From NCBI RefSeq assembly GCF_037478005.1, contig NZ_CP144164.1:2480001-2544000 (forward strand): a stretch of DNA of 64,000 nucleotides, given 5' to 3'. Origin of the DNA: Alteromonas sp. M12. GTDB taxonomy: Bacteria > Pseudomonadota > Gammaproteobacteria > Enterobacterales > Alteromonadaceae. Both the position numbers and the translations under genes were made by a program. Under the pieces are notes generated by a model. It did no database searches. It saw only the letters and a program-made list of their open reading frames with translations, and was not told where the DNA came from. Positions 1 to 64,000 of this stretch are shown here, piece by piece; within the stretch, counting starts at the first letter, position 1, and each line of letters opens with the position of its first letter.

Positions 1-711
1 AGATTGCCTGATGCGAAAGCTATCATTAATCGCATGGGATTTAACAATAAAGGTGTTGATTATCTAGTTGAGCAGGTGAAACAGTCCCAATATGATGGGG
101 TTTTAGGTATTAATATTGGTAAAAATAAACAAACAGAAGAAAAGAACGCCCTAGATGATTATTTAATCTGTTTGAAAAAAGTTTACGCCTATGCAGATTA
201 TGTCACAGTTAATATTTCTTCTCCCAATACGCCAGGGTTAAGATCGTTGCAATATGGTGAAGCATTAGATCACTTACTGTTGGGCCTAAAAAATGAACAA
301 CAGCAATTATCCCAATTTCACGGTAAATATGTGCCACTTGTGGTCAAAATAGCGCCTGATTTAACCGATGAGGAAGTGCAGGGCATTGCTGCATCTTTAG
401 TTAAAACCGGAATTGATGGGGTCATAGCCACCAATACCACGCTAGATCGTTCTGCTGTAGAAGGCTTGCGCTATGCAAAAGAAGCTGGCGGGTTAAGTGG
501 AGAAGTGCTAACTGATAAGAGCCTGCATATAACTAAGAAACTAGCGCAATACTTAGATGGTGCAATGCCTATCATTGGCGTAGGTGGGATTCATTCTAGT
601 GCTACTGCAAATGAGAGACTAAGTGCGGGAGCCAGTTTAGTGCAAATATATTCCAGCTTTATTTATCAGGGACCTCCACTGATAAAACAAATAGTGAAAG
701 GATTAGTATAA
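1..711 (+). CDS. pyrD: Dihydroorotate dehydrogenase (quinone), C-terminal part
   Basis: Class 2 dihydroorotate dehydrogenase oxidises dihydroorotate to orotate in UMP synthesis, using FMN and passing electrons to membrane quinone. The frame is open through base 1 (it begins R-L-P-D-A-K), so the real start and the membrane-anchoring N-terminus lie outside the window; about 236 C-terminal residues are present. Visible family motifs in order are [28 protein letters not shown] (with the class 2 catalytic Ser), VKIAPDL, IATNTT, GLSG and the FMN-phosphate loop GVGGI. The gene is followed 59 bp later by zapC, the order known from enterobacteria. The TTG at base 4 is only an internal codon, not a start. 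Confidence 0.96.
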
Positions 712-770
712 GGCTGTAATTGTGATAAATTCACACTAGATAAAATAGCCTTTACTGAAGTTTATATTCT

Positions 771-1325
771 ATGTTGTTGCCATCAGGTCATTGGAAATGG
801 TTTATAGATAAACAGTCACATTTTTTGATGATTGAGTTAAATGCTGGATTATCGTTTCAAACTGCTTATTTGGATTCTCAGTTAAAGCTGATTCCAGAGA
901 ATTTGTACTTTGAAATTCAGCATTCTCAATGTTTCATTGAATCACTTGAAGCGGTAAATAACTCCAATGTACCCTTCGAAGATAGTGTGAAGACTCAAAT
1001 TGCATTAAACGCAACTGCTGCGAAGTGCTTTCATAAACCGGTTTTAAACAAAAGCTGGTTATACCAAAAAAATAGTTGTTGTTTGCATAGTGAGGAGCAG
1101 CAACTGGCTTGGTTAAGCTGCAATGGTGAAAGTTACCTGATGCTTACTCTGCAACAACAGGGTAGTTCAGTATTATGTTTAAATTTATCTGAAGAGTTTA
1201 CAACCTCCGATAATAAAGTACATAGTCAGTTTTCGTTAATAAATGTGCTGTCCGATAGATTGTTGAGCTTAGAGCAACTTGAAGATGACAGCGACGAACA
1301 ATCAGACAATTTTTCTTATTTTTAA
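771..1325 (+). CDS. zapC: Cell division protein ZapC
   Basis: A 184-residue protein without signal peptide or membrane segment. It lies directly after pyrD, where enterobacteria carry zapC (ycbW), and shows the same general pattern: an N-terminal W-x-W-F/Y motif (GHWKWFIDKQ), a middle with NA-x-AA-x-C/K-F (LNATAAKCFHKP), a KSW motif (NKSWLYQK) and an acidic C-terminus. ZapC is a cytoplasmic protein that binds FtsZ and stabilises protofilament bundles at the Z-ring. Identification rests on synteny plus weak motif likeness, because this family diverges quickly. No clear ribosome binding site precedes the ATG at 771, so the start is the least certain part. ycbX, which follows zapC in E. coli, is absent. 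Confidence 0.75.
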   Translation: MLLPSGHWKWFIDKQSHFLMIELNAGLSFQTAYLDSQLKLIPENLYFEIQHSQCFIESLEAVNNSNVPFEDSVKTQIALNATAAKCFHKPVLNKSWLYQKNSCCLHSEEQQLAWLSCNGESYLMLTLQQQGSSVLCLNLSEEFTTSDNKVHSQFSLINVLSDRLLSLEQLEDDSDEQSDNFSYF

Positions 1326-1393
1326 TCTTCATTTTTTATACAAATATAATCCGCTATTCAATAATAACCCTTATACCCTCTGCCTTTATCCCG

Positions 1394-1399
1394 TATAAT
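1394..1399 (+). promoter_or_regulatory. Putative sigma-70 -10 box before rlmL
   Basis: A perfect TATAAT lies about 29 bp before the rlmL start within CCCGTATAATCGCCG, a context almost repeated before ttcA in this window (GGTATAATCCGCGC). A second TATAAT lies at 1345-1350. The -35 element is not obvious for either. Confidence 0.45.
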
Positions 1400-1427
1400 C
1401 GCCGAGATTTTATTTTCTGGTACATAC

Positions 1428-3527
1428 ATGTTTGAAATTCTAGTTACAACCTCAAGGGGACTCGATGGGCTATTGCTTGACGAGTTAACGACTTTATTAC
1501 CGAATAGCAGTTTAAAAATGCGACCTGGTCAGGTGTATTTTAGTGGTGAGCTAAAAGACGTATACCAAGTTTGTCTGTGGTCTCGGTTAGCGAATCGTGT
1601 TCTTGTGCAATTGGCCGAAGGCAAAATAGATACTGCCGAAGAGCTGTATGATATTGTTGCAACTGTGCCGTGGCAGGATCACTTTAGCGTTTCAAATACC
1701 TTTGTGGTTGATTTTGTGGGTACCAATAGAACGATTAATAACACCCAGTTTGGTGCTTTAAAGGTTAAAGACGCAATTGTTGATACCTTTAGCCATCATT
1801 TTGGCGAAAGACCGTCGATCAGTAAAGTTCAGCCAGATATAAGAATTCATGCTCGAGTACGCAGAGAAAATTTTGCGGTATACGTGGATATTTCGGGCCG
1901 CAGCTTACACCAACGTCACTATCGTCAGCAAACGGGACAAGCTCCTTTAAAAGAACATTTAGCCTGTGCGATGTTATTACGTAGTGGATGGAATAATGAT
2001 CGCTCTAAGCCATTATTTGATCCAATGTGTGGTTCAGGAACCATTGCCATCGAAGCGGCATTGATGGCATGTAATATTGCTCCTGGCTTAGGTAGACAGC
2101 ATTGGGGCTTCAGCAATTGGAAATTACATCAAGCTGAACTTTGGCAAGTATTAGTTGATGAGGCACTGGATGCTCAAGTACAGCCTGAGGCAAAAATATA
2201 TGCTAATGATCTGGATAGAAGAGTTTTAAACACTGCAAAACAAAATGCCGATTCAGCCCGAATGCTTGAGCACATTACTTTTTTCAATTCTGATGCGACT
2301 AAATTACAAGTTGATTGCGAAGCCGGTTACATAGTGTCTAACCCACCTTACGGGGAAAGATTAAATGAGCTGACTGAACTATTACCAGTGTTCCAATCAT
2401 GGGGCGAACATTTAAAACAACACTTTCAAGGTTGGCGAGTAAGTTTACTCACTGCTAATAGAGACCTGTTTAAACAGCTGAAATTGGTTGCCAATAAAGA
2501 TTACAAATTAATGAACGGGGCTATTGAGTGTCAGTTGGTTAATTACGTTTTAGATGAAAAGAATGTCATTGTTAAAGAGTCGGTGAAGCCGCAATCAGAT
2601 TTTGCCAACCGCTTAGCTAAAAATATTAAGTCCCTATCTCGTTGGCTCAACAAACAAAATACTAACTGTTTTCGTTTGTATGATGCCGATTTGCCCGAAT
2701 ACAACGTAGCAATAGATCGTTACGCTGATTGGTTAGTTGTGCAAGAGTACGCTGCGCCAAAAGATATTCCAGAGCAAAAGACCCGTAAACGTTTGCATGA
2801 CGTACTCTTGGCATTGCCCGAAGTGACTGGGGTGAATTCAACGCAAATTGTAGTGAAAACACGCCAAAAGCAAAAAGGCAGTGAACAGTATCAAAAGGTA
2901 GCTGAAAAGAAAGTTACCTTAGAGGTTTACGAAAATGGGGCTAAGTTTTTAGTTAACCTGTCTGATTACCTTGATACGGGACTGTTCTTAGATCATCGAA
3001 TTACCCGCCAAATTGTGCAACAACGATCAAGCAATAAAGATGTGTTGAATCTTTTTGCCTATACCGGAAGTGTCTCTGTGCACGCTGGATTAGGTGGTGC
3101 AAAATCAGTGACCACAGTTGATATGTCGAAAACCTATATTAGCTGGGCGAAACAAAACGTTCAGTTGAACAACATCAATTGCGCAAATCAATTTATTCAA
3201 GCGGATTGTATTAATTGGCTAACCGACCATCAGCAAACTTATGACTTAATATTTATCGATCCTCCGTCATTTTCTAATTCTAAAAGAATGGATTCAACTT
3301 GGGATGTTCAGCGTGATTATATGCAACTGCTTGAACATGCCTACCAGCGCTTAAATCCAAAGGGTGAGATTATTTTTTCTAATAATCTACGCAGTTTTAA
3401 ATTGGATGAAAGTGCCGTTAAGTCACTGGGGCTATCGGTGGAAAATATAAGTCAAAAAACATTGCCTGAAGACTTCAAACGTAATCCTAAAATTCACCAC
3501 TGCTGGATATTTACCAAGCAAGACTAG
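1428..3527 (+). CDS. rlmL: Bifunctional 23S rRNA methyltransferase RlmKL
   Basis: A 699-residue fused methyltransferase that makes m2G2445 (RlmL half) and m7G2069 (RlmK half) in 23S rRNA, helping 50S assembly. The N-terminal ~160 residues fit a ferredoxin-like/THUMP RNA-binding region. The first Rossmann methyltransferase has the SAM loop DPMCGSGT (198-205) and the catalytic NPPY (305-308). The second, from about residue 460, has NLFAYTGSVS as its SAM loop and DPPS at about 611. The length matches E. coli RlmL. The ATG at 1428 starts the conserved MFEILVTTSRGLDGLL. The gene is followed 20 bp later by the glutaredoxin-like gene and then uup, so these three probably share transcription. Confidence 0.96.
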   Translation: MFEILVTTSRGLDGLLLDELTTLLPNSSLKMRPGQVYFSGELKDVYQVCLWSRLANRVLVQLAEGKIDTAEELYDIVATVPWQDHFSVSNTFVVDFVGTNRTINNTQFGALKVKDAIVDTFSHHFGERPSISKVQPDIRIHARVRRENFAVYVDISGRSLHQRHYRQQTGQAPLKEHLACAMLLRSGWNNDRSKPLFDPMCGSGTIAIEAALMACNIAPGLGRQHWGFSNWKLHQAELWQVLVDEALDAQVQPEAKIYANDLDRRVLNTAKQNADSARMLEHITFFNSDATKLQVDCEAGYIVSNPPYGERLNELTELLPVFQSWGEHLKQHFQGWRVSLLTANRDLFKQLKLVANKDYKLMNGAIECQLVNYVLDEKNVIVKESVKPQSDFANRLAKNIKSLSRWLNKQNTNCFRLYDADLPEYNVAIDRYADWLVVQEYAAPKDIPEQKTRKRLHDVLLALPEVTGVNSTQIVVKTRQKQKGSEQYQKVAEKKVTLEVYENGAKFLVNLSDYLDTGLFLDHRITRQIVQQRSSNKDVLNLFAYTGSVSVHAGLGGAKSVTTVDMSKTYISWAKQNVQLNNINCANQFIQADCINWLTDHQQTYDLIFIDPPSFSNSKRMDSTWDVQRDYMQLLEHAYQRLNPKGEIIFSNNLRSFKLDESAVKSLGLSVENISQKTLPEDFKRNPKIHHCWIFTKQD

Positions 3528-3547
3528 ATAAACGAGATAATTGATAC

Positions 3548-3781
3548 ATGCAGTTAAAATTCTATTCTGGAAAACAGTGCCATTTGTGTGACTTAGCTCA
3601 TGCTTTGTTAGCAGAAGTAGCAACAAGTTATGACTTGGAAGTTACCACTGTTGACGTGAAATCAGACCATCAGTTATACCATTTATATGGCGCACGAATT
3701 CCGGTTATCCAACGCCAAGACAACCAGAAAGAATTAGGCTGGCCATTTGATTTAATGCAACTGAAGGAGTTTTTAGCTTGA
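3548..3781 (+). CDS. Glutaredoxin family protein
   Basis: A 77-residue thioredoxin-fold protein. It begins with a beta-strand and a redox motif C-x-x-C (GKQCHLCDLAHALL, Cys12 and Cys15) and carries the cis-proline segment RIPVIQ in the middle, both typical of the short DUF836/glutaredoxin-like group found between rlmL and uup in Alteromonas, Shewanella and Vibrio relatives. It probably acts as a small cytoplasmic thiol-disulfide exchange protein; its substrate is unknown. Its stop codon overlaps the TTG start of uup by 4 bp, which suggests translational coupling. Confidence 0.85.
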   Translation: MQLKFYSGKQCHLCDLAHALLAEVATSYDLEVTTVDVKSDHQLYHLYGARIPVIQRQDNQKELGWPFDLMQLKEFLA

Positions 3782-5667
3782 GCTTATTACAATTAAAAAA
3801 TGCTCAACTGTCGTTTGGACATCCTGCCATTTTAAACAAAGGCGAATTAGTGGTTCACCCTGGCGAACGTATTTGTTTAGTAGGCCGTAATGGTTGTGGT
3901 AAGTCCACGTTACTAAAAGTCTTAGAAGGTGACCAGCCATTAGATGATGGCCAACGAATTATTTCACCTAACGTTAAAATATCTCGTCTTCCGCAAGATC
4001 CGCCGGAAAGTGTTGAGTCAACACTATTTGATTATGTCGCTGAAGGTATGGCTGAAACAGGTGAGTTATTAAAGGCCTATTTCCACCAAATAAATTTAGT
4101 GACTACCGATCCATCTGATAAAAATCTACAAGTTTTAGAGCAGCTTCAACATAAGTTAGAGCATCAAGATGCTTGGCAATTTGAGCAACAAATTAGTCAG
4201 GTACTGACTTTATTGGATTTGGATGGTAATCAGCAATTATCTTATTTATCTGGTGGTTGGCGTCGAAAAGCCGCGCTAGCTAGAGCCTTGGTGGGGAACC
4301 CAGACATATTATTGCTAGATGAGCCAACTAACCATTTAGACATTCACATGATTAAGTGGCTTGAAGGAATTGTTAAGGAATACAAAGGCGCGGTAGTTTT
4401 TGTCAGTCACGACCGAGCATTTATCCGCGCTGTGGCATCCAGAATTATCGATTTAGACCGCGGTAACCTCACCAGTTATCCTGGTAACTATCAAACCTAT
4501 TTAGATAAAAAAGCCGAAGATCTTAAAAACGAAGAAAATGCTAACGCTGAGTTTGATAAAAAATTATCCCAAGAAGAGCAATGGATTAGACAAGGTATAA
4601 AAGCACGTCGTACTCGTAATGAAGGTCGGGTAAGAGCACTTAAAGCACTGCGCCAAGAGCATTCGCAAAGGAATAAATTGCAAGGCAGAGCGAAAGCTAC
4701 CGTTAGTGCCAGTAACTCTTCCGGCAAGATTGTGTTTGAAGCCGTCGACTTGCACTATGAAATTGACAATAAAGTTATTGTTAATAATTTAGAATTAAAT
4801 GTATTTAGAGGCGATAAACTTGCCTTAATCGGCCCCAACGGCTGTGGTAAAAGTACCCTGATACGTTTGTTATTAGGTAGTTTGCAACCCCAGTCGGGTT
4901 CTGTAAAACAAGGAGCTAATCTAGAAGTTGCCTATTTTGACCAACACCGATTAGCCTTAGATTTAGATAAAAGTGTTATTGATGTAGTGGGTGACGGAAA
5001 GCGTGATTTGTTGGTTAATGGCCAATACAAGCATGTTATGAGTTATTTACAGGACTATTTGTTTACGCCAGATAGAGTTAACGCACCGGTTAGGTCACTT
5101 TCTGGCGGAGAAAAAAATAGATTATTGTTGGCTAAGCTATTGTTAAAGCCCTCAAATATACTAATTCTAGATGAACCAACAAATGATTTAGATGTGGAAA
5201 CTTTGGAGTTACTTGAAGATTTAATTTCCGGTTACCAAGGTACCGTTATTTTAGTAAGTCATGATAGAGAATTTGTTGATAATGTCGTAACATCTAGCCT
5301 GTTTTTTGAGGGCAATGGTGAGCTTAAAGAGTTTGTTGGTGGTTATACTGATATCGAAACTTGGTATCAAACAGAAAAAAAACCCACAGAAGACGAAACT
5401 TCTGTAAAATCAGCGAGTCCTAAGTCTCAACCGGTAATAAAAAAGACAAAAAAGTTGTCTTATAAACATCAATTAGAGCTAGATTCTTTACCACTAGAAA
5501 TAGAAAAGCTGGAAAATGAAGTCCAAGCTTTACAAAGTAAAATAAATGATCCGGAATTTTTTAAGCAGTCCCAAGATGAATTTAATACCGCAATCAATGA
5601 ACTAGCAGATTGTGAAAGTTCGCTGGAAAAAGCGTATGCACGATGGGATGAGCTAGAAGGTATGTAG
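3778..5667 (+). CDS. uup: ABC-F ATPase Uup
   Basis: A 629-residue soluble ABC-F protein with two ATPase domains and no membrane segments. ABC-F proteins act on the ribosome (E-site binding and relief of stalling); Uup is also linked to precise excision of transposons and branch-migration intermediates. Walker A motifs are GRNGCGKST (36-44) and GPNGCGKST (from 352). Signature motifs are LSGGW and LSGGE, and both Walker B segments read LLLDEPTN / LILDEPTN. A charged linker joins the domains, and the last ~70 residues form the coiled-coil DNA-binding tail characteristic of Uup (KLSYKHQLELDSLP onward). Translation starts at TTG 3778, overlapping the upstream gene's stop, because M-S-L-L-Q-L aligns with the usual start of the family. 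Confidence 0.95.
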   Translation: MSLLQLKNAQLSFGHPAILNKGELVVHPGERICLVGRNGCGKSTLLKVLEGDQPLDDGQRIISPNVKISRLPQDPPESVESTLFDYVAEGMAETGELLKAYFHQINLVTTDPSDKNLQVLEQLQHKLEHQDAWQFEQQISQVLTLLDLDGNQQLSYLSGGWRRKAALARALVGNPDILLLDEPTNHLDIHMIKWLEGIVKEYKGAVVFVSHDRAFIRAVASRIIDLDRGNLTSYPGNYQTYLDKKAEDLKNEENANAEFDKKLSQEEQWIRQGIKARRTRNEGRVRALKALRQEHSQRNKLQGRAKATVSASNSSGKIVFEAVDLHYEIDNKVIVNNLELNVFRGDKLALIGPNGCGKSTLIRLLLGSLQPQSGSVKQGANLEVAYFDQHRLALDLDKSVIDVVGDGKRDLLVNGQYKHVMSYLQDYLFTPDRVNAPVRSLSGGEKNRLLLAKLLLKPSNILILDEPTNDLDVETLELLEDLISGYQGTVILVSHDREFVDNVVTSSLFFEGNGELKEFVGGYTDIETWYQTEKKPTEDETSVKSASPKSQPVIKKTKKLSYKHQLELDSLPLEIEKLENEVQALQSKINDPEFFKQSQDEFNTAINELADCESSLEKAYARWDELEGM

Positions 5668-5737
5668 ATACCCAAATGTATTTGCTATATCAAAATACCG
5701 AAATTAGCTAATTAAGTAGTAATTTACAGGATACGTA

Positions 5738-7492
5738 ATGAAAATGAATCGGCTGGCCTCTGGGCTAACCCTTTGTGCGCTAACCATTTGTTCAGCGCAA
5801 GCAGCAAAATATACAGTTGTGGAATTACCTTTAAGAGATAAAGGGATTAACAGCTATGCTAGAGCAATTAATGATCGAGGGGAAGTCGCAGCATCGATTG
5901 CTAACCCTTTTAATCCGCCAATAGATGTTGATTTAATTAACTTTGAAAGCGAAGCATTAATTAATACGTTAACAGATGCAGATGGCGCATCTGTGGGCAA
6001 TATTAATGATGATGACTTACTGATTTTATATAGTTTCATCACTTCCGACGCTACAACGACTAACATCTTTTACCCACAAAGTAATGATTCAACCAATCCC
6101 TTTCTACAACAAATTGCAACTGTGCAAAGTTATGTATTGGAAAATACTGAAGTAGAAGAAAAAATTGGCTTCGATGTCATCGAACAAGATCTTCAAGGTT
6201 TAACAAAAAGTGCTGATACTTTGGCCACCGGAATTAATAACTTTTCTGCTATCGTAGGTTTTGGAGAAGCTCCATTCCAAAAAATCAACTACCGAAATGA
6301 AAACGGCTTGAACCTAAAATACCACGTTCAAGATTTCCTCGTTCGTGGTTTTATGGATATCAACGGTGTCACAATCGAAGTTCCTCCCATTGAAGATCTG
6401 TTGGGAGGGATAAGTGTTGCAAATGATATCAATGATAGTTTTGAAGTCGCTGGATATGGATCTGTGGATGTTATCGACGGCTTTGATGACGTTGTGGATT
6501 TATGTGACGACAAAGAAGCAAGAGGCGACATTCCTCAAGAATACTGTTTAAGGCAACTCCGTGATGAATATCAAGGCAGAGTGCGGTCAAAACTCGCTAA
6601 TTCCTTGGGTAATCGCGATCCAGTTGACGAAACATTTTTGCGTAGGGCGATCATTTGGGAGTTTAGTTCAAGCGGAGAACTTCTAAATAGTAGAGAGCTG
6701 GGCACAATATTAGAACCTGCACCTGGTGATACTAGGTTCTATGAAAGCCGCGCTAATGCCATCAATAATAATGGCATCGCAGTAGGCGTTTCTAATGACT
6801 TTTATCAGGATTCACAGACGGTAGTGATAAACAAAGCTGCTGTTTTTGATGGAGACGATGTGCATGGATTCATCAGTGATGAAGAATATTTAGAAAGTAC
6901 CGCTTTAGATATAAATGATAATGACGTTGTCGTTGGTTATGCCAATAAAATTATCACCTCAGCGACTCGTAATAAATTTTTTGTTTATGATTATCGTGGT
7001 GACGTTCTTAGTTTCCCGGACGACTTCTTTGAAAGCTCGTCAAGTATTGCCAGAGGCATCAACAACAACGGTTTAGTTGTTGGGGAAGGTGAGGTAGACA
7101 CAGATTTGATCGGTAGCCGTCGAAAAGAAGCTTTTCTTTACGATATCAATACTGAAGAGTTTACCAATATAAACGATTTATTAAGCTGTGATACCCCTTA
7201 TACCATCGTGCAAGGCATTGATATTAACGATAACGATGAAATTACCGCAACAGCAGTGATATATCGCGAGCGCACCGCCATTAATGGCGAGTTAGCACTA
7301 GATGCTCGTGGTAATACGATTTTCCAGAATATGTCTGTGGCAGTTAAATTAGTGCCTATTCCAGGCGGTAGTATAGATGATTGTCATCTAATTAAAGAGA
7401 CTGTTGAGCGTAAAGGTGGCAGTTTATATTATCTATTGGGACTTGCTTTGTTCGTCTTCGGTGGTCGGTTAAGACAAAAATTTAAAGCCTAA
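5738..7492 (+). CDS. Secreted DUF3466 family protein with GlyGly-CTERM-like tail
   Basis: A 584-residue exported protein with a cleavable signal peptide (MKMNRLASGLTLCALTICSAQA). The body holds repeated HAF-type segments of the form IND/NNG-x-x-V-G (INDRGEVAAS, INNNGIAVGVS, INDNDVVVGYA, INNNGLVVGEG), which suggests a beta-propeller-like fold. The C-terminus has GG, a hydrophobic stretch of about 14 residues and then basic residues (KGGSLYYLLGLALFVFGGRL), which matches the GlyGly-CTERM architecture handled by rhombosortase in Vibrio and Shewanella-type bacteria. DUF3466 genes next to uup are common in Alteromonadales; no function has been shown to my knowledge. A strong terminator follows at 7526. 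Confidence 0.8.
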   Translation: MKMNRLASGLTLCALTICSAQAAKYTVVELPLRDKGINSYARAINDRGEVAASIANPFNPPIDVDLINFESEALINTLTDADGASVGNINDDDLLILYSFITSDATTTNIFYPQSNDSTNPFLQQIATVQSYVLENTEVEEKIGFDVIEQDLQGLTKSADTLATGINNFSAIVGFGEAPFQKINYRNENGLNLKYHVQDFLVRGFMDINGVTIEVPPIEDLLGGISVANDINDSFEVAGYGSVDVIDGFDDVVDLCDDKEARGDIPQEYCLRQLRDEYQGRVRSKLANSLGNRDPVDETFLRRAIIWEFSSSGELLNSRELGTILEPAPGDTRFYESRANAINNNGIAVGVSNDFYQDSQTVVINKAAVFDGDDVHGFISDEEYLESTALDINDNDVVVGYANKIITSATRNKFFVYDYRGDVLSFPDDFFESSSSIARGINNNGLVVGEGEVDTDLIGSRRKEAFLYDINTEEFTNINDLLSCDTPYTIVQGIDINDNDEITATAVIYRERTAINGELALDARGNTIFQNMSVAVKLVPIPGGSIDDCHLIKETVERKGGSLYYLLGLALFVFGGRLRQKFKA

Positions 7493-7525
7493 TCATCTTT
7501 TAGAGCTAAACAAAAATTAACTTTG

Positions 7526-7554
7526 AGCCCCGACATTTGTTTCGGGGCTTTTTT
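7526..7554 (+). terminator. Rho-independent terminator after the DUF3466 gene
   Basis: AGCCCCGA pairs with TCGGGGCT around a loop of 8 bases, followed by a run of six T. It lies 34 bp after the stop codon. Confidence 0.9.
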
Positions 7555-7803
7555 ATGATTTTTGATTAACTTCAACCTAGACCGCGCATTTGTTGACGTC
7601 ACAAAATTGTAATATTAATTTGGTATTAAAAAACCAAACTATATTCAAAATTGGTGTAAAGATAAAAACCTAAATTAATCATATATTTATTGATAAATAG
7701 GGAATTTTTATGCATCAACATATTGAACCCTTTTGTGTTTAAGATAGTCTCAGTATTGTGGTTCAGATAATCACATGTATTTGTTTCAACAAGAGGTCAC
7801 TCA
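7555..7803 (+). other. Leader region upstream of rmf
   Basis: AT-rich region with no recognisable gene. It has TTGACG at 7593-7598, which could be a -35 element but lacks a well-spaced -10, an imperfect hairpin of TTTGGT/ACCAAA around 7620, and a 10-codon ATG frame at 7710 that I do not count as a gene. rmf in E. coli is controlled by ppGpp and growth phase; nothing here proves the same control. Confidence 0.4.
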
Positions 7804-7980
7804 ATGAAAAGACAAAAACGCGACAAACTTTCCCGTGCTCATTCAAAAGGCTATCAAGCAGGTATTTCAGGGCGTTCTAAAGAAATCTGTCCATTTCAAA
7901 CAACTGAATCTCGTTCCGAGTGGTTAGGAGGATGGCGAGAGGCTATCGAAGACCGTAATATTGGTTTAAACAGCCGTTAG
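7804..7980 (+). CDS. rmf: Ribosome modulation factor
   Basis: A 58-residue basic protein that converts 70S ribosomes into inactive 100S dimers in stationary phase. The translation begins MKRQKRDKLSRAHSKGYQAG and continues with SGRSKEICPF, the family hallmark (E. coli has GRSKEMCPYQ), and ends with a W-x-x-GW-R pattern (SEWLGGWREA). A ribosome binding site (AAGAGGT) precedes the ATG. Its position next to convergent fabA matches the rmf-fabA order of enterobacteria. The gene is very short but the identification is firm. Confidence 0.95.
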   Translation: MKRQKRDKLSRAHSKGYQAGISGRSKEICPFQTTESRSEWLGGWREAIEDRNIGLNSR

Positions 7981-7987
7981 GAAAATG

Positions 7988-8012
7988 AGCCCCGAAAGGG
8001 GCTTTTGTATTT
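7988..8012 (+). terminator. Rho-independent terminator after rmf
   Basis: AGCCCC-GAAA-GGGGCT hairpin with a stable GNRA tetraloop and a T-rich tail, 8 bp after the rmf stop. It lies between the convergent rmf and fabA. Confidence 0.88.
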
Positions 8013-8030
8013 TAGTGGGTTCTTAAAATA

Positions 8031-8549
8031 CTAGAAACTACTAGTGTCTTGAAATAAACCAACTTTTAGGTTTTCAGCAGCGTAGATTTCTCTGCCATCC
8101 ACCTCAACAACACCGTCAGCCATTCCCATATACAATTTACGTTTTATTACCCGCTTCATATTAATTTTATAGGTAACTTTTTTGGCTGTAGGAAGAATTT
8201 GCCCAGTAAATTTGACTTCACCAACACCTAAGGCACGTCCTTTACCTGGTCCGCCACACCATCCTAAGAAAAATCCAACTAACTGCCACATTGCATCGAG
8301 TCCTAAGCAACCAGGCATAACTGGATCACCAGGAAAGTGACAATCGAAAAACCAAAGATCAGGAGAAATATCTAACTCGGCTAAAATATACCCTTTATCG
8401 TATTTTCCGCCTGTTTCGCTTATCGTTACAATACGGTCCATCATAAGCATATTCGGAGCGGGTAATTGACTATTACCTGGCCCGAAAAGCTCCCCTTGAC
8501 TACATGCTAAGAGATCTTCACGGCTAAAACTTGATTTAAAATTACTCAT
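8031..8549 (-). CDS. fabA: 3-hydroxydecanoyl-ACP dehydratase/isomerase FabA
   Basis: A 172-residue hot-dog-fold enzyme that dehydrates 3-hydroxydecanoyl-ACP and isomerises trans-2- to cis-3-decenoyl-ACP, the branch point for anaerobic unsaturated fatty acid synthesis. The catalytic His71 lies in [14 protein letters not shown] and Asp85 in LGLDAMWQL, the same positions as in E. coli. The length is typical. The ATG (complement of 8547-8549) begins [14 protein letters not shown], similar to the E. coli start. I found no convincing FabR or FadR palindrome upstream. Confidence 0.97.
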
Positions 8550-8685
8550 TTAGGCTTCTTCTAGTTTATAAAGTGTCTAATTTAGCGAACACTTGTAAGC
8601 TAAACAACTCTGAACAGTGAAATTTTCCAAACAAACTGTTATTTTGTAGCTATTCTAACGTTAAATTTTATTGATATTATATTAA

Positions 8686-8940
8686 ATGCAAAAAAACCAG
8701 AAAAAAGTCGCAAACGCAGAAAAGCAAAAACGCTATCGACAACGACAAAAAGAGTTGGGTCATAAACAAGTTCGTGGTTACGTAACCAAAGATGCGATGA
8801 GCTGTTACAATGAAATCCGCGATAAAACCAAATGGACCGACAATGAGGTTTTGTCTAATGCATTGCGGATAACTTATGCTGCTTATAAATGCGGTCAAAT
8901 TAAATTATTAAATGAATGGCTAAAAGATCATAAGCGTTAA
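8686..8940 (+). CDS. Small basic protein, ribbon-helix-helix-like
   Basis: An 84-residue protein that I do not recognise. The first ~25 residues are very basic (KQKRYRQRQKELGHKQ). They are followed by a short beta-like strand (VRGYVT) and two likely helices (KDAMSCYNEIRDKTKW and TDNEVLSNALRITYAAYK), the order expected of a ribbon-helix-helix DNA-binding domain like those in antitoxins and plasmid copy-control proteins. It stands alone, with no toxin or replication gene beside it. The ATG at 8686 has only a weak ribosome binding site. The codon use looks like that of its neighbours. It could be a small transcriptional regulator; this is inferred from shape only. Confidence 0.6.
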   Translation: MQKNQKKVANAEKQKRYRQRQKELGHKQVRGYVTKDAMSCYNEIRDKTKWTDNEVLSNALRITYAAYKCGQIKLLNEWLKDHKR

Positions 8941-9037
8941 TCAGAAATAGCCATAAATTACTTAAAAATCTGTGCATAGTTAACGGATAATAAAATTTAA
9001 ATTAGTCAAAGTAGTTTCGAGTACTAAGGATTTCGTT

Positions 9038-9757
9038 ATTAAAAAGTTTCAATTGTTTTGTTTTATCCTGCTTAGCTGTTTAACGATGGCAACAAAGAGC
9101 ACAGCGAAATATATATTACACTCTTCCGTTTCGCCAGAATTTCCCAACGGATTGCATGCACAGTATTTACATTATATGGCGGATAAATTGAATGCCGATC
9201 TTGTCATAACACCATTATCTTTTGGTCGTCGATTAGTTGAACTCAGGAATGGTCATTTAGATTTAGTGGTTGGAGTCCACCATTATGCTGCGCCGGATCA
9301 GGGCTTCATTATTTTGCAACCGAGTTACGAATCAATTCAAAACACCTTATTCGTGAAGTTAGAAGATAAATATCGATTATCTTCTTTTGAGGAATTTAAA
9401 CAATCCACTTTTGCGGTTACTATTCGCGGGAATTATTTTCCTGAACTGAGCTTAACTGAAAGGCCGCAAACAGTAAAAGTATCTACATTAAAACAAAAAA
9501 TAGGTTTACTAGAAAAAGGGAGGGTAGACGGTTTTGTGCATTTTGCTCACAGTACCAATAAGTTATTGGAAACCGTAAAAAGTGAAGTAACTATTGTACC
9601 TGCACTCTATCAGCCAGAAGCTCAGCGCAATTACTTTTTTGGGCTAAGTAAATCTTCTAAATTTACCGAAAGACAAGCAGAGATTGAACAAATAATTAGA
9701 ACAGCTAAACAAAACGGAGATTTTAAAAGAATCAGAGAACAATATTACGCTGATTAA
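9038..9757 (+). CDS. Periplasmic substrate-binding protein, SBP family 3-like
   Basis: A secreted protein of about 239 residues resembling family 3 solute-binding proteins (amino-acid-binding type), with HAQYLHYMADKLNADLVI and LVELRNGHLDLVVGVHHY as the usual domain-I segments and a C-terminal FGLSKSSKF segment. Such stand-alone proteins in Alteromonadales may bind amino acids or sense ligands; no ABC permease is adjacent. No ATG fits the start. A good ribosome binding site TAAGGA (9025-9030) sits 7 bp before ATT at 9038, which gives I/M-K-K-F-Q-L-F-C-F-I, a normal signal-peptide start. The TTG at 9053 is the alternative, but it lies 22 bp from that site and loses the two lysines. Confidence 0.72.
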   Translation: MKKFQLFCFILLSCLTMATKSTAKYILHSSVSPEFPNGLHAQYLHYMADKLNADLVITPLSFGRRLVELRNGHLDLVVGVHHYAAPDQGFIILQPSYESIQNTLFVKLEDKYRLSSFEEFKQSTFAVTIRGNYFPELSLTERPQTVKVSTLKQKIGLLEKGRVDGFVHFAHSTNKLLETVKSEVTIVPALYQPEAQRNYFFGLSKSSKFTERQAEIEQIIRTAKQNGDFKRIREQYYAD

Positions 9758-10025
9758 CTTCAACTTATATACCCTTTGTGGAAAATGTAATTTTTACAAT
9801 GGGTGAAAAATTTTTATACACTTTAAACACTCTTCCTTTCTATCTTCCCCTTCAAATGGCCATTGCCGAATTGGCTAACAAATTGCTTTGAATTACTCAA
9901 AGAACATAAACAAAGAATATTTTATTTAATGGAACGATTTTGATGGGAACCCGCTCTAAAAGCTATTAGATTTAATTCTCAGTCTTTCAAAGTACCATTT
10001 TTAAATGCACACAAAAGGAAGCACC

Positions 10026-12755
10026 ATGGATTCATCTTCAAAGTATCAATCTACTCTTTCTGTTGACGGTAAAAATTACCTTTTTTACGACATTAATAAA
10101 GCTGTTTCAGCTGAACAACTTCAACGCCTTCCATTAACTGCAAAGTTGCTTCTGGAGAATCTACTCCGGCATAGTCATAACGATTTTGTACAAACAGAAG
10201 ATATTGATGCCTTAATAAAATGGGATAATAACGCCGCCTCATCCACCGAGATTGCCTTTGTCCCTTCCCGAGTGATTTTACAAGACTTTACCGGTGTTCC
10301 AGCTGTTGTAGATTTAGCTGCAATGCGAGATGCTATGAATGATTTAGGAGGGGATCCTAAAAAAATCAATCCGTTAAAGCCGGTCGACTTGGTGATCGAT
10401 CACTCAATTATGGTGGATGAGTACGGCAGTAAAGATGCGTTTAAACATAACACTGCAATTGAAGTAAAAAGAAACAAAGAGCGCTATCAATTTTTAAAAT
10501 GGGGACAAAAAGCTTTTAACAATTTCAAAGTTGTGCCGCCAGGAAAAGGCATTGTTCACCAAGTCAATCTAGAATATTTGGCTCGTGTCACCTTTGCACA
10601 AGATAGTGAAGATCCCGATGTTAGTAATAAAGTTCTGTTTCCAGACACTTTAGTTGGCACCGATTCACATACCACTATGATAAATGGACTTGGCGTCATG
10701 GGCTGGGGCGTAGGCGGCATCGAGGCAGAGGCTGCCATGTTAGGACAGCCAGTGACAATGCTAATTCCTGAAGTCGTTGCAATGGAATTGACCGGCAAGC
10801 TTGCACCTGGGGTCACCGCTACCGATATGGTCCTGGCGGTTACTCAGCAGTTGCGTGAGTTTGGGGTGGTAGGGAAGTTTGTTGAGTTTATCGGTGAAGG
10901 TATTCAACATTTGACGGTCGCAGACAGAGCAACTATTGCAAATATGTCGCCCGAATACGGAGCCACATGCGGTTTGTTTCCAATCGATGAACAAACGGTA
11001 ACCTATTTAAGGTTAACCGGTCGCAGCGAAGAACAGATAGAGTACATTACGCAATATAACAAAGCGCAAAAAATGTGGGGCTCAGATAGCCTAAGTGAAG
11101 CCCAATACCATGATAAATTACAATTAGACTTATCCAGCATAGTTCCATCTATTGCTGGGCCCAAAAGACCCCAAGATAGAATTGCCCTTAATGATGCTGC
11201 CAGTAGCTTTAAAAAATGGGTGTCGGATCAATCTGATCTGAAAATAGCGCCAAAGGATACCATCGAAGGCCGCTATGAAAATGAAGGCGGGCAGGGGCAA
11301 GAGCCCATTAGTAAAAAGGTCGAATGCCAATACAATGGTGAAAGCTTTGACATCGAAGATGGTGCTATCGTCATCGCAGCAATAACAAGCTGCACTAATA
11401 CCTCGAATCCATCTGTGTTAGTCGCCGCAGGATTATTGGCTAAAAATGCCAATAAATTGGGCTTGCATGTTCATCCTTGGGTAAAAACCAGCTTTGCCCC
11501 AGGTTCACAAGTTGTGACAGAGTATTTAGATAAGGCTGAGTTAACTGAAGAGCTGAATCAACTAGGCTTTAACCTTGTGGGATATGGTTGCACAACCTGT
11601 ATCGGCAATTCAGGTCCTCTTCCGAATCCTATATCGAAAGCGATCAATTCAGGGGATCTCACAGTCTCTTCGGTTCTTTCAGGCAACCGTAATTTTGAAG
11701 GTCGCATTCACCCAGAAGTCAAAACAAACTATCTAGCATCTCCACCTCTTGTTGTTGCTTATGCGCTTGCAGGTAACATGAATATAGATCTGACCTCAGA
11801 ACCCCTAGGCACCAGCAAAGATGGAAAACCTATTTACTTAAGAGATATATGGCCGAGTAATGAGGAAATAGCCGAGATTGTCGAAAAAGTAGTGGATAAA
11901 AGCATGTTTACTGAAAAGTATGGCGCTATCTATGACGGTGGAGAGATTTGGAATGACCTCGAAGCGGTTGATTCCGATATTTATGATTGGCCAGAATCAA
12001 CCTATGTAAAACGCCCGCCATTTTTTGAAAAAATGACAGCGAAGGCTACCGATATTGACCCCATTGAAGGTGCTAAGTGTCTTCTAAAATTAGGTGATAG
12101 TGTAACTACTGATCATATTTCACCAGCTGGCACTATTGGATTAGATACTCCAGCAGCAAAATATCTACAGCGACAAAACGTCAATAAAACGGATTTTAAT
12201 TCCTATGGTTCACGACGTGGTAATCATGAGGTCATGATGCGAGGCACCTTTGCAAATGTGCGTTTAAAAAATCAACTTGCACCTGGAACCGAAGGTGGAT
12301 GGACTCGTTTGCAGCCAGAGTCTGAGGAAATGACCGTATTTGAAGCCGCTGAAGTTTATAAAAGTCGTGGAACGCCAACTATCGTTATTGCAGGCAAGGA
12401 ATATGGAACTGGAAGCTCTAGAGATTGGGCTGCAAAAGGACCTTTAATGCTAGGAATCAAAGCCGTTATTGCCCAAAGTTATGAGCGGATCCATAGATCA
12501 AATTTAATTGGAATGGGCATATTACCATTACAATTTAAATCAGGACAAAGTGCAGAAACTTACAAGCTAGATGGCACTGAAACCTACGACATTGATGCTA
12601 TATCCAGTGATCAGAAGAGTGTCGTGGTCAATGTTCACCGCGCCAATAAACAACCCTTTAGTTTTGATGCTGACATTCGCATCGATACTCCCAACGAGTT
12701 TGAATATTTCAAACATGGCGGAATCCTGCAGTTCGTGATCAGAAAACTGTTGTAA
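10026..12755 (+). CDS. acnA: Aconitate hydratase AcnA
   Basis: A 909-residue aconitase of the AcnA/IRP1 type that interconverts citrate and isocitrate in the TCA cycle. The [4Fe-4S] cysteines are visible as SCTNTSNPS (Cys456) and GYGCTTCIGNSGP (Cys522 and Cys525). Other motifs are VGTDSHTTMINGLGVMGWGVGG and, in the swivel domain, GKEYGTGSSRDWAAKG. I place the start at ATG 10026 because AAAGGAA ends 5 bp before it; an in-frame ATG at 10005 would add seven residues without a ribosome binding site. AcnA in E. coli is the stress-stable, stationary-phase enzyme; regulation here is unknown. It appears to be a single-gene unit closed by the hairpin at 12772. Confidence 0.96.
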   Translation: MDSSSKYQSTLSVDGKNYLFYDINKAVSAEQLQRLPLTAKLLLENLLRHSHNDFVQTEDIDALIKWDNNAASSTEIAFVPSRVILQDFTGVPAVVDLAAMRDAMNDLGGDPKKINPLKPVDLVIDHSIMVDEYGSKDAFKHNTAIEVKRNKERYQFLKWGQKAFNNFKVVPPGKGIVHQVNLEYLARVTFAQDSEDPDVSNKVLFPDTLVGTDSHTTMINGLGVMGWGVGGIEAEAAMLGQPVTMLIPEVVAMELTGKLAPGVTATDMVLAVTQQLREFGVVGKFVEFIGEGIQHLTVADRATIANMSPEYGATCGLFPIDEQTVTYLRLTGRSEEQIEYITQYNKAQKMWGSDSLSEAQYHDKLQLDLSSIVPSIAGPKRPQDRIALNDAASSFKKWVSDQSDLKIAPKDTIEGRYENEGGQGQEPISKKVECQYNGESFDIEDGAIVIAAITSCTNTSNPSVLVAAGLLAKNANKLGLHVHPWVKTSFAPGSQVVTEYLDKAELTEELNQLGFNLVGYGCTTCIGNSGPLPNPISKAINSGDLTVSSVLSGNRNFEGRIHPEVKTNYLASPPLVVAYALAGNMNIDLTSEPLGTSKDGKPIYLRDIWPSNEEIAEIVEKVVDKSMFTEKYGAIYDGGEIWNDLEAVDSDIYDWPESTYVKRPPFFEKMTAKATDIDPIEGAKCLLKLGDSVTTDHISPAGTIGLDTPAAKYLQRQNVNKTDFNSYGSRRGNHEVMMRGTFANVRLKNQLAPGTEGGWTRLQPESEEMTVFEAAEVYKSRGTPTIVIAGKEYGTGSSRDWAAKGPLMLGIKAVIAQSYERIHRSNLIGMGILPLQFKSGQSAETYKLDGTETYDIDAISSDQKSVVVNVHRANKQPFSFDADIRIDTPNEFEYFKHGGILQFVIRKLL

Positions 12756-12771
12756 AACCCAAAAAGAATAG

Positions 12772-12799
12772 GCCAAGCTTCTTAAATTAGGAGCTTGGC
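12772..12799 (+). terminator. Hairpin terminator after acnA
   Basis: GCCAAGCT pairs with AGCTTGGC, extended inward by a T-G wobble and a C-G pair, around an 8-base AT loop. The T-run downstream is interrupted (TTAAACGATTTTT), so termination strength is uncertain. Confidence 0.6.
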
Positions 12800-13021
12800 T
12801 TAAACGATTTTTGCTTCAACAAAACTACTAAAACCACTAAGAATATTATTAATTTTACTATCTTGTTTATTTTCTGAATTGCCCCCCCTAGTCAAACTTT
12901 TCTTAAACGTTTAACATTACAAATAAGTAAATAATACGTAAATGCTTTGTAATCGTGTATTCGTCACGTCGAAGCAGTAAAAATTTACCTTCTAAGAAGC
13001 TACAGCTTAAAAGGACGAACT

Positions 13022-14707
13022 ATGAAGACAAACGAATATGATGCAATAGTCGTGGGCTCCGGAATTAGTGGTGGTTGGGCGGCCAAAGAACTGTGTGAAA
13101 AAGGTTTAAAGGTTTTGATGTTAGAACGAGGTAAAAACGTAGAACACATCAAAGACTATAAAAACGCTCACAAAGAAGTATGGGACTTCCCCCATAGAGA
13201 TTTAGCAACCCAAGACATGAAACAAGACTACCCGGTGCTTAGTCGTGATTATCCATTAAATGAGTCAACTTTTGGTATGTGGGCGAATGAGAAAGATGCC
13301 CCCTATACCGAAGATAAAAGGTTTGATTGGTTTCGTGGATACCATGTGGGAGGGCGTTCTTTATTGTGGGGACGTCAAAGTTATCGATTAAATGCAGAAG
13401 ACTTCGAAGCCAATCAAAAAGAGGGCGTAGCAGTGGATTGGCCGATTCGTTATGAAGATCTCTCTGACTGGTATGACTATGTGGAAAGATTTGCAGGAAT
13501 TAGCGGAAATCGTGACGGTTTAGATGTTTTACCTGACGGGATATATCAACCTGCCATGGCGTTAAATTGTGTTGAAAAAGAAGTCGCCAAGCGAATTAAA
13601 AAAGCTTTTAAAGGAACTCGTCATCTAATTCCCGGTAGAACGGCCAATATGACAGAAGCGAAACCCAGTGAAGGTAGGACAGGCTGCCAATATCGCAATA
13701 AATGTTGGTACGGGTGTCCATTTGGTGCCTATTTTAGTACTCAGTCTTCAACATTGCCGGCCGCCGTTAAAACCGGCAATTTAACTTTGCGCCCATTTTC
13801 CATTGTAAAAGAAATAATCTACGACAAAGATAAAAAACGTGCCACAGGCGTAATGATCATAGATGCCCAGACTAATCAAACAATCGAATACAACAGTAAA
13901 ATCGTGTTTGTTAATGCATCTGCACTAAACTCTGCCTGGTTATTAATGAATTCTGCTACTGACATTTGGCAGGGAGGACTTGGCAGCAGTAGTGGTGAAT
14001 TAGGTCACAATGTTATGGACCATCATTTTCGCGCAGGGGCCTCGGCTGAGGTTGAAGGTTTCGATGATAAATATTATTACGGACGCCGACCCAGTGGCTT
14101 TTATGTTCCTCGCTACCGAAATTGGGGGAGTGATAGCAGAGACTACTTAAGAGGCTTTGGTTATCAAGGCGGTGCTAGCCGTCAAGGCTGGGGGCGGGAT
14201 GTTGCGGAAATGGGTATTGGAGCGAATTTAAAAGAACAAATCAGTGAACCTGGAGCTTGGCGGATCGGTATGACTGCGTTCGGAGAAATGTTACCTGACC
14301 ATAAAAATCGGATCTATTTAAACCATAAAGTAACAGACAAATGGGGGTTACCGGTTTTAGCCATGGACGTTGAAATTAAGGAAAATGAGTATCGAATGCG
14401 CAAAGACATGCAACAAGATGCAATCGATTTTTTTGATGCTGCAAAGTTAAAGAATATTGAAGGCTTTGATGCAGGCTATTACCCAGGAATGGGAATTCAT
14501 GAAATGGGAACTGCGCGTATGGGCAGAGATCCCAAAACCTCGGTGTTAAATGGAAATAATCAGGTTTGGGACGCACTAAACGTGTTTGTAACTGATGGAG
14601 CATGTATGACTTCTGCATCTTGCGTCAATCCGTCATTAACCTATATGGCATTGACCGCTAGAGCTGCCGCTTTTGCAGTGGAAGAACTTAAAAAAGGGAA
14701 TTTGTAA
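13022..14707 (+). CDS. GMC family oxidoreductase (probable periplasmic sugar dehydrogenase)
   Basis: A 561-residue FAD-dependent GMC oxidoreductase. The N-terminal Rossmann motif is VVGSGISGGWAAKEL and the FAD-contacting segment is HVGGRSLLWGRQSYR. The C-terminal substrate-site motif contains GIHEMGTARMG and CVNPSLTYMALTARAA. Three cysteines are clustered (Cys222, Cys228, Cys232 in GCQYRNKCWYGCPFG), close in place and spacing to the [3Fe-4S] ligands of the bacterial FAD-glucose dehydrogenase alpha subunit. It has no signal peptide; its partner, encoded immediately downstream (1-bp overlap), has a Tat-type signal and probably carries it to the periplasm. Together with the DUF1080 gene, a role in oxidising sugars or glycosides at C3 is likely. 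SD AAAAGGA precedes the ATG. Confidence 0.85.
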   Translation: MKTNEYDAIVVGSGISGGWAAKELCEKGLKVLMLERGKNVEHIKDYKNAHKEVWDFPHRDLATQDMKQDYPVLSRDYPLNESTFGMWANEKDAPYTEDKRFDWFRGYHVGGRSLLWGRQSYRLNAEDFEANQKEGVAVDWPIRYEDLSDWYDYVERFAGISGNRDGLDVLPDGIYQPAMALNCVEKEVAKRIKKAFKGTRHLIPGRTANMTEAKPSEGRTGCQYRNKCWYGCPFGAYFSTQSSTLPAAVKTGNLTLRPFSIVKEIIYDKDKKRATGVMIIDAQTNQTIEYNSKIVFVNASALNSAWLLMNSATDIWQGGLGSSSGELGHNVMDHHFRAGASAEVEGFDDKYYYGRRPSGFYVPRYRNWGSDSRDYLRGFGYQGGASRQGWGRDVAEMGIGANLKEQISEPGAWRIGMTAFGEMLPDHKNRIYLNHKVTDKWGLPVLAMDVEIKENEYRMRKDMQQDAIDFFDAAKLKNIEGFDAGYYPGMGIHEMGTARMGRDPKTSVLNGNNQVWDALNVFVTDGACMTSASCVNPSLTYMALTARAAAFAVEELKKGNL

Positions 14708-15288
14708 TGCAAAGACGAGAATTACTAAAAATGATTGCTGCAGCCACCGGCACTGCATTTATTGGTGGTCAATCTCTGGCTTATGACTTACGGCCAAAGG
14801 TATCTTTAACTGATACGAGCTTTAATCAAGAAGACGTTATCTTGTTCAACCAATTGGGAGAAACCATTATTCCGCAAACTGATACTCCTGGCGCGAAGCA
14901 AGCCAATGTAGGTCTAACCATAGCCATAATAATTACAGATTGTTATACGGCCGAAGAACAACAGATATTTAAAAAAGGGCTTATAGAGATTGAAAAACAA
15001 GCTAGTGATGAATTTAATCAAGCCTTCCTTCTTCTTAGTGCAAATCAGCAAACGCAGTTACTCACTAAACTCGACACCGAAGCTAAACAATATATTCATC
15101 AAAACAAACAACAAATAGCGAATAAATCCGTTCCTATTCACTATTTTACGATGCTCAAACAATTAGTTTTGTTTAGTTTTTTTAGCTCTGAATTGGCAGC
15201 AACAAAAGTCTTACGCCATGTAGCGATCCCAGGATCTTATAACGGCGATTTGGATTATAAAAAAGGAGATAGAGCATGGGCCAGATAA
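14707..15288 (+). CDS. Gluconate 2-dehydrogenase subunit 3-like protein, Tat signal
   Basis: A 193-residue protein of the gluconate 2-dehydrogenase gamma-subunit family (subunit 3). It starts with a twin-arginine-type signal (MQRRELLKMIAAATGTAFIGG). The mature part shows the family hallmarks ETIIPQTDTPGAKQANV near the N-terminus and a C-terminal FFSSELAATKVLRHVAIPG. Proteins of this type bind the GMC dehydrogenase, act as its chaperone and take it across the membrane. It overlaps the GMC gene by one base and the DUF1080 gene by 13 bases, so the three are tightly coupled. A cytochrome c subunit, present in many such dehydrogenases, is not encoded here. Confidence 0.85.
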   Translation: MQRRELLKMIAAATGTAFIGGQSLAYDLRPKVSLTDTSFNQEDVILFNQLGETIIPQTDTPGAKQANVGLTIAIIITDCYTAEEQQIFKKGLIEIEKQASDEFNQAFLLLSANQQTQLLTKLDTEAKQYIHQNKQQIANKSVPIHYFTMLKQLVLFSFFSSELAATKVLRHVAIPGSYNGDLDYKKGDRAWAR

Positions 15289-16082
15289 CCCCAAAAACAG
15301 AATATTTATTCATTTCCTGTTTTTCAAAAATCCCCCTAATGCTTGCGATAGGCTTTGCTCTTTCTGGGGGCCAAAGTATTGCTGGTGAAGCGCCTATTGA
15401 ACCTTGGCAACAAGCTGAAAAAACCGAGGTTTGGAAGCCTGTCCCTAAGGTTATTTCGGCACCAGAGAATCGTCCACCTTCCGATGCAATTGTATTATTT
15501 GACGGGACTGATTTGTCTAGATGGCGATCTTTATCTAATGAAGATGCTAAATGGATAGTTGAAAATGGCAGCTTGACTGTTAATCCTGGAGCAGGAGACA
15601 TTAAAACTGTAAAAGAATTTTGCGATATTCAATTGCATTTAGAGTGGAAAACGCCAACAGAAGTAGCGAGGCTTGAGGGACAACAACGCCACAACAGTGG
15701 TGTTTTTTTGCAGCAAAGATATGAAATTCAAATATTAGATTCATACAACAATCAAACTTATGCAAATGGACAAGCAGCTAGCGTCTATAAACAAAGTATA
15801 CCATTGGTTAATGCAATGCGACCTGCAGGTCAATGGCAGGTGTATGACATCATTTATAAGGCCCCAAAATTTAATGGGGATAGATTAACTTCTCCTGCTT
15901 TTATTACGGTTTTACATAACGGAGTTGTTGTACAAAACCACACCGAAATAAAAGGTAAAACAGAATGGATTGGAGCACCAAGTTATGAGGCTCATGGCTG
16001 CGCACCAATTCAATTACAAGACCACGGAAATAAAGTCAGTTTCAGAAATATTTGGCTTAGAGAATTAAAAAATACACCTTAA
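15276..16082 (+). CDS. DUF1080 (3-keto-disaccharide hydrolase) family protein
   Basis: A 268-residue exported protein: basic start, hydrophobic stretch and probable cleavage after GGQSIAG. The mature protein is a single LamG/concanavalin-like DUF1080 domain, with the opening motif LFDGTDLSRWRS, then WIVENGSLTVNPG, a central NSGVFLQQRYEIQILDS and a C-terminal SFRNIWLREL. DUF1080 members have been linked to hydrolysis of 3-keto-glycosides, which fits the upstream GMC dehydrogenase acting at C3 of sugars. The ATG at 15276 follows an AAAAGGAG ribosome binding site at 15260-15267. Substrate is not predictable from sequence. Confidence 0.85.
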   Translation: MGQITPKTEYLFISCFSKIPLMLAIGFALSGGQSIAGEAPIEPWQQAEKTEVWKPVPKVISAPENRPPSDAIVLFDGTDLSRWRSLSNEDAKWIVENGSLTVNPGAGDIKTVKEFCDIQLHLEWKTPTEVARLEGQQRHNSGVFLQQRYEIQILDSYNNQTYANGQAASVYKQSIPLVNAMRPAGQWQVYDIIYKAPKFNGDRLTSPAFITVLHNGVVVQNHTEIKGKTEWIGAPSYEAHGCAPIQLQDHGNKVSFRNIWLRELKNTP

Positions 16083-16508
16083 AAAAAACCTAATAAATTG
16101 ATCAAATATCAGGCTATACAGTGTGTTTTTTAACTAAATTAGACAGTCTTATTTTGATTTTGATGATAGTGTGAAGTTACGCAAGGTTATGCGTAACTCT
16201 TGCAGGCCAACAGCAGTATAGATTGAATATTCTTTACATGGAAAGTTCTAACAATTCAAAGCGAAGTTGCTTCGACCTTAAGGATTATAGGTTTTAGAAT
16301 TCAAATTGTTCAAAATCGTATTGTTAGTGTGTTTTATCGTGCTGTTTTTAACGAGTAGTTATAAATAAAAATGGGCAGTTTGTGTCAAGTAGACGTGCTT
16401 AAAAAGTGGCATTATTTAAATGACTTTGATGCAAATTCGCCTTCAGAAAAACGCTTTTTTGTTCTATTTACTGGCCGTTTTTGAGGATACAATTTAATTG
16501 AAATAGAC
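16083..16508. other. Intergenic region without recognised gene
   Basis: About 430 bp of AT-rich DNA after the DUF1080 gene. I found no open frame with family likeness, no tRNA shape and no strong promoter. Confidence 0.5.
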
Positions 16509-16536
16509 AAGGTCAACTACAAATATAGTTGACCTT
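16509..16536. terminator. Bidirectional hairpin after cbpM
   Basis: AAGGTCAACTA pairs perfectly with TAGTTGACCTT around a 6-base loop (11-bp stem). It lies 29 bp beyond the cbpM stop on the minus strand. T-rich sequence follows on both strands, but neither tail is a clean T-run. Confidence 0.6.
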
Positions 16537-16564
16537 TATCTTATTAAAACCGTAAATATTTACA

Positions 16565-16864
16565 CTAAAGCAAACGCTCTATTCTAGTTTTTAGTTGGTC
16601 GTTTTCTCTCTCTAATTGTTCTTTTTGACGCATTAACTCAATGACCATTGCAGTAGCAACCCAATCAATCTGAAATTGCTGATTAAGTCGAACGGCTTTT
16701 TTTATCCAGTGAGCGCTGTCTAAATCAAAAATCCATTCAGAAATAGTATTTCCTTCAATGGGTATGGCTATCCCGTATTCTACAACTGCGTAAATCGAGT
16801 CTTGGGTAATTTCGTCGTATTCACATAACTCATGAATTGAAAGGTGAAGTGTAATTTCTGACAT
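16565..16864 (-). CDS. cbpM: Chaperone modulator CbpM
   Basis: A 99-residue MerR-like helix-turn-helix protein that binds the J-domain of CbpA and inhibits both its co-chaperone and its DNA-binding activity. Seen here: MSEITLHLSIHELCEYDEI at the start, then a WIFDLDSAHWIKKAVRL segment and a C-terminal coiled coil (MRQKEQLERENDQLKTRIER), all typical. I place the start at the ATG at 16864, one base after the cbpA stop, because GGAG lies just upstream. A longer frame from 16894 would overlap cbpA. The cbpA-cbpM pair is a standard operon. Confidence 0.9.
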   Translation of the reverse strand: MSEITLHLSIHELCEYDEITQDSIYAVVEYGIAIPIEGNTISEWIFDLDSAHWIKKAVRLNQQFQIDWVATAMVIELMRQKEQLERENDQLKTRIERLL

Positions 16865-16865
16865 C

Positions 16866-17813
16866 TTAATTGCTCCAATCTGCTCTAGGATCAAAATTAG
16901 CGGCTTCAGCTAATTGAGCCCACAATTTTTCTGTTTCAGGAGTTGTTTTGCTTGGAATATCTATTTTAATCACGGCAAAAAGATCACCTTGCTGCTGTTT
17001 ATGCTTAAGCCCTTTACCTTTCACACGTAACTTTTGTCCTGAGCGGCTATTAGCTGGAATATTAAGACTAATTTTCCCGTACAACGTCGGCACCTCGAGT
17101 TTAGTACCAAGTGCAGCTTCCCAAGGAGCTAAGGGTAAGGTAAGTAATAGGTTATGGCCCTGAACATCAAATAAAGGGTGGGGTATTAAACGAATATGTA
17201 AATATAAATCGCCATTTAATTTGCTTTCACTTCCTGGTACTCCTTGACCTTTAACTCTAATTCGCTCGCCATCAGAGGTCCCTTCAGGAATCTTAACTTC
17301 AAGTGACTTCTTCAGCTGTTCAACTCTATTACCGGTTAAATTAGGAACTGTATATTCCACTCTTTTCACTATGCCTTTAACAGATTCTTCCAAAAACAGT
17401 GGTACTTCTAATTCAACATCTTGGCCCTTAAATAAGTCAGACTCTGTTTGACGTGATTGTCGATGTTGACGATTTGCACCACCAAAAATTGAATTAAAAA
17501 AGTCGGAAAAATCAGCACTTCCAGAACCAGGTGAATGTTCATAGTTTCCACTAGGCTGCCAATCGGGCGGGACATCAAACCCTTTTCCTCCTTGAGCACC
17601 GTAACGTTTTAATTGATCATACTCGGCTCGTTTGTTTTCATTTTTCAATACTTCGTAGGCTTCAGCCACTTCTCTGAACTTTTCTTCTGCGTCTGGAGCT
17701 GCATTCATATCGGGATGAAGTTTGAGTGCAAGTTTACGATAGGCCTTTTTAATCTCTTTTAAATCAGCGTCATCTTTGACACCTAAAACTTGATAGTAAT
17801 CTTTAAAATCCAT
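16866..17813 (-). CDS. cbpA: Curved DNA-binding protein CbpA (DnaJ co-chaperone)
   Basis: A 315-residue type II J-domain protein. The J-domain covers about residues 5-70 with the HPD motif at 33-35 ([11 protein letters not shown]). A G/F-like linker follows ([16 protein letters not shown]), and the C-terminal substrate-binding domains include [19 protein letters not shown] and [21 protein letters not shown]. There is no zinc-finger region, which separates it from DnaJ. It stimulates DnaK and also binds curved DNA in stationary phase. It is co-transcribed with cbpM and is divergent from gldA; the FNR box at 17978 lies in the shared intergenic region, 165 bp from the cbpA start. Confidence 0.94.
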
Positions 17814-17977
17814 ACATGTTCCTTACCCGATAGTTAGAGCGACATAATGTTTACATCGTTCGGCGTAATAATTCTTTGACCTCATACATATTTTGTATGT
17901 ATCAGTCTGATTATAGTTCCTTCATGATCGCGATATAAATGGTATTACTAGTTTGTATCCCTAAGAAGCAAATGTTG

Positions 17978-17991
17978 TTGATGTAGATCAA
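17978..17991 (+). promoter_or_regulatory. FNR box upstream of gldA
   Basis: TTGAT-GTAG-ATCAA, a perfect match to the FNR consensus TTGAT-N4-ATCAA, centred about 69 bp before the gldA start codon. A downstream AT-rich stretch (TAAATTAATATAC) may hold the -10. The FNR encoded in this window keeps the recognition residues VETVSR. Confidence 0.8.
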
Positions 17992-18053
17992 CATAAAACG
18001 TGGCTATTGCTTTAAATTAATATACATCTTCAAACAACAGCGAGGCCTTTCAG

Positions 18054-19148
18054 ATGATTTCCACTTCGATATTCCCAGGTCGTTATGTTCAAGGTGACCA
18101 AGCACTAAGCATTCTGCCTGAAGAAGTAGCAAGACACGGCAAGAGAGCTTTTATCATAGCTGATAAATTTGTTACTGATAGTAATAATGGAATGTTTAAA
18201 GAGGCTTTGGGTCAATTAAATGATTCTAAACTACAGCTTTTTGGTGGTGAATGTTGCGACCAAGAAATAACCAAGCTATGTGAACGGTTTTCCGGTGACA
18301 CCAGTGATGTGATTATTGGTATTGGCGGTGGTAAAACACTTGATACAGCTAAAGTTGTCGGCTACAAACAAAATTGTCCGATCATCTTAATTCCAACCAT
18401 TGCCTCTACTGACGCACCATGTAGCGCGTTATCCGTAATATACAATTCCGATGGTTCATTTAATCGATATGAAGTACTGCCACATAACCCTGAGGTGGTT
18501 TTAGTCGACACTAATGTCATAACCCACGCTCCGGTAAGATTTTTAGTGGCAGGCATGGGAGATGCATTTGCCACTTGGTTTGAAGCTGAAGATTGCAGAG
18601 TAAAACGCGGCACAAACATGACCGGCAGAGTAGGGCCACTAAGTGCTTATGCCTTAGCTAAGTTATGTCATGAAATCTTGATTGAATATGGTCTATATGC
18701 AAAACGCGCTTGTGAAAGCAGCATAGTAACGCCCGCACTTGAACATGTAGTTGAGGCCAATACGTTATTAAGTGGATTAGGCTTTGAAAGTGGCGGTTTG
18801 GCAGCAGCACATGCAATCCACAACGGATTAACGACTATCGCAGCTACTCACAATTATTATCATGGTGAAAAAGTCGCAATTGGACTTCAAGCAATGATGT
18901 TTCTCACTGATAGGCCCAGTAAAACCATTGATTTAGTATTCGATTTTTGTCAATCAATCGGTTTACCTATTTGTCTTGAGGATATTGGAATGATTGATCC
19001 CACGGAAGATGATCTAATGAAAGTTGCTAAACGAGCATGTGCTGAGGGTGAAACTATCCATAATGAGCCTTATGAAGTAACCCATAGAAAAGTCATGCAT
19101 TGCATTAAAGCCGCAGATGCCGAAGGTAGACGTAGAAAGAAATTATAA
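18054..19148 (+). CDS. gldA: Glycerol dehydrogenase
   Basis: A 364-residue iron/zinc alcohol dehydrogenase of the glycerol dehydrogenase family, which oxidises glycerol to dihydroxyacetone with NAD+ or runs the reverse reaction. The NAD-binding motif is IGIGGGKTLDTAK. The metal ligands are Asp170 (GMGDAFATW), His253 (AAAHAIHNGL) and His270 (YYHGEKVAIG), spaced as in Bacillus GldA. The opening ISTSIFPGRYVQGDQAL matches the family. The gene ends 11 bp from the convergent Na/Pi transporter. The perfect FNR box upstream suggests anaerobic induction. No dihydroxyacetone kinase is nearby, so the flux direction cannot be inferred. Confidence 0.92.
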   Translation: MISTSIFPGRYVQGDQALSILPEEVARHGKRAFIIADKFVTDSNNGMFKEALGQLNDSKLQLFGGECCDQEITKLCERFSGDTSDVIIGIGGGKTLDTAKVVGYKQNCPIILIPTIASTDAPCSALSVIYNSDGSFNRYEVLPHNPEVVLVDTNVITHAPVRFLVAGMGDAFATWFEAEDCRVKRGTNMTGRVGPLSAYALAKLCHEILIEYGLYAKRACESSIVTPALEHVVEANTLLSGLGFESGGLAAAHAIHNGLTTIAATHNYYHGEKVAIGLQAMMFLTDRPSKTIDLVFDFCQSIGLPICLEDIGMIDPTEDDLMKVAKRACAEGETIHNEPYEVTHRKVMHCIKAADAEGRRRKKL

Positions 19149-19159
19149 ATCTAATGGAG

Positions 19160-20749
19160 TTAACCATTTGTCAAAGCCCTTGACTCTGACAAGTGGTTTG
19201 CACACCTTTCAATGTGTTGGGCGACATGGACTAACCAGCGAAAAGCATCCAGCATGTTAGTTGCATCTACTATGTTAAACTCATCGTTGGTTACTCTTGT
19301 AAGTATATTATGCCTAAATTCCCGATGTTCAGAATTGAGTTTTTTGTATAATTCAGTCACTTTTTTCATTGGTGTTGACCATTGGTTTTGCTCAATTCCG
19401 CTGACTAATGTTGTTATTGCCTCGTTTAGTTTAATAGACCAATCATTGAGTTCAGTGGGTAGGGAATTAGAAAACCTTTGACTGGGTAATTCTTCGCATC
19501 GTTCATGTAACCTTTGCATATGATCCAAAGTGTGAATCATATTTAATAGGCGTTCTTGTTGCGCGCTGTTTTCAACCGGGATGGAATCTATAAATTCACG
19601 AGAAACATCAATATCGGTCTGTAGTTCAACCAGTTTAGTGGCCATTGAAGTGTCTTTTTGCAATATTTCTGACGTGGTTTTTAATAACGAAATCATTTGT
19701 TTTCTTAACGAATCCAGCGCTAAATCTAGTGCAATTGAAGGTTGATTAAGAATGCTGTCGTCTAACTGATCTGAATTTGTTTTTTGATTAGATCGAATTA
19801 AGCGTTCTATCACTTTTGCAAAAACGTTGCTAAAGGGTAAAACAATAATGATCCCGAGTAAGTTAAACGCCGAATGAAAAGTAATTAGCGCTATTTCTGC
19901 ATGTTCAACGATAGGCTCTGCCGTAAGATATTCCCATGCCACTACAAAAGGCGTAACAAACATTAAAGCGGTTACACCTGTAAATAGATTATAAATCACA
20001 TGAGAATAGCCAGTACGCTTAGCGGCTATAGATGCCCCCGTTGTTGCCATTAGTGCGGTTACAGTAGTGCCAATGTCCATTCCTATCACCAGGGTTGCTG
20101 CTACTTCAAAATCAATTAAATCGGAATAAAGCGCAGTTAATGCAGCGGCGACACCGGCGCTTGATGATTGGGTAACGAGGGTAAAAAGGATAGCAAAACC
20201 TAAAACCGTTAATTTTTGCAATAAGGTGGAAACCGACAAACCTTCGAATGAGAAAAAATCTCGCAGGCTAGACATACTTTGTTGGAGTTCAGTTATTCCT
20301 ACAAAAATAAGTCCAAAACCCGCAATAGTTAGCCCTAATGCGGCTAAGTTCGTTTTAGCAAACAGACGAAGAAGAGCGCCACTAAAAATAAGCGGAAACG
20401 CAATTACACCGAGTTTAAGTTTAAACCCAAACAATAAAACCAACCATCCGGTAATGGTTGTTCCTATGTTAGCGCCAAATATAACGCCTAGCGAATGACT
20501 AAAAGTCATTAAACCAGCTCTTACAAAGCCGACCGTTGCCACAGTTACTGCACTAGAGGATTGTAAAATGGCTGTACTCAACGCGCCACAAAGTGCGCCA
20601 GAGTAGGGGCTGCGAGTGTATTCCATTAAACGAACTCTAATTAATTTACCTGCGAGATCTTTTAAACCGTCAGTCATAACTATCATGCCAAGCAAGAAAA
20701 GTCCGACGCCGCCTAAAATCTCTGCAAATAGTGTCCATTTATCTGTCAT
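19160..20749 (-). CDS. Na+/phosphate cotransporter family protein
   Basis: A 529-residue protein of the Na/Pi-cotransporter (PF02690, YjbB/NptA-like) family. The N-terminal ~310 residues are strongly hydrophobic and contain the two family repeats with QSSSA motifs (ILQSSSAVTVATVGF and VTQSSSAGVAAALTAL) and GANIGTTITGW / GMDIGTTVTAL. The C-terminal ~200 residues are a soluble, helical PhoU-like domain. It probably moves phosphate across the inner membrane; YjbB of E. coli works in export. It is convergent with gldA. No Pho box was recognised upstream. Confidence 0.88.
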   Translation of the reverse strand: MTDKWTLFAEILGGVGLFLLGMIVMTDGLKDLAGKLIRVRLMEYTRSPYSGALCGALSTAILQSSSAVTVATVGFVRAGLMTFSHSLGVIFGANIGTTITGWLVLLFGFKLKLGVIAFPLIFSGALLRLFAKTNLAALGLTIAGFGLIFVGITELQQSMSSLRDFFSFEGLSVSTLLQKLTVLGFAILFTLVTQSSSAGVAAALTALYSDLIDFEVAATLVIGMDIGTTVTALMATTGASIAAKRTGYSHVIYNLFTGVTALMFVTPFVVAWEYLTAEPIVEHAEIALITFHSAFNLLGIIIVLPFSNVFAKVIERLIRSNQKTNSDQLDDSILNQPSIALDLALDSLRKQMISLLKTTSEILQKDTSMATKLVELQTDIDVSREFIDSIPVENSAQQERLLNMIHTLDHMQRLHERCEELPSQRFSNSLPTELNDWSIKLNEAITTLVSGIEQNQWSTPMKKVTELYKKLNSEHREFRHNILTRVTNDEFNIVDATNMLDAFRWLVHVAQHIERCANHLSESRALTNG

Positions 20750-21056
20750 TCAATTTGCCCATAAGTTATCCATGCTACTGAGACACAATGTGTCCAGCTT
20801 GAAACTCTTCTAATCATGCAATTTTGTAACCCTGACACTGTAATATTTTCACAGATGCAGATATTAGATTAGTCTAGAAAACACAATTTTGAACCAATAA
20901 AAAAGATAGGTAAGAAAATAATTCTTTTAAATCAATGCATTTAGCCAATTTGAGCATACCAAACGAGTTGCCACGTCCACATGGTCCAGTCTTTGCTCCA
21001 TACCTAGTGCAGTCAACAAACGTCTTATTTAACTTCAACACTAAACGGAGAATTTT
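20750..21056. other. Intergenic region between Na/Pi transporter and csbD
   Basis: About 307 bp that must carry the divergent promoters. TCCATACCTAGTG near 20999 could be a sigma-S-like -10 for the csbD-type gene, since that family is commonly sigma-S- or sigma-B-controlled. No clear operator was found. Confidence 0.35.
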
Positions 21057-21251
21057 ATGAATGATGATCAAATTAAAGGCAACTGGAAAGAGTTAAAAGG
21101 TAAAGTACAGAAGAACTGGGGAAAGATTACCAATGATGACCTTGATAAAATGGAAGGTACTCGTAAAGAGTTAGTTGGTAAGGTCCAGCAGTCCTATGGA
21201 AAATCCAAAGAAGAAGCGGAAAAACAAGTCGATCAATTCCTTAATAGCTAA
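21057..21251 (+). CDS. CsbD family stress protein
   Basis: A 64-residue hydrophilic, highly charged protein of the CsbD family (YjbJ in E. coli). It opens with MNDDQIKGNWKELKGKVQKN, continues with WGKITNDDLDKMEG and closes with the repeat-like GKVQQSYGKSKEEAEKQV. These proteins are abundant under stress and in stationary phase, but their molecular role is unknown. A ribosome binding site (CGGAG) precedes the ATG. It is a single gene with a perfect terminator at 21275. Confidence 0.93.
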   Translation: MNDDQIKGNWKELKGKVQKNWGKITNDDLDKMEGTRKELVGKVQQSYGKSKEEAEKQVDQFLNS

Positions 21252-21274
21252 TTTCTCGTTACTTTAAAAAAACT

Positions 21275-21304
21275 AGTGGTCGGTAAATACCGACCACTTT
21301 TTAT
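21275..21304 (+). terminator. Rho-independent terminator after csbD-type gene
   Basis: AGTGGTCGGT-AAAT-ACCGACCACT, a perfect 10-bp stem, followed by TTTTTAT and preceded by an A-run. Confidence 0.95.
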
Positions 21305-22480
21305 ACCGTACTAAGAAACGATCATTAACCATATTTCAAAAGCTTCATGTAATAACTTCCTGAATCATTCCTGAGTAAACCCTAAATCTCAATTCCCAAA
21401 ATCTTAAAACTCTGAATCTTATAAGAGTATGTTCGAACCTCTAAACACTCAATTTAAACGGATGAGTGCTTATTAAGTTAAAGTGATGATCCAACAAAGA
21501 TTAAATGGCCACAGAAAATAAATTCCTCTAAAACAAATCTTCTAATTGAATCTAGTTTGCTCAAAACAAAAATAAGAGTAACAGCACCGTACGTAAATTC
21601 TGACAACTTAGGTACGTTAAATTCAAAAAGCAGAAGCACACAGACTCGTTAAATAAGCCCATATTTTATCAAAAACGCCCGAGAAGCCCTCTCATCCACA
21701 TTAATACCAATATTCGTATAATGTATATTATGTTAAATTAAATATAGTTTTATTAATAAGTGCTTACTCTCGCTGCCCGACACCACCAGAATTGACGTAT
21801 TGAGGCTAAATGAGATTTTGTCACCCCTCTTTGAATTTAATAATTAAATTATTTTTGTAGGAACTCTTGCGTTTAATTTGATTGGAGTTGGCTTGTTGAA
21901 TGGCAATTATTGAATACTATGATTTAATAGGTTCACTTCTTATAAAGCCCTAGATACTTTTAAACACTGATCGTTGAAATATGATCTGATTGAATGTTTT
22001 GTTTTTGTTTCTACAAACAGCTAGAAATTACTCTTTGGCTAATAATTGAAAGTGTTTTTCTTTCTCGGAAACTTACAAGTATCGACTGACGTTTCAATTA
22101 TTGAACGCTACCAAGGCCCAGTTAGTAAATCTTACTAGTTAGTGGTTAATCGAGTCTTGTTTAAAAATTTCTCGATTACCTATTCTAGTTTATCTCTGTG
22201 ATCTCAGTACTTTGTGATTAGCATTTCAAACATTAGTATTTTAAAAGAATAATTGAGTGTCATTTTTTTGGTATTTGAAAATTGACAGCCTAGCAATAGC
22301 TAAAATGAAGTGATTGTTTAGAGTGTTACATGGGTTTAAATAGCTGCAAATAAATACTTTTTCTCAATGTGGTAAGTGAATCATGGTTATATTTTGCGAA
22401 TTTATTAACCTTTAGCTAAATTATTTAGTTATTGTTAGCTATAGCTAAATAATTTAGATTTTTGTAGTGAAAAAGTATTT
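21305..22480. other. 1.2 kb AT-rich region without recognised genes
   Basis: The longest gene-free stretch of the window. I found no frame with family likeness and no tRNA or rRNA. It holds an 8-bp inverted repeat TAATCGAG/CTCGATTA (22147-22178) and, at its right edge, the twin palindromes listed separately. It may be decayed sequence or may carry unrecognised small RNAs. Confidence 0.5.
22416..22457. repeat. Twin palindromes upstream of the 22481 gene
   Basis: CTAAATTATTTAG (22416-22428) and CTAAATAATTTAG (22445-22457) are each palindromic around a central base and are exact reverse complements of each other. Their centres are 29 bp apart and the second ends 23 bp before the start codon. 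They could be paired operator sites or a 13-bp RNA stem. Confidence 0.6.
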
Positions 22481-22909
22481 ATGAAACAACGGTACCTCAG
22501 CTTATTGGTATTTTTAGGGTTTTGTGTTGAAGCGTCTGATTCAAAACCCGTTATAGCTATTTTTGATCGGAAAATTGAATTGCCCAGCAATTGTGTCCGA
22601 AATATAAAACAAAGTAATCAAACGCAAATATCTTATTATTGTTCAGCAAATAATATTAAGTCTGACATTTGTGAAGTGATTGTTACTGCTAATGATTTTA
22701 ATCAAAGCATTATTTCAAACTTGGTAGCGGATTTAAGTTTAGACAGTAACTCGTATAGATTGAACCAGTTTAAAGTATCGGAGTTGTCTAAAAAGGACAG
22801 CAATTCGGCATTTCGTATCTACACTTCAATATGTAACGCTGACGCATGTATTACTATTTTTGGAAACTATCAAACTGTTGTTTCTGATATAAAACAACAA
22901 TTGAGGTAA
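22481..22909 (+). CDS. Hypothetical exported protein
   Basis: A 142-residue protein that I do not recognise. The N-terminus is a signal peptide (MKQRYLSLLVFLGFCVEASD). The mature part is rich in Asn, Ser and Ile, has six cysteines that could form disulfides (SNCVRN, YYCSAN, SDICEV, TSICNADACI), and has no hydrophobic anchor. It is followed 8 bp later by the DUF3592 membrane protein, so the two likely share a transcript. The upstream palindromes suggest dedicated regulation. A periplasmic or secreted location is likely. Confidence 0.65.
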   Translation: MKQRYLSLLVFLGFCVEASDSKPVIAIFDRKIELPSNCVRNIKQSNQTQISYYCSANNIKSDICEVIVTANDFNQSIISNLVADLSLDSNSYRLNQFKVSELSKKDSNSAFRIYTSICNADACITIFGNYQTVVSDIKQQLR

Positions 22910-22917
22910 TTAAACAG

Positions 22918-23412
22918 ATGATTGAGTATACAAAAGAAATGTGGGGGCTAGCCTCTGAAGGAGAAAAGCAAGGTGTACTCTTTTTTGTCGTCTTCTATCT
23001 GTTGATAGTGTGCTTATATTCTTTTATCAAACAAATTTTAATACGACAGTGGCCTGTAGCAAAAGGTACTTTATTAACAGCCTCTGTTGAACAATCGGGA
23101 GTACCGCAAATTCTTTTATCCGACCAAGAATATAAAGTGAACTCGTTATATGCGTATCAGGTCTCAGGTAAAGTGTATCAAGGAAAACGAGTGTCTCCAT
23201 GGATTATAATTGCCTCGCACAATGCTAAATTCATCCTTAAAACCCAGTTAAATAAGATCAAAAAAAATGAAGATGGCAGCGTAAATGTAATTTATAACCC
23301 TAAAGCACCCGCTAAAAGCTATTTATTAAAACCAGGCGTTATTGGTATGGTTATCACTTTCGGTATCGCGGTTATCCCGCTGCTGTTATATTTTCAAGAA
23401 TACTGTGCTTGA
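22918..23412 (+). CDS. DUF3592 membrane protein
   Basis: A 164-residue protein with one hydrophobic segment near the N-terminus (VLFFVVFYLLIVCLYSFI) and one at the C-terminus (VIGMVITFGIAVIPLLLYF). Between them is a beta-rich soluble domain with the DUF3592 pattern: WPVAKGTLLTASV near the start, YAYQVSGKVYQGKRVSPW in the middle and VNVIYNPKAPAKSYL near the end. Function is unknown. It probably sits in the inner membrane with the middle domain on one face, and is paired with the exported protein upstream. Confidence 0.72.
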   Translation: MIEYTKEMWGLASEGEKQGVLFFVVFYLLIVCLYSFIKQILIRQWPVAKGTLLTASVEQSGVPQILLSDQEYKVNSLYAYQVSGKVYQGKRVSPWIIIASHNAKFILKTQLNKIKKNEDGSVNVIYNPKAPAKSYLLKPGVIGMVITFGIAVIPLLLYFQEYCA

Positions 23413-23508
23413 GGTCTTAAAAAGCACATAGGTATCGCCTCAGAACAGCACTTTAGTGGATTTTCATTTAGCGTTATGCAACAACCATAACCCTTCCCTA
23501 TTTTTTAT

Positions 23509-24090
23509 TTAATGCTGCTGTAGCCTGTTATACACACATAAACTCGCGTAAGCATCGTTGGATGCATAAAGTATTTGTTTTGTTGTTAACGTTATATTTG
23601 ACCAATTACTTTTCTGTGCAGATTTCGAGAGTTTTTGATGCAGTACCATGGCAACCGCTAATCTCGCCCCAACCTTGTCCTTTAGATTAAGATGTTGCAT
23701 CACTGAACTAGACAACTCTTCTGTATTGACCAATTCAACAGCAAATTTTTTACGCAACAACTTTCGATCAACGGTTAAGCCGAACCCTACTTTCTTAATC
23801 TCTGGATTTTGCAAAATAGGCAAAATTACAGTTAACGCGTCCAAAAAATGCGTTTGAAATAAATATGAATTATTAAGCGTGGATAACTGAATTAAATGAG
23901 GGCCATCAGAAACCTCCCCTTTAACAAATACAGGTTTAGATTCAGTATCAAAACCAAGTGCAACATGCTCTTCTAGTATTTGTAAAACTTGTTTTGCTCG
24001 TTTGTCAGTAGTCACAACTTCTACTTTATCTACAGGTAAGCCGACAAATATCGGTAATTGATTTATTTCATCCTTTGTTGGCCTATCCAC
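23509..24090 (-). CDS. 3'-5' exonuclease, DEDDy family
   Basis: A 193-residue stand-alone exonuclease domain like the nuclease core of RNase D. The four acidic residues are visible: Asp48 and Glu50 in LGFDTESKP, Asp108 in GFGLTVDRK and Asp179 in YASNDA with the DEDDy tyrosine at 175. It has no HRDC domain, so it is not full RNase D. Proteins of this size in gammaproteobacteria are annotated as 3'-5' exonucleases acting on RNA or single-stranded DNA. The ATG begins MDRPTKDEINQLP. It is transcribed toward the DUF3592 gene. Confidence 0.88.
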   Translation of the reverse strand: MDRPTKDEINQLPIFVGLPVDKVEVVTTDKRAKQVLQILEEHVALGFDTESKPVFVKGEVSDGPHLIQLSTLNNSYLFQTHFLDALTVILPILQNPEIKKVGFGLTVDRKLLRKKFAVELVNTEELSSSVMQHLNLKDKVGARLAVAMVLHQKLSKSAQKSNWSNITLTTKQILYASNDAYASLCVYNRLQQH

Positions 24091-24364
24091 TAGGTACCTC
24101 TATTTAGAAAGTTTTAGGAAGTACACCGTAAATCAAGTTCACCTGTTTGGGCAACTCATCTTCGACGATAAATAATGAATATCTTACCTACAAAGCGCCT
24201 ATCTAGGAGATATAAAAAAACCTTAAGGAATTAATTATGTTGCGTAATGTCCATGTTAATATTCAATTATCTAAACTCAGTTTAAATTCGTATCTAAAGA
24301 CTGAGTATAATGATTTAACACAATGACTTAACAAAGTGCATTAGAAATCAGGAAGATAACCTAA

Positions 24365-26965
24365 GTGACACAAAAGAAATCAACCATCAGTAAAGTAATA
24401 CGAACTTTCGTCGTTTTGTGTTTGGTGCTTATTTTAGCGCTGCTGTTTTCGTTTGTGTTTAGAAACTCGTTGGTAGAATGGGTAAGTTCCTTTTGGCTAA
24501 CAGAGGATGTTTCCATAGAATGTTTAGACTTCGACGTTGGTATGGATCCTTTATTAGTCATCAAAACAATATGTCTCAAGGCCGAAGGTATAGAGATTCA
24601 AATCAATAACGCAGAATATACTATTGCCTCAAGCGAGTTTTCTAAACGCAATTTTATTACTCAAGCCAATGTCAATATCGAACGTATAGATGTACTCCAT
24701 CAACAAATCCCCTACTCATCAGACGCTGATCCTGAAGCAAACCCTGTCGCATTTGAGCAAACAGTAGCTAACAATGAGTTATGGTCACTGCCAGAGCTTT
24801 TGCCGCTGATTAAAATTGACCAAATCAATATAGATTCTTATCTTTTTGAACACGTTTTAAGTATTAGCATTTTTCAACCCAGTCGCTCGGAACTGGCCAT
24901 TAGAGGTGACATAGAGGCAAATCTGGTGATAGCTAAAGGCAATGTTAGCGGCGATTTTAATTGGTCTGGAAAGTTAATTTTATCGCAAAGCCAGCAACTT
25001 GAAATAATGAGTCAGCCTTATCAAGGCTATATTAAAGATTGGCAAGGTTTGATGGAAATGCCAATTCAAAGCCATTTTCAATACTCAGGGTCAATGCTTC
25101 AAAGCCAACATGAGTTTAACCTCAGCAATGTTATTACATTTGATAATTGTGCGATCCCACTGCAAGTTGATGGGGTCATTGATACCCAGTTAATTTTGAC
25201 ATCGTTGCAACTGCAAATAGACCTTAGCTCTTTACACACTCAAGTAACAACGAGTCAATGTAGTTCGGCGACAGCGGTTACCACTGCAGTCAATCTAGAT
25301 TCTTGGTTAATAGACATCCCTGCACTTAATACTGTATCTCAATCGGGTATTACGCTGCCAGAAATTAACCTCATGTCTAATGCAGTGGAAAATCCAGTAA
25401 AAATTAAGTTGAATGATATTCAAATAAGTAGTCAAAACGATGTGAAATTAAATTATCAGATGACACTAAATTCCAATGCAACCGCTATTTTAAGTGCTGA
25501 TAGTGCTCAACCTATTGACGCAAAACTAAATATCACGGCCTCTGGGAGTATTTTAAAAGAGGCTGAAGAAACTCGAATTAGCGGTACTAAAAACCTTTTT
25601 CAGATTAGCGATGTAACAACCGATTTAGGCACAATTAAATCCGTTAATACTCGCTTCGATTTCTCTTTATTAAAAAGCGCTGATGGCCCTTGGAAAACAC
25701 GTGGTAATGGTCAGATTCAGGCTAACGAGTTAACAAATAAAGCTTTAACTATTCGTTCTCTGGTCACTGATTTTAACATTGAGCAAGACACAATCGCTCT
25801 GTTAACCGTTAATCTTAAAACTAAGCTGCAAGGGATTCAAAATGATAAATTTGCGGTGAAAACGGTTAGTAACGATCTCAGCCTTAGTTTCGCTGAATTT
25901 CAACAAATCAGTGGCAACGGGAAATCAAAATTACAAGGCATTACTGCAAATACTGTCAATATAAGTAGTTTCGATTTTAACCATCAAGTTAACGGCCAGA
26001 TTCAACCCTACAAGTTAGCTGGGAACCATGAGTTTACTTTGCCTTCTGGTTTATTAGGGAATCTATTTCACGATGAGCAAAATATATCGGTTTTAGTGCC
26101 TGAACAGTCAGTAACCTATCTTAATTCCATTGTGAAACAGTTAGCGCCAGAGCTGAATTTGTTAACCGGAAAACTAGCGGTGAGTTTAACAAAGGCAAAT
26201 GACGAAAGTGACTTCAACGGTAAGGCTATGCTGAATAATTTGAGCGCCGAATACCAAGATTATCAGATAATAAATGCACAAATTGACGCTCCATTTATAC
26301 TTGATTCATCTGGAATTCAGCTTAACAATGGCAAAATTAACGTAGAAGAGATTAATGTAGGCGTCCCCATGACGCAGATTGACGCAAGTTTAAGTATGCA
26401 CGATAGTGTGCCTAAGTTAGATTTTGCCCAAGCCCACATTATTGGCGGACAAGTGACACTTTCTGACTTTTGGCTAGACAACCGAAAACAATTACTTATG
26501 CTGGATATTAATGATATTGATTTAAAGCAACTGGTAGATTTACAAAATCAAGAAGGTATCGAAGTTAGCGGTGAAGTATCTGGAGATCTACCCATTTATT
26601 GGGACTCCGGATTCAGCACAATTGACAAAGGTATATTATTAAACGATGGGCCTGGTAAGTTAAAAATAAGCAATAACGAAGCCTTTAACGCCATCAAACA
26701 ACAGCAAGATCAATTGGCCTTTTTAGAAAATGTCGAATTTAGCAAGCTTTCAAGTGAAGTATCTCTGTCGGATGATGGCTGGTTAGATTTGAAAATCGGA
26801 ATAAATGGAATTAACCCTGAAAAAAACCAAGAAATAAACTTTAATTACAGCCATAAAGAAAACATTTTCACGTTATTTAAGTCAATGCGAATAACTAACT
26901 CAGTTCAAAATTCCATTGAAAAACGCATTCAACAAAGATTATCAAATAAGGATAAGAATCTGTGA
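24365..26965 (+). CDS. ydbH: YdbH family AsmA-like intermembrane lipid transport protein
   Basis: An 866-residue protein anchored by one N-terminal membrane segment (TFVVLCLVLILALLFSFVF) and otherwise periplasmic and beta-rich, as in AsmA-like proteins. YdbH works redundantly with TamB and YhdP to carry phospholipids from the inner to the outer membrane. The assignment rests on length, topology and above all context: it is followed by a YnbE-type lipoprotein (4-bp overlap) and a YdbL protein, the exact ydbH-ynbE-ydbL order of E. coli. The start is a GTG at 24365; the ribosome binding site is weak (GGAAGATAACCTAA). Confidence 0.88.
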   Translation: MTQKKSTISKVIRTFVVLCLVLILALLFSFVFRNSLVEWVSSFWLTEDVSIECLDFDVGMDPLLVIKTICLKAEGIEIQINNAEYTIASSEFSKRNFITQANVNIERIDVLHQQIPYSSDADPEANPVAFEQTVANNELWSLPELLPLIKIDQINIDSYLFEHVLSISIFQPSRSELAIRGDIEANLVIAKGNVSGDFNWSGKLILSQSQQLEIMSQPYQGYIKDWQGLMEMPIQSHFQYSGSMLQSQHEFNLSNVITFDNCAIPLQVDGVIDTQLILTSLQLQIDLSSLHTQVTTSQCSSATAVTTAVNLDSWLIDIPALNTVSQSGITLPEINLMSNAVENPVKIKLNDIQISSQNDVKLNYQMTLNSNATAILSADSAQPIDAKLNITASGSILKEAEETRISGTKNLFQISDVTTDLGTIKSVNTRFDFSLLKSADGPWKTRGNGQIQANELTNKALTIRSLVTDFNIEQDTIALLTVNLKTKLQGIQNDKFAVKTVSNDLSLSFAEFQQISGNGKSKLQGITANTVNISSFDFNHQVNGQIQPYKLAGNHEFTLPSGLLGNLFHDEQNISVLVPEQSVTYLNSIVKQLAPELNLLTGKLAVSLTKANDESDFNGKAMLNNLSAEYQDYQIINAQIDAPFILDSSGIQLNNGKINVEEINVGVPMTQIDASLSMHDSVPKLDFAQAHIIGGQVTLSDFWLDNRKQLLMLDINDIDLKQLVDLQNQEGIEVSGEVSGDLPIYWDSGFSTIDKGILLNDGPGKLKISNNEAFNAIKQQQDQLAFLENVEFSKLSSEVSLSDDGWLDLKIGINGINPEKNQEINFNYSHKENIFTLFKSMRITNSVQNSIEKRIQQRLSNKDKNL

Positions 26966-27141
26966 AAAAACTGCTCATATTGGTTCCTGCAATGTTTATC
27001 ATTGCTTGTACGCACACAGTGCAAGTTGAAACCAAAGAACCGATTACAATTAATATTAACGTTAAAGTTGACCATGAAATTAGGGTTAAAGTTGACAAAG
27101 AATTAGATGATATCTTCAGTGATGACAGTGAATTATTTTAA
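26962..27141 (+). CDS. ynbE: YnbE family lipoprotein
   Basis: A 59-residue lipoprotein between ydbH and ydbL. It starts at GTG 26962, overlapping the ydbH stop by 4 bp. The signal ends in a lipobox (MFIIAC), so Cys16 would be lipidated and the mature part is only about 44 residues. The mature sequence holds the family segment EPITININVKVDHEIRVKVD. In E. coli, YnbE is an outer-membrane lipoprotein that binds the C-terminus of YdbH to complete the intermembrane bridge. This gene is easily missed because of its size and GTG start. Confidence 0.9.
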   Translation: MKKLLILVPAMFIIACTHTVQVETKEPITININVKVDHEIRVKVDKELDDIFSDDSELF

Positions 27142-27150
27142 GGAGTTATG

Positions 27151-27468
27151 ATGAAATTTTTACGTATAACAATGTTAAGTACCCTACTCTTTTGTAGCGC
27201 TGTATTTGCTCTAGAGTTAGATGATGCTAAACAAAGTGGTTTAGTCGGCGAACAAGACAACGGCTATTTAGGCGCGGTAGTAAACCGCTCTGATGTGATG
27301 GAATTAGTTGGTGAGATCAATGTTAAACGCAAAGCGAAATACATTGAGTTGGCAAATAAAAATAATATATCTTTAGCACAAGTTGAAAAATTAGCCGCTA
27401 AAAAAGCTTTCGAAAAAACCGCTAAGGGACACTACATCAAATATGATGGTGATTGGGTGAAAAAATAA
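27151..27468 (+). CDS. ydbL: YdbL family (DUF1318) periplasmic protein
   Basis: A 105-residue exported protein with signal peptide MKFLRITMLSTLLFCSAVFA. The mature part carries the DUF1318 pattern: LDDAKQSGLVGEQDNGYLG then IELANKNNISLAQVEKLAAKKA and a C-terminal GHYIKYDGDWVKK. YdbL completes the ydbH-ynbE-ydbL operon and acts as a chaperone-like factor for YdbH-YnbE assembly. The AAGGAG site at 27140-27145 fits the second of two adjacent ATGs (27151) better than the first (27148). Confidence 0.92.
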   Translation: MKFLRITMLSTLLFCSAVFALELDDAKQSGLVGEQDNGYLGAVVNRSDVMELVGEINVKRKAKYIELANKNNISLAQVEKLAAKKAFEKTAKGHYIKYDGDWVKK

Positions 27469-27540
27469 TGGTCAGGGGGTTTTTGACTATCTAAATATCA
27501 TCATTTGATTGTCAAAAGCCTCAGCTTGCACGACCGCAAT

Positions 27541-27642
27541 ATGGTCAATGAGCAAACTGACAGAGATTTATGCATGGATGCATTAAAACGTCTCGAAGAA
27601 AAAAATAAACAACATCAGCAATTATTGAAAAAAGCAAAATAA
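27541..27642 (+). CDS. Possible short coiled-coil ORF, may be the N-terminus of the next gene
   Basis: A 33-codon frame starting MVNEQTDRDLCMDALK and ending in a charged coiled-coil (RLEEKNKQHQQLLKKAK). It has no clear ribosome binding site. It ends at TAA 27640, while the next frame, encoding a membrane protein that lacks a normal start codon, is open from 27629. A +1 shift in the A-rich overlap would join the two into one protein with a cytoplasmic helix followed by the first membrane segment. It may be a real small gene, a decayed gene or a frameshifted N-terminus. Confidence 0.35.
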   Translation: MVNEQTDRDLCMDALKRLEEKNKQHQQLLKKAK

Positions 27643-27673
27643 ACGGATCTTTCCAATATTTTTACTCGCTATT

Positions 27674-28165
27674 TTGGCTTTTCTGATTTATCTAGCTACT
27701 ATTTGGTACGTTGCGGATTTAAGCAGTTCAAGGGAGCCTGATCGACTACCAGAGATGACGCGGCACTTATGGTTACTGTGTATGATCTTTACTGTCGGCT
27801 TAGGGTCAATGTTGGTAATTAAGAGTTATACCTCGACTCTTTACGCGGAAACCGTTGCTCAAAGAGTAAATGCTAGATTAAACTATATGGTAGTAATCTC
27901 CAACGCCCTGTGGCTATTACTACCTGGCTTAGGGTTAATTTACCTTGGTATTTGGCTTGATGATTTGATCACGGCTAACCGTTATGCACTAGCAAAATTT
28001 TTGAGGTTCGGTTTTAATCATCCTCCATTTATATTAGAAATAATTGCGGTAGGAACAATCGTTCTCAGTGCAACGATTTTAGTTATTTCTATTTTTCTAA
28101 ATTTTGTTTTACTCCCAAGATTCATTGCGCATCAAGTTAGAAAGCTAAAACGCAAAAAAACCTAA
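27674..28165 (+). CDS. Unrecognised integral membrane protein
   Basis: A 163-residue protein with four likely membrane segments: the extreme N-terminus (AFLIYLATIWYVA), LWLLCMIFTVGLGSMLV, ALWLLLPGLGLIYLGIWL and IIAVGTIVLSATILVISIF. It ends in a basic tail (HQVRKLKRKKT). I cannot assign a family. The TTG at 27674 has no ribosome binding site and cuts into the first membrane segment; the frame is open upstream to 27629 and reads KRIFPIFLLAILAF there, so the true N-terminus is probably longer. See the short frame just upstream. It lies between ydbL and a P-type ATPase. Confidence 0.55.
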   Translation: MAFLIYLATIWYVADLSSSREPDRLPEMTRHLWLLCMIFTVGLGSMLVIKSYTSTLYAETVAQRVNARLNYMVVISNALWLLLPGLGLIYLGIWLDDLITANRYALAKFLRFGFNHPPFILEIIAVGTIVLSATILVISIFLNFVLLPRFIAHQVRKLKRKKT

Positions 28166-28378
28166 CTATATAGACAACTCACTTCGACATTTAAGGTCCC
28201 GATCAAAACCACGAAAATAATACGTACTATTACCTATATCGACTGATTTTTCGAACCTTTATACTTCCCCATTCTGAAATTAACCCCATTAAATCACCTA
28301 TCTAATTTTAAAAGAAAATTGCCTAAAAGCGATTTGTACTTAGAGTGTGGATGTTTGTAATAGGAAAGGACGGTTAGA

Positions 28379-31099
28379 ATGGAAAAAGTAAAAACCGCTG
28401 GGACTCAGTTGTTGTGGCATACTATTTCTGCACAAGAATCTATTGCTAAATTAAACTCAAATGAGTTAGGCGTAACCCAAAGCGATGCCATAGAAAGGCT
28501 TAAAAATCATGGACCTAACCGACTTCCGCAAACTTCAGGGCGAAATCCTTTACTACGGTTCTTCTCACACTTTCACAACATATTAATATATGTATTAATC
28601 GGCTCTGCAATCATTACTGCGTTGCTTGAGCATTGGATAGATAGCGGCGTAATATTAACGGTTGTGATTGCTAATGCCATTATTGGTTATATCCAAGAAG
28701 GCAAAGCCGAACAAGCAATGAATGCTATTCGTCACATGCTAGCACCTAAGGCGAATGTTATTCGCGACGGTGAACGAATTACCATTGATGGCGAAAATTT
28801 AGTGCCTGGTGATATCGTGCTTTTAGAGGCTGGAGATAAAGTCCCTGCCGATTTGAGATTATTCAGCGCGCATAACGCATACATCCAAGAAGCCATTTTA
28901 ACCGGTGAATCGGTTCCTGTAGAAAAAAACATTCAACTGGTAGATGTAAATTCATCCTTGGGCGATCGTTCATGTATGGCGTTTTCAGGAACATTAGTTA
29001 CTAGTGGACAATGCAAAGGCGTGGTCGTTGCTACTGGGCCGGATACTGAAATAGGACGCATCAGTGGGTTATTGAATAAAGTTGAAACACTAACCACTCC
29101 CCTAGTTACGCAAATGGGAATATTTGCAAAATGGTTAACGGTGTTCATTTTGGTGATCGCAGCTTTATTAATTGTATTTGGTACTTTTGTAGCGAACTAC
29201 GATTTTACTGAAATGTTTATGGCTGTAGTTGGCCTATCCGTTGCGGCAATTCCTGAAGGTTTACCAGCGGTACTAACGATTACACTTGCTATTGGCGTAC
29301 AAGCTATGGCTCGTCGAAATGCCATCGTCCGACGACTACCAGCGATTGAAACATTGGGTTCTGTGTCTGTCATTTGTACCGATAAAACTGGAACTCTGAC
29401 CCGCAATGAAATGATGGTTTCGTCTGTTCTTACCCACAAGCACTTATTTACCCTAACCGGAAACGGCTACGAGCCTAGGGGCACACTAAAATTAGGCGAC
29501 AATACAGTCACTCTGGATGAACATTCTATGCTCGAAGAAATAGCTCGAGCATCAACACTGTGTAACGATGCGGCGCTTCGCGAGGTTGGGGATAACTGGA
29601 CGGTAGAAGGTGATCCTATGGAAGGCGCTTTATTAGCATTCGCTGGGAAAATGGATTTAGATATTCGCCAAGAAAAAGCCCTATGGACACGCACAGACGC
29701 TATTCCGTTTGACGCTAAACATCGATTTATGGCTACCCTAAACCATGATCACGAACAACACGCTTTTGCATTTATCAAAGGAGCGCCTGAACAAATATTA
29801 GCGATGTGTGAAAATCAACGAGGCGCGGATGGTTCAACAGAACCACTTGATAAAAACTACTGGAATCAACAATCAGAATCTATCGCAGCTTTAGGTCAGC
29901 GGGTTTTAGCTTTCGCGGTAAAATCAATGCCGCCAGAGCATTCCGTTCTGGAACATCAGGATATAACTGGCAGTATAACCTTATTAGGTTTAGTTGGCAT
30001 GATCGATCCCCCTAGGCAAGAGGCAATTGAGGCGGTAGCTGAATGTCACCGCGCAGGTATACAAGTCAAAATGATAACGGGCGACCATACTAAAACTGCG
30101 GCGGCTATTGGCAAACAAATCGGTTTGCACAACCTTGAAAAGGTCCTTACTGGTGCAGATTTAGACCAACTGGATGATACTCAGTTACGCCAAATCGTCC
30201 TCGATTGTGATATTTTCGCGCGTACAAGTCCTGAACACAAACTACGACTCGTTATGGCCCTACAATCCCATGGAATGACAGTTGCCATGACGGGGGATGG
30301 GGTGAATGATGCCCCTGCCCTTAAGCGCGCGGATGCCGGTATTGCGATGGGACAAAAAGGCAGCGAAGCGGCTAAAGAAGCAGCTGACCTAGTATTAGCT
30401 GATGACAACTTCTCTTCCATTGTCGCAGCTGTTGCGGAAGGACGGACCGTTTACGATAATTTGAAAAAGGTAATTAGCTGGACGTTACCCACTAATGCCG
30501 GTGAAGCCATGACAATCATTGTGGCTTTATTAATGGGAATGACATTGCCTGTCACCCCAATACAAATTTTATGGATAAATTTAGTCACGGCAATCACACT
30601 CGGGGTGGTATTGGCCTTTGAACCAACTGAAGAAGATACTATGCAGCGACCGCCAAGAAGCCGCAATGAGCCGCTATTGAACGCTGGATTAATTTGGCAT
30701 GTGGTGTTGGTCTCGCTGTTATTTTTATGCGGTGTATTCGGTATTTATCAATATGCAATTGAAAAAGGTTATTCAATTGAACTGGCTCGCACTATCGCGT
30801 TAAATACGCTGGTTGTTATGGAAATTTTTCACCTTTTCTTCATCCGTAATATTTATGGCACATCGTTAACCTGGAAGGCGATTCGCGGCACGAAATTTGT
30901 GTGGTCAGTAATTTTAGCCATTACACTAGCTCAATTTGCCATCACTTACTTAAAACCACTTCAATCTGTATTTGATACTGTGGCAATTCCTTTTTGGGAT
31001 GGTCTGATAATTGTCGCTGTTGGGGTTGCACTATTTACCATTATTGAAATTGAAAAACAGCTACGTTTAGCGTTTACAAAAGTAAAAAATAGCAACTAA
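28379..31099 (+). CDS. P2-type cation-transporting ATPase
   Basis: A 906-residue P-type ATPase with an N-terminal cation-ATPase domain (WHTISAQESIAKL). The actuator loop has LTGES (174-178), the fourth membrane segment has IPEGLPAVLT (291-300), and the phosphorylation site is CTDKTGTLTRNE with Asp335. The hinge motif reads MTGDGVNDAPALKRADAG, and a C-terminal cation-ATPase membrane domain follows. PEGLP is shared by Ca2+-ATPases and Na+/K+-type pumps, so the ion cannot be fixed from sequence; Ca2+ or Na+ are the main options. It forms a single-gene unit that ends convergently with the universal stress gene. Similar ATPases sit next to universal stress proteins in hypoxia regulons of other bacteria. 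Confidence 0.92.
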   Translation: MEKVKTAGTQLLWHTISAQESIAKLNSNELGVTQSDAIERLKNHGPNRLPQTSGRNPLLRFFSHFHNILIYVLIGSAIITALLEHWIDSGVILTVVIANAIIGYIQEGKAEQAMNAIRHMLAPKANVIRDGERITIDGENLVPGDIVLLEAGDKVPADLRLFSAHNAYIQEAILTGESVPVEKNIQLVDVNSSLGDRSCMAFSGTLVTSGQCKGVVVATGPDTEIGRISGLLNKVETLTTPLVTQMGIFAKWLTVFILVIAALLIVFGTFVANYDFTEMFMAVVGLSVAAIPEGLPAVLTITLAIGVQAMARRNAIVRRLPAIETLGSVSVICTDKTGTLTRNEMMVSSVLTHKHLFTLTGNGYEPRGTLKLGDNTVTLDEHSMLEEIARASTLCNDAALREVGDNWTVEGDPMEGALLAFAGKMDLDIRQEKALWTRTDAIPFDAKHRFMATLNHDHEQHAFAFIKGAPEQILAMCENQRGADGSTEPLDKNYWNQQSESIAALGQRVLAFAVKSMPPEHSVLEHQDITGSITLLGLVGMIDPPRQEAIEAVAECHRAGIQVKMITGDHTKTAAAIGKQIGLHNLEKVLTGADLDQLDDTQLRQIVLDCDIFARTSPEHKLRLVMALQSHGMTVAMTGDGVNDAPALKRADAGIAMGQKGSEAAKEAADLVLADDNFSSIVAAVAEGRTVYDNLKKVISWTLPTNAGEAMTIIVALLMGMTLPVTPIQILWINLVTAITLGVVLAFEPTEEDTMQRPPRSRNEPLLNAGLIWHVVLVSLLFLCGVFGIYQYAIEKGYSIELARTIALNTLVVMEIFHLFFIRNIYGTSLTWKAIRGTKFVWSVILAITLAQFAITYLKPLQSVFDTVAIPFWDGLIIVAVGVALFTIIEIEKQLRLAFTKVKNSN

Positions 31100-31128
31100 C
31101 TCAACGATTATCTAAACTACTGACTCAT

Positions 31129-31174
31129 CTAATCTCCTGCACTAATAAGAGCTATTTTTAGTAAAGGAGATTAG
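31129..31174. repeat. Large inverted repeat between convergent genes
   Basis: CTAATCTCCT (31129-31138) and AGGAGATTAG (31165-31174) are perfect 10-bp inverted arms, with an inner pair ACTAA/TTAGT (31141-31145 and 31158-31162). It could act as a bidirectional terminator for the cation ATPase and universal stress genes, although no T-run follows. Confidence 0.55.
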
Positions 31175-31210
31175 TAACAACAGCCACCATTTAAATAACC
31201 GTTTTAATGC

Positions 31211-32164
31211 TTACGAAACCGGAGATACAAAGCCTTTAGGTTTTATCGCTAACACTGAACTTTGTAATTGATAAAGAATAGTCTCAGCAGTATTTCCAAT
31301 AACAAGTCCTGCAATACCTGTCCGTGCAACGGTTCCCATAACCACTAAATCGGCTTTAATGCTATCGGCTATTTTAGGCAATTCCTGACCGGGGTTGCCT
31401 TTACTTATGTGTGAGCGAAGGGATAAGAAATTGAAAGCCTCCTCTCCTATTTTTTGTTTTAACTCATCAAATATAGAATCCATCCTAAATTTTCTATTAC
31501 GGTACTCCGACTCGTACAATTCTCTTTCAACTTTTTCTGGTTGTTCGACCCAAAGGCTAATAAATCCAGCATCAGGCACGTCATACGCATTTACTACGTG
31601 CAATGTGGCAAATTCAGACAAGGATATTGACCCTGCGAGTTCAATGATCATGTCATTTAATTCATCGTTACAGGTTTCATCATCTTCTGAATCAAAATCA
31701 ACCGCCGCCATAACGTGTTTATATTCAGCCTGTTCATCTTTCTTCATTAACCACACTGGGCAAGGACAATTGCGTAGTAATTGCATATCATCACTGCCGA
31801 TTAAGCGATCTAACCAGCTAACTTTATCAGCCTCTTTTACCACCAAATCATATTTTTGGGAAAGAACGGCTCGGATACTTTCTAAATACCTTTTACCTAC
31901 TCTGACTTGAGCTTTTGCGTTTACCTCGTTATCCAAGGAAGCAATCAACTGTTGTAAATTTTCGAGTTCACTATTGAGGATATTTTCTTCGAGTTTGTGC
32001 TTATCAATACCTGTACTTTTTGGAAGAGAAAGTTTAGGAAGCACATAAAGCAAGGTTAAATCTGCTTGGTTGTTTTTAGCAAGGGAAACTGTTCGCATTA
32101 GTGCGGGTGAAGGTTCGTTCATGTGATTGCTCATTACGTATAGAAAGTTCTTAAACCTTTTCAT
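31211..32164 (-). CDS. Tandem universal stress protein (UspE type)
   Basis: A 317-residue protein with two UspA domains in tandem. The C-terminal domain keeps the nucleotide-binding G-x2-G-x9-G-(S/T)-like signature (VVMGTVARTGIAGLVIGNTAETI) and ends VLAIKPKGF, almost the same as the UspE homologue at 59435. The N-terminal domain is more diverged (LRNCPCPVWLMKKDEQ). It overlaps the upstream Kef-type antiporter gene by 14 bp, so the two are translated as one operon, which suggests that this Usp may regulate or sense the state of the transporter. Confidence 0.9.
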   Translation of the reverse strand: MKRFKNFLYVMSNHMNEPSPALMRTVSLAKNNQADLTLLYVLPKLSLPKSTGIDKHKLEENILNSELENLQQLIASLDNEVNAKAQVRVGKRYLESIRAVLSQKYDLVVKEADKVSWLDRLIGSDDMQLLRNCPCPVWLMKKDEQAEYKHVMAAVDFDSEDDETCNDELNDMIIELAGSISLSEFATLHVVNAYDVPDAGFISLWVEQPEKVERELYESEYRNRKFRMDSIFDELKQKIGEEAFNFLSLRSHISKGNPGQELPKIADSIKADLVVMGTVARTGIAGLVIGNTAETILYQLQSSVLAIKPKGFVSPVS

Positions 32165-33869
32165 ATTGAGTATCTCCTATTACATTTTCATTTGATTGCA
32201 CATAAAGTCCATCGAGTAAAACACTAGCTGCCCGATCTGCGGTATCTTGGAAGGGTTCTAAAATCAGTTCAACACCAAGTAAGGCTAACTCTTCGCTATC
32301 ATCGCTACTATGTGAAACAGCGCCAAGCTTGCCAGTGAAACCAGCAACTTGAGTTAATTGAACTATGGTTCTTCGTGTGTCTTCTGCTGATAAGCCAGTT
32401 TGGTGATGCGGGATGGTTGATAACACCCATTTAGCGCGTTTGAGGGGTAATTCAAGAATAAATTCGGCATCAGTTGCGTCGCCATACTCGGTACTTAGAC
32501 CCAGATAATTCCAACGTTTTATCGCAGCAGGATTAAAATCGACGCCTAACACTTTGATTCCTTTCTGTTTCAAACGCATGGCAATAGCGGTCCCCAAACG
32601 GCCTAGCCCAAAGATAATCACCGAGTAATCTTCACCGGAAAGGTGTTCAGTGGCTTTTTCTCGAGGTGCCCCAGGACGCTCAAACCAACTAATAAAGGGT
32701 TCAAAAAATCCATACAATTGATGGGAATAAGTGATCATATAAGTTGATGCTGCGATAGTGACAATGCCGACTAAAGTCACTAATCCTAAAATATCTGAGG
32801 GTACATGGCCTAAGCTGATACCCATAGCAATAAAAATCAATGAGAATTCGCTTATTTGTGCCACTGTCAAACCTGCTAGAAATCCGGTCCTTTTGCGATA
32901 CCCCAATATCCCCATAATAATCATAACAATTAGAGGATTACCAATAAGCACAAACAATGAAAATAGGATTGCGCCTTGAAAATGAGAACCCAGTAGGGTC
33001 AGATCTAGCGAAGCACCTAACGCAACAAAAAAGAACAATAATAAAAAATCACGTAAGGGCGCGAGTCTAGCCGCAATACTTTCACGATATGGCGTAGAGG
33101 CTAAAGAAACGCCTGCTAATAACCCCCCTACTTCCATGCCCAACCCCACTAGATCTCCAATTGCAGCAAATAACGCTGCTTGTGCTATAGCATAAATAAC
33201 CAATAATTCTGGGGCTTTTGCTAATATTTCTGTAAGGGGATTGGCAATATAGCGAACAAAAACGATCACAAAGCAAACCAAGCCAACTCCTGAAGCGGCT
33301 ACCTGTAAGACAGATGAATCACCACCATGACCAGAACCAATACCGATGGCGGCCAAAACGATCATAGCTAACACTACGACCAAATCTTGTACTATCAAAA
33401 ACCCTAACGCAATTTGACCGTGTAAGGAGTCGATTTCACGCTTATCTGACAGAAGTTTTACAATAATTATGGTGGATGAAAAAGTGAGCGAAACAGCTAC
33501 ATATACACTAGTAATCTGATCTAAACCTATGGCTAAACCAATGTAATATCCCACTAAAGAAGTAAAGGCAACTTGCCCAAGACCGGTTAAAACCGATACC
33601 CCGCCAATGGATTTAATCAATTTAACATCGAGTTTGATGCCTACTAGAAACAACAGTACCGCTATACCCAATTCAGATAAGAGTTTAATTTGTTCTTGAG
33701 AATGGACGATATCTAAAACCGATGGGCCAGCGACTAGACCTACAGCAATAAAACTGACAATAAGAGGTTGCCGCAAAAGCAGGCCGATAAAGCCCAGCAA
33801 AGCGGCTAACACTAAGAGCGCGGCAATTTCTGCGAAAGATGATCGAGAAATAATATCAAAAATGTTCAC
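32151..33869 (-). CDS. Kef-type cation:proton antiporter (CPA2) with TrkA-N domain
   Basis: A 572-residue CPA2 antiporter. About 380 N-terminal residues form the hydrophobic Na/H-exchanger domain (LLLRQPLIVSFIAVGLVAGP; GIAVLLFLVGIKLDVKLIK; LTFSSTIIIVKLLSDKREID). A Rossmann TrkA-N/RCK domain follows, with VIIFGLGRLGTAIAMRLKQ and the acidic GVDFNPAAIKRW. It probably exports K+ in exchange for H+ under NAD(H)- or thiol-linked control, as KefB/KefC and YbaL do. It is the first gene of a two-gene operon with a tandem universal stress protein. Confidence 0.9.
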   Translation of the reverse strand: MNIFDIISRSSFAEIAALLVLAALLGFIGLLLRQPLIVSFIAVGLVAGPSVLDIVHSQEQIKLLSELGIAVLLFLVGIKLDVKLIKSIGGVSVLTGLGQVAFTSLVGYYIGLAIGLDQITSVYVAVSLTFSSTIIIVKLLSDKREIDSLHGQIALGFLIVQDLVVVLAMIVLAAIGIGSGHGGDSSVLQVAASGVGLVCFVIVFVRYIANPLTEILAKAPELLVIYAIAQAALFAAIGDLVGLGMEVGGLLAGVSLASTPYRESIAARLAPLRDFLLLFFFVALGASLDLTLLGSHFQGAILFSLFVLIGNPLIVMIIMGILGYRKRTGFLAGLTVAQISEFSLIFIAMGISLGHVPSDILGLVTLVGIVTIAASTYMITYSHQLYGFFEPFISWFERPGAPREKATEHLSGEDYSVIIFGLGRLGTAIAMRLKQKGIKVLGVDFNPAAIKRWNYLGLSTEYGDATDAEFILELPLKRAKWVLSTIPHHQTGLSAEDTRRTIVQLTQVAGFTGKLGAVSHSSDDSEELALLGVELILEPFQDTADRAASVLLDGLYVQSNENVIGDTQYEKV

Positions 33870-34196
33870 AACAGCATTCCTATTCCTTGTAGTCGTGTCG
33901 ATTCATTATTTAATTGATAGTAACCTGACTTATCCATTTAATGTTCAACGCACCACCGCTGCTCATTGGGAGTTTAATAAACCTAACCCCCCCCTTTATC
34001 AAGTCTTCATCTGCAATTTATGCCAGTCAGTAATAGCGCAGCTTTTAGCGGCAGAAACTGTCCAATTCAGTGAAACAACTTTAGTCAGTTAAGGTTTCAT
34101 TGATAGCTTTTAATTATACCAGCTAACGCATTATTGAGAATAAATTTAACCATCTCTTTTGTTTGTAAATTGATAATGGTTGAGGGCTTATTCATG

Positions 34197-35939
34197 TCAA
34201 ATTTTGTCTTCAACCGCTTTTAACTTTAAACCTACAGATACAATATGATCGCCATTAACTTCTCGAACAATTAGCTTAACTTGACCTAGTTTTACATGAT
34301 CTCCAACCACGGGCTTACCGTGAAAATGATTGATAAGGTAACGCTCTATAGTGATGCCTTCATTAGACGGGGCGACGTCGAACCCGTAGACGTGAGCTAT
34401 ATCGGTTAAGCGAGCCTCTGGATTCAAAACAAACTCACCAAAGAAACGGTCAGATTCTAAGAAGGACGAATGCGCAGCAGAAGCGAAAAAACGGCCAAAT
34501 GCAGGTCTTGCGCTACTGGTAGCCAAAATCATCACTTGATCATCCCCTAACAATTTTTCGTGCTCTTCAACATCGGCAAGAATACCTCTGCGAATAACCC
34601 CAACAATCTGACTTCCTTCAGCTGACGGCAATTGTTTAATAGTCGACTCAGCCGCGCGACTCCCGGCTAGAACAGGATATATAAGGAGTTCTTTATCCTG
34701 TTCGTGTTTTATCTTTAACTGTAAATATTCAGGTTCTTTTGCCGTTGGCGGCAATTCAATTTGCAACCATCTCGCCATTGGAGCCATTGTCCAACCTTGT
34801 AACACTAAAGAAATTAAAACCACAAAGAAAACCAATTCAAAATAGGTCTGAGTGTGCTCTAATCCAGCCAATGATGGGAATAGCGCTAAGATAATTGGAA
34901 CCGCACCACGTAACCCACACCAACTAATAAAGGTTTGTTCCCGCCATGGAAAGTGAAAAGGCAGTAACGAAATCAATACTGCCAATGGTCTGGCGATAAA
35001 TATCAGTACAAAAGCAATTGCCATAGCCGGAATTATGATCGGGACCAGATTACTCGGCGTAACCAAAAGGCCTAGCATTAAAAACATACCAATTTGACTC
35101 AACCAAGCGATACCATCATGAAATCTATGGATATCATTGCTATAAGGAATTGAAGTATTACCAATCATTACCCCAGCAATAAAGATCGCGAGAAACCCAC
35201 TTCCATCCCAAAGTGTGGTCAAACCGAACAGGCTAATACCGCCAGCTAACGCCAACAATGGATACAATGAAACAGGCAGGGGTACGCGTCTTAACAATTG
35301 TGACAGCACATAACCGCCTGCAAAACCTATGGCTAGACCCAGTCCCATTTGACGGAAAAGCTCATTAAATATTGTCCAACCCTGACTACCATCACCACTA
35401 AGTTGTATAATTTGTACTAAAGTAATGGTTAAAAATATGGCCATGGGATCATTTGATCCAGATTCAATTTCGAGGGTGGCTCCAGTACGCTCTTTCAGTT
35501 CTAATCCAGCATTCCTCAATAAGCCGAATACTGCTGCAGCATCAGTAGAACCAACAATTGCACCAATTAGTAAACCTTCTTGCCATGGTAATCCTAAAAT
35601 CGCATGGGCGGCATAACCGGTAATGCCGGCGGTAATTAAAACGCCAACGGTAGCTAAAGATAACGCTGGCTTGAGGCTTACACGAAAAGTGTCTTTACGA
35701 GTACCTAAACCACCGTCAAAAATGATAATGGCTAATGCCACATTTCCAAATAGGAAAGCGAGGCTAAAATCGTCAAATTTCACCCCCCCTAAACCTTGTT
35801 CTCCGGCAAGCATGCCTAACAGTAAAAAAACCAAAAGAATTGGAGCCCCGATGCGACGAGTGAGTACTGTCGCAATAACACAAAGTAAAGCGAGAATAGC
35901 CGCGCCAAATATATTTTGGTATATGAGATCTATTGTCAT
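34197..35939 (-). CDS. K+/H+ antiporter, CvrA/NhaP2 type
   Basis: A CPA1-type antiporter of 580 residues. The N-terminal ~390 residues are hydrophobic with NhaP motifs (LLGMLAGEQGLGGV; FDGGLGTRKDTF; VGSTDAAAVFGLLRNAGL; ESGSNDPMAIFLT). An RCK_C-like domain follows (SAEGSQIVGVIRRG), and the protein ends with a CorC_HlyC-type domain (FGEFVLNPEARLTDIAHVYG), the layout of E. coli CvrA/NhaP2. It likely exchanges K+ for H+ at the inner membrane for osmotic or pH balance. I choose the ATG at 35939 (MTIDLIYQNIFG), with AGGA 7 bp upstream, over the longer frame from 35987. Confidence 0.9.
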   Translation of the reverse strand: MTIDLIYQNIFGAAILALLCVIATVLTRRIGAPILLVFLLLGMLAGEQGLGGVKFDDFSLAFLFGNVALAIIIFDGGLGTRKDTFRVSLKPALSLATVGVLITAGITGYAAHAILGLPWQEGLLIGAIVGSTDAAAVFGLLRNAGLELKERTGATLEIESGSNDPMAIFLTITLVQIIQLSGDGSQGWTIFNELFRQMGLGLAIGFAGGYVLSQLLRRVPLPVSLYPLLALAGGISLFGLTTLWDGSGFLAIFIAGVMIGNTSIPYSNDIHRFHDGIAWLSQIGMFLMLGLLVTPSNLVPIIIPAMAIAFVLIFIARPLAVLISLLPFHFPWREQTFISWCGLRGAVPIILALFPSLAGLEHTQTYFELVFFVVLISLVLQGWTMAPMARWLQIELPPTAKEPEYLQLKIKHEQDKELLIYPVLAGSRAAESTIKQLPSAEGSQIVGVIRRGILADVEEHEKLLGDDQVMILATSSARPAFGRFFASAAHSSFLESDRFFGEFVLNPEARLTDIAHVYGFDVAPSNEGITIERYLINHFHGKPVVGDHVKLGQVKLIVREVNGDHIVSVGLKLKAVEDKI

Positions 35940-36099
35940 AATGTTCCTAATTAGCCCAAACTTCAGATAAGTATTGTTTCCTAACAACGCTATTTTATTA
36001 GGCTAAATTTACTAAAATTCGCTTTCACTTACATATTTTTTAATTATCTAGTGCTCCTTAATAATAAATGAAAAAGGTTAATTTTATAACCAAAAAGAA

Positions 36100-37224
36100 T
36101 TAGTGCTCTGCGGCAATGCTTCTGCGAAATAATGCCAAGCTTGAAAAGAAGAAAACAGAACCCAGCCCAATCATATATAGCAGTTGTGGCCAAACAATGA
36201 CTAGGTCAGCACCGCGAAAGACCACAGCTTGTGCGAACGCCATATAGTGTCGAGACGGTAAAAGCATAGTAAAAGGTTGAATGATATCCGGTTGGCTCTC
36301 TATGGGGGTTAATCCACCTGACAGTAACATCATCGGGATAATCACGATCATTAACAGTAATGCAAACTGAGCCATAGTACGCGCAATAGTACCAAGGAAA
36401 ATACCAATGGCTGCTGCTGCAAATAAATAAACCGTAGTACCGGCAAGCAATAACCATCGGGAACCAGTAATTGGCACATCCAATAATGTACTTACAACCA
36501 ACCACATAGATATAGAGAACGCGATCAGAATGATAAGACCATTTGCCCACACTTTAGACATCGCTATCTGAAAAGAGTTGAGAGGCATAACCAACAAATG
36601 TTCAATGGTTCCATGTTCCCGCTCTCTTAAAAGTGCTGCCCCTGTGAGTATGATAGTAAGCATCGTAATTTGATTCAGTAACGCATTAATTGCACCAAAC
36701 CACATACCAGTTCCATTTGCGTTAAATGCACGTCGAGAGACTAACGTCACCGCATATGTTGTATCTTGGTCTGATCGATTTACGTAATGATTAACTTCTT
36801 TATTCACAATAGTCTGAATATAGCTATTTCCAAGGCTAGCTTGCGAAACTGCTGTTGCGTCAACATCGATTTGCACAGTCGGTTGTCGATGGCCGCGCAC
36901 ATCTTCTTCAAAGTTTGGCGGGATCGTAACGACAAAAATAAAACGATCATGATCCATGGCTTCATCAATCTGATCTGCACTAATCAGTTCTGGTTGTTTA
37001 AAGTATGGTGGATAGAGTGCATTGGTAATTCTTCTCGACAGAGCTGAATTATCTTCATCGACAATTGCCACTGATGCGTTATTGACCGACTCACTGATGG
37101 CTGTTGATTGTAGGTATATATCGAGACTGAATGAATAGATGACCAGCCCCACTACGACAAAGTCTCGCATGACTGTGCGTAATTCTTTAGTACCGAGGTA
37201 GAAAATGTTCGACCACAATTTCAT
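36100..37224 (-). CDS. yhhJ: ABC-2 type transporter permease (YhhJ-like)
   Basis: A 374-residue ABC-2 permease: one N-terminal membrane segment (DFVVVGLVIYSFSLDIYL), a large periplasmic domain with the ABC2_membrane_3 segment FIFVVTIPPNFEEDVRGHRQ, then five C-terminal segments ending at LGSVFFFSSLALF. REREHGTIEHLLVMPL is the cytoplasmic coupling motif. It is 3 bp downstream of the rbbA-type gene and forms the last member of the yhiI-rbbA-yhhJ operon. The system probably exports a hydrophobic or toxic compound; no substrate is known. Confidence 0.88.
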   Translation of the reverse strand: MKLWSNIFYLGTKELRTVMRDFVVVGLVIYSFSLDIYLQSTAISESVNNASVAIVDEDNSALSRRITNALYPPYFKQPELISADQIDEAMDHDRFIFVVTIPPNFEEDVRGHRQPTVQIDVDATAVSQASLGNSYIQTIVNKEVNHYVNRSDQDTTYAVTLVSRRAFNANGTGMWFGAINALLNQITMLTIILTGAALLREREHGTIEHLLVMPLNSFQIAMSKVWANGLIILIAFSISMWLVVSTLLDVPITGSRWLLLAGTTVYLFAAAAIGIFLGTIARTMAQFALLLMIVIIPMMLLSGGLTPIESQPDIIQPFTMLLPSRHYMAFAQAVVFRGADLVIVWPQLLYMIGLGSVFFFSSLALFRRSIAAEH

Positions 37225-37227
37225 CGG

Positions 37228-39999
37228 TTACGCCTCTTGTTTCTTCAATATGACCGAGGCCATCAATACAAATAAGGGACCAAAAATAGCCAGAATAAAA
37301 AGATCTTGGGCTAAATCATTGAAGCTTAAACCTTTGGTAAAGGCCGCTACACTCATATGCATGTAATAAGTGGCAGGCCAAAGTGAACCAATAAATTGGC
37401 CTATCCCTTCTAAGGTCGAGGTTGGCTGTATTATTCCTGAATATTGGATAGTGGGCATTACCGATAGTACTGTGGTTGCAAAAATAGCAGCCACTTGTGA
37501 TTTCGTCATTGATGAAATTAACAATCCAAAACCGGTTGAAGCACAAACATAAAATAACGCGCCTAAGCTCAAGCCCAGTAAACTTCCTTTTAGTGGCACT
37601 TGAAGTAGGAATACAACCATCAATGTCAGAATGAAAAAATTGATTAGCCCAATGCAAATGTAAGGTAATTGCTTGCCAATTAAAAATTCCAGTGTGCTGG
37701 TGGGCGTTACATAAAAATTAGTAATGGTACCTATTTCTTTCTCGCGGGAAATACTAACTGCCATCAGAATTGCCGGAAAAAGTAGCAATAACATTGCCGG
37801 CGTTTTGGGTCCTATAGAATAAATAGTCTCAAACGAAGGGTTATAGCGATATCGCGACTCTAACGTAACATTGTAATAAGCTGAGGCATCAATACCGGCC
37901 TCGGTGGCCAGCAACGTTAGGTATTTAATATGACCACCTGCAACATAGCCTTCAATGGTGCCTGCTCGTGTGGTATTCGCGCCATCTATCCACGCAGATA
38001 CGCTAGGGGTTTCACCTTTTTTTAAGTCTCTACCAAAGCCTGGAGGAATAACGATGGCCAAGGTGATGTCATTGGATTTTAAGCGCAATTCCAATTCTTC
38101 TTGGGTGTGTAATTCGTCTTTTTCAATAAAATAGCGTGACCCCTGGAAATTACTAATATATTGACGACTTTGTGGGGTTTGATCGTGATCAAGGACCGCG
38201 AACGTTAAGTCTTCAACATCCAGCGAAATGCCATAGGCAATCACCACTAACAAGATCGCACTGCCTAAAAAAGCAAAAGCTAATCTTATCGGGTCACGTA
38301 TGACCTGTTTGGTTTCTAAAAAACTATATGCAAATAGCCTAAATAAACTAAATTTCTTAGGAGGAACATGGGTTTCTTGCTCACTAGGCAAGTCGCTGGC
38401 GATATCCAGTTTCACGTCCATTTCTGAATTCTTATCGCTAGTCTGGCTCTCGCCTATTGCAGCTTGAATATACTCAATAAAAGCATCTTCCAACGAATCT
38501 GCGGCTTTTTCAGCAACCAAATTTTGTGGCGTATCGCAGACTAATACCTGGCCAGCATGCATCAAGGAGATACGATCACAGCGCATTGCTTCGTTCATAA
38601 AGTGAGTGGAAATAAAGATGGTAACTTTGTCACGTCGGGACAATTCGATTAACAATTCCCAGAAACCATCGCGAGCAACTGGATCTACTCCTGAGGTAGG
38701 TTCATCTAATATAAGAATCTCTGGTTCGTGAATAACAGCCACAGCAAGTGACAGCCTTTGTCGTATGCCTAGTGGCAATGATGACGCTTGTGAAGCTCTA
38801 AACTCTTCCAATGCAAAACGTTTTAGCAACGAATCAATTCTGTTGCGCATTTTAGTACGAGGTAAGTGAAACAATTTGGCGTGTAGGATGAGGTTTTCTT
38901 CAATACTAAGTTCGCCATACAACGAAAACCCTTGAGACATAAAACCGACCCGTTTACGGGTTTCCAGATCAGACGCATCTACAGCTTGTCCAAAAAGAAA
39001 GGCTTTCCCCTCAGAAGCTGGCAATAAGCCAGTTAACATTTTCATTGTGGTGGTTTTGCCACAACCGTTTGAACCTAAAAAACCAAATATCTCACCTGCT
39101 TGAATATCAAAACTAACCTTATTAACCGCTGTAAAATCACCAAACTTGCGGGTTAAGCTCTCAGCGACGATAGCCGGCGTAGCATCTGATTGTTCAAATG
39201 GTGGAATAACTAATTCGATGTCTTTTTTCTGGATATCTTCTGGTAACAGTTTAACAAATGCGGCTTCAAGATTGTCAGTACCGGTTTTTGTTTTCAGTTC
39301 GTTTGGGGTGCCAGTTTCTAATATAACCCCATTATTCATCGCTACTAGCCAATCAAATCCTTCAGCTTCGTCCATATAGGCAGTCGACACAACCACTGTC
39401 ATTGACGGGCGTTCTTGACGAATATTGGCAATTAGTTGCCAAAATTGACGTCGTGATAGGGGATCTACCCCTGTGGTGGGCTCATCCAAAATGAGTAGGT
39501 CTGGATTATGTATTAGTGAACAGCACAGACCTAACTTTTGCTTCATGCCGCCAGATAGTTTTCCTGCAGGTCTGTCTAAAAAAGAATTTAAACCAGTAGC
39601 AAGGGTTAATTTTTTAATTCGGCTTTTACGCTGAGCGGCACTTAAATCAAATAATTTACCGAAAAAATCTAAATTTTCTTCGATACTGAGTTCTGAATAG
39701 AGATTTTTACCCAATCCTTGAGGCATAAACGCTATCCGCGGACCAACTCTATTGCGATGGTCTTGCGACCCCATATCGCCACCGAGCACCTCAAGTTGTC
39801 CTTGTTGCAGCTTACGTGCTCCGGCAATTAAACTTAACAAGGTAGATTTACCCACCCCGTCAGGGCCTAATAGCCCTATCACTACACCTGATGGAATATC
39901 TAACTCTATACCATCTAAGGCCAGAGTATTTTTATATATATGTCTAACGTCCCGAATCTTAGCAACGGTAGACTGAGTGTCTGCCTTAGCGCTTTCCAT
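37228..39999 (-). CDS. rbbA: RbbA-type fused ABC ATPase/permease
   Basis: A 923-residue protein with two ATP-binding domains followed by an ABC-2 permease. Walker A 1 is GPDGVGKSTLLSLIAGARK, which is close to the unusual RbbA sequence, and Walker A 2 is GSNGCGKTTTMKML. Signatures are LSGGMKQK and the degenerate LPLGIRQR, and the Walker B segments read LLILDEPTTGVDP and ILILDEPTSGVDP. From about residue 560 a permease domain repeats the layout of the yhhJ product (VIPPGFGRDLKKGETP; SREKEIGTITNFYVTP). RbbA in E. coli is described as a ribosome-associated ATPase, but the domain order and the flanking membrane fusion protein and permease fit an exporter. Its start overlaps the adaptor stop by one base. 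Confidence 0.88.
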   Translation of the reverse strand: MESAKADTQSTVAKIRDVRHIYKNTLALDGIELDIPSGVVIGLLGPDGVGKSTLLSLIAGARKLQQGQLEVLGGDMGSQDHRNRVGPRIAFMPQGLGKNLYSELSIEENLDFFGKLFDLSAAQRKSRIKKLTLATGLNSFLDRPAGKLSGGMKQKLGLCCSLIHNPDLLILDEPTTGVDPLSRRQFWQLIANIRQERPSMTVVVSTAYMDEAEGFDWLVAMNNGVILETGTPNELKTKTGTDNLEAAFVKLLPEDIQKKDIELVIPPFEQSDATPAIVAESLTRKFGDFTAVNKVSFDIQAGEIFGFLGSNGCGKTTTMKMLTGLLPASEGKAFLFGQAVDASDLETRKRVGFMSQGFSLYGELSIEENLILHAKLFHLPRTKMRNRIDSLLKRFALEEFRASQASSLPLGIRQRLSLAVAVIHEPEILILDEPTSGVDPVARDGFWELLIELSRRDKVTIFISTHFMNEAMRCDRISLMHAGQVLVCDTPQNLVAEKAADSLEDAFIEYIQAAIGESQTSDKNSEMDVKLDIASDLPSEQETHVPPKKFSLFRLFAYSFLETKQVIRDPIRLAFAFLGSAILLVVIAYGISLDVEDLTFAVLDHDQTPQSRQYISNFQGSRYFIEKDELHTQEELELRLKSNDITLAIVIPPGFGRDLKKGETPSVSAWIDGANTTRAGTIEGYVAGGHIKYLTLLATEAGIDASAYYNVTLESRYRYNPSFETIYSIGPKTPAMLLLLFPAILMAVSISREKEIGTITNFYVTPTSTLEFLIGKQLPYICIGLINFFILTLMVVFLLQVPLKGSLLGLSLGALFYVCASTGFGLLISSMTKSQVAAIFATTVLSVMPTIQYSGIIQPTSTLEGIGQFIGSLWPATYYMHMSVAAFTKGLSFNDLAQDLFILAIFGPLFVLMASVILKKQEA

Positions 40000-41024
40000 T
40001 AGTTACCGCTTTTTTCAGATAAATTCAAAGCGGGTGGAAAGTTTTGTAAATACTCAGGCCATTCTGACGGAGACTCATTATCAGTGGGCGCAAGACGCAC
40101 ATAGGCAACCCCACGAACGCCAGTTTTAACTTGTTCAATATGGGATAACACTAATTCTTGAGGAATTCTTACTTTCACCCGAAACATCAGCTTATCTCGC
40201 TCACTTTGCGTTTCTACTTGTTTTGGCGTGAATTGAGACTCCGGAGATACAAAGCTAACGGTGGCTGGAATAGGATAATCGAGAATATCAAGCTTGACCC
40301 GCGCCTCTGCGCCAATAGCAATACGATGTACTTGACTAGAAGGCAAGAATATCTCCATATACACGTCGGCTAAATTAATGATGGTCAATACTTTGCCGCC
40401 GCTGCCTAAAACTTCACCAGGCTCTGCAAGACGATAAAGCACTCGTCCAATACTTGGTGATACTAAAGTGGCATCTTCAATTTGCGTTTGAATTTCATGC
40501 ACTCCAGCTTTAAGTGCATCCACATTTCTTTGGCGAGAAATAAGCATCGCATCAGCAGCCTCCACTGACGCATCAGCAACCGCTAAAGCACTTACCCGAG
40601 TGTCGTATGTTTCTTTGCTAATGGCCGATTTTTTAATTAAATCACTGGCCCGAGATAACTCTTGTTTAGCTAAAAGTTGTTGGGCTTTAGCTTGTGCGAT
40701 GGAGGCTTTAGCGGAAGCTATTAGACTCTCACCTGCAGCCACATCGGCTTCGGCACGCAGTAATTGGGCTTGCAATTGATCGGTATTGATACGGGCTAAC
40801 GCTTGTTGAGGTTGTACAAGGTCACCTTCAGATGCGATGACCTCTTGCACGCGGCCGGCAATCTTGGTTGAAATATCCACTTGTACAGCTTCAATACGAC
40901 CGTTACCTGAAGCGAAATCAGAAGGTAAAGAAGGTTGTTGGATATAATCCCAAAGCAACCAAAACGCGACCGCTACGATTACCAATAATACTGCGCTAAA
41001 AGGTAATTTATTACCTTGCTTCAT
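39999..41024 (-). CDS. yhiI: HlyD family periplasmic adaptor (YhiI-like)
   Basis: A 341-residue membrane fusion protein. One N-terminal membrane segment (FSAVLLVIVAVAFWLLWDYI) anchors it. The lipoyl half-motifs flank a coiled-coil hairpin: GRIEAVQVDISTKIAGRVQ at residues ~42-60 and a second half at DATLVSPSIGRVLYRLAEPG. The coiled coil (ARINTDQLQAQLLRAEADVA and onward) is Ala/Gln-rich. It would link the RbbA/YhhJ pump to an outer-membrane channel such as TolC. It is the first gene of the three-gene operon. Confidence 0.9.
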   Translation of the reverse strand: MKQGNKLPFSAVLLVIVAVAFWLLWDYIQQPSLPSDFASGNGRIEAVQVDISTKIAGRVQEVIASEGDLVQPQQALARINTDQLQAQLLRAEADVAAGESLIASAKASIAQAKAQQLLAKQELSRASDLIKKSAISKETYDTRVSALAVADASVEAADAMLISRQRNVDALKAGVHEIQTQIEDATLVSPSIGRVLYRLAEPGEVLGSGGKVLTIINLADVYMEIFLPSSQVHRIAIGAEARVKLDILDYPIPATVSFVSPESQFTPKQVETQSERDKLMFRVKVRIPQELVLSHIEQVKTGVRGVAYVRLAPTDNESPSEWPEYLQNFPPALNLSEKSGN

Positions 41025-41614
41025 TGTTTGTCCTTAACGTTACTTTTTAAAATTTTTCTTAGACAAGCGGGAGCGCTAAAATAGATTGGTTACAAGGTGG
41101 TTTATGTTCTTCAATCACTTTGTCACCAATGCTCTACTCGTTTAAGTCATGGTTTTATCATTTTTTAAAATCAATAAAGTTGAGAGAAAATTGAGTGATT
41201 TCACACGCTTTTAATCGAAACGGTCTTGAGCATGTTTTAATGTGCATAGGCGAAATATAATTGTGGATACTACTCAAGATTGAAGCTGTAAACAAAGTTA
41301 AAGATCAACAACAATTTGTCTAATGTACGGAATTTTAATATTGAATGGCTCCTTTATAAATTAGCGATTCCTCTTACTAAAATGTGGAAACTACGTATAG
41401 AAGAGAACAAATTATGCAAACTTCACGTATTTACTTAGTTAACCATCAATTTACGCTCGTAATTTATGCTAATAAGTGAAATTTTTAAGGGGTAATTGAG
41501 CAAAGTATTAAGTAGTAACCACAATATGTTTTGCATATTCCCTTATTGTTGCTGTTGAGGTCTATACTATACTAATCGATTAGGAGAGTGTTTTGTTAGC
41601 AAAGAGTATCAATT
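41025..41614. other. Intergenic region between the yhiI operon and the GNAT gene
   Basis: About 590 bp with divergent promoters. It holds the motif at 41383-41397 and, close to the GNAT gene, TATACTATACTAATCG, which offers a -10 (TATACT). I found no gene in it. Confidence 0.45.
41383..41397 (+). promoter_or_regulatory. Putative FixJ-like site, copy A
   Basis: TGTGGAAACTACGTA, 218 bp before the GNAT start. It matches 13 of 15 positions with copy B at 43670-43684 upstream of glgC. The reverse complement, TACGTAGTTTCCACA, resembles the rhizobial FixJ core as I recall it (GTAMGTAG followed by TTTCC). Assignment to FixJ is inference. Confidence 0.35.
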
Positions 41615-42142
41615 ATGACAGTAAGACTTACCACCGATCATTCCCATTTAAAAATTGGCAAACTAGATGTCACAATTCGCCCCATTTCGATTGATGATCA
41701 AAACATAGAAGCTGAATTCGTTAAAAATCTTTCTGCGCAAAGTAAACACAACCGTTTCATGGAAGGGATAAGAGAATTATCTCCATCAATGTTGAAAAAA
41801 ATGTGTGATATCGACTATGTAAATAATATGGCCTACATTGCCACCATTGAAGAAGATGGGAATGAAATAGAAATTGGTGTGTGTCGCTATGTGAATGGTA
41901 AGCAAAAAAATGAACGGGAAATGGCGCTCGTTGTAGCCGATAAATACCAACACCTTGGTATAGGCACTGAGTTATTTAATCATCTATATGTGCATGCTAG
42001 AGCAAATTGTATTAAAAGACTGTATTCCATTGATTTACGCAGTAATACCAAAATGCATAAGTTCGCACAAAGTGTGGGAATGAAAATGGAATTAGATCCA
42101 GAAGATGATGCGCTGGTTATATACAGTATAGAGCCCTGCTAA
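41615..42142 (+). CDS. GNAT family N-acetyltransferase
   Basis: A 175-residue single-domain GNAT enzyme that transfers an acyl group from acyl-CoA to an amine. The acetyl-CoA loop is visible as QHLGIGTELF (Q-x-x-G-x-G), preceded by the beta-4 strand EREMALVVADKYQ. The N-terminal part reads LDVTIRPISIDDQ and FVKNLSAQSKHNRFM, the pattern seen in GNAT domains of the Pat protein-acetyltransferase type that occur beside universal stress proteins. The substrate, small molecule or protein lysine, is unknown. It is a single gene, and the hairpin at 42129 overlaps its end. Confidence 0.85.
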   Translation: MTVRLTTDHSHLKIGKLDVTIRPISIDDQNIEAEFVKNLSAQSKHNRFMEGIRELSPSMLKKMCDIDYVNNMAYIATIEEDGNEIEIGVCRYVNGKQKNEREMALVVADKYQHLGIGTELFNHLYVHARANCIKRLYSIDLRSNTKMHKFAQSVGMKMELDPEDDALVIYSIEPC

Positions 42143-42154
42143 AACGGGGCTCTA
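42129..42154. terminator. Hairpin at the GNAT gene end
   Basis: TAGAGCCC pairs with GGGCTCTA around a 10-base loop. It overlaps the last codons of the GNAT gene and lies 39 bp from the convergent glgC end. No T-run follows, so it is a weak terminator candidate. Confidence 0.4.
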
Positions 42155-42192
42155 TGGATTTACAATATGCAAGCTAACCAGCACTCTGTTGT

Positions 42193-43500
42193 TTAAGCTC
42201 TTAACCTTTTGTGTTGGTTATTCTGTTCATATATTTCGACTTTATTAAGTTCGCTTAACATATCACTTGTTACCAACACAACTCCTCCCTGACTTATTCG
42301 AAATCCTCTGGCTTTGTCTAACTTAGTGTCAATGCCTATTTCAAAACCATCAGGTATCTCACAATCTGCGTCGATAACAGCTCGGTGAATTTTAACATTT
42401 TTACCAATTTTCACATGGGGAAGAATTACCGAATCTTCCACAAAGCTGTTATTTTCTATGTGCACATCAGAAAACAATAGAGATTGTTTGACAATAGCGC
42501 CCGATATTATGCATCCACCTGAAACATTGGAATTAACGGCATAACCACTTTGTTTTTCTTCATCGTAAATAAATTTAGCAGGGGGAGATTGTTTCTGATA
42601 AGTCCATATTGGCCAATCTTTATCGTATAAATCAATATCTGGCGTTGCTGTAACTAAATCCATATTTGCCTGCCAAAATGAATCTAAAGTGCCCACATCT
42701 CGCCAATAAGTTGCCTCATTTGGGTTTTCTGAGCGGAATACAAACGCTTCTACGTGATTATTTTTTATCACATTCGGTATAATATCATGACCAAAGTCGT
42801 GCTGAGACTCGTTATTTTTTGCATCTTCAATTAGCTTTTCAATCAAAAACTCAGTGCTAAATACGTAATTTCCCATAGAGGCTAAAGTTGAACCTGGTTT
42901 ATTTTTCATAACCCAAGGATTAATTGGTTTTTCTTGAAACTCAGTAATTCTGCTATTTTGATCAACGGACATTACGCCGAATTTACCTGCGGCTTCTTCA
43001 ATTGGCATTTCAATACAAGATATGGTCATATCTGCTCCACTTTGTGCGTGTTGAGCAAGCATGTCTCCGTAATCCATTTTGTAAATATGATCACCAGATA
43101 ATACAACCACATATTTTGGGGCGTTTTCACGGATAAACCGAATATTTTGATAAAGTGCATCAGCGGTACCGGCATACCAACTTGATGAGTATTGTTGAGA
43201 CGCAGGAAGTAATTCTACAAATTCCCCCAACTCTCTATTCAAATGTCCCCAACCTCTGGCCAGATGTCGTAATAAGCTATAGGCCTTATATTGTGTCATT
43301 ACACCTATTTTTCTAATTCCTGAATTAACACAATTCGACAACGGGAAATCTATAATTCTAAACTTACCGCCAAAATGAACAGCCGGTTTTGCCTGATGTT
43401 GTGTCAATTCACATAAACGACTTCCCTTCCCTCCAGCTAAAACCAGAGCTAACGTATCCCGTGTTAAATGACTTACATACCGACTATTTGAAATTACCAT
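42193..43500 (-). CDS. glgC: Glucose-1-phosphate adenylyltransferase
   Basis: A 435-residue ADP-glucose pyrophosphorylase, which makes ADP-glucose for glycogen. The nucleotidyl motif is [17 protein letters not shown], followed by [20 protein letters not shown]. The substrate motifs are [29 protein letters not shown] and FQEKP. A left-handed beta-helix ([37 protein letters not shown]) closes the protein. It stands alone, without glgA, glgB or glgP in this window. It is divergent from nothing immediate: 540 bp of structured intergenic DNA separate it from fixJ, with the FixJ-like motif about 170 bp upstream of its start. Confidence 0.95.
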
Positions 43501-43669
43501 CTGCCTTCCTTTATTTCTAAAAATATAGTTAACGCTCGGATTTTGAAAAATGTTGTTAACATCTGTAGAAGATATAGTGTTAATTTTTTAAGGGTGTGTC
43601 GTAACGCCAATAAAACTAAGTTTACGTTTCACATCAGGATTGGGTTATTGGAGATTTCTCGTAATTAAT

Positions 43670-43684
43670 TGTGGGAAATACGTA
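43670..43684 (+). promoter_or_regulatory. Putative FixJ-like site, copy B
   Basis: TGTGGGAAATACGTA, 170 bp upstream of the glgC start (which is on the minus strand). It shares 13 of 15 positions with copy A at 41383. Read from the minus strand it is TACGTATTTCCCACA, similar to FixJ-type sites. The assignment is inference. Confidence 0.35.
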
Positions 43685-43723
43685 CTTTTGAATCATGTTT
43701 TTGTGGGGATTATTTTTTACCAA

Positions 43724-43744
43724 CCGTTTTTTGTCAAAAAACGG
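43724..43744. repeat. Perfect 9-bp inverted repeat
   Basis: CCGTTTTTT-GTC-AAAAAACGG, a perfect stem with a 3-base loop in the glgC-fixJ intergenic region. No T-run follows on either strand, so a simple terminator is unlikely. Confidence 0.6.
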
Positions 43745-43922
43745 CTTATTAAAGCCAAAACATCCGAAAATTAAAGACAATTTGCGCAATTGGGAATTTA
43801 TCTAATGTAATCATGGAATTAAAAACGACAGCTAAATAGTTGATTTAGTTTTACGATATCTATTAGGGATTTCCACAGGTTAGTCTCGCGCATTTAGCGG
43901 TAACCCCCAATATTCTGATTAA

Positions 43923-44038
43923 GCGATAGTAGTTAAGCTATTCCTGTGTATACATATACACAGCAACTACCTGAAACAAAGGTTTCAGTTCCTCTTTGGA
44001 GTTCATCACATCCAACCATAGATGGACTCCATTTTTTT
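43923..44038 (+). ncRNA. Candidate small RNA with three hairpins and a terminator
   Basis: Plus-strand unit of about 115 nt between glgC and fixJ, both of which lie on the minus strand. Hairpin 1 is closed by GTAGTT (43929-43934) with AACTAC (43965-43970) and has an inner perfect stem CTGTGTAT-ACAT-ATACACAG (43944-43963). Hairpin 2 is CTGAAAC-AAAG-GTTTCAG (43971-43988). A single-stranded TTCCTCTT follows. Hairpin 3 is TGGAGTTCATC with GATGGACTCCA (43997-44031) and is followed by seven T. The stem contains one T-G pair that is stable only as RNA read from the plus strand; on the minus strand it becomes an A-C mismatch and there is no T-run. A weak -10 (TATTCT, 43911-43916) precedes. No coding frame explains it. 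Confidence 0.55.
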
Positions 44039-44040
44039 AT

Positions 44041-44649
44041 TTACTGTTCCGACAGTATTTTTATTCGCACTAGTTGCGCCAAGGTTTTTGCGCCAAGTTT
44101 TTCCATAACGTGGGAGCGATGAACCTCAACGGTTCGCTCACTGATATTTAACTCAGACGCAATCATTTTATTCATTGCCCCTTCGGTAACTAAATTGAAT
44201 ACTTCCTTTTCCCGATTAGACAGAAGACTGATTTTTCTGACTTCCTTCTGCTTATTATCAATACAGGCATTTTGTTTGGAGTTTAACGCTAGGGCTTCAT
44301 TGATTCGGTCAATTAAATTTTGATCATTGAAGGGTTTTCGGATGAAGTCAATAGCACCGTTTCGCATAGCTTCAACTGCCATCGGTATATCACCATGGCC
44401 TGTGATAAAAATGATAGGTAACAAACTATTTAGTTCTTTTAGCTTTAATTGTAATTCTAAACCACTCATTTTCGGCATTCTAATATCGAGTACGATGCAC
44501 CCTTTCATGTCGTCATTGAACTCTTTCAAAAACTCCTGGCCATTCACAAAGCTTTTAGCATTAAGTCCAATCGATGCAAGCAACATTTCCATTCCATCAC
44601 GGATAGCTTCGTCATCGTCGATGATATATACCGTTTGCTGATCAGTCAT
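44041..44649 (-). CDS. FixJ-like response regulator
   Basis: A 202-residue response regulator. The receiver domain covers about residues 7-120 with the acidic pair DDD at 11-13, phospho-acceptor Asp55 (CIVLDIRMPK) and the switch residues FITGHGD and RKPF. The C-terminal LuxR/FixJ-type helix-turn-helix contains LSNREKEVFNLVTEGAMNKM and ISERTVEVHRSHVMEKLGAK. It overlaps the sensor kinase gene by 8 bp. In rhizobia FixJ turns on fixK and nifA under low oxygen; here the targets are unknown, but glgC, the GNAT gene and the candidate small RNA are the closest. Confidence 0.92.
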   Translation of the reverse strand: MTDQQTVYIIDDDEAIRDGMEMLLASIGLNAKSFVNGQEFLKEFNDDMKGCIVLDIRMPKMSGLELQLKLKELNSLLPIIFITGHGDIPMAVEAMRNGAIDFIRKPFNDQNLIDRINEALALNSKQNACIDNKQKEVRKISLLSNREKEVFNLVTEGAMNKMIASELNISERTVEVHRSHVMEKLGAKTLAQLVRIKILSEQ

Positions 44650-47047
44650 GTGTTTTTCCTCCTGAAATCGGTAGCGTAAAATAAAAAACGGTCCCGTATG
44701 GTTTATTATCTTTGAACATTAAGTGTCCACCATGTTCTTCAATAATTGATTTGGAAATTGACAACCCAATCCCCATTCCATTCTTTTTGGTTGTGCTAAA
44801 TGGCGTATAAAGTTCGTCTTTTAACTTTTGAGATAAACCACAACCTGTATCTTCTATCGAAATCTGAAACGTGTTTGCTTCGCTTTGAGACGCTCTAATT
44901 GTTAATACATTACCATTTTTAAAGTCAATTGCTTGCATTGATTCCATGGCGTTTCGCAATAAATTCAGTATCACTTGTTGGATCTGTACTCGGTCAACAA
45001 AGACAGCAACATGCTGGTCACCCGTTTCTACCTGAATCAATATTTCATGTAAGCGTGAAATAGGTTCAATTAATTTTATGACCTCTTCGATTAATATATT
45101 GCTATCAACCGCTTCTTTTTGACTATCGCCTTTTCTAGTCATTATTTGCACACGCTCCAAAACACTGCCAGCACGAAGTGATTGTTGAGTTAATTTATCT
45201 AATAACTCAGGGAGCATTTCGAAATTTTGTTTTTCGCACATATTTTTAGCAGTTGCTGAAAATAATGCTATTGCGGTCAGTGGTTGATTAATTTCATGGG
45301 CAACTGCAACGGCCATTTCCCCTAACGCATTTAAGCGATCAAAGTGAGCTAATTGTTCGGTTAATCGACGAGTTTTATCTTCTGAAGCTATTTGCTCGGT
45401 AATATCTCGAATTAAACCAACAAATACTCTGCCTTCGGGATTAACAATTTCACTGACCGATAAATGAATAGGAAACATTGAACCATCTTTGCGCTTGGCC
45501 GTTAACACACGTCCAGTTCCAATAATATGAGTTTCATTTGTTTCTAAGTACTTAGCTAAGTACTGATCATGTTGCTCACTTTGACGCTGAGGCATTAAAA
45601 TTTTTACGTTTTTGTCTTTGATTTCTTTAAAAGAGTAGCCAAACATCTTGAGGGCAGCTTTATTGAAACTTTTTATATTGCCCTTTTGGTCGATGGTAAT
45701 AACCGCCTCAACCACTGAATTAACAATTGCCTCAGAAAATGCGTGGCTATGTATCAAGTCAGCTTGTGCTTGTTTAATAGAAGTTATATCGGTTATGAAC
45801 CCCTCCAATATAAAGTCTTCTGTTAAATGGGAACGTACCGGCTCTCCTCTTTCCCAAACATACTTAATTTCATTGTTTTTTGTCACTATCCGATATTCAA
45901 ATTCAAAGCGTCGTTGTTGCTTTACTGCCTTGTCGACTAATTTCACAATCCGTTCATAGTCATCGGGATGAATGATTTGTCCCCAAATAATGCTATCTCT
46001 TGCGAATTCATCTTTAGAATATCCAGTTAATTCTTCACATTCCTCGTTTACCAATATTATTGGCCATCCTTTTTCGTTAAAGGATTGATATGCCATCCCT
46101 GGTAACATTTTTAAAAAATGCTCAGTTTTTTTACGATCATCCTTTATGTATTTTTCTTTTCTGCGTGACAGCAAAACAGCATAAAAAGCAAGTGCCACAA
46201 AAAAGCTGAGCAGTACACCGAGCAAGGTTAAAATTTTGATTATTCGATAATGTTTGTGGGCTAAAAACTCATTGGTAGGTGCAATATTAATTTGCCAATT
46301 TTGGCCTTCAAGTGTAAATGCTGCGTGTTTATTCCATCGAGTATCAATTAAATTACTAGTGAGTGTATTTGGATAGATACGCAGACCATCTACAGTCAAC
46401 AGTATTTGATGGTCAGACAATAAATAAGAAGGCAATACTTCTTTAAAATAGGTGTTAAAAAGAAACACGCTGCCGATAAAACCTTGTAATTGTTTTGTGC
46501 TGCCAAGACCTTTAAAAACCGGTGCGTATATTCCGAAACCGGATTTTCCATCCACTGAAGAAATAGGAATTGTGAATGCTGAATGAGTGCTATTTTGAGC
46601 TTTCACGGCTGCAGATAACGACGCTGAAACAGCATTTAAATCAATATTTAATGCTATTTCGTTCTGTTCAACGGGCAACACTTTTTTTACTTGAAAAGTA
46701 CTGTCAACCCAGCTAATTGCTTGATAACCCTGTTGCGTATCATACAAAGTTTGTGCAATTAAATTCCAATCGACATCGGATAAATTATTCGATATTTTGG
46801 ATAGTTGAGTAAATTCTGTCAATGACACAATTCGTGTGTTTATATCTTCCTCTAACAATATTTTAATTTTGTTAGCGGTAGTTTGAGTTACATTGTCGAT
46901 ATAAGCACGTTCTTGCGTCTCAATGTACAAAATTAGAAAAGCGATTAGTGCCGAAGTAACTGCGCCAGCGATAACCGCATAAATAAGAATAGCGATCTGT
47001 GGAGAAAAACTAATACGCCATTTGTTGGTGTTTATTTTCTTTTCCAT
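44642..47047 (-). CDS. FixL-like PAS sensor histidine kinase with extracytoplasmic CHASE-like domain
   Basis: An 801-residue membrane kinase. Two membrane segments (about 17-42 and 270-295) enclose a periplasmic sensor of ~225 residues resembling a CHASE domain. Two PAS domains follow: one at about 305-425 (HFLKMLPGMAYQ; EEC-E-ELTGYSKDEF) and a FixL-type PAS at about 435-550. The latter holds His493 (SEQHDQYLAKY) and Arg513 (IIGTGRVLTAKR), matching the proximal heme His and distal Arg of rhizobial FixL. The kinase core has AHEINQPLT (His584), NLLRNAMES, DTGCGL and GMGIGLSIS. It likely senses oxygen through heme and another signal through CHASE, then phosphorylates the adjacent FixJ-like protein. 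Heme binding is inferred from the conserved residues. Confidence 0.9.
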   Translation of the reverse strand: MEKKINTNKWRISFSPQIAILIYAVIAGAVTSALIAFLILYIETQERAYIDNVTQTTANKIKILLEEDINTRIVSLTEFTQLSKISNNLSDVDWNLIAQTLYDTQQGYQAISWVDSTFQVKKVLPVEQNEIALNIDLNAVSASLSAAVKAQNSTHSAFTIPISSVDGKSGFGIYAPVFKGLGSTKQLQGFIGSVFLFNTYFKEVLPSYLLSDHQILLTVDGLRIYPNTLTSNLIDTRWNKHAAFTLEGQNWQINIAPTNEFLAHKHYRIIKILTLLGVLLSFFVALAFYAVLLSRRKEKYIKDDRKKTEHFLKMLPGMAYQSFNEKGWPIILVNEECEELTGYSKDEFARDSIIWGQIIHPDDYERIVKLVDKAVKQQRRFEFEYRIVTKNNEIKYVWERGEPVRSHLTEDFILEGFITDITSIKQAQADLIHSHAFSEAIVNSVVEAVITIDQKGNIKSFNKAALKMFGYSFKEIKDKNVKILMPQRQSEQHDQYLAKYLETNETHIIGTGRVLTAKRKDGSMFPIHLSVSEIVNPEGRVFVGLIRDITEQIASEDKTRRLTEQLAHFDRLNALGEMAVAVAHEINQPLTAIALFSATAKNMCEKQNFEMLPELLDKLTQQSLRAGSVLERVQIMTRKGDSQKEAVDSNILIEEVIKLIEPISRLHEILIQVETGDQHVAVFVDRVQIQQVILNLLRNAMESMQAIDFKNGNVLTIRASQSEANTFQISIEDTGCGLSQKLKDELYTPFSTTKKNGMGIGLSISKSIIEEHGGHLMFKDNKPYGTVFYFTLPISGGKTHD

Positions 47048-47222
47048 TTAAACATTGGCCTATAAATACACTTACGAGTAAAAATTTAAAAACTTGTTAT
47101 TGCTCCTTGCATGAGACCAGTTAAAGGAATGCAAATTAGCGTTTAGATATATTGATTGTAATACCTTGTGTTGAATATTTTTCTTAGCCTTAAATGAGCG
47201 TAAAGCAAATTGTATTTTATCA

Positions 47223-47645
47223 CTAATCCATTAAAGTGTGTTTTTTTACCGATTCAGAACTAGGCACTTTCAACCCAAGATTTTCTAAATAAGACAAGGC
47301 ATCGTTAAGATCATCAAATCGTTGCGGGGTAAATGATACGTCTTCGAAAAAGGGCATCAACTCTTGTCCTTGGGTTGAAGATTTAGTAACCCAACTTTCA
47401 CCGATTTGATTTCTTCGTTTCAAGGATATTTTACTTTTAAATGGAGATTCAAACACTTCTTGTGGCATCGTCCAATTAGTCATGTCGACGCATATCCCCC
47501 AATCACGGCCTTTTTTCTTTCCTGTTAATAGTGACAATTCACTAATATAAGAAAGATCAGCCTGAACGGTCCAAAGCCCTTTTAAAACAATAAAAAGAAT
47601 ATCTCCCATGGGAGTGATTTTAAAAGCGGCTGCATCATCACTCAT
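47223..47645 (-). CDS. Hypothetical protein, STAS/SpoIIAA-like
   Basis: A 140-residue soluble protein with no signal or membrane segment. The pattern of alternating strands and helices (FKITPMGDILFIVLKGLW; WGICVDMTNW; FDDLNDALSYLENLG) is like that of SpoIIAA/STAS-like proteins, and the C-terminal segment resembles the last helix of such domains. I cannot name a family with certainty. It lies 175 bp upstream of the FixL-like gene on the same strand and may be transcribed independently. A regulatory role is possible by likeness only. Confidence 0.6.
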   Translation of the reverse strand: MSDDAAAFKITPMGDILFIVLKGLWTVQADLSYISELSLLTGKKKGRDWGICVDMTNWTMPQEVFESPFKSKISLKRRNQIGESWVTKSSTQGQELMPFFEDVSFTPQRFDDLNDALSYLENLGLKVPSSESVKKHTLMD

Positions 47646-48100
47646 ATAATTACCTTAAAAGTCGTAAACCATTTGTGCAAATGTATATCTAAGCAGATGC
47701 TTAGTTTGAATACATTATAACGCTAATTAAGGTAAGTGATTGAAGTTTTTATAAAACTTTCTAATAAATGTAAGATTTCACCTTAATCAAATTTGTGCTC
47801 TAATATATTCAACTTAAATGACGTGCACCTAAAGATGCCAAACAATAGCAAATAGTTGGGCCCAACTGGTATAACGAGCTTTTCGCCCAAAAAAATAAAC
47901 ATTGGGATCACTACATTTATACAAAATCCATCTAAATAATGTATCCAATTTGATAGAGATAAAAATAGTTAAGGGTTAACACAAACATAACCCATCTGAA
48001 CAATGTCTAAGTTATTACAATTAATTTATTTAATGCATCTTTATCTCTGAGTATATTATTTAATTAAATCTATCTATTACATATCTATTGTCGGAGTATT
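47646..48100. other. Intergenic region upstream of the second Kef-type antiporter
   Basis: About 455 bp with divergent promoters. It contains the palindrome AGTTGGGCCCAACT at 47854-47867 and an imperfect FNR-like site TTGAT-AGAG-ATAAA at 47950-47963, 138 bp before the antiporter start. I see no gene in it. Confidence 0.4.
47854..47867. promoter_or_regulatory. 14-bp perfect palindrome
   Basis: AGTTGGGCCCAACT reads the same on both strands and is GC-rich in an AT-rich intergenic region. It could be an operator for the antiporter or for the STAS-like gene. Which protein binds it is unknown. Confidence 0.4.
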
Positions 48101-49675
48101 ATGGAATTCGCTTTCATCCTAGTAGCATTTTTATGCGGTTTAATTATGAAAATCATAGGTTTACCGCCATTGATTGGATTTTTGGTTGCTGGATTTAGCT
48201 TAAATTTTATGGGTTATGAACCTGATGCATCTCTAGATACATTAGCAAGCCTTGGCATTACCCTAATGCTGTTTACTATAGGTCTTAAACTCAATATTAG
48301 AGATCTGATTAAATCAGAAGTATGGATGGGCAGCAGTTTACACATGATGCTTTGGGTACTCATCGTCGCTTCGAGTTTTGTTTTCCTCACCGCATTAGGA
48401 ATTGGATATTTTGCGGATATAAATATTGTAACCGGTGCTCTCATTGCTTTTTCACTTAGTTTTAGCAGCACGGTTTGTATTGTAAAAATACTAGAAGAAA
48501 GTGGTGAAATTCGGACAAGGCATGGAAAAGTCGCGATTGGTATTTTGGTTATGCAGGATATTTTTGCGGTGATTTTCCTGGTAATTGCCACCGGTAAAAT
48601 CCCTTCAATATGGGCGGTGTTATTGCTTCTATTATTATTAGCAAAACCAATTTGGTCATTGTTACTAGATAAAGCCGGTCACGGTGAGTTATTACCGTTA
48701 ATGGGGTTTCTGATTGCAATTGGTGGTTATGAATTATTTGAATTAGTGGGACTTAAAGGCGATCTTGGTGCGCTTATTCTTGGTATGTTGTTAGCTAATC
48801 AAGCAAAAGCCTCTGAATTATCTAAATCACTAATGAGTTTCAAAGATCTTTTTCTTATCGGCTTTTTCTTGTCAATCGGTTTCACCGCGTTACCCACATT
48901 AGAAATGTTGCTTACTGCATTATTACTATGCTGCCTCATTCCACTTAAATTCGGACTATTCTTCAGTATATTTACTCGTTTACGTCTACGAGCAAGAACT
49001 TCGTATTTAGCGAGTTTGGTATTGGCCAATTACAGTGAATTTGGACTTATCGTTGTTGCCTTATTAGTAAATGAAAATTTAGTCGAAAAGCACTGGTTGG
49101 TTGTACTGGCTCTGGCGGTGTCTATCTCTTTCCTTTTCACCGGTTTTGGTTATCGTTCTTCGCATCAACAGTACAACCGAATCAAACACAAACTTAAAAA
49201 TTATGAACATCCGCAACGCTTAAAAGAAGATATTTATAACTTACCAGATAATGCACGTGTGCTTATCATTGGAATGGGCCGAGTCGGTAAAGGTGCGTAT
49301 AAGGCATTGGAAAGCGTTATGAAAGAACAAGTTTGGGGAATGGACGCTGATCCAAACCGAATACGCAAAATGCAAAAACAAGACATGCAAGTGTTTGTTG
49401 GTGACGGTGAAGATGTAGATTTTTGGGAAAATTTCGATTTACGTCAAACCGATATCGTCATGTTGGCGGTCCCATCAGTAGAAGATATTAGTAATATCAC
49501 TCAACAACTTAGGAACGCTGATTATCAAGGAACAGTGGCATCCATTGCGCGCTATGAAGATGAAATCGAATTACTCCAAAAAGCGGGGGCAGACAAGGTA
49601 TTCAACTTCTTCACAGAGGCAGGTACGGGTTTCGCTGAAGAGAGCTTACAAATGTTATCCCTTTCCAGTAAGTAA
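48101..49675 (+). CDS. Kef-type cation:proton antiporter (CPA2), second copy
   Basis: A 524-residue CPA2 antiporter with about 12 hydrophobic segments in the first 350 residues (FLVAGFSLNFMGYEP; GITLMLFTIGLKLNIRDLIK; FSSTVCIVKILEESGE). A C-terminal TrkA-N Rossmann domain has VLIIGMGRVGKGAYKAL and GMDADPNRIRKMQ. It differs from the copy at 32151 in the length of the linker and in lacking a paired Usp gene. It probably exchanges K+ or Na+ for H+. Its likely promoter region carries the palindrome at 47854. Confidence 0.88.
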   Translation: MEFAFILVAFLCGLIMKIIGLPPLIGFLVAGFSLNFMGYEPDASLDTLASLGITLMLFTIGLKLNIRDLIKSEVWMGSSLHMMLWVLIVASSFVFLTALGIGYFADINIVTGALIAFSLSFSSTVCIVKILEESGEIRTRHGKVAIGILVMQDIFAVIFLVIATGKIPSIWAVLLLLLLLAKPIWSLLLDKAGHGELLPLMGFLIAIGGYELFELVGLKGDLGALILGMLLANQAKASELSKSLMSFKDLFLIGFFLSIGFTALPTLEMLLTALLLCCLIPLKFGLFFSIFTRLRLRARTSYLASLVLANYSEFGLIVVALLVNENLVEKHWLVVLALAVSISFLFTGFGYRSSHQQYNRIKHKLKNYEHPQRLKEDIYNLPDNARVLIIGMGRVGKGAYKALESVMKEQVWGMDADPNRIRKMQKQDMQVFVGDGEDVDFWENFDLRQTDIVMLAVPSVEDISNITQQLRNADYQGTVASIARYEDEIELLQKAGADKVFNFFTEAGTGFAEESLQMLSLSSK

Positions 49676-49688
49676 TAAGGGAATCAAA

Positions 49689-49707
49689 AATGATAATTGT
49701 TAGCATT
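49689..49707. promoter_or_regulatory. Putative Fur box upstream of the bacterioferritin pair
   Basis: AATGATAATTGTTAGCATT is a 9-1-9 near-palindrome (arms AATGATAAT and AATGCTAAC) that matches the Fur consensus GATAATGATAATCATTATC well in its central part. It lies 89 bp before the first bacterioferritin gene. Confidence 0.65.
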
Positions 49708-49795
49708 GGGTATCCATTTGTTTTTTAAGGAAAATATTACATTTCACGGATTGTTGGTCTATACTTGCCACATACTGTTTTAGGAGAATTTTGAA

Positions 49796-50272
49796 ATGAA
49801 AGGTCAAGCCAATATATTAGCAGCTCTGAATGAGGTGCTAACCACTGAGCTTACGTCTATCAACCAATATTTTTTGCATGCGAGGATGTATAAAAATTGG
49901 GGATTAGAAAAACTGAATTCAGTTTGTTATAAAAAGTCTATAAAAGACATGAAACAAGCCGACGAGTTAATTGAACGTATTTTGTTTCTAGAAGGTCTGC
50001 CCAACTTGCAAATGCTTGGAAAGCTATATATTGGTGAAGAAACCGTTGAAATGTTGCAGTGCGACAGTAAGTTTCAATTAGAACAAATTCCCAAGCTGAA
50101 AAATGTGATTGCTCTTTGCGAATCTGAACAAGATTACGTATCTCGCGATTTATTAGAAGAAATATTGGAATATGAAGAAGCGCATTTGGATTGGTTGGAA
50201 ACACAAGAATACCAAATTTCAGCGTTAGGTTTGGAAAATTACTTGCAAACGCAAGTGGGCTCGGGAGATTAA
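49796..50272 (+). CDS. bfr: Bacterioferritin subunit, heme-binding type without ferroxidase ligands
   Basis: A 158-residue bacterioferritin chain. Compared with E. coli Bfr, the heme ligand Met52 is present (SIKDMKQAD), as are Glu18, Tyr25, Glu127 and His130. Three ferroxidase ligands are changed: position 51 is Asp, position 54 is Gln and position 94 is Gln. This chain should therefore bind heme at the two-fold interface but oxidise iron poorly. It is followed 3 bp later by a second chain with the opposite pattern, so mixed 24-mers are likely, as in the BfrA/BfrB pair of Neisseria. AGGAG precedes the ATG, and a Fur-like site lies upstream. Confidence 0.92.
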   Translation: MKGQANILAALNEVLTTELTSINQYFLHARMYKNWGLEKLNSVCYKKSIKDMKQADELIERILFLEGLPNLQMLGKLYIGEETVEMLQCDSKFQLEQIPKLKNVIALCESEQDYVSRDLLEEILEYEEAHLDWLETQEYQISALGLENYLQTQVGSGD

Positions 50273-50275
50273 GTT

Positions 50276-50743
50276 ATGAAAGGTAATCAAATAATAATAG
50301 ATTCATTAAATGGCTTGCTAGCCTATGAATTGGCAGCAATGGATCAATACTTCATCCATTCTCAAATGTATGACGATTGGGGATTAACTAAACTTCATGA
50401 GCGTATTGCCCATGAATTTGATGATGAAAAGGGTCACGCCACTAAGCTAATTGAACGTATGTTATTTTTAGAAGGCACTCCCGACATGACAGTGCGTTCA
50501 GGATTCAAAGTCGGTAAAGACGTGCTTGAAATGTTGGAAAGTGATTTGCGCGTTGAATACACGGTTACAGACGAACTAAAGAAAACAATCGCCCTGTGTG
50601 AAGCGGAAAAAGATTATGTGACCAGAGATATGCTAATGGTCTTATTAGAAGACACCGAAATGGATCATGCACATTGGTTAGAACAACAAATAGGCCTAAT
50701 CAAACGTCTTGGCTTATCTAACTACTTGCAGTCACAAATGTAA
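50276..50743 (+). CDS. bfr: Bacterioferritin subunit, ferroxidase type
   Basis: A 155-residue bacterioferritin chain. The ferroxidase ligands Glu18, Glu51, His54 and Glu94 are present (AHEFDDEKGHATK), as is the final E-x-x-H pair (TEMDHAHW, shifted by one residue). Position 52 is Lys instead of the heme ligand Met. This chain should oxidise Fe(II) but cannot bind heme by itself, so it complements the upstream chain. The two genes form one operon. Together they store iron, which fits the iron demands of the cbb3 oxidase and of the Fe-S proteins nearby. Confidence 0.93.
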   Translation: MKGNQIIIDSLNGLLAYELAAMDQYFIHSQMYDDWGLTKLHERIAHEFDDEKGHATKLIERMLFLEGTPDMTVRSGFKVGKDVLEMLESDLRVEYTVTDELKKTIALCEAEKDYVTRDMLMVLLEDTEMDHAHWLEQQIGLIKRLGLSNYLQSQM

Positions 50744-50755
50744 TTAGATCTCTAC

Positions 50756-51181
50756 TTAAGCATGGGTTTGGAAGAATACTGAAACCGTTTTTAAATCAGT
50801 GGTTTGTATATCTTCCAACTCTATGGTTAATTTCCATCTCATATTCGACTCACTACAAGCACCAATAAACAACTCTGCATCTAAGTTCACTTGATTATTT
50901 AACTTGTCTATTCGACTTGTTTTCAAAAACAATGGGGTTTTACCCATATACATATTAGTACCTTCAAGCCACCCTCGCCTAACCACGTAATGCGTATCGT
51001 AAATTATCGATAAATTAAGCATCTCTTCAATCTGAATAGGAAAGTCAGAAAAACTCACCTGCATTATTGAATCGTCTAATTCAATTCGACAGGACTGCGC
51101 TTCGAGATAACAAAGATTTTTAGTTAAAATTGAGTCTTTTTGATTATTTAATGAATAAACAACGGAAAGAATCAAAATCAC
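50756..51181 (-). CDS. Hypothetical membrane-anchored protein beside ccoN
   Basis: A protein of at least 141 residues with one N-terminal hydrophobic segment (VILILSVVYSL), followed by a soluble beta-rich domain with cysteines (NLCYLEAQSCRIEL; FIGACSESN). I do not recognise it as a named family, but unnamed proteins of this type occur next to cbb3 oxidase genes in Alteromonadales. The GTG at 51181 falls inside the membrane segment, and the frame stays open upstream with NTLIKRTFPIIV before it, including basic residues typical of a signal anchor. The true start may therefore be a rare codon further upstream. It is divergent from ccoN and shares the FNR-box region. Confidence 0.6.
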   Translation of the reverse strand: MILILSVVYSLNNQKDSILTKNLCYLEAQSCRIELDDSIMQVSFSDFPIQIEEMLNLSIIYDTHYVVRRGWLEGTNMYMGKTPLFLKTSRIDKLNNQVNLDAELFIGACSESNMRWKLTIELEDIQTTDLKTVSVFFQTHA

Positions 51182-51303
51182 AACTATAATAGGAAAGGTG
51201 CGTTTAATCAGAGTGTTGTGCCTATTAACTGTCTGTTTATGAGATTTATTGAAAGTCAGTTTGAATGATCACTACTATAAAAACAAGAAATGCTGAAAAT
51301 CTA

Positions 51304-51317
51304 TTGATTAAGATCAA
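51304..51317 (+). promoter_or_regulatory. FNR box upstream of ccoN
   Basis: TTGAT-TAAG-ATCAA, a perfect FNR consensus 199 bp before the ccoN start. A -10-like TATCTT lies at 51335-51340, which would place the box near -37 to -41. The start of the divergent hypothetical gene is also within reach (123 bp). Confidence 0.85.
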
Positions 51318-51515
51318 GCTAATGGTGTTTATGCTATCTTTTTCAAAGCAAAAACTTTATGATCCCGTCTGCAAAATCTAAGTTCCGAAGTGAATTCAGG
51401 GACTTAGTTAATGAAATGTAAAAACCGTGACAATAGTGTCACATACACATAACAAAACAATACAAAAATAGTTAATTATTTTTGTCATAAATAATGATGT
51501 GGAAGATCCATTGAT

Positions 51516-52961
51516 ATGAGCGTAGCCAGCCAAGTACATCCGGAATACAACTATAAAGTCGTTAGGCAGTTTGCCATAATGACTGTCGTATGGGGAATTA
51601 TTGGGATGGCAGTAGGTGTGTTTATCGCAGCACAACTCTACTGGCCAGCCTTAAATTTTGACATTCCTTACCTCACCTTTTCTCGATTGCGTCCTTTACA
51701 CACTAATGCAGTTATATTTGCATTTGGTGGATGTGCGCTGTTTGCCACTTCTTATTATGTAGTGCAGCGAACATCACAAGCTAGGATATTCAGTGATAAG
51801 TTGGCCTCATTTACGTTTTGGGGATGGCAAGCGGTTATTGTTTCAGCGGCAATCACTCTTCCACTAGGTTTAACGACTACCAAAGAATACGCAGAATTAG
51901 AGTGGCCAATCGATATTTTAATCACTTTGGTTTGGGTGGCGTACATTATCAACTTCTTCGGTACTATTGTTATCCGAAAAGTTTCGCATATATATGTAGC
52001 TAACTGGTTCTTCGGCGCATTCATGTTAACCGTTGCGGTATTGCACATCGGTAACAGTATGGCTATACCAGTATCACTGTTTAAATCCTACTCGATTTAC
52101 GCTGGTGCTGTAGATGCTATGATGCAGTGGTGGTATGGACATAACGCCGTAGGTTTCTTCTTAACCGCAGGTTTCTTGGGTATGATGTACTACTTCGTAC
52201 CGAAACAAGCCGGCAGACCAGTATACTCTTATCGTCTGTCTGTTGTTCACTTCTGGGCACTTACCTCACTTTATATTTGGGCCGGTCCTCACCACTTACA
52301 CTACACAGCATTGCCAGACTGGACACAGTCTCTTGGAATGGTAATGTCAATCATCCTATTTGTACCTTCTTGGGGTGGCATGATCAACGGTATTATGACG
52401 TTGTCAGGCGCTTGGCATAAGTTGCGTACCGACCCAATTTTACGCTTCTTAATTGTTTCCCTTTCATTCTACGGCATGTCGACTTTCGAAGGTCCGATGA
52501 TGGCTATTAAAACAGTTAATGCCCTATCACATTATACGGATTGGACAATAGGACATGTTCACTCTGGTGCGTTAGGCTGGGTAGCAATGGTTTCAATCGG
52601 TTCGATTTATCACCTTATCCCTGTGTTGTTTAATAAACCTGCTATGTATAGCGTTAAATGGATTAACGTGCATTTTTGGTTAGCAACAATTGGCGTGGTG
52701 TTATACATAGTCGCTATGTGGATGTCAGGCGTATTGCAAGGTTTGATGTGGCGCGCGGTAAACCCAGACGGCACTCTAACTTACAGTTTTGTTGAATCTC
52801 TACAAGCATCTAAGCCTTTCTATTTTGTTCGCTTTATTGGTGGTGTGTTCGTAGTAGCCGGTATGTTATTGATGGCATACAACGTTTACAAAACCGTACG
52901 TACACCTAATGAAGAGTTTTCTAAAGATCCTGAAAACTCACCTCAACCTCAAGCAGCATAA
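51516..52961 (+). CDS. ccoN: cbb3-type cytochrome c oxidase subunit I
   Basis: A 481-residue catalytic subunit of the high-affinity cbb3 oxidase, which reduces O2 to water at low oxygen and pumps protons. Twelve membrane segments are expected. Heme and copper ligands are visible as histidines in [14 protein letters not shown] (heme b), [13 protein letters not shown] (CuB) and [13 protein letters not shown], and in [12 protein letters not shown]. The C-terminus is hydrophilic. It is the first gene of ccoNOQP, starting 11 bp before ccoO. Transcription is likely activated by FNR through the box at 51304. Confidence 0.97.
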
Positions 52962-52972
52962 GGAGATTTGAG

Positions 52973-53578
52973 ATGAAGAACGTTCACGAGCTGGTTGAGA
53001 AGAATATTGGATTGATGGCGATATTTATTCTAATCGCGATTAGTTTTGGTGCCATGGTTGAAATTACACCACTAATGTTCCAACAACAAACAATGGAAAA
53101 AGTAGAAGGTCTTAAGCCTTACACTGCTTTGCAAATGGAAGGGCGAGATATTTATATTCGCGAGGGTTGTGTTGGTTGTCATAGCCAGATGATTCGTCCA
53201 TTTAGAGCAGAAACAGAACGCTACGGACACTACTCTGTCGCAGGTGAATCAGTTTGGGAACACCCATTTTTATGGGGTTCAAAACGAACTGGTCCTGACT
53301 TGGCAAGAGTCGGCGGTCGTTACAGTGATGATTGGCACCGCGTTCACCTTCTTAATCCTAGAGACGTAGTACCTGAATCCAATATGCCTGGTTTCCCTTG
53401 GTTAGCTGAAAATACACTTGACGGCAAATTAATTGAGAAAAAACTTCGTGTATTTAAAGACTTTGGAGTGCCTTATAGCGAGGAAGAAATCGCTGGCGCA
53501 AAAGAAGCAGTACAAGGTAAAACAGAGATGGAGGCTTTAATTGCCTACCTACAATCTCTTGGAACGGCGCTGAAATAG
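52973..53578 (+). CDS. ccoO: cbb3-type cytochrome c oxidase subunit II
   Basis: A 201-residue membrane-anchored monoheme cytochrome c. One membrane segment lies at about residues 12-36 ([20 protein letters not shown]), followed by the single heme site C66-x-x-C69-H70 in [14 protein letters not shown]. The sixth ligand Met is probably in [10 protein letters not shown]. It passes electrons from CcoP to CcoN. AAGGAG precedes the ATG. Confidence 0.97.
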
Positions 53579-53579
53579 T

Positions 53580-53765
53580 ATGGATTACGGTGCAGCGGGT
53601 AGCATATTTACAGTTGTGGTTTTTGTTTGCTTTATCGGCATAGTGGTATGGGCTTTTAGCAGCCGCGCTAAAAAACGCTTTGATGAAGCAGAAAATTTGG
53701 TTTTTGATGATGAGCCAACCCAACAATCAGAAAAAAAAGAGCGGGAGTCTTCGATAAATGAGTAG
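53580..53765 (+). CDS. ccoQ: cbb3-type oxidase subunit CcoQ
   Basis: A 61-residue protein with one membrane segment (IFTVVVFVCFIGIVVWAF) and a charged C-terminus, standing between ccoO (1 bp gap) and ccoP (8 bp overlap). CcoQ stabilises the assembled oxidase and has been implicated in oxygen-linked signalling in some species. Size, topology and place are all standard. Confidence 0.92.
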   Translation: MDYGAAGSIFTVVVFVCFIGIVVWAFSSRAKKRFDEAENLVFDDEPTQQSEKKERESSINE

Positions 53766-54738
53766 CTTTTGGAGTATTTGGGTCTCAGTAATCTCATTGG
53801 GAACAATTCTAGGGTGTTACCTAATCTTACGCTGGTGTCTGTTGAATAAAACAGGCGTTGAAGAAGGTGACGATATGCATCATTCGTTTGATGGTATTAT
53901 CGAAATCAATAACCCTCTACCTAAATGGTGGACAATCATGTTCTACATGACCATGATTTGGGGGATTTTGTATTTATTACTTTATCCGGGTTTAGGGAAT
54001 TGGAAAGGTTTGTTAGGTTGGAAAAGTTCAAACCAAGATATTCAAACCCTGCAAGAATCAAAAGATGCAGTTTTAGCGTCTCGAGAAGAAGCGAAAAACG
54101 CCCTCTTCGGTTTAGGTGGTGTTGGTGTTGAATATGATCGTGAACTTGAAAAGGCCGAAGAAAAATTTGCGCCAATTTTCAACCAATACGCCGAACAGCC
54201 AATTGAAGTGTTAGTTAATAACGAAGAAGCCCTAAAAATTGGTCAGCGTTTGTTTATGCAAAACTGTTCTCAGTGTCACGGTTCTGATGCTCGTGGTCAA
54301 CGAGGCTTCCCTAACCTGACTGACCATGACTGGTTATACGGTGGAACGCCAGAGAAGATTGTTGAAACCTTAACAAATGGTCGCCAAGCCAATATGGCCG
54401 CATGGTTACCTTCTTTTGGTGAGCAAGGTGTTAAAGAAGTCGTTGCTTATGCGTTAAGTTTAAGTGGTAGACAAGTTGACCCTGACTTAAAAGAAGCAGG
54501 TAAAGTACGCTTTGCAGTATGCTCTGCTTGTCACGGAGCAGATGGTAAAGGTAATCAAGCGCTAGGCGCTCCGAACTTAACAGATAATATTTGGTTATAT
54601 GGTGGCAGCACCGACGTAGTCACTGAAACTGTTAACTACGGACGAGCTGGTGTTATGCCCTCTTTCAAAAACACTTTGGGAGAGAAGAAGATACACCTAG
54701 TGGCTACCTATGTTTATAGTTTATCTAAAGATAAATAA
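53758..54738 (+). CDS. ccoP: cbb3-type cytochrome c oxidase subunit III
   Basis: A 326-residue diheme cytochrome c. The N-terminus has two membrane segments (WVSVISLGTILGCYLILRW and TIMFYMTMIWGILYLLL) with the family's NNPLPKWW between them. Two heme sites follow: C170-x-x-C173-H174 (NCSQCHGSDARG) and C255-x-x-C258-H259 (VCSACHGADGKG). It takes electrons from soluble cytochrome c. It overlaps ccoQ by 8 bp, and a hairpin follows the stop. Confidence 0.97.
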   Translation: MSSFWSIWVSVISLGTILGCYLILRWCLLNKTGVEEGDDMHHSFDGIIEINNPLPKWWTIMFYMTMIWGILYLLLYPGLGNWKGLLGWKSSNQDIQTLQESKDAVLASREEAKNALFGLGGVGVEYDRELEKAEEKFAPIFNQYAEQPIEVLVNNEEALKIGQRLFMQNCSQCHGSDARGQRGFPNLTDHDWLYGGTPEKIVETLTNGRQANMAAWLPSFGEQGVKEVVAYALSLSGRQVDPDLKEAGKVRFAVCSACHGADGKGNQALGAPNLTDNIWLYGGSTDVVTETVNYGRAGVMPSFKNTLGEKKIHLVATYVYSLSKDK

Positions 54739-54757
54739 ACATTGAGTTGTTACCTAA

Positions 54758-54782
54758 CAAAGCCTCGTTTAACGAGGCTTTG
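54758..54782. terminator. Hairpin after ccoP
   Basis: CAAAGCCTCG-TTTAA-CGAGGCTTTG, a perfect 10-bp stem with only a weak T-rich tail. It could reduce transcription of fixH-ccoI-ccoS relative to ccoNOQP, or protect the upstream mRNA. Confidence 0.7.
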
Positions 54783-54808
54783 TGTTCTTAAATAAGAAGT
54801 AAATATTA

Positions 54809-55300
54809 ATGAATCGCTCAGATAAAACACCTTGGTACAAACAATTTTGGCCTTGGTTTTTAATCACCATACCCGTTGTTTCCATATGTCTTAGTGTCAC
54901 CATGTTAAATCTTGCCTTAAATACTGAGGATAGTCTGGTCATAGATGACTATTACAAGGAAGGCAAAGGCATCAATTTAGAACTAACTAAAATTCAAGAA
55001 GCCAAAGCTCAAGGTATCACCACACTTTTGACAATTGATGGTAGTCGAGTACAACTTGAGTTTTTATCAGGCAAACCCACTTCTGGTGAAGCGTTAAAAC
55101 TGCATTTTTATCATGCAACGCTCCAAGATAATGATTTTTCGTTATTGTTGACCCAAGATGCAAATGGCAATTACAAAGCTAATGCAGAGAAACCTATTAC
55201 TGGTAAATGGAAGTTAACTCTTTCACCTTTGAATGAGCAATGGAAGATAATGCAGGATACAGGTTTACCACAAAAAGCCCCTTTCAACTTTAATCCTTAA
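54809..55300 (+). CDS. fixH: FixH family protein
   Basis: A 163-residue protein anchored by one membrane segment (WFLITIPVVSICLSVTMLNL) with a periplasmic beta-domain containing the family pattern DDYYKEGKGINLEL. FixH (CcoH) takes part in assembling cbb3 oxidase. It overlaps the ccoI start by one base. The ccoG (fixG) gene, which stands before fixH in many species, is not present here. Confidence 0.88.
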   Translation: MNRSDKTPWYKQFWPWFLITIPVVSICLSVTMLNLALNTEDSLVIDDYYKEGKGINLELTKIQEAKAQGITTLLTIDGSRVQLEFLSGKPTSGEALKLHFYHATLQDNDFSLLLTQDANGNYKANAEKPITGKWKLTLSPLNEQWKIMQDTGLPQKAPFNFNP

Positions 55301-57687
55301 TGCAAAATAGTAACTCACAAAATTGCTATCATTGTGGGCTTCCAATAATAAATGGAGAAGTCTTCTGGGCAGACATCTTAGGTGAGCCTCGCAAAATGTG
55401 TTGCCCTGGCTGCCAAGCTGTGGCTGAAGCAATTGTCAGCAACGGACTAGAAGATTATTACCGCTTCAGAACCGAATTTGCCGACAAGGGAGATGAATTA
55501 CTAACCGAAACACTCGATACCTTAAAAGCATACGATCATGAAGAGATTCAGCAAGAATTTGTGGTCGATGACGGCAGCCAAAAACAAATACAATTAACCA
55601 TCGAAGGAATAAGCTGCGCTGCCTGTGGTTGGCTGATTGAAAAACAACTTTTAAAAACGCCCGGAATTAAACGAATTGCAGTCAACGTATCTGCACGTCG
55701 AGCAACGATTAATTGGATAGATTCAGAACTAAAACTTAGTGAAATCATCGGACAACTAGAATCTATCGGCTATCACGCACTTCCCTTCCAAGCAGACGAA
55801 CATGAAGCCTCTTATCAGAAAGAATCCAAGAACTATTTAAAACGAATTGGATTGGCTGGCTTAATGAGCATGCAAGTTATGATGTTAGCCATTGGTCTTT
55901 ATTTCGGCATTTTCGGTTCAATAGATGATGCGACCAAAGAGTTTCTTCATTGGGTTAGTTTTTTATTGACCACCCCGGTTGTACTGTATTCTGGATTTAC
56001 TTTTTATAAAAGTGCTTTTAGTTCGCTGCGGATGGGATCTGTAAATATGGATTTTTCGGTTTCAATCGCAATTATTGGCACTTTTGTGGCTAGTGCCTGG
56101 GCAACCATTTCCCATACGGGGGAAATCTATTTTGAATCCGTATGTATGTTTATCTTTTTATTACTGATTAGCCGATTTTTGGAACATCGTTCACGACATC
56201 AGGCCAGCCTAATATCGGCAAATATGTTTAAGTATATTCCATTAACGGCGATGCAAATTGATGACGATAATAAGCAAACTTCGGTATTAGCCAAACATCT
56301 TAAAAAAGGACAAAAAATAGTAGTCCGTCCTGGAGAAACTTTTCCAGTAGACGGGGTAATAATCAACGGAAATGGCAACGTGGATGAATCTATGTTGACC
56401 GGTGAATCAGAAAAAATCAGAAAAAGCACCGGCGCTCATGTCTATGGCGGAACCATTAATTTATCAGGTTCTTTTGAAATTGAAGTTGAAAACGAGCTTA
56501 AATTGTCCCTGGTGAACAAAATTTTACGCCTTCAAGAGTTAGCTCTTTCAGATAAACCCAAGGCAGCTGTATATGCAGATATTGCCTCCAAGTACTTTAT
56601 TGTAATTGTTCTAGGTATCACCTTAATAAGTTACGTTGGCTGGCTGGCTTATCAACCAGAACGCGCTTTTTGGGTTGCCATATCAATCCTAGTTGCGACC
56701 TGCCCTTGCGCCCTTAGCTTGGCAACGCCGACGGCTTTAACCAGTGCAATAGCAAAATTAAATCAATATGGCTTATTAGTTAAAAGAGCAAATATTATCG
56801 ATGTTATGCCTGATGTCGACACCGTGATTTTTGATAAAACAGGCACGCTAACCAATGGACATTTCAGTGTAAGTGACGTCGAGCTCTTTAACGCAGCAGA
56901 TGAAACTTTTGTTTATAATTTAGCTGCTGGATTAGAACTCTATTCAAAACATCCGATATCTCACGCGTTTCAATCTCAGACCCCCTGCGCAGTTTCCCAA
57001 GTAGTTACTGTGGCGGGAAAAGGTTTACAAGGAACCTACCAATCTCAAGTCGTTAAGATAGGTAACATAAGTATTCTTGATAACAGTGATGGTTTACGAC
57101 CCACTGAGGATGACTCTCGAGTTTATCTGCAATTGGGCAATCAGTTAATTGCTGCATTTAGCGTAAAAGATGTAGTTAAAAAAGACGCAAAACAACTCGT
57201 CGATGACTTACGCAGCAAACAATTGGTGATGTTAAGTGGTGACTCAGAAATAAACGCGTCTTTGGTCGCTGATTCTTTAGGTATCCCAAACGTTTATTTT
57301 AGACAAACGCCAATACAAAAACTGACATACATTCAAAACTTACAAGCCAAAGGACACAAAGTTTTGATGATTGGTGATGGCATCAATGACGCCCCAGTTT
57401 TGGCCGCTGCTGATGTATCAATTGCGGTAGGTGACGCCAGTGACATGGCGAAACGTTCTGCCGATATCATTTTATTAAATTCAAAATTAAGTAATGTTAA
57501 GTTTGCTGTTAGTATGGCGATTAAAGTGCGTACCAAAATCAAACAGAACATGGTTTGGGCCATTGGCTATAACGCGTTAATTCTTCCCCTAGCAGTAGCC
57601 GGATATTTAAGCCCGTGGATGGCCGTAATTGGCATGTCGTTAAGTTCAATTATTGTGGTCGCAAACTCTATTCGTTTACTACGTTAA
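55300..57687 (+). CDS. ccoI: Copper-transporting P1B-type ATPase for cbb3 oxidase
   Basis: A 795-residue heavy-metal P-type ATPase (CcoI/FixI, CopA2-like) that exports Cu+ for insertion into CcoN. Metal sites in order: an N-terminal cysteine cluster (CYHCG; MCCPGCQA), one HMA domain with Cys106-x-x-Cys109 (GISCAACGW), and the membrane CPC motif at 468-470 (VATCPCALSL). Other motifs are LTGES, FDKTGTLTNG with Asp512, SKHPIS as the HP motif and MIGDGINDAPVLAAAD. It is followed by ccoS and is part of the assembly-factor operon. Confidence 0.95.
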   Translation: MQNSNSQNCYHCGLPIINGEVFWADILGEPRKMCCPGCQAVAEAIVSNGLEDYYRFRTEFADKGDELLTETLDTLKAYDHEEIQQEFVVDDGSQKQIQLTIEGISCAACGWLIEKQLLKTPGIKRIAVNVSARRATINWIDSELKLSEIIGQLESIGYHALPFQADEHEASYQKESKNYLKRIGLAGLMSMQVMMLAIGLYFGIFGSIDDATKEFLHWVSFLLTTPVVLYSGFTFYKSAFSSLRMGSVNMDFSVSIAIIGTFVASAWATISHTGEIYFESVCMFIFLLLISRFLEHRSRHQASLISANMFKYIPLTAMQIDDDNKQTSVLAKHLKKGQKIVVRPGETFPVDGVIINGNGNVDESMLTGESEKIRKSTGAHVYGGTINLSGSFEIEVENELKLSLVNKILRLQELALSDKPKAAVYADIASKYFIVIVLGITLISYVGWLAYQPERAFWVAISILVATCPCALSLATPTALTSAIAKLNQYGLLVKRANIIDVMPDVDTVIFDKTGTLTNGHFSVSDVELFNAADETFVYNLAAGLELYSKHPISHAFQSQTPCAVSQVVTVAGKGLQGTYQSQVVKIGNISILDNSDGLRPTEDDSRVYLQLGNQLIAAFSVKDVVKKDAKQLVDDLRSKQLVMLSGDSEINASLVADSLGIPNVYFRQTPIQKLTYIQNLQAKGHKVLMIGDGINDAPVLAAADVSIAVGDASDMAKRSADIILLNSKLSNVKFAVSMAIKVRTKIKQNMVWAIGYNALILPLAVAGYLSPWMAVIGMSLSSIIVVANSIRLLR

Positions 57688-57709
57688 CCAGCGCTAATAG
57701 GAAATTAAA

Positions 57710-57895
57710 GTGAGTATCATTTATGTGCTAATCCCCATCGCTATTGTGCTAGTACTGTTAGCCATAGGGATCTTTTTTTGGGCGGTCAAATCCAATCAGT
57801 TTGAAGATTTAGAGCGTCAAGGATACAACATTCTATTCGATGATGACGTGGATAAAAAAGTACAAGTAAAAAAGCCAAAAACTAACGACAAATGA
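57710..57895 (+). CDS. ccoS: cbb3 oxidase assembly protein CcoS
   Basis: A 61-residue protein with one N-terminal membrane segment (IYVLIPIAIVLVLLAIGIFFW) and the family's AVKSNQFEDLERQG, followed by a charged tail. CcoS is needed for heme and copper insertion into cbb3 oxidase. It starts at GTG 57710 with a possible AGGAA site, and overlaps the next gene by 4 bp. Confidence 0.93.
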   Translation: MSIIYVLIPIAIVLVLLAIGIFFWAVKSNQFEDLERQGYNILFDDDVDKKVQVKKPKTNDK

Positions 57896-58557
57896 ACGAC
57901 TTAAGCTGGTTTTCTGCAATATTAATCGGACTTGCTGGAAGTGTGCATTGCGCTGGGATGTGCGGTGGAATTGTGACCTCATTTACCTTTGCATTACCAA
58001 AGAATAAGTCACAATGGCCGTATTTAATTGCCTATAATTCAGGCCGCATTTTATCTTATAGTTTCGCTGGCGCAATCGCTGGGCTGTTGGGTCAGATCGT
58101 CACCACAAAATCCTTTATCAATCCTCAAGCACTGACTCTTTTTGGCGGAGTATTTATGGTTCTGCTTGGATTATATGTGGGACAGTGGTCAAAACTACTG
58201 GTTAAAGTAGAAAAAGTTGGCGCTATTTTTTGGCGTATAATTAGTCCCATATCAAAGCGTTTCATTCCCTTTAAACACCCAATCTATGCTGTACCCTATG
58301 GCCTAATCTGGGGCTGGTTGCCCTGTGGATTGGTTTATTCGACGTTAACATGGAGTGTTTCCACCGGCAGTGCGGTACAAGGTGCTATCACCATGTTTTG
58401 CTTTGGCTTGGGAACTTTGCCCATCATGTTAGCAATGGGAGCCAGCGCCAGCCAAATAAGAGGATGGTTGACCCAACCAGTGGTAAAACGAAGCGTTGCA
58501 GTCTTATTATGCTTATTTGGCTTGATTTTATGTTACCAAGGGATTCATAATTGGTAA
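57892..58557 (+). CDS. Sulfite exporter TauE/SafE family protein of the cco cluster
   Basis: A 221-residue membrane protein of the SafE/DsbD-transmembrane-like family. The diagnostic start is GLAGSVHCAGMCGGI with the two cysteines and a histidine likely to carry thiol or copper chemistry. Six segments are expected, and a proline-rich WGWLPCGLVY holds another conserved cysteine. Family members in this position have been linked to cbb3 oxidase maturation or copper handling. It overlaps ccoS by 4 bp and is followed 25 bp later by fnr. Confidence 0.88.
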   Translation: MNDLSWFSAILIGLAGSVHCAGMCGGIVTSFTFALPKNKSQWPYLIAYNSGRILSYSFAGAIAGLLGQIVTTKSFINPQALTLFGGVFMVLLGLYVGQWSKLLVKVEKVGAIFWRIISPISKRFIPFKHPIYAVPYGLIWGWLPCGLVYSTLTWSVSTGSAVQGAITMFCFGLGTLPIMLAMGASASQIRGWLTQPVVKRSVAVLLCLFGLILCYQGIHNW

Positions 58558-58582
58558 CTAATGAATTAATTGGAATTAACTA

Positions 58583-59320
58583 ATGTCAGATCCGAACAAG
58601 TTCAGTATTCGCTGTCAAAACTGCAGTTTTAATCACCTATGTATACCGGTGGCTCTGAATCAGACTGAAATGGAGAGTTTGGACGAAATCATAGAACGCA
58701 AGCGCCCTTTGCATAAAAATGATCAATTAACTATTCCTGGGCAAAAATTTACGTCGCTGTTTGCAGTAAGAACGGGCTCATTTAAATCTTACATAACCTC
58801 TCCCGATGGCGAACAACAAATTACAGGGTTTCATTTTCCCGGTGATATTGTCGGCTTTGATGGACTATTTTCTGAAAAATATCAAAGTTATAATCAAGCG
58901 ATGGAAACCTCCATGGTTTGTGAGTTACCTTACGACAAGTTAGATATTATGAGCGCACAACTTCCTACACTGCGCAAAGAAATGCTTAAAATTATGAGCA
59001 CAGAAATAAACCAAGATCACAGTCTCATGATGTTATTAAACAAGCGCACAGCAGAAGAACGTCTTGCCCACTTCCTAATTAATCTATCAGATCGTTTTCG
59101 CTCTCGCGGTTTTTCTGAATTAGAATTTAATTTAACCATGACCCGAAACGAAATTGGTAATCACCTTGGTTTAACTGTTGAAACCGTGAGTCGTTTACTC
59201 ACCCGTTTTCAAAAAGAAAATATCATCAAAGTTGATGGGAAATTTATACAAATTCTCAATTTGGCGGTACTTAGAGAGAAACTTGGTGAACACGTTTTAA
59301 ATAAACAAGCCTGCGGTTAA
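58583..59320 (+). CDS. fnr: Fumarate/nitrate reduction regulator FNR
   Basis: A 245-residue Crp/Fnr-type regulator that senses oxygen through a [4Fe-4S] cluster. The N-terminal ligands are Cys11, Cys14 and Cys20 (RCQNCSFNHLC) and the fourth is Cys113 (MVCELPYDKL). The helix-turn-helix reads MTRNEIGNHLGLTVETVSRL, with the E-x-x-SR residues that recognise TTGAT half-sites. It directly follows the cbb3 maturation genes, so a self-contained oxygen-response unit exists: FNR boxes stand upstream of ccoN, gldA and uspE in this window. No FNR box was seen before fnr itself. Confidence 0.96.
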   Translation: MSDPNKFSIRCQNCSFNHLCIPVALNQTEMESLDEIIERKRPLHKNDQLTIPGQKFTSLFAVRTGSFKSYITSPDGEQQITGFHFPGDIVGFDGLFSEKYQSYNQAMETSMVCELPYDKLDIMSAQLPTLRKEMLKIMSTEINQDHSLMMLLNKRTAEERLAHFLINLSDRFRSRGFSELEFNLTMTRNEIGNHLGLTVETVSRLLTRFQKENIIKVDGKFIQILNLAVLREKLGEHVLNKQACG

Positions 59321-59335
59321 GTCTTTTAATTTAAA

Positions 59336-59349
59336 TTGATTCAGGTCAA
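59336..59349 (+). promoter_or_regulatory. FNR box upstream of uspE
   Basis: TTGAT-TCAG-GTCAA, nine of ten consensus positions, 86 bp before the uspE start. A TACGTAG sequence lies downstream at 59402-59408, close to where transcription may start. Confidence 0.7.
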
Positions 59350-59434
59350 AACAATTAGTCTGTTAATTGGCAAACTAGCTAAAGTAGCCATACACTTAAT
59401 ATACGTAGTGTAAACGTTTGAAGGGAATTAATTT

Positions 59435-60367
59435 ATGTCCGTATTTAACAAAATACTAGCTGTTGTAGACCCAACTTCAGAAGATCAAAAAGCGTTTAGA
59501 AGAGCGCTTTTATTGGCAGAAAAAACCGGCGCTAGTATTACCGCGTTTCTCTCCATATATGATTTCTCTTATGAAATGACCACTATGCTCACCGTGGATG
59601 AAAGAGAAACGATGCGCCAAGCTGTGGTGGATGACAAAACCGATTGGCTTGCCAATATAGTTGAACCCCTAGCGGCTAACTCATCTATTTCAGTAGATAT
59701 AAAAGTGGTCTGGCATAATCGGCCATATGAAAGTGTATTGTTCGAAGTGATTGATCACAGCTATGATTTAATCGTCAAAGGAACCCACGAGCATGACACC
59801 CTAAAGTCAGTGATATTCACCCCGACTGATTGGCATATCCTACGTAAATCACCGGTTCCAGTTTTACTTGTTAAAGAACATGATTGGCCTATTAATGGCA
59901 ATATTTTAGCTGCGGTAGATGTGGGCAGTGAAGATGAAGAACATCATAGCTTAAACAAGTTAATCACTAAAACCGCTGGATTGATGGCTGATTTACTGGA
60001 AGGACATGTAAACTTGGTTAATTCTTACCCAGGTACACCGGTTAATATTGCCATCGAAATACCAGAGTTCGATCCGGTTGGCTATACAGAGTCAGTTAAA
60101 CAACACCACGCCAAATGTATGCTTGAGCACGCTCAAGAATTCAATATCCCACAAGAAAATCAGCATCTTAGTGAAGGTTTGCCTGAGGATGTCATTCCTT
60201 CAGTGGCAAAAGCTATCGACGCAGAGTTAGTGGTTATCGGTACTGTAGGTCGCACCGGTATTACAGCCGCCCTTATCGGTAACACGGCTGAACATACAAT
60301 AGATTCACTCAATTGTGACGTTTTAGCAATTAAACCAGAAGGCTTTGAGTGTCCTCTTAAACATTAA
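59435..60367 (+). CDS. uspE: Universal stress protein UspE
   Basis: A 310-residue tandem UspA-domain protein. The first domain begins MSVFNKILAVVDPTSEDQ and the second begins NILAAVDVGSEDEE, and the C-terminal nucleotide loop reads IGTVGRTGITAALIGNTAE and ends VLAIKPEGF. Order fnr-uspE-ttcA matches E. coli. UspE supports survival and aggregation under stress. It is clearly related to the Usp encoded at 31211 (same closing pattern), so the two are paralogues with different partners. An FNR box precedes it. Confidence 0.94.
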   Translation: MSVFNKILAVVDPTSEDQKAFRRALLLAEKTGASITAFLSIYDFSYEMTTMLTVDERETMRQAVVDDKTDWLANIVEPLAANSSISVDIKVVWHNRPYESVLFEVIDHSYDLIVKGTHEHDTLKSVIFTPTDWHILRKSPVPVLLVKEHDWPINGNILAAVDVGSEDEEHHSLNKLITKTAGLMADLLEGHVNLVNSYPGTPVNIAIEIPEFDPVGYTESVKQHHAKCMLEHAQEFNIPQENQHLSEGLPEDVIPSVAKAIDAELVVIGTVGRTGITAALIGNTAEHTIDSLNCDVLAIKPEGFECPLKH

Positions 60368-60427
60368 CCTTACATAACCTTGTGATTCTTAGAAAATGAC
60401 TGCAAACATTTAAATTTAGGGTGTTTA

Positions 60428-60452
60428 TGTCCTTTATGAGGACAGGTATAAT
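60428..60452 (+). promoter_or_regulatory. Putative ttcA promoter with overlapping palindrome
   Basis: A perfect -10 TATAAT (60447-60452) is preceded by the inverted repeat TGTCCT-TTATG-AGGACA (60428-60444). The repeat fills the space where RNA polymerase would contact the spacer, so it could be an operator. The -35 is poor (TTTATG). Confidence 0.5.
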
Positions 60453-60485
60453 CCGCGCTGATAGCAATGTTTTTCTAGGAATAAG

Positions 60486-61391
60486 ATGAGTAAGGTCGAG
60501 TCTCTGTCTGAGAGTAAAAAATACAGTTTTAATAAACTTCAAAAGCGCCTAAGACGAAATGTAGGCAAAGCAATTGCCGATTTTAATATGATCGAAGATG
60601 GCGATAAGGTAATGGTCTGCCTGTCTGGCGGAAAAGACAGTTACACCATGCTTGATATTTTAATGTTTCTGCAAAAGATTGCGCCAATTAAATTTGAAAT
60701 TATTGCGGTTAATTTAGATCAGAAACAACCAGGCTTCCCCGCTGAGATACTGCCTAACTACTTACAAGAATTGCAAGTTCCATTTGAAATCGTCACGGAA
60801 GACACCTATTCGATTGTAAAAGATAAAATTCCAGAGGGAAAAACAACTTGTTCACTATGCTCTAGATTACGCAGAGGGATACTTTACAAGACGGCAACCC
60901 GACTAGGCGCAACTAAAATCGCGTTGGGGCACCACCGTGACGACATGTTAGAAACACTATTCTTAAACATGTTTTATGGCGGACGCTTAAAATCTATGCC
61001 TCCCAAGTTAGTCAGCGATGATGGCAAACAAATGGTCATTCGCCCCCTAGCCTACTGTGCTGAAAAAGAAATTACACAATATTCTGATTTAATTGAGTTC
61101 CCGATTATTCCTTGTAATTTATGTGGCTCGCAAGAGAACCTACAACGCAAAGTTATTAAAAACATGCTAGTAGACTGGAACAAGCGTTTTCCGGGTAGGA
61201 TTGAAAGTATGTTTAGGGCAATGCAGAATGTCGTGCCTTCGCATCTTGCCGATAGTGAACTTTTCGACTTTAAAACCTTAGAGACGCAACAAACACCGTT
61301 TGTTAACGGTGATATTGGATTTGATCAAGAAGATTTTTCTACACCTTCAACAAGTGCTGATGACACTGTCAAAATAATCAATATTAGTTAA
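60486..61391 (+). CDS. ttcA: tRNA 2-thiocytidine(32) synthetase TtcA
   Basis: A 301-residue PP-loop ATPase that makes 2-thiocytidine at position 32 of some tRNAs. The PP-loop is [12 protein letters not shown] (SGGKDS at 47-52). Cluster cysteines are Cys122 and Cys125 ([12 protein letters not shown]), and a second pair lies at 210 and 213 (IPCNLCGSQ). The enzyme carries a [4Fe-4S] cluster. The Gly/Arg-rich [16 protein letters not shown] segment is also typical. ATG follows AGGAATAAG. Confidence 0.96.
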
Positions 61392-61406
61392 GGATCATTT
61401 TAGTAA

Positions 61407-62468
61407 ATGAAAATTGGATTAGCACTAGGAAGCGGCGCTGCTCGAGGTTGGGCGCATATCGGTATAATACAGGCGTTAGAAGAACTAGGCATCAAGGTTG
61501 ACGTGGTCGCTGGTTGTTCCATTGGTGCCTATGTAGGAGCCGCGTATGCAAGCAATAAACTGGATCCACTCGCAGAATGGGCAAGCTCTCTAACTGAGTG
61601 GCAAGTTTTAGGACTGTTAGGGGTTGGATTTCGTAAAGGTGGACTGGCTAGCGGAATTAAAGTGTTTAAAGCCCTCGAAGACAATTTTTGCGAACGAGAC
61701 TTTGAACACTTATCCAAACCCTTAGGTGTTGTGGCGACCGATTTATATAGTGGTAAAGAGGTTTCATTTACTCAAGGTCCTATTGCGGATGCGGTTAGAG
61801 CATCCTGTGCAATACCTGCCCTGTTTCCACCCATTGCGCACAAAGGCCGTTGGCTAGTGGATGGTGCTGTGGTCAACCCAGTGCCGGTAAATCTTTGTCG
61901 GCAACTAGGTGCTGACTTTGTTTTTGCGGTTAATCTAAGTGCAGATTTTAGGCCTGAAGTTCAAGCTCAATATCAAATGGAACATGAAAATAATCAAAAA
62001 CGAACCAATGATTTTTTTAATAAAAGTCAGTCGTTTATGCAGCGTCTTTTCAGTGGCAAGTTCAAAAAAGACAATGATATGGACGATGATGAGCTTGAAT
62101 CTTTAGAAGATCTAGAAAACATGGCACTGGATTCTGACTTTGACGCCAATAGTGAAGAGCAAATAACCACCTCAGAAACTCAGGTAGAAACGCCGGAGCA
62201 AGTAACGGCGACGCAAAAATCATCAAATGTTAAATTAACTGACAATACCCCTAGTATGTTAGGTGTCATGTCCAGTTCGTTAGATATCCTTCAGGCAAGA
62301 GTCACCCGCTCGCGATTAGCTGGCGATCCCCCCGATATACTAATTGAACCCCAGTTACGCGACTTTGGCATTATGGAGTTTCATCGCGCGGCTGAGTTAA
62401 TTGAAGAGGGGCGTCAAAGCGTCAACCGTGTTGCTGCGCAGATTAAATATCAATTGCGTCTCGACTAA
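61407..62468 (+). CDS. rssA: Patatin-like phospholipase RssA, with acidic insert
   Basis: A 353-residue patatin-type esterase. Motifs: oxyanion loop LALGSGAARGWAHIG, nucleophile Ser38 in AGCSIGAYVG and catalytic Asp152 in LVDGAVVNP. Between about residues 190 and 290 there is a low-complexity acidic segment (DDDELESLEDLENMALDSDF) that is absent from E. coli RssA (about 300 residues); the catalytic fold closes again with the C-terminal helix (FHRAAELIEEGRQSVNRV). Location of the enzyme is probably cytoplasmic. It follows ttcA by 15 bp and may be co-transcribed. Confidence 0.88.
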   Translation: MKIGLALGSGAARGWAHIGIIQALEELGIKVDVVAGCSIGAYVGAAYASNKLDPLAEWASSLTEWQVLGLLGVGFRKGGLASGIKVFKALEDNFCERDFEHLSKPLGVVATDLYSGKEVSFTQGPIADAVRASCAIPALFPPIAHKGRWLVDGAVVNPVPVNLCRQLGADFVFAVNLSADFRPEVQAQYQMEHENNQKRTNDFFNKSQSFMQRLFSGKFKKDNDMDDDELESLEDLENMALDSDFDANSEEQITTSETQVETPEQVTATQKSSNVKLTDNTPSMLGVMSSSLDILQARVTRSRLAGDPPDILIEPQLRDFGIMEFHRAAELIEEGRQSVNRVAAQIKYQLRLD

Positions 62469-62486
62469 TTCACTCTACGGATATCG

Positions 62487-63116
62487 TTATTTGGTTATTG
62501 CTGTCACGCGATATGGGGCTTCAGAAAACTGGATCTGATTGCCCTGCTCTAGCCAGTCTCCGGTAATTACTGCATGATGTTCATCGAGATAAATTTCGGC
62601 AGGAATAGAGTCTCTGTCAACATTATCGAAATAAAACTGCAAGCCGGTAACTGACGGCATTAGGAACGACAAAAAGCTGCCCATATCATCAAAAAACACT
62701 GTGTATTGCTGATACAAATCTTGTAACTCTTGATGTGTATATTGCTGTTTTAAATAAGAAGGTTTAGTTTCCAACTGAACTGACATGTCACATTGATTAT
62801 TATTTTCTAATAGTTCAAATTCGACAATTGCTTTAGCTTGGCTTAATGCTTTTTCGGTGGGTAACAAAAACCGGTTTTCAGGCGTTACTGTAACAGGTAG
62901 TGTGACTTTTTGAGTGACTATATTAGCGGTTTTAATTTCACATAAATCGCCATTTCTGACGTTTTTAAAACCAAATGCAAATTGCAATGCAGGTGTTTCT
63001 TCATTATCGATTTTTTTAAGGTGACTGTAAAAACTTGAGTATTCAACTGAAAGTGTATCAGCAAAAGCCAAACCACAAAAACTAAACAACACTAAGGTAA
63101 AACTTAAGATTTTCAT
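62487..63116 (-). CDS. DUF2987 family exported protein
   Basis: A 209-residue protein with signal peptide (MKILSFTLVLFSFCGLAFA), followed by a beta-rich mature part with the DUF2987 pattern (SVEYSSFYSHLKKID and FAFGFKNVRNGDLCEIKTAN; a second Cys at NNQCDMSVQL). This family occurs in Alteromonas, Shewanella and Vibrio relatives; function is unknown. It overlaps the Bax-like gene by 4 bp (ATGA-type overlap), so the pair is co-translated. The protein is probably periplasmic. Confidence 0.82.
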   Translation of the reverse strand: MKILSFTLVLFSFCGLAFADTLSVEYSSFYSHLKKIDNEETPALQFAFGFKNVRNGDLCEIKTANIVTQKVTLPVTVTPENRFLLPTEKALSQAKAIVEFELLENNNQCDMSVQLETKPSYLKQQYTHQELQDLYQQYTVFFDDMGSFLSFLMPSVTGLQFYFDNVDRDSIPAEIYLDEHHAVITGDWLEQGNQIQFSEAPYRVTAITK

Positions 63117-63964
63117 ACTGGTAAAAACTTCCTATTGAAACGTATCATATTGATTAACTCTTCGATATATTCATCACCCCGCTGGGAGTAACTTTTCAAC
63201 CCTTTGGCTAGCTTTTCTGCTGTAATTTGTTTGTCGTTTTCACGCAAAGATAGACGAATCGCCCTTAACTCTTTATACGCATCATGTCGATTTAAATTGC
63301 GGAAATAGGTACTCACTGCGTGATCCAAACTTTTAAACTTAGCCACCTCATGAGCGGCATCTTCATTTCGCCGTTTTGGTACAAAACCGCACCCTTTTCG
63401 GAAACACCAAAGTCCAAAAAAATTATAACCTTTTTGAGCAAATCGAGAGGTTCCCCAAGCTGACTCGTTCGCTGCTTGCATAAGCACCAACTCAACAGGA
63501 ATAATGTCTATTCGACGCATTAATCGGTCCACGATTGAATTCAAATCGTCGTCAGGGTCAACGCGATATTCTTTCACTAGTGAATCGAGTCTCTTTTGCT
63601 GCAAATAACTAAAAGGCAATTGTTGTTCAATTGCGTTTTTTATTTCATTCAGAAAATCCCGTTTTTGAATAATCACTTTATTGTGATGATGAATTGCAGG
63701 TAACAAATAGTCGAAAAATGCTTTTTTCCGTTCCGTAATTGATTGTATCTTAGCGAAGTTAGGCATTTTTTGTTCTACATAAGGAGCGATATTTTGCTCA
63801 TCAAAAGGATCTAACTCCTTTGGTGGAAATAAAAATGGGTAACTTAACACTACAGCGCCAAACACCCAGATTATTCCCAAATAGAGAATCCGTCTAGGGC
63901 CTGGAAAGTCAACGTTATGCATCAAATGTAGTATCTCCATCAGACCCTTGTTGTTGGGTCTCAT
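63113..63964 (-). CDS. Bax-like glucosaminidase-domain protein
   Basis: A 283-residue protein with one N-terminal membrane segment (YLGIIWVFGAVVLSYPFLF) and a C-terminal glucosaminidase (GH73-like) domain. The likely catalytic Glu is in ANESAWGTSRFAQKGYNFFG, and the second conserved patch reads SLDHAVSTYFRNLNRHDAY. It resembles E. coli Bax. It should act on peptidoglycan in the periplasm. Three in-frame ATG codons lie near the start (63964, 63940, 63922) and the sequence does not decide between them. The promoter falls outside the window. Confidence 0.85.
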   Translation of the reverse strand: MRPNNKGLMEILHLMHNVDFPGPRRILYLGIIWVFGAVVLSYPFLFPPKELDPFDEQNIAPYVEQKMPNFAKIQSITERKKAFFDYLLPAIHHHNKVIIQKRDFLNEIKNAIEQQLPFSYLQQKRLDSLVKEYRVDPDDDLNSIVDRLMRRIDIIPVELVLMQAANESAWGTSRFAQKGYNFFGLWCFRKGCGFVPKRRNEDAAHEVAKFKSLDHAVSTYFRNLNRHDAYKELRAIRLSLRENDKQITAEKLAKGLKSYSQRGDEYIEELINMIRFNRKFLPV

Positions 63965-64000
63965 CGTTTAAATTGTTATTGTCTGTACTGTTACCGTAAC

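Follow-up and report, generated by a model that had tools for sequence, protein, structure and literature searches.

A candidate FixJ-linked small RNA gene beside a FixLJ-type two-component system of marine gammaproteobacteria

FnrS of enterobacteria is a small RNA (sRNA) output of the oxygen regulator FNR, and NarL is a LuxR-type regulator like FixJ. In Pseudomonas aeruginosa, the anaerobically induced sRNA PaiI depends on NarXL, according to the available text of its description (PMC5703892), and sRNAs under anaerobic regulators are thus already known. The literature joining FixJ or FixLJ with sRNAs describes, in the excerpts available, no FixJ-controlled sRNA; one paper suggests, in its accessible part, an sRNA role in the fix regulon. 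No literature was found on Aliiglaciecola together with sRNAs.

Here we describe a locus in the window (the whole 64-kb stretch of DNA analysed) where we consider it probable that 43946-44038 on the plus strand is an sRNA gene which travels with a FixLJ-type two-component system, is activated by FixJ and acts by base pairing in trans. The features are as follows.

43863..43878, minus strand: distal regulator box CTGTGGAAATCCCTAA, predicted FixJ-type site (20.4 bits, 0/500 shuffles as good)
43895..43910, plus strand: proximal regulator box TAGCGGTAACCCCCAA, predicted FixJ-type site centred at about -43, the most conserved alignment block
43934..43939, plus strand: putative -10 hexamer TAAGCT (conservation 0.68 at 43930-43939)
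43946..44038, plus strand: predicted sRNA of about 93 nt (z -5.71, 0/200 shuffles as good)
43944..43963, plus strand: hairpin 1, 43944-43951 with 43956-43963, 8 bp, loop ACAT (read directly)
43971..43988, plus strand: hairpin 2, 43971-43977 with 43982-43988, 7 bp (read directly and folded)
43997..44038, plus strand: intrinsic terminator with a 13-nt loop containing CCAACC, then T7 (model R1)
44041..44649, minus strand: FixJ-type response regulator with receiver and GerE/LuxR domains (Pfam, NCBIfam), predicted activator of the sRNA
44642..47047, minus strand: FixL-type sensor kinase with CHASE, PAS, HisKA and HATPase domains

The predicted arrangement resembles that of PaiI in placing an sRNA under a two-component system, but PaiI is under NarL and not FixJ, and the likeness is one of description in the available text, without sequence comparison. 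FnrS differs in that its regulator belongs to another family than FixJ, and in the window no Rfam family attained its gathering score. With the rhizobial FixLJ system the locus shares a receiver-GerE regulator and a PAS kinase whose best NCBIfam models are FixJ and FixL, as well as heme-PAS similarity; it differs in proteins scoring under the NCBIfam cut-offs, in the CHASE domain and in the adjoining sRNA candidate. The FixJ model matched with 233.5 bits (equivalog cut-off 255) and the FixL model with 365 bits (equivalog cut-off 850). In the heme PAS domain of FixL, the proximal His and the distal Arg bind heme and ligand. The second PAS domain of the window's FixL had the FixL heme PAS 1dp6 as its best match (E 3.9e-28), with HD.Y (His-Asp-x-Tyr) and IIG.GR (IIGxGR) aligned, and among seven FixL orthologues read, the heme His was kept in six and the Arg in all seven. 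The heme-PAS match and the kept residues make an oxygen signal likely for the window's FixL. Paraglaciecola arctica encoded Tyr in place of the heme His (locus L027, about residue 491, second PAS) in a genome that keeps the sRNA, and its FixL signal may differ from that of the others. Upstream of fixL, 47223-47645 encoded a 140-aa protein without Pfam or NCBIfam match, and a similar frame was found upstream of fixL in locus L026. Inverted repeats at 43724-43757 are terminator-like on the minus strand, and the fixLJ transcript may stop there, before glgC.

The segment from which the analysis started, 43923..44038, is a plus-strand intergenic stretch of 116 nt on the strand opposite to both flanking genes, the minus-strand fixJ (end at 44041) and glgC (start at 43500). 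Direct reading bore out the three stems and T7 run (44032-44038) which an earlier note had described here, and the plus strand folded at -34.9 kcal/mol, compared with -16.8 on average for shuffles (z -5.78, 0/200 as good). The terminator stem (43997-44007 with 44021-44031) was also as described, with 11 bp and a single T-G pair at 44003/44025. The minus strand of the segment had a z of -3.70 (1/200 shuffles as good), but without a T-run. A simple terminator scan of the window listed hairpin 2 and not the terminator at 43997..44038, because its 13-nt loop exceeds the scan's loop limit of 8. The 5' end of the sRNA probably lies near 43946, as judged from the promoter, and its 3' end at the terminator; the RNA would therefore be about 93 nt long, and the start of a transcript of about 110 nt proposed before was moved accordingly. 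Of the nested hairpin 1, the 8-bp inner stem stands, although its first two bases precede the predicted start. The outer stem (GTAGTT 43929-43934 with AACTAC 43965-43970, read directly) is in doubt: it is unused in the minimum-energy plus-strand fold, by eye absent from the nearest relative G003, and with a start near 43946 its GTAGTT half would lie outside the RNA.

A BLAST search of the segment against 98 genomes, own genome included, gave only one convincing match beyond the own genome, in G003 (E 1.4e-21), which belongs to the same genus as the window's genome; the next best match had an E of 0.0065. Nothing useful was gained with the P. arctica copy as BLAST query. In a FixJ protein search the closest named record was Aliiglaciecola lipolytica. 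The same terminator was found 3' of fixJ in P. arctica, a Paraglaciecola metagenome-assembled genome and Glaciecola sp. 33A, with CCAACC in the loop of the two Paraglaciecola copies and CCAAGC in Glaciecola. A covariance model (R1) was built from five terminators and searched against 395 genomes of the family under the stricter filter settings of Infernal, by which some weak matches are lost. At E 0.01, 13 of these genomes matched in 14 places. The eight best all carried the match directly 3' of fixJ, with 6 to 184 bases between it and the FixJ match; five of them had built the model and one (G205) is of the window's species. G344 and G322 count as independent matches, because neither is in R1 or of the window's species. 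Five matches (G276, G015, G156, G253 and G169; E 5.5e-4 to 0.0099) were set aside, since by eye they look like ordinary terminators without a box. At E 0.001, R1 matched 4 of 22 genomes in the genus of P. arctica and 2 of 13 in the genus of G182, one of the latter being the weak G276. Among 394 genomes drawn from the order the only match at E 1e-4 was the own genome. We regard the RNA as a credible candidate for an sRNA family not yet catalogued in Rfam, with a scattered occurrence in a single bacterial family.

The terminator occurred beside genes for closely related FixJ proteins. FixJ matches at E 1e-55 occurred in 34 of the 395 genomes, and by our own cut of a best FixJ match at least 66% identical 12 genomes qualified, eight of which had the R1 terminator directly 3' of fixJ. 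In G301, R1 gave a weak match in the same position (20.7 bits, E 0.11), which is not among the matches at E 0.001. For G302, G042 and G319 no RNA was found in the 1.5-kb flanks with R1, nor by eye downstream of fixJ. At 18 loci with FixJ 45-58% identical (L121-L138) there was no R1 match up to E 5. The window, G003 and P. arctica had glgC beyond the RNA, and L030 and L031 had a ZIP transporter gene there; since this neighbour varies, the RNA goes with fixLJ and not with glgC. Of the suggestion that the RNA belongs with both its neighbours, the tie to FixJ was thus upheld by the terminator beside fixJ and the boxes, and the tie to glgC was not supported.

This neighbourhood might also indicate a mainly cis-acting RNA that faces the fixJ transcript at its 3' end and governs either decay of the fixJ mRNA or read-through to the next gene. 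The RNA lies downstream of and opposite fixJ in all eight linked genomes, and the window's T-run stops 2 bases short of the last base of fixJ. However, five linked genomes outside Aliiglaciecola have the RNA 150 to 184 bases past the FixJ match, and its loop and promoter are conserved even at a distance from fixJ. A second copy in G322 (L152:1345-1541; G322 C1:2716282), 586 kb from the fixJ-linked one, has the same proximal box; by Pfam it is preceded by a short-chain-dehydrogenase fragment and followed by a Na+/H+ antiporter gene. No fixJ was found within 1.5 kb on either side of this copy, and a 48% FixJ-like match lay 35 kb away. We therefore consider a mainly cis-acting RNA unlikely.

Nine copies from eight genomes were aligned (A4, which replaced the early alignments A1 and A2). 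Conservation came in blocks, namely distal box, proximal box, -10-like hexamer, middle and terminator, with lower identity between them. Hairpins 1 and 2 were common only to the two Aliiglaciecola genomes. Hairpin 2 was retained in G003 with an altered loop, P. arctica had a different 7-bp second hairpin, and the innermost pair of hairpin 1 was broken in the same-species strain L025. Five of the nine predicted transcripts folded well (z -3.06 to -5.71), and four folded no better than shuffles (z -0.69 to +0.51). A three-hairpin layout can therefore not be taken as a family trait. In the terminator stem 85.9% of cells were paired versus 25-48% in slid controls, and two pairs were changed on both sides. 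This covariation is suggestive only and unproven, because 171 of 500 pair shuffles reached the observed pairing; the covariance model suggested in the earlier note thus recovered a recurring terminator without proof of covariation. CCAACC was intact in the terminator loop of six of the nine copies, and several copies outside Aliiglaciecola shared an A-rich TCAAAATAAAA-like middle. The linker TTCCTCTT, which by direct reading sits 3' of hairpin 2 and before the terminator, had been proposed to pair with ribosome binding sites. It was absent from most of the nine copies, TTCCTC was not general, and the proposal is not supported.

The same alignment bears on the possibility that the segment holds a small-protein gene, with a short frame running through it in several relatives. 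ATG frames of 30 and 37 codons were present in G182 and G344, and in another frame similar peptide ends were seen in the window, one copy of G322 (G322a) and G372. The frame of the window's terminator, however, had stops within the last 27 codons in five of the nine copies (G003, the nearest relative, as well as G333, G301, G344 and G182), and no start codon was common to the copies. A small-protein gene is thus very improbable.

Upstream of the predicted RNA, the 16-bp proximal box reached a mean pairwise identity of up to 0.82 in the nine-copy alignment, with the window's box by eye the most diverged of the nine. About 32 bp further upstream, the distal box (conservation 0.66-0.68) was present in seven of nine copies. 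A matrix built from the nine proximal boxes alone gave the window's distal box, which is inverted, its 20.4 bits. In six further copies 0 to 4 of 300 shuffles scored as well as the distal box, and those of G003 (43/300) and the second copy of G322 (64/300) were not significant. The -10-like hexamer had T at position 6 in all nine copies and T at position 1 in seven. Published FixJ sites include GTAGTTTCCC, GTAMGTAG and TAAGTAATTTCCCTTA, and the footprints of Sinorhizobium meliloti FixJ extend from -69 to -44 and from -57 to -31, as given in the available text (PMC4999443); the accessible part of a Rhodopseudomonas palustris FixJ paper gives a GTACGTAG site (PMC13327599). A start near 43946 was chosen because it puts the proximal box at about -43, within the range of these rhizobial footprints. 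A well conserved, TAATAT-like hexamer within the proximal box or on its border was also considered as -10 and, as a matter of judgement, rejected because of the S. meliloti footprint positions and the second conserved hexamer about 25-30 bp downstream. The box matrix matched the S. meliloti site TAAGTAATTTCCCTTA weakly (406/5000 shuffles as good), so the assignment of the boxes to FixJ rests on genomic association.

This association extended to genomes without detected RNA: two of three with high FixJ identity (G042 and G319) carried a box at the fixLJ locus. In G319 it lay beside fixJ (24.4 bits, 0/500 shuffles as good), and in Psychrosphaera (the G042 locus, L029:2132-2147) in the gap between fixL and a divergent aldehyde-dehydrogenase gene (18.6 bits, 0/500). 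A weaker box occupied the corresponding fixL/aldehyde-dehydrogenase gap in Pseudoalteromonas TB64 (L028:2448-2463; 10.0 bits, 13/500). In P. arctica (G333), an acetate-kinase gene (Pfam) had a box about 118 bases before it, at L158:1500-1515 (16.5 bits, 0/500), and is a possible FixJ target. The matrix was not significant downstream of fixJ in G302 (41/500) and G042 (423/500) or before fixL in the window (382/500). Across 11 genomes the box pattern with at most two mismatches matched 41 times versus 32 for the reversed pattern (6 versus 5 in the own genome), so most of these matches are probably chance. glgC was tried as a FixJ target via an upstream TGTGGGAAATACGTA block, FixJ-like by eye, and rejected on the matrix (245, 168 and 167 of 500 shuffles as good in three species). 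A block at 43640-43685 before glgC was by eye similar in G003, without significant box-matrix match.

Boxes and hairpin could also be no more than a terminator with an upstream regulatory region, in which the boxes serve the divergent glgC or ZIP gene and the hairpin stops antisense transcription. In the window, 446 bases separate the start of the divergent gene from that of the predicted RNA, and in G319 the box has fixJ on one side and, on the other, a divergent gene for a membrane protein (by eye ZIP-like), with no detected RNA. Yet the 360 bases before glgC held no significant box (245/500 shuffles as good), the -10-like block and blocks within the transcript were conserved, and the second copy of G322 kept box and terminator together at another locus. 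We regard this explanation as quite unlikely, and an sRNA that is FixJ-activated and base-pairing appears most likely from the sequences compared.

Neither in the window nor in the loci of eight relatives did any Rfam family attain its gathering score, in agreement with the earlier note, which had matched the RNA to no known family. Among the Rfam matches below threshold, ar15 (RF02345), which we take to be AbcR, scored highest near the segment; it covered hairpin 2, linker and terminator with 18.8 bits against a gathering score of 40, and McaS (RF00115) scored 17.8 bits against 42, so that the RNA is a member of neither. CsrA-sequestering RNAs of the CsrB/RsmZ type carry many GGA motifs in hairpin loops. 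By eye, the 93-nt transcript has two GGA motifs, both in the terminator stem, and is not of this type. Aln1a-c of Alteromonas macleodii are described as CsrB/RsmX-like in the available text of PMC5864184. The host genome encoded one Hfq gene (E 1.6e-29). The complement of 11 bases of the loop had one other exact place in the own genome, and because this is the non-coding strand of a 497-codon frame, no target emerged. Of the idea of an Hfq-type trans-acting sRNA, the candidate gene of its own on the plus strand is supported, with fold, terminator and promoter-like blocks and without the three-hairpin layout; a role for Hfq is putative.

Taken together, a recurring terminator, conserved boxes and linkage to fixJ were found for an RNA of no Rfam family. 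We propose that the signal read by FixL is probably oxygen or a related ligand of heme and that phosphorylated FixJ would bind at about -43 and about -75, to one box or to both, and thereby switch on transcription of an RNA ending at its own terminator. The RNA would most likely work by base pairing in trans, probably aided by Hfq, and would reach its targets through its middle part, the exposed CCAACC terminator loop, or both. It would then form the post-transcriptional arm of the FixLJ response. More tentatively, and with slightly less than even confidence, we suggest that a FixLJ-type oxygen sensor and a dedicated sRNA make up a co-inherited module, duplicated in one species, in which the output of FixJ is partly post-transcriptional and replaces or accompanies the rhizobial FixK cascade. 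A starting point for the regulon is offered by the boxes close to genes for acetate kinase and aldehyde dehydrogenase. If true, a FixJ-sRNA module in marine gammaproteobacteria would represent a testable post-transcriptional arm for low-oxygen metabolism.
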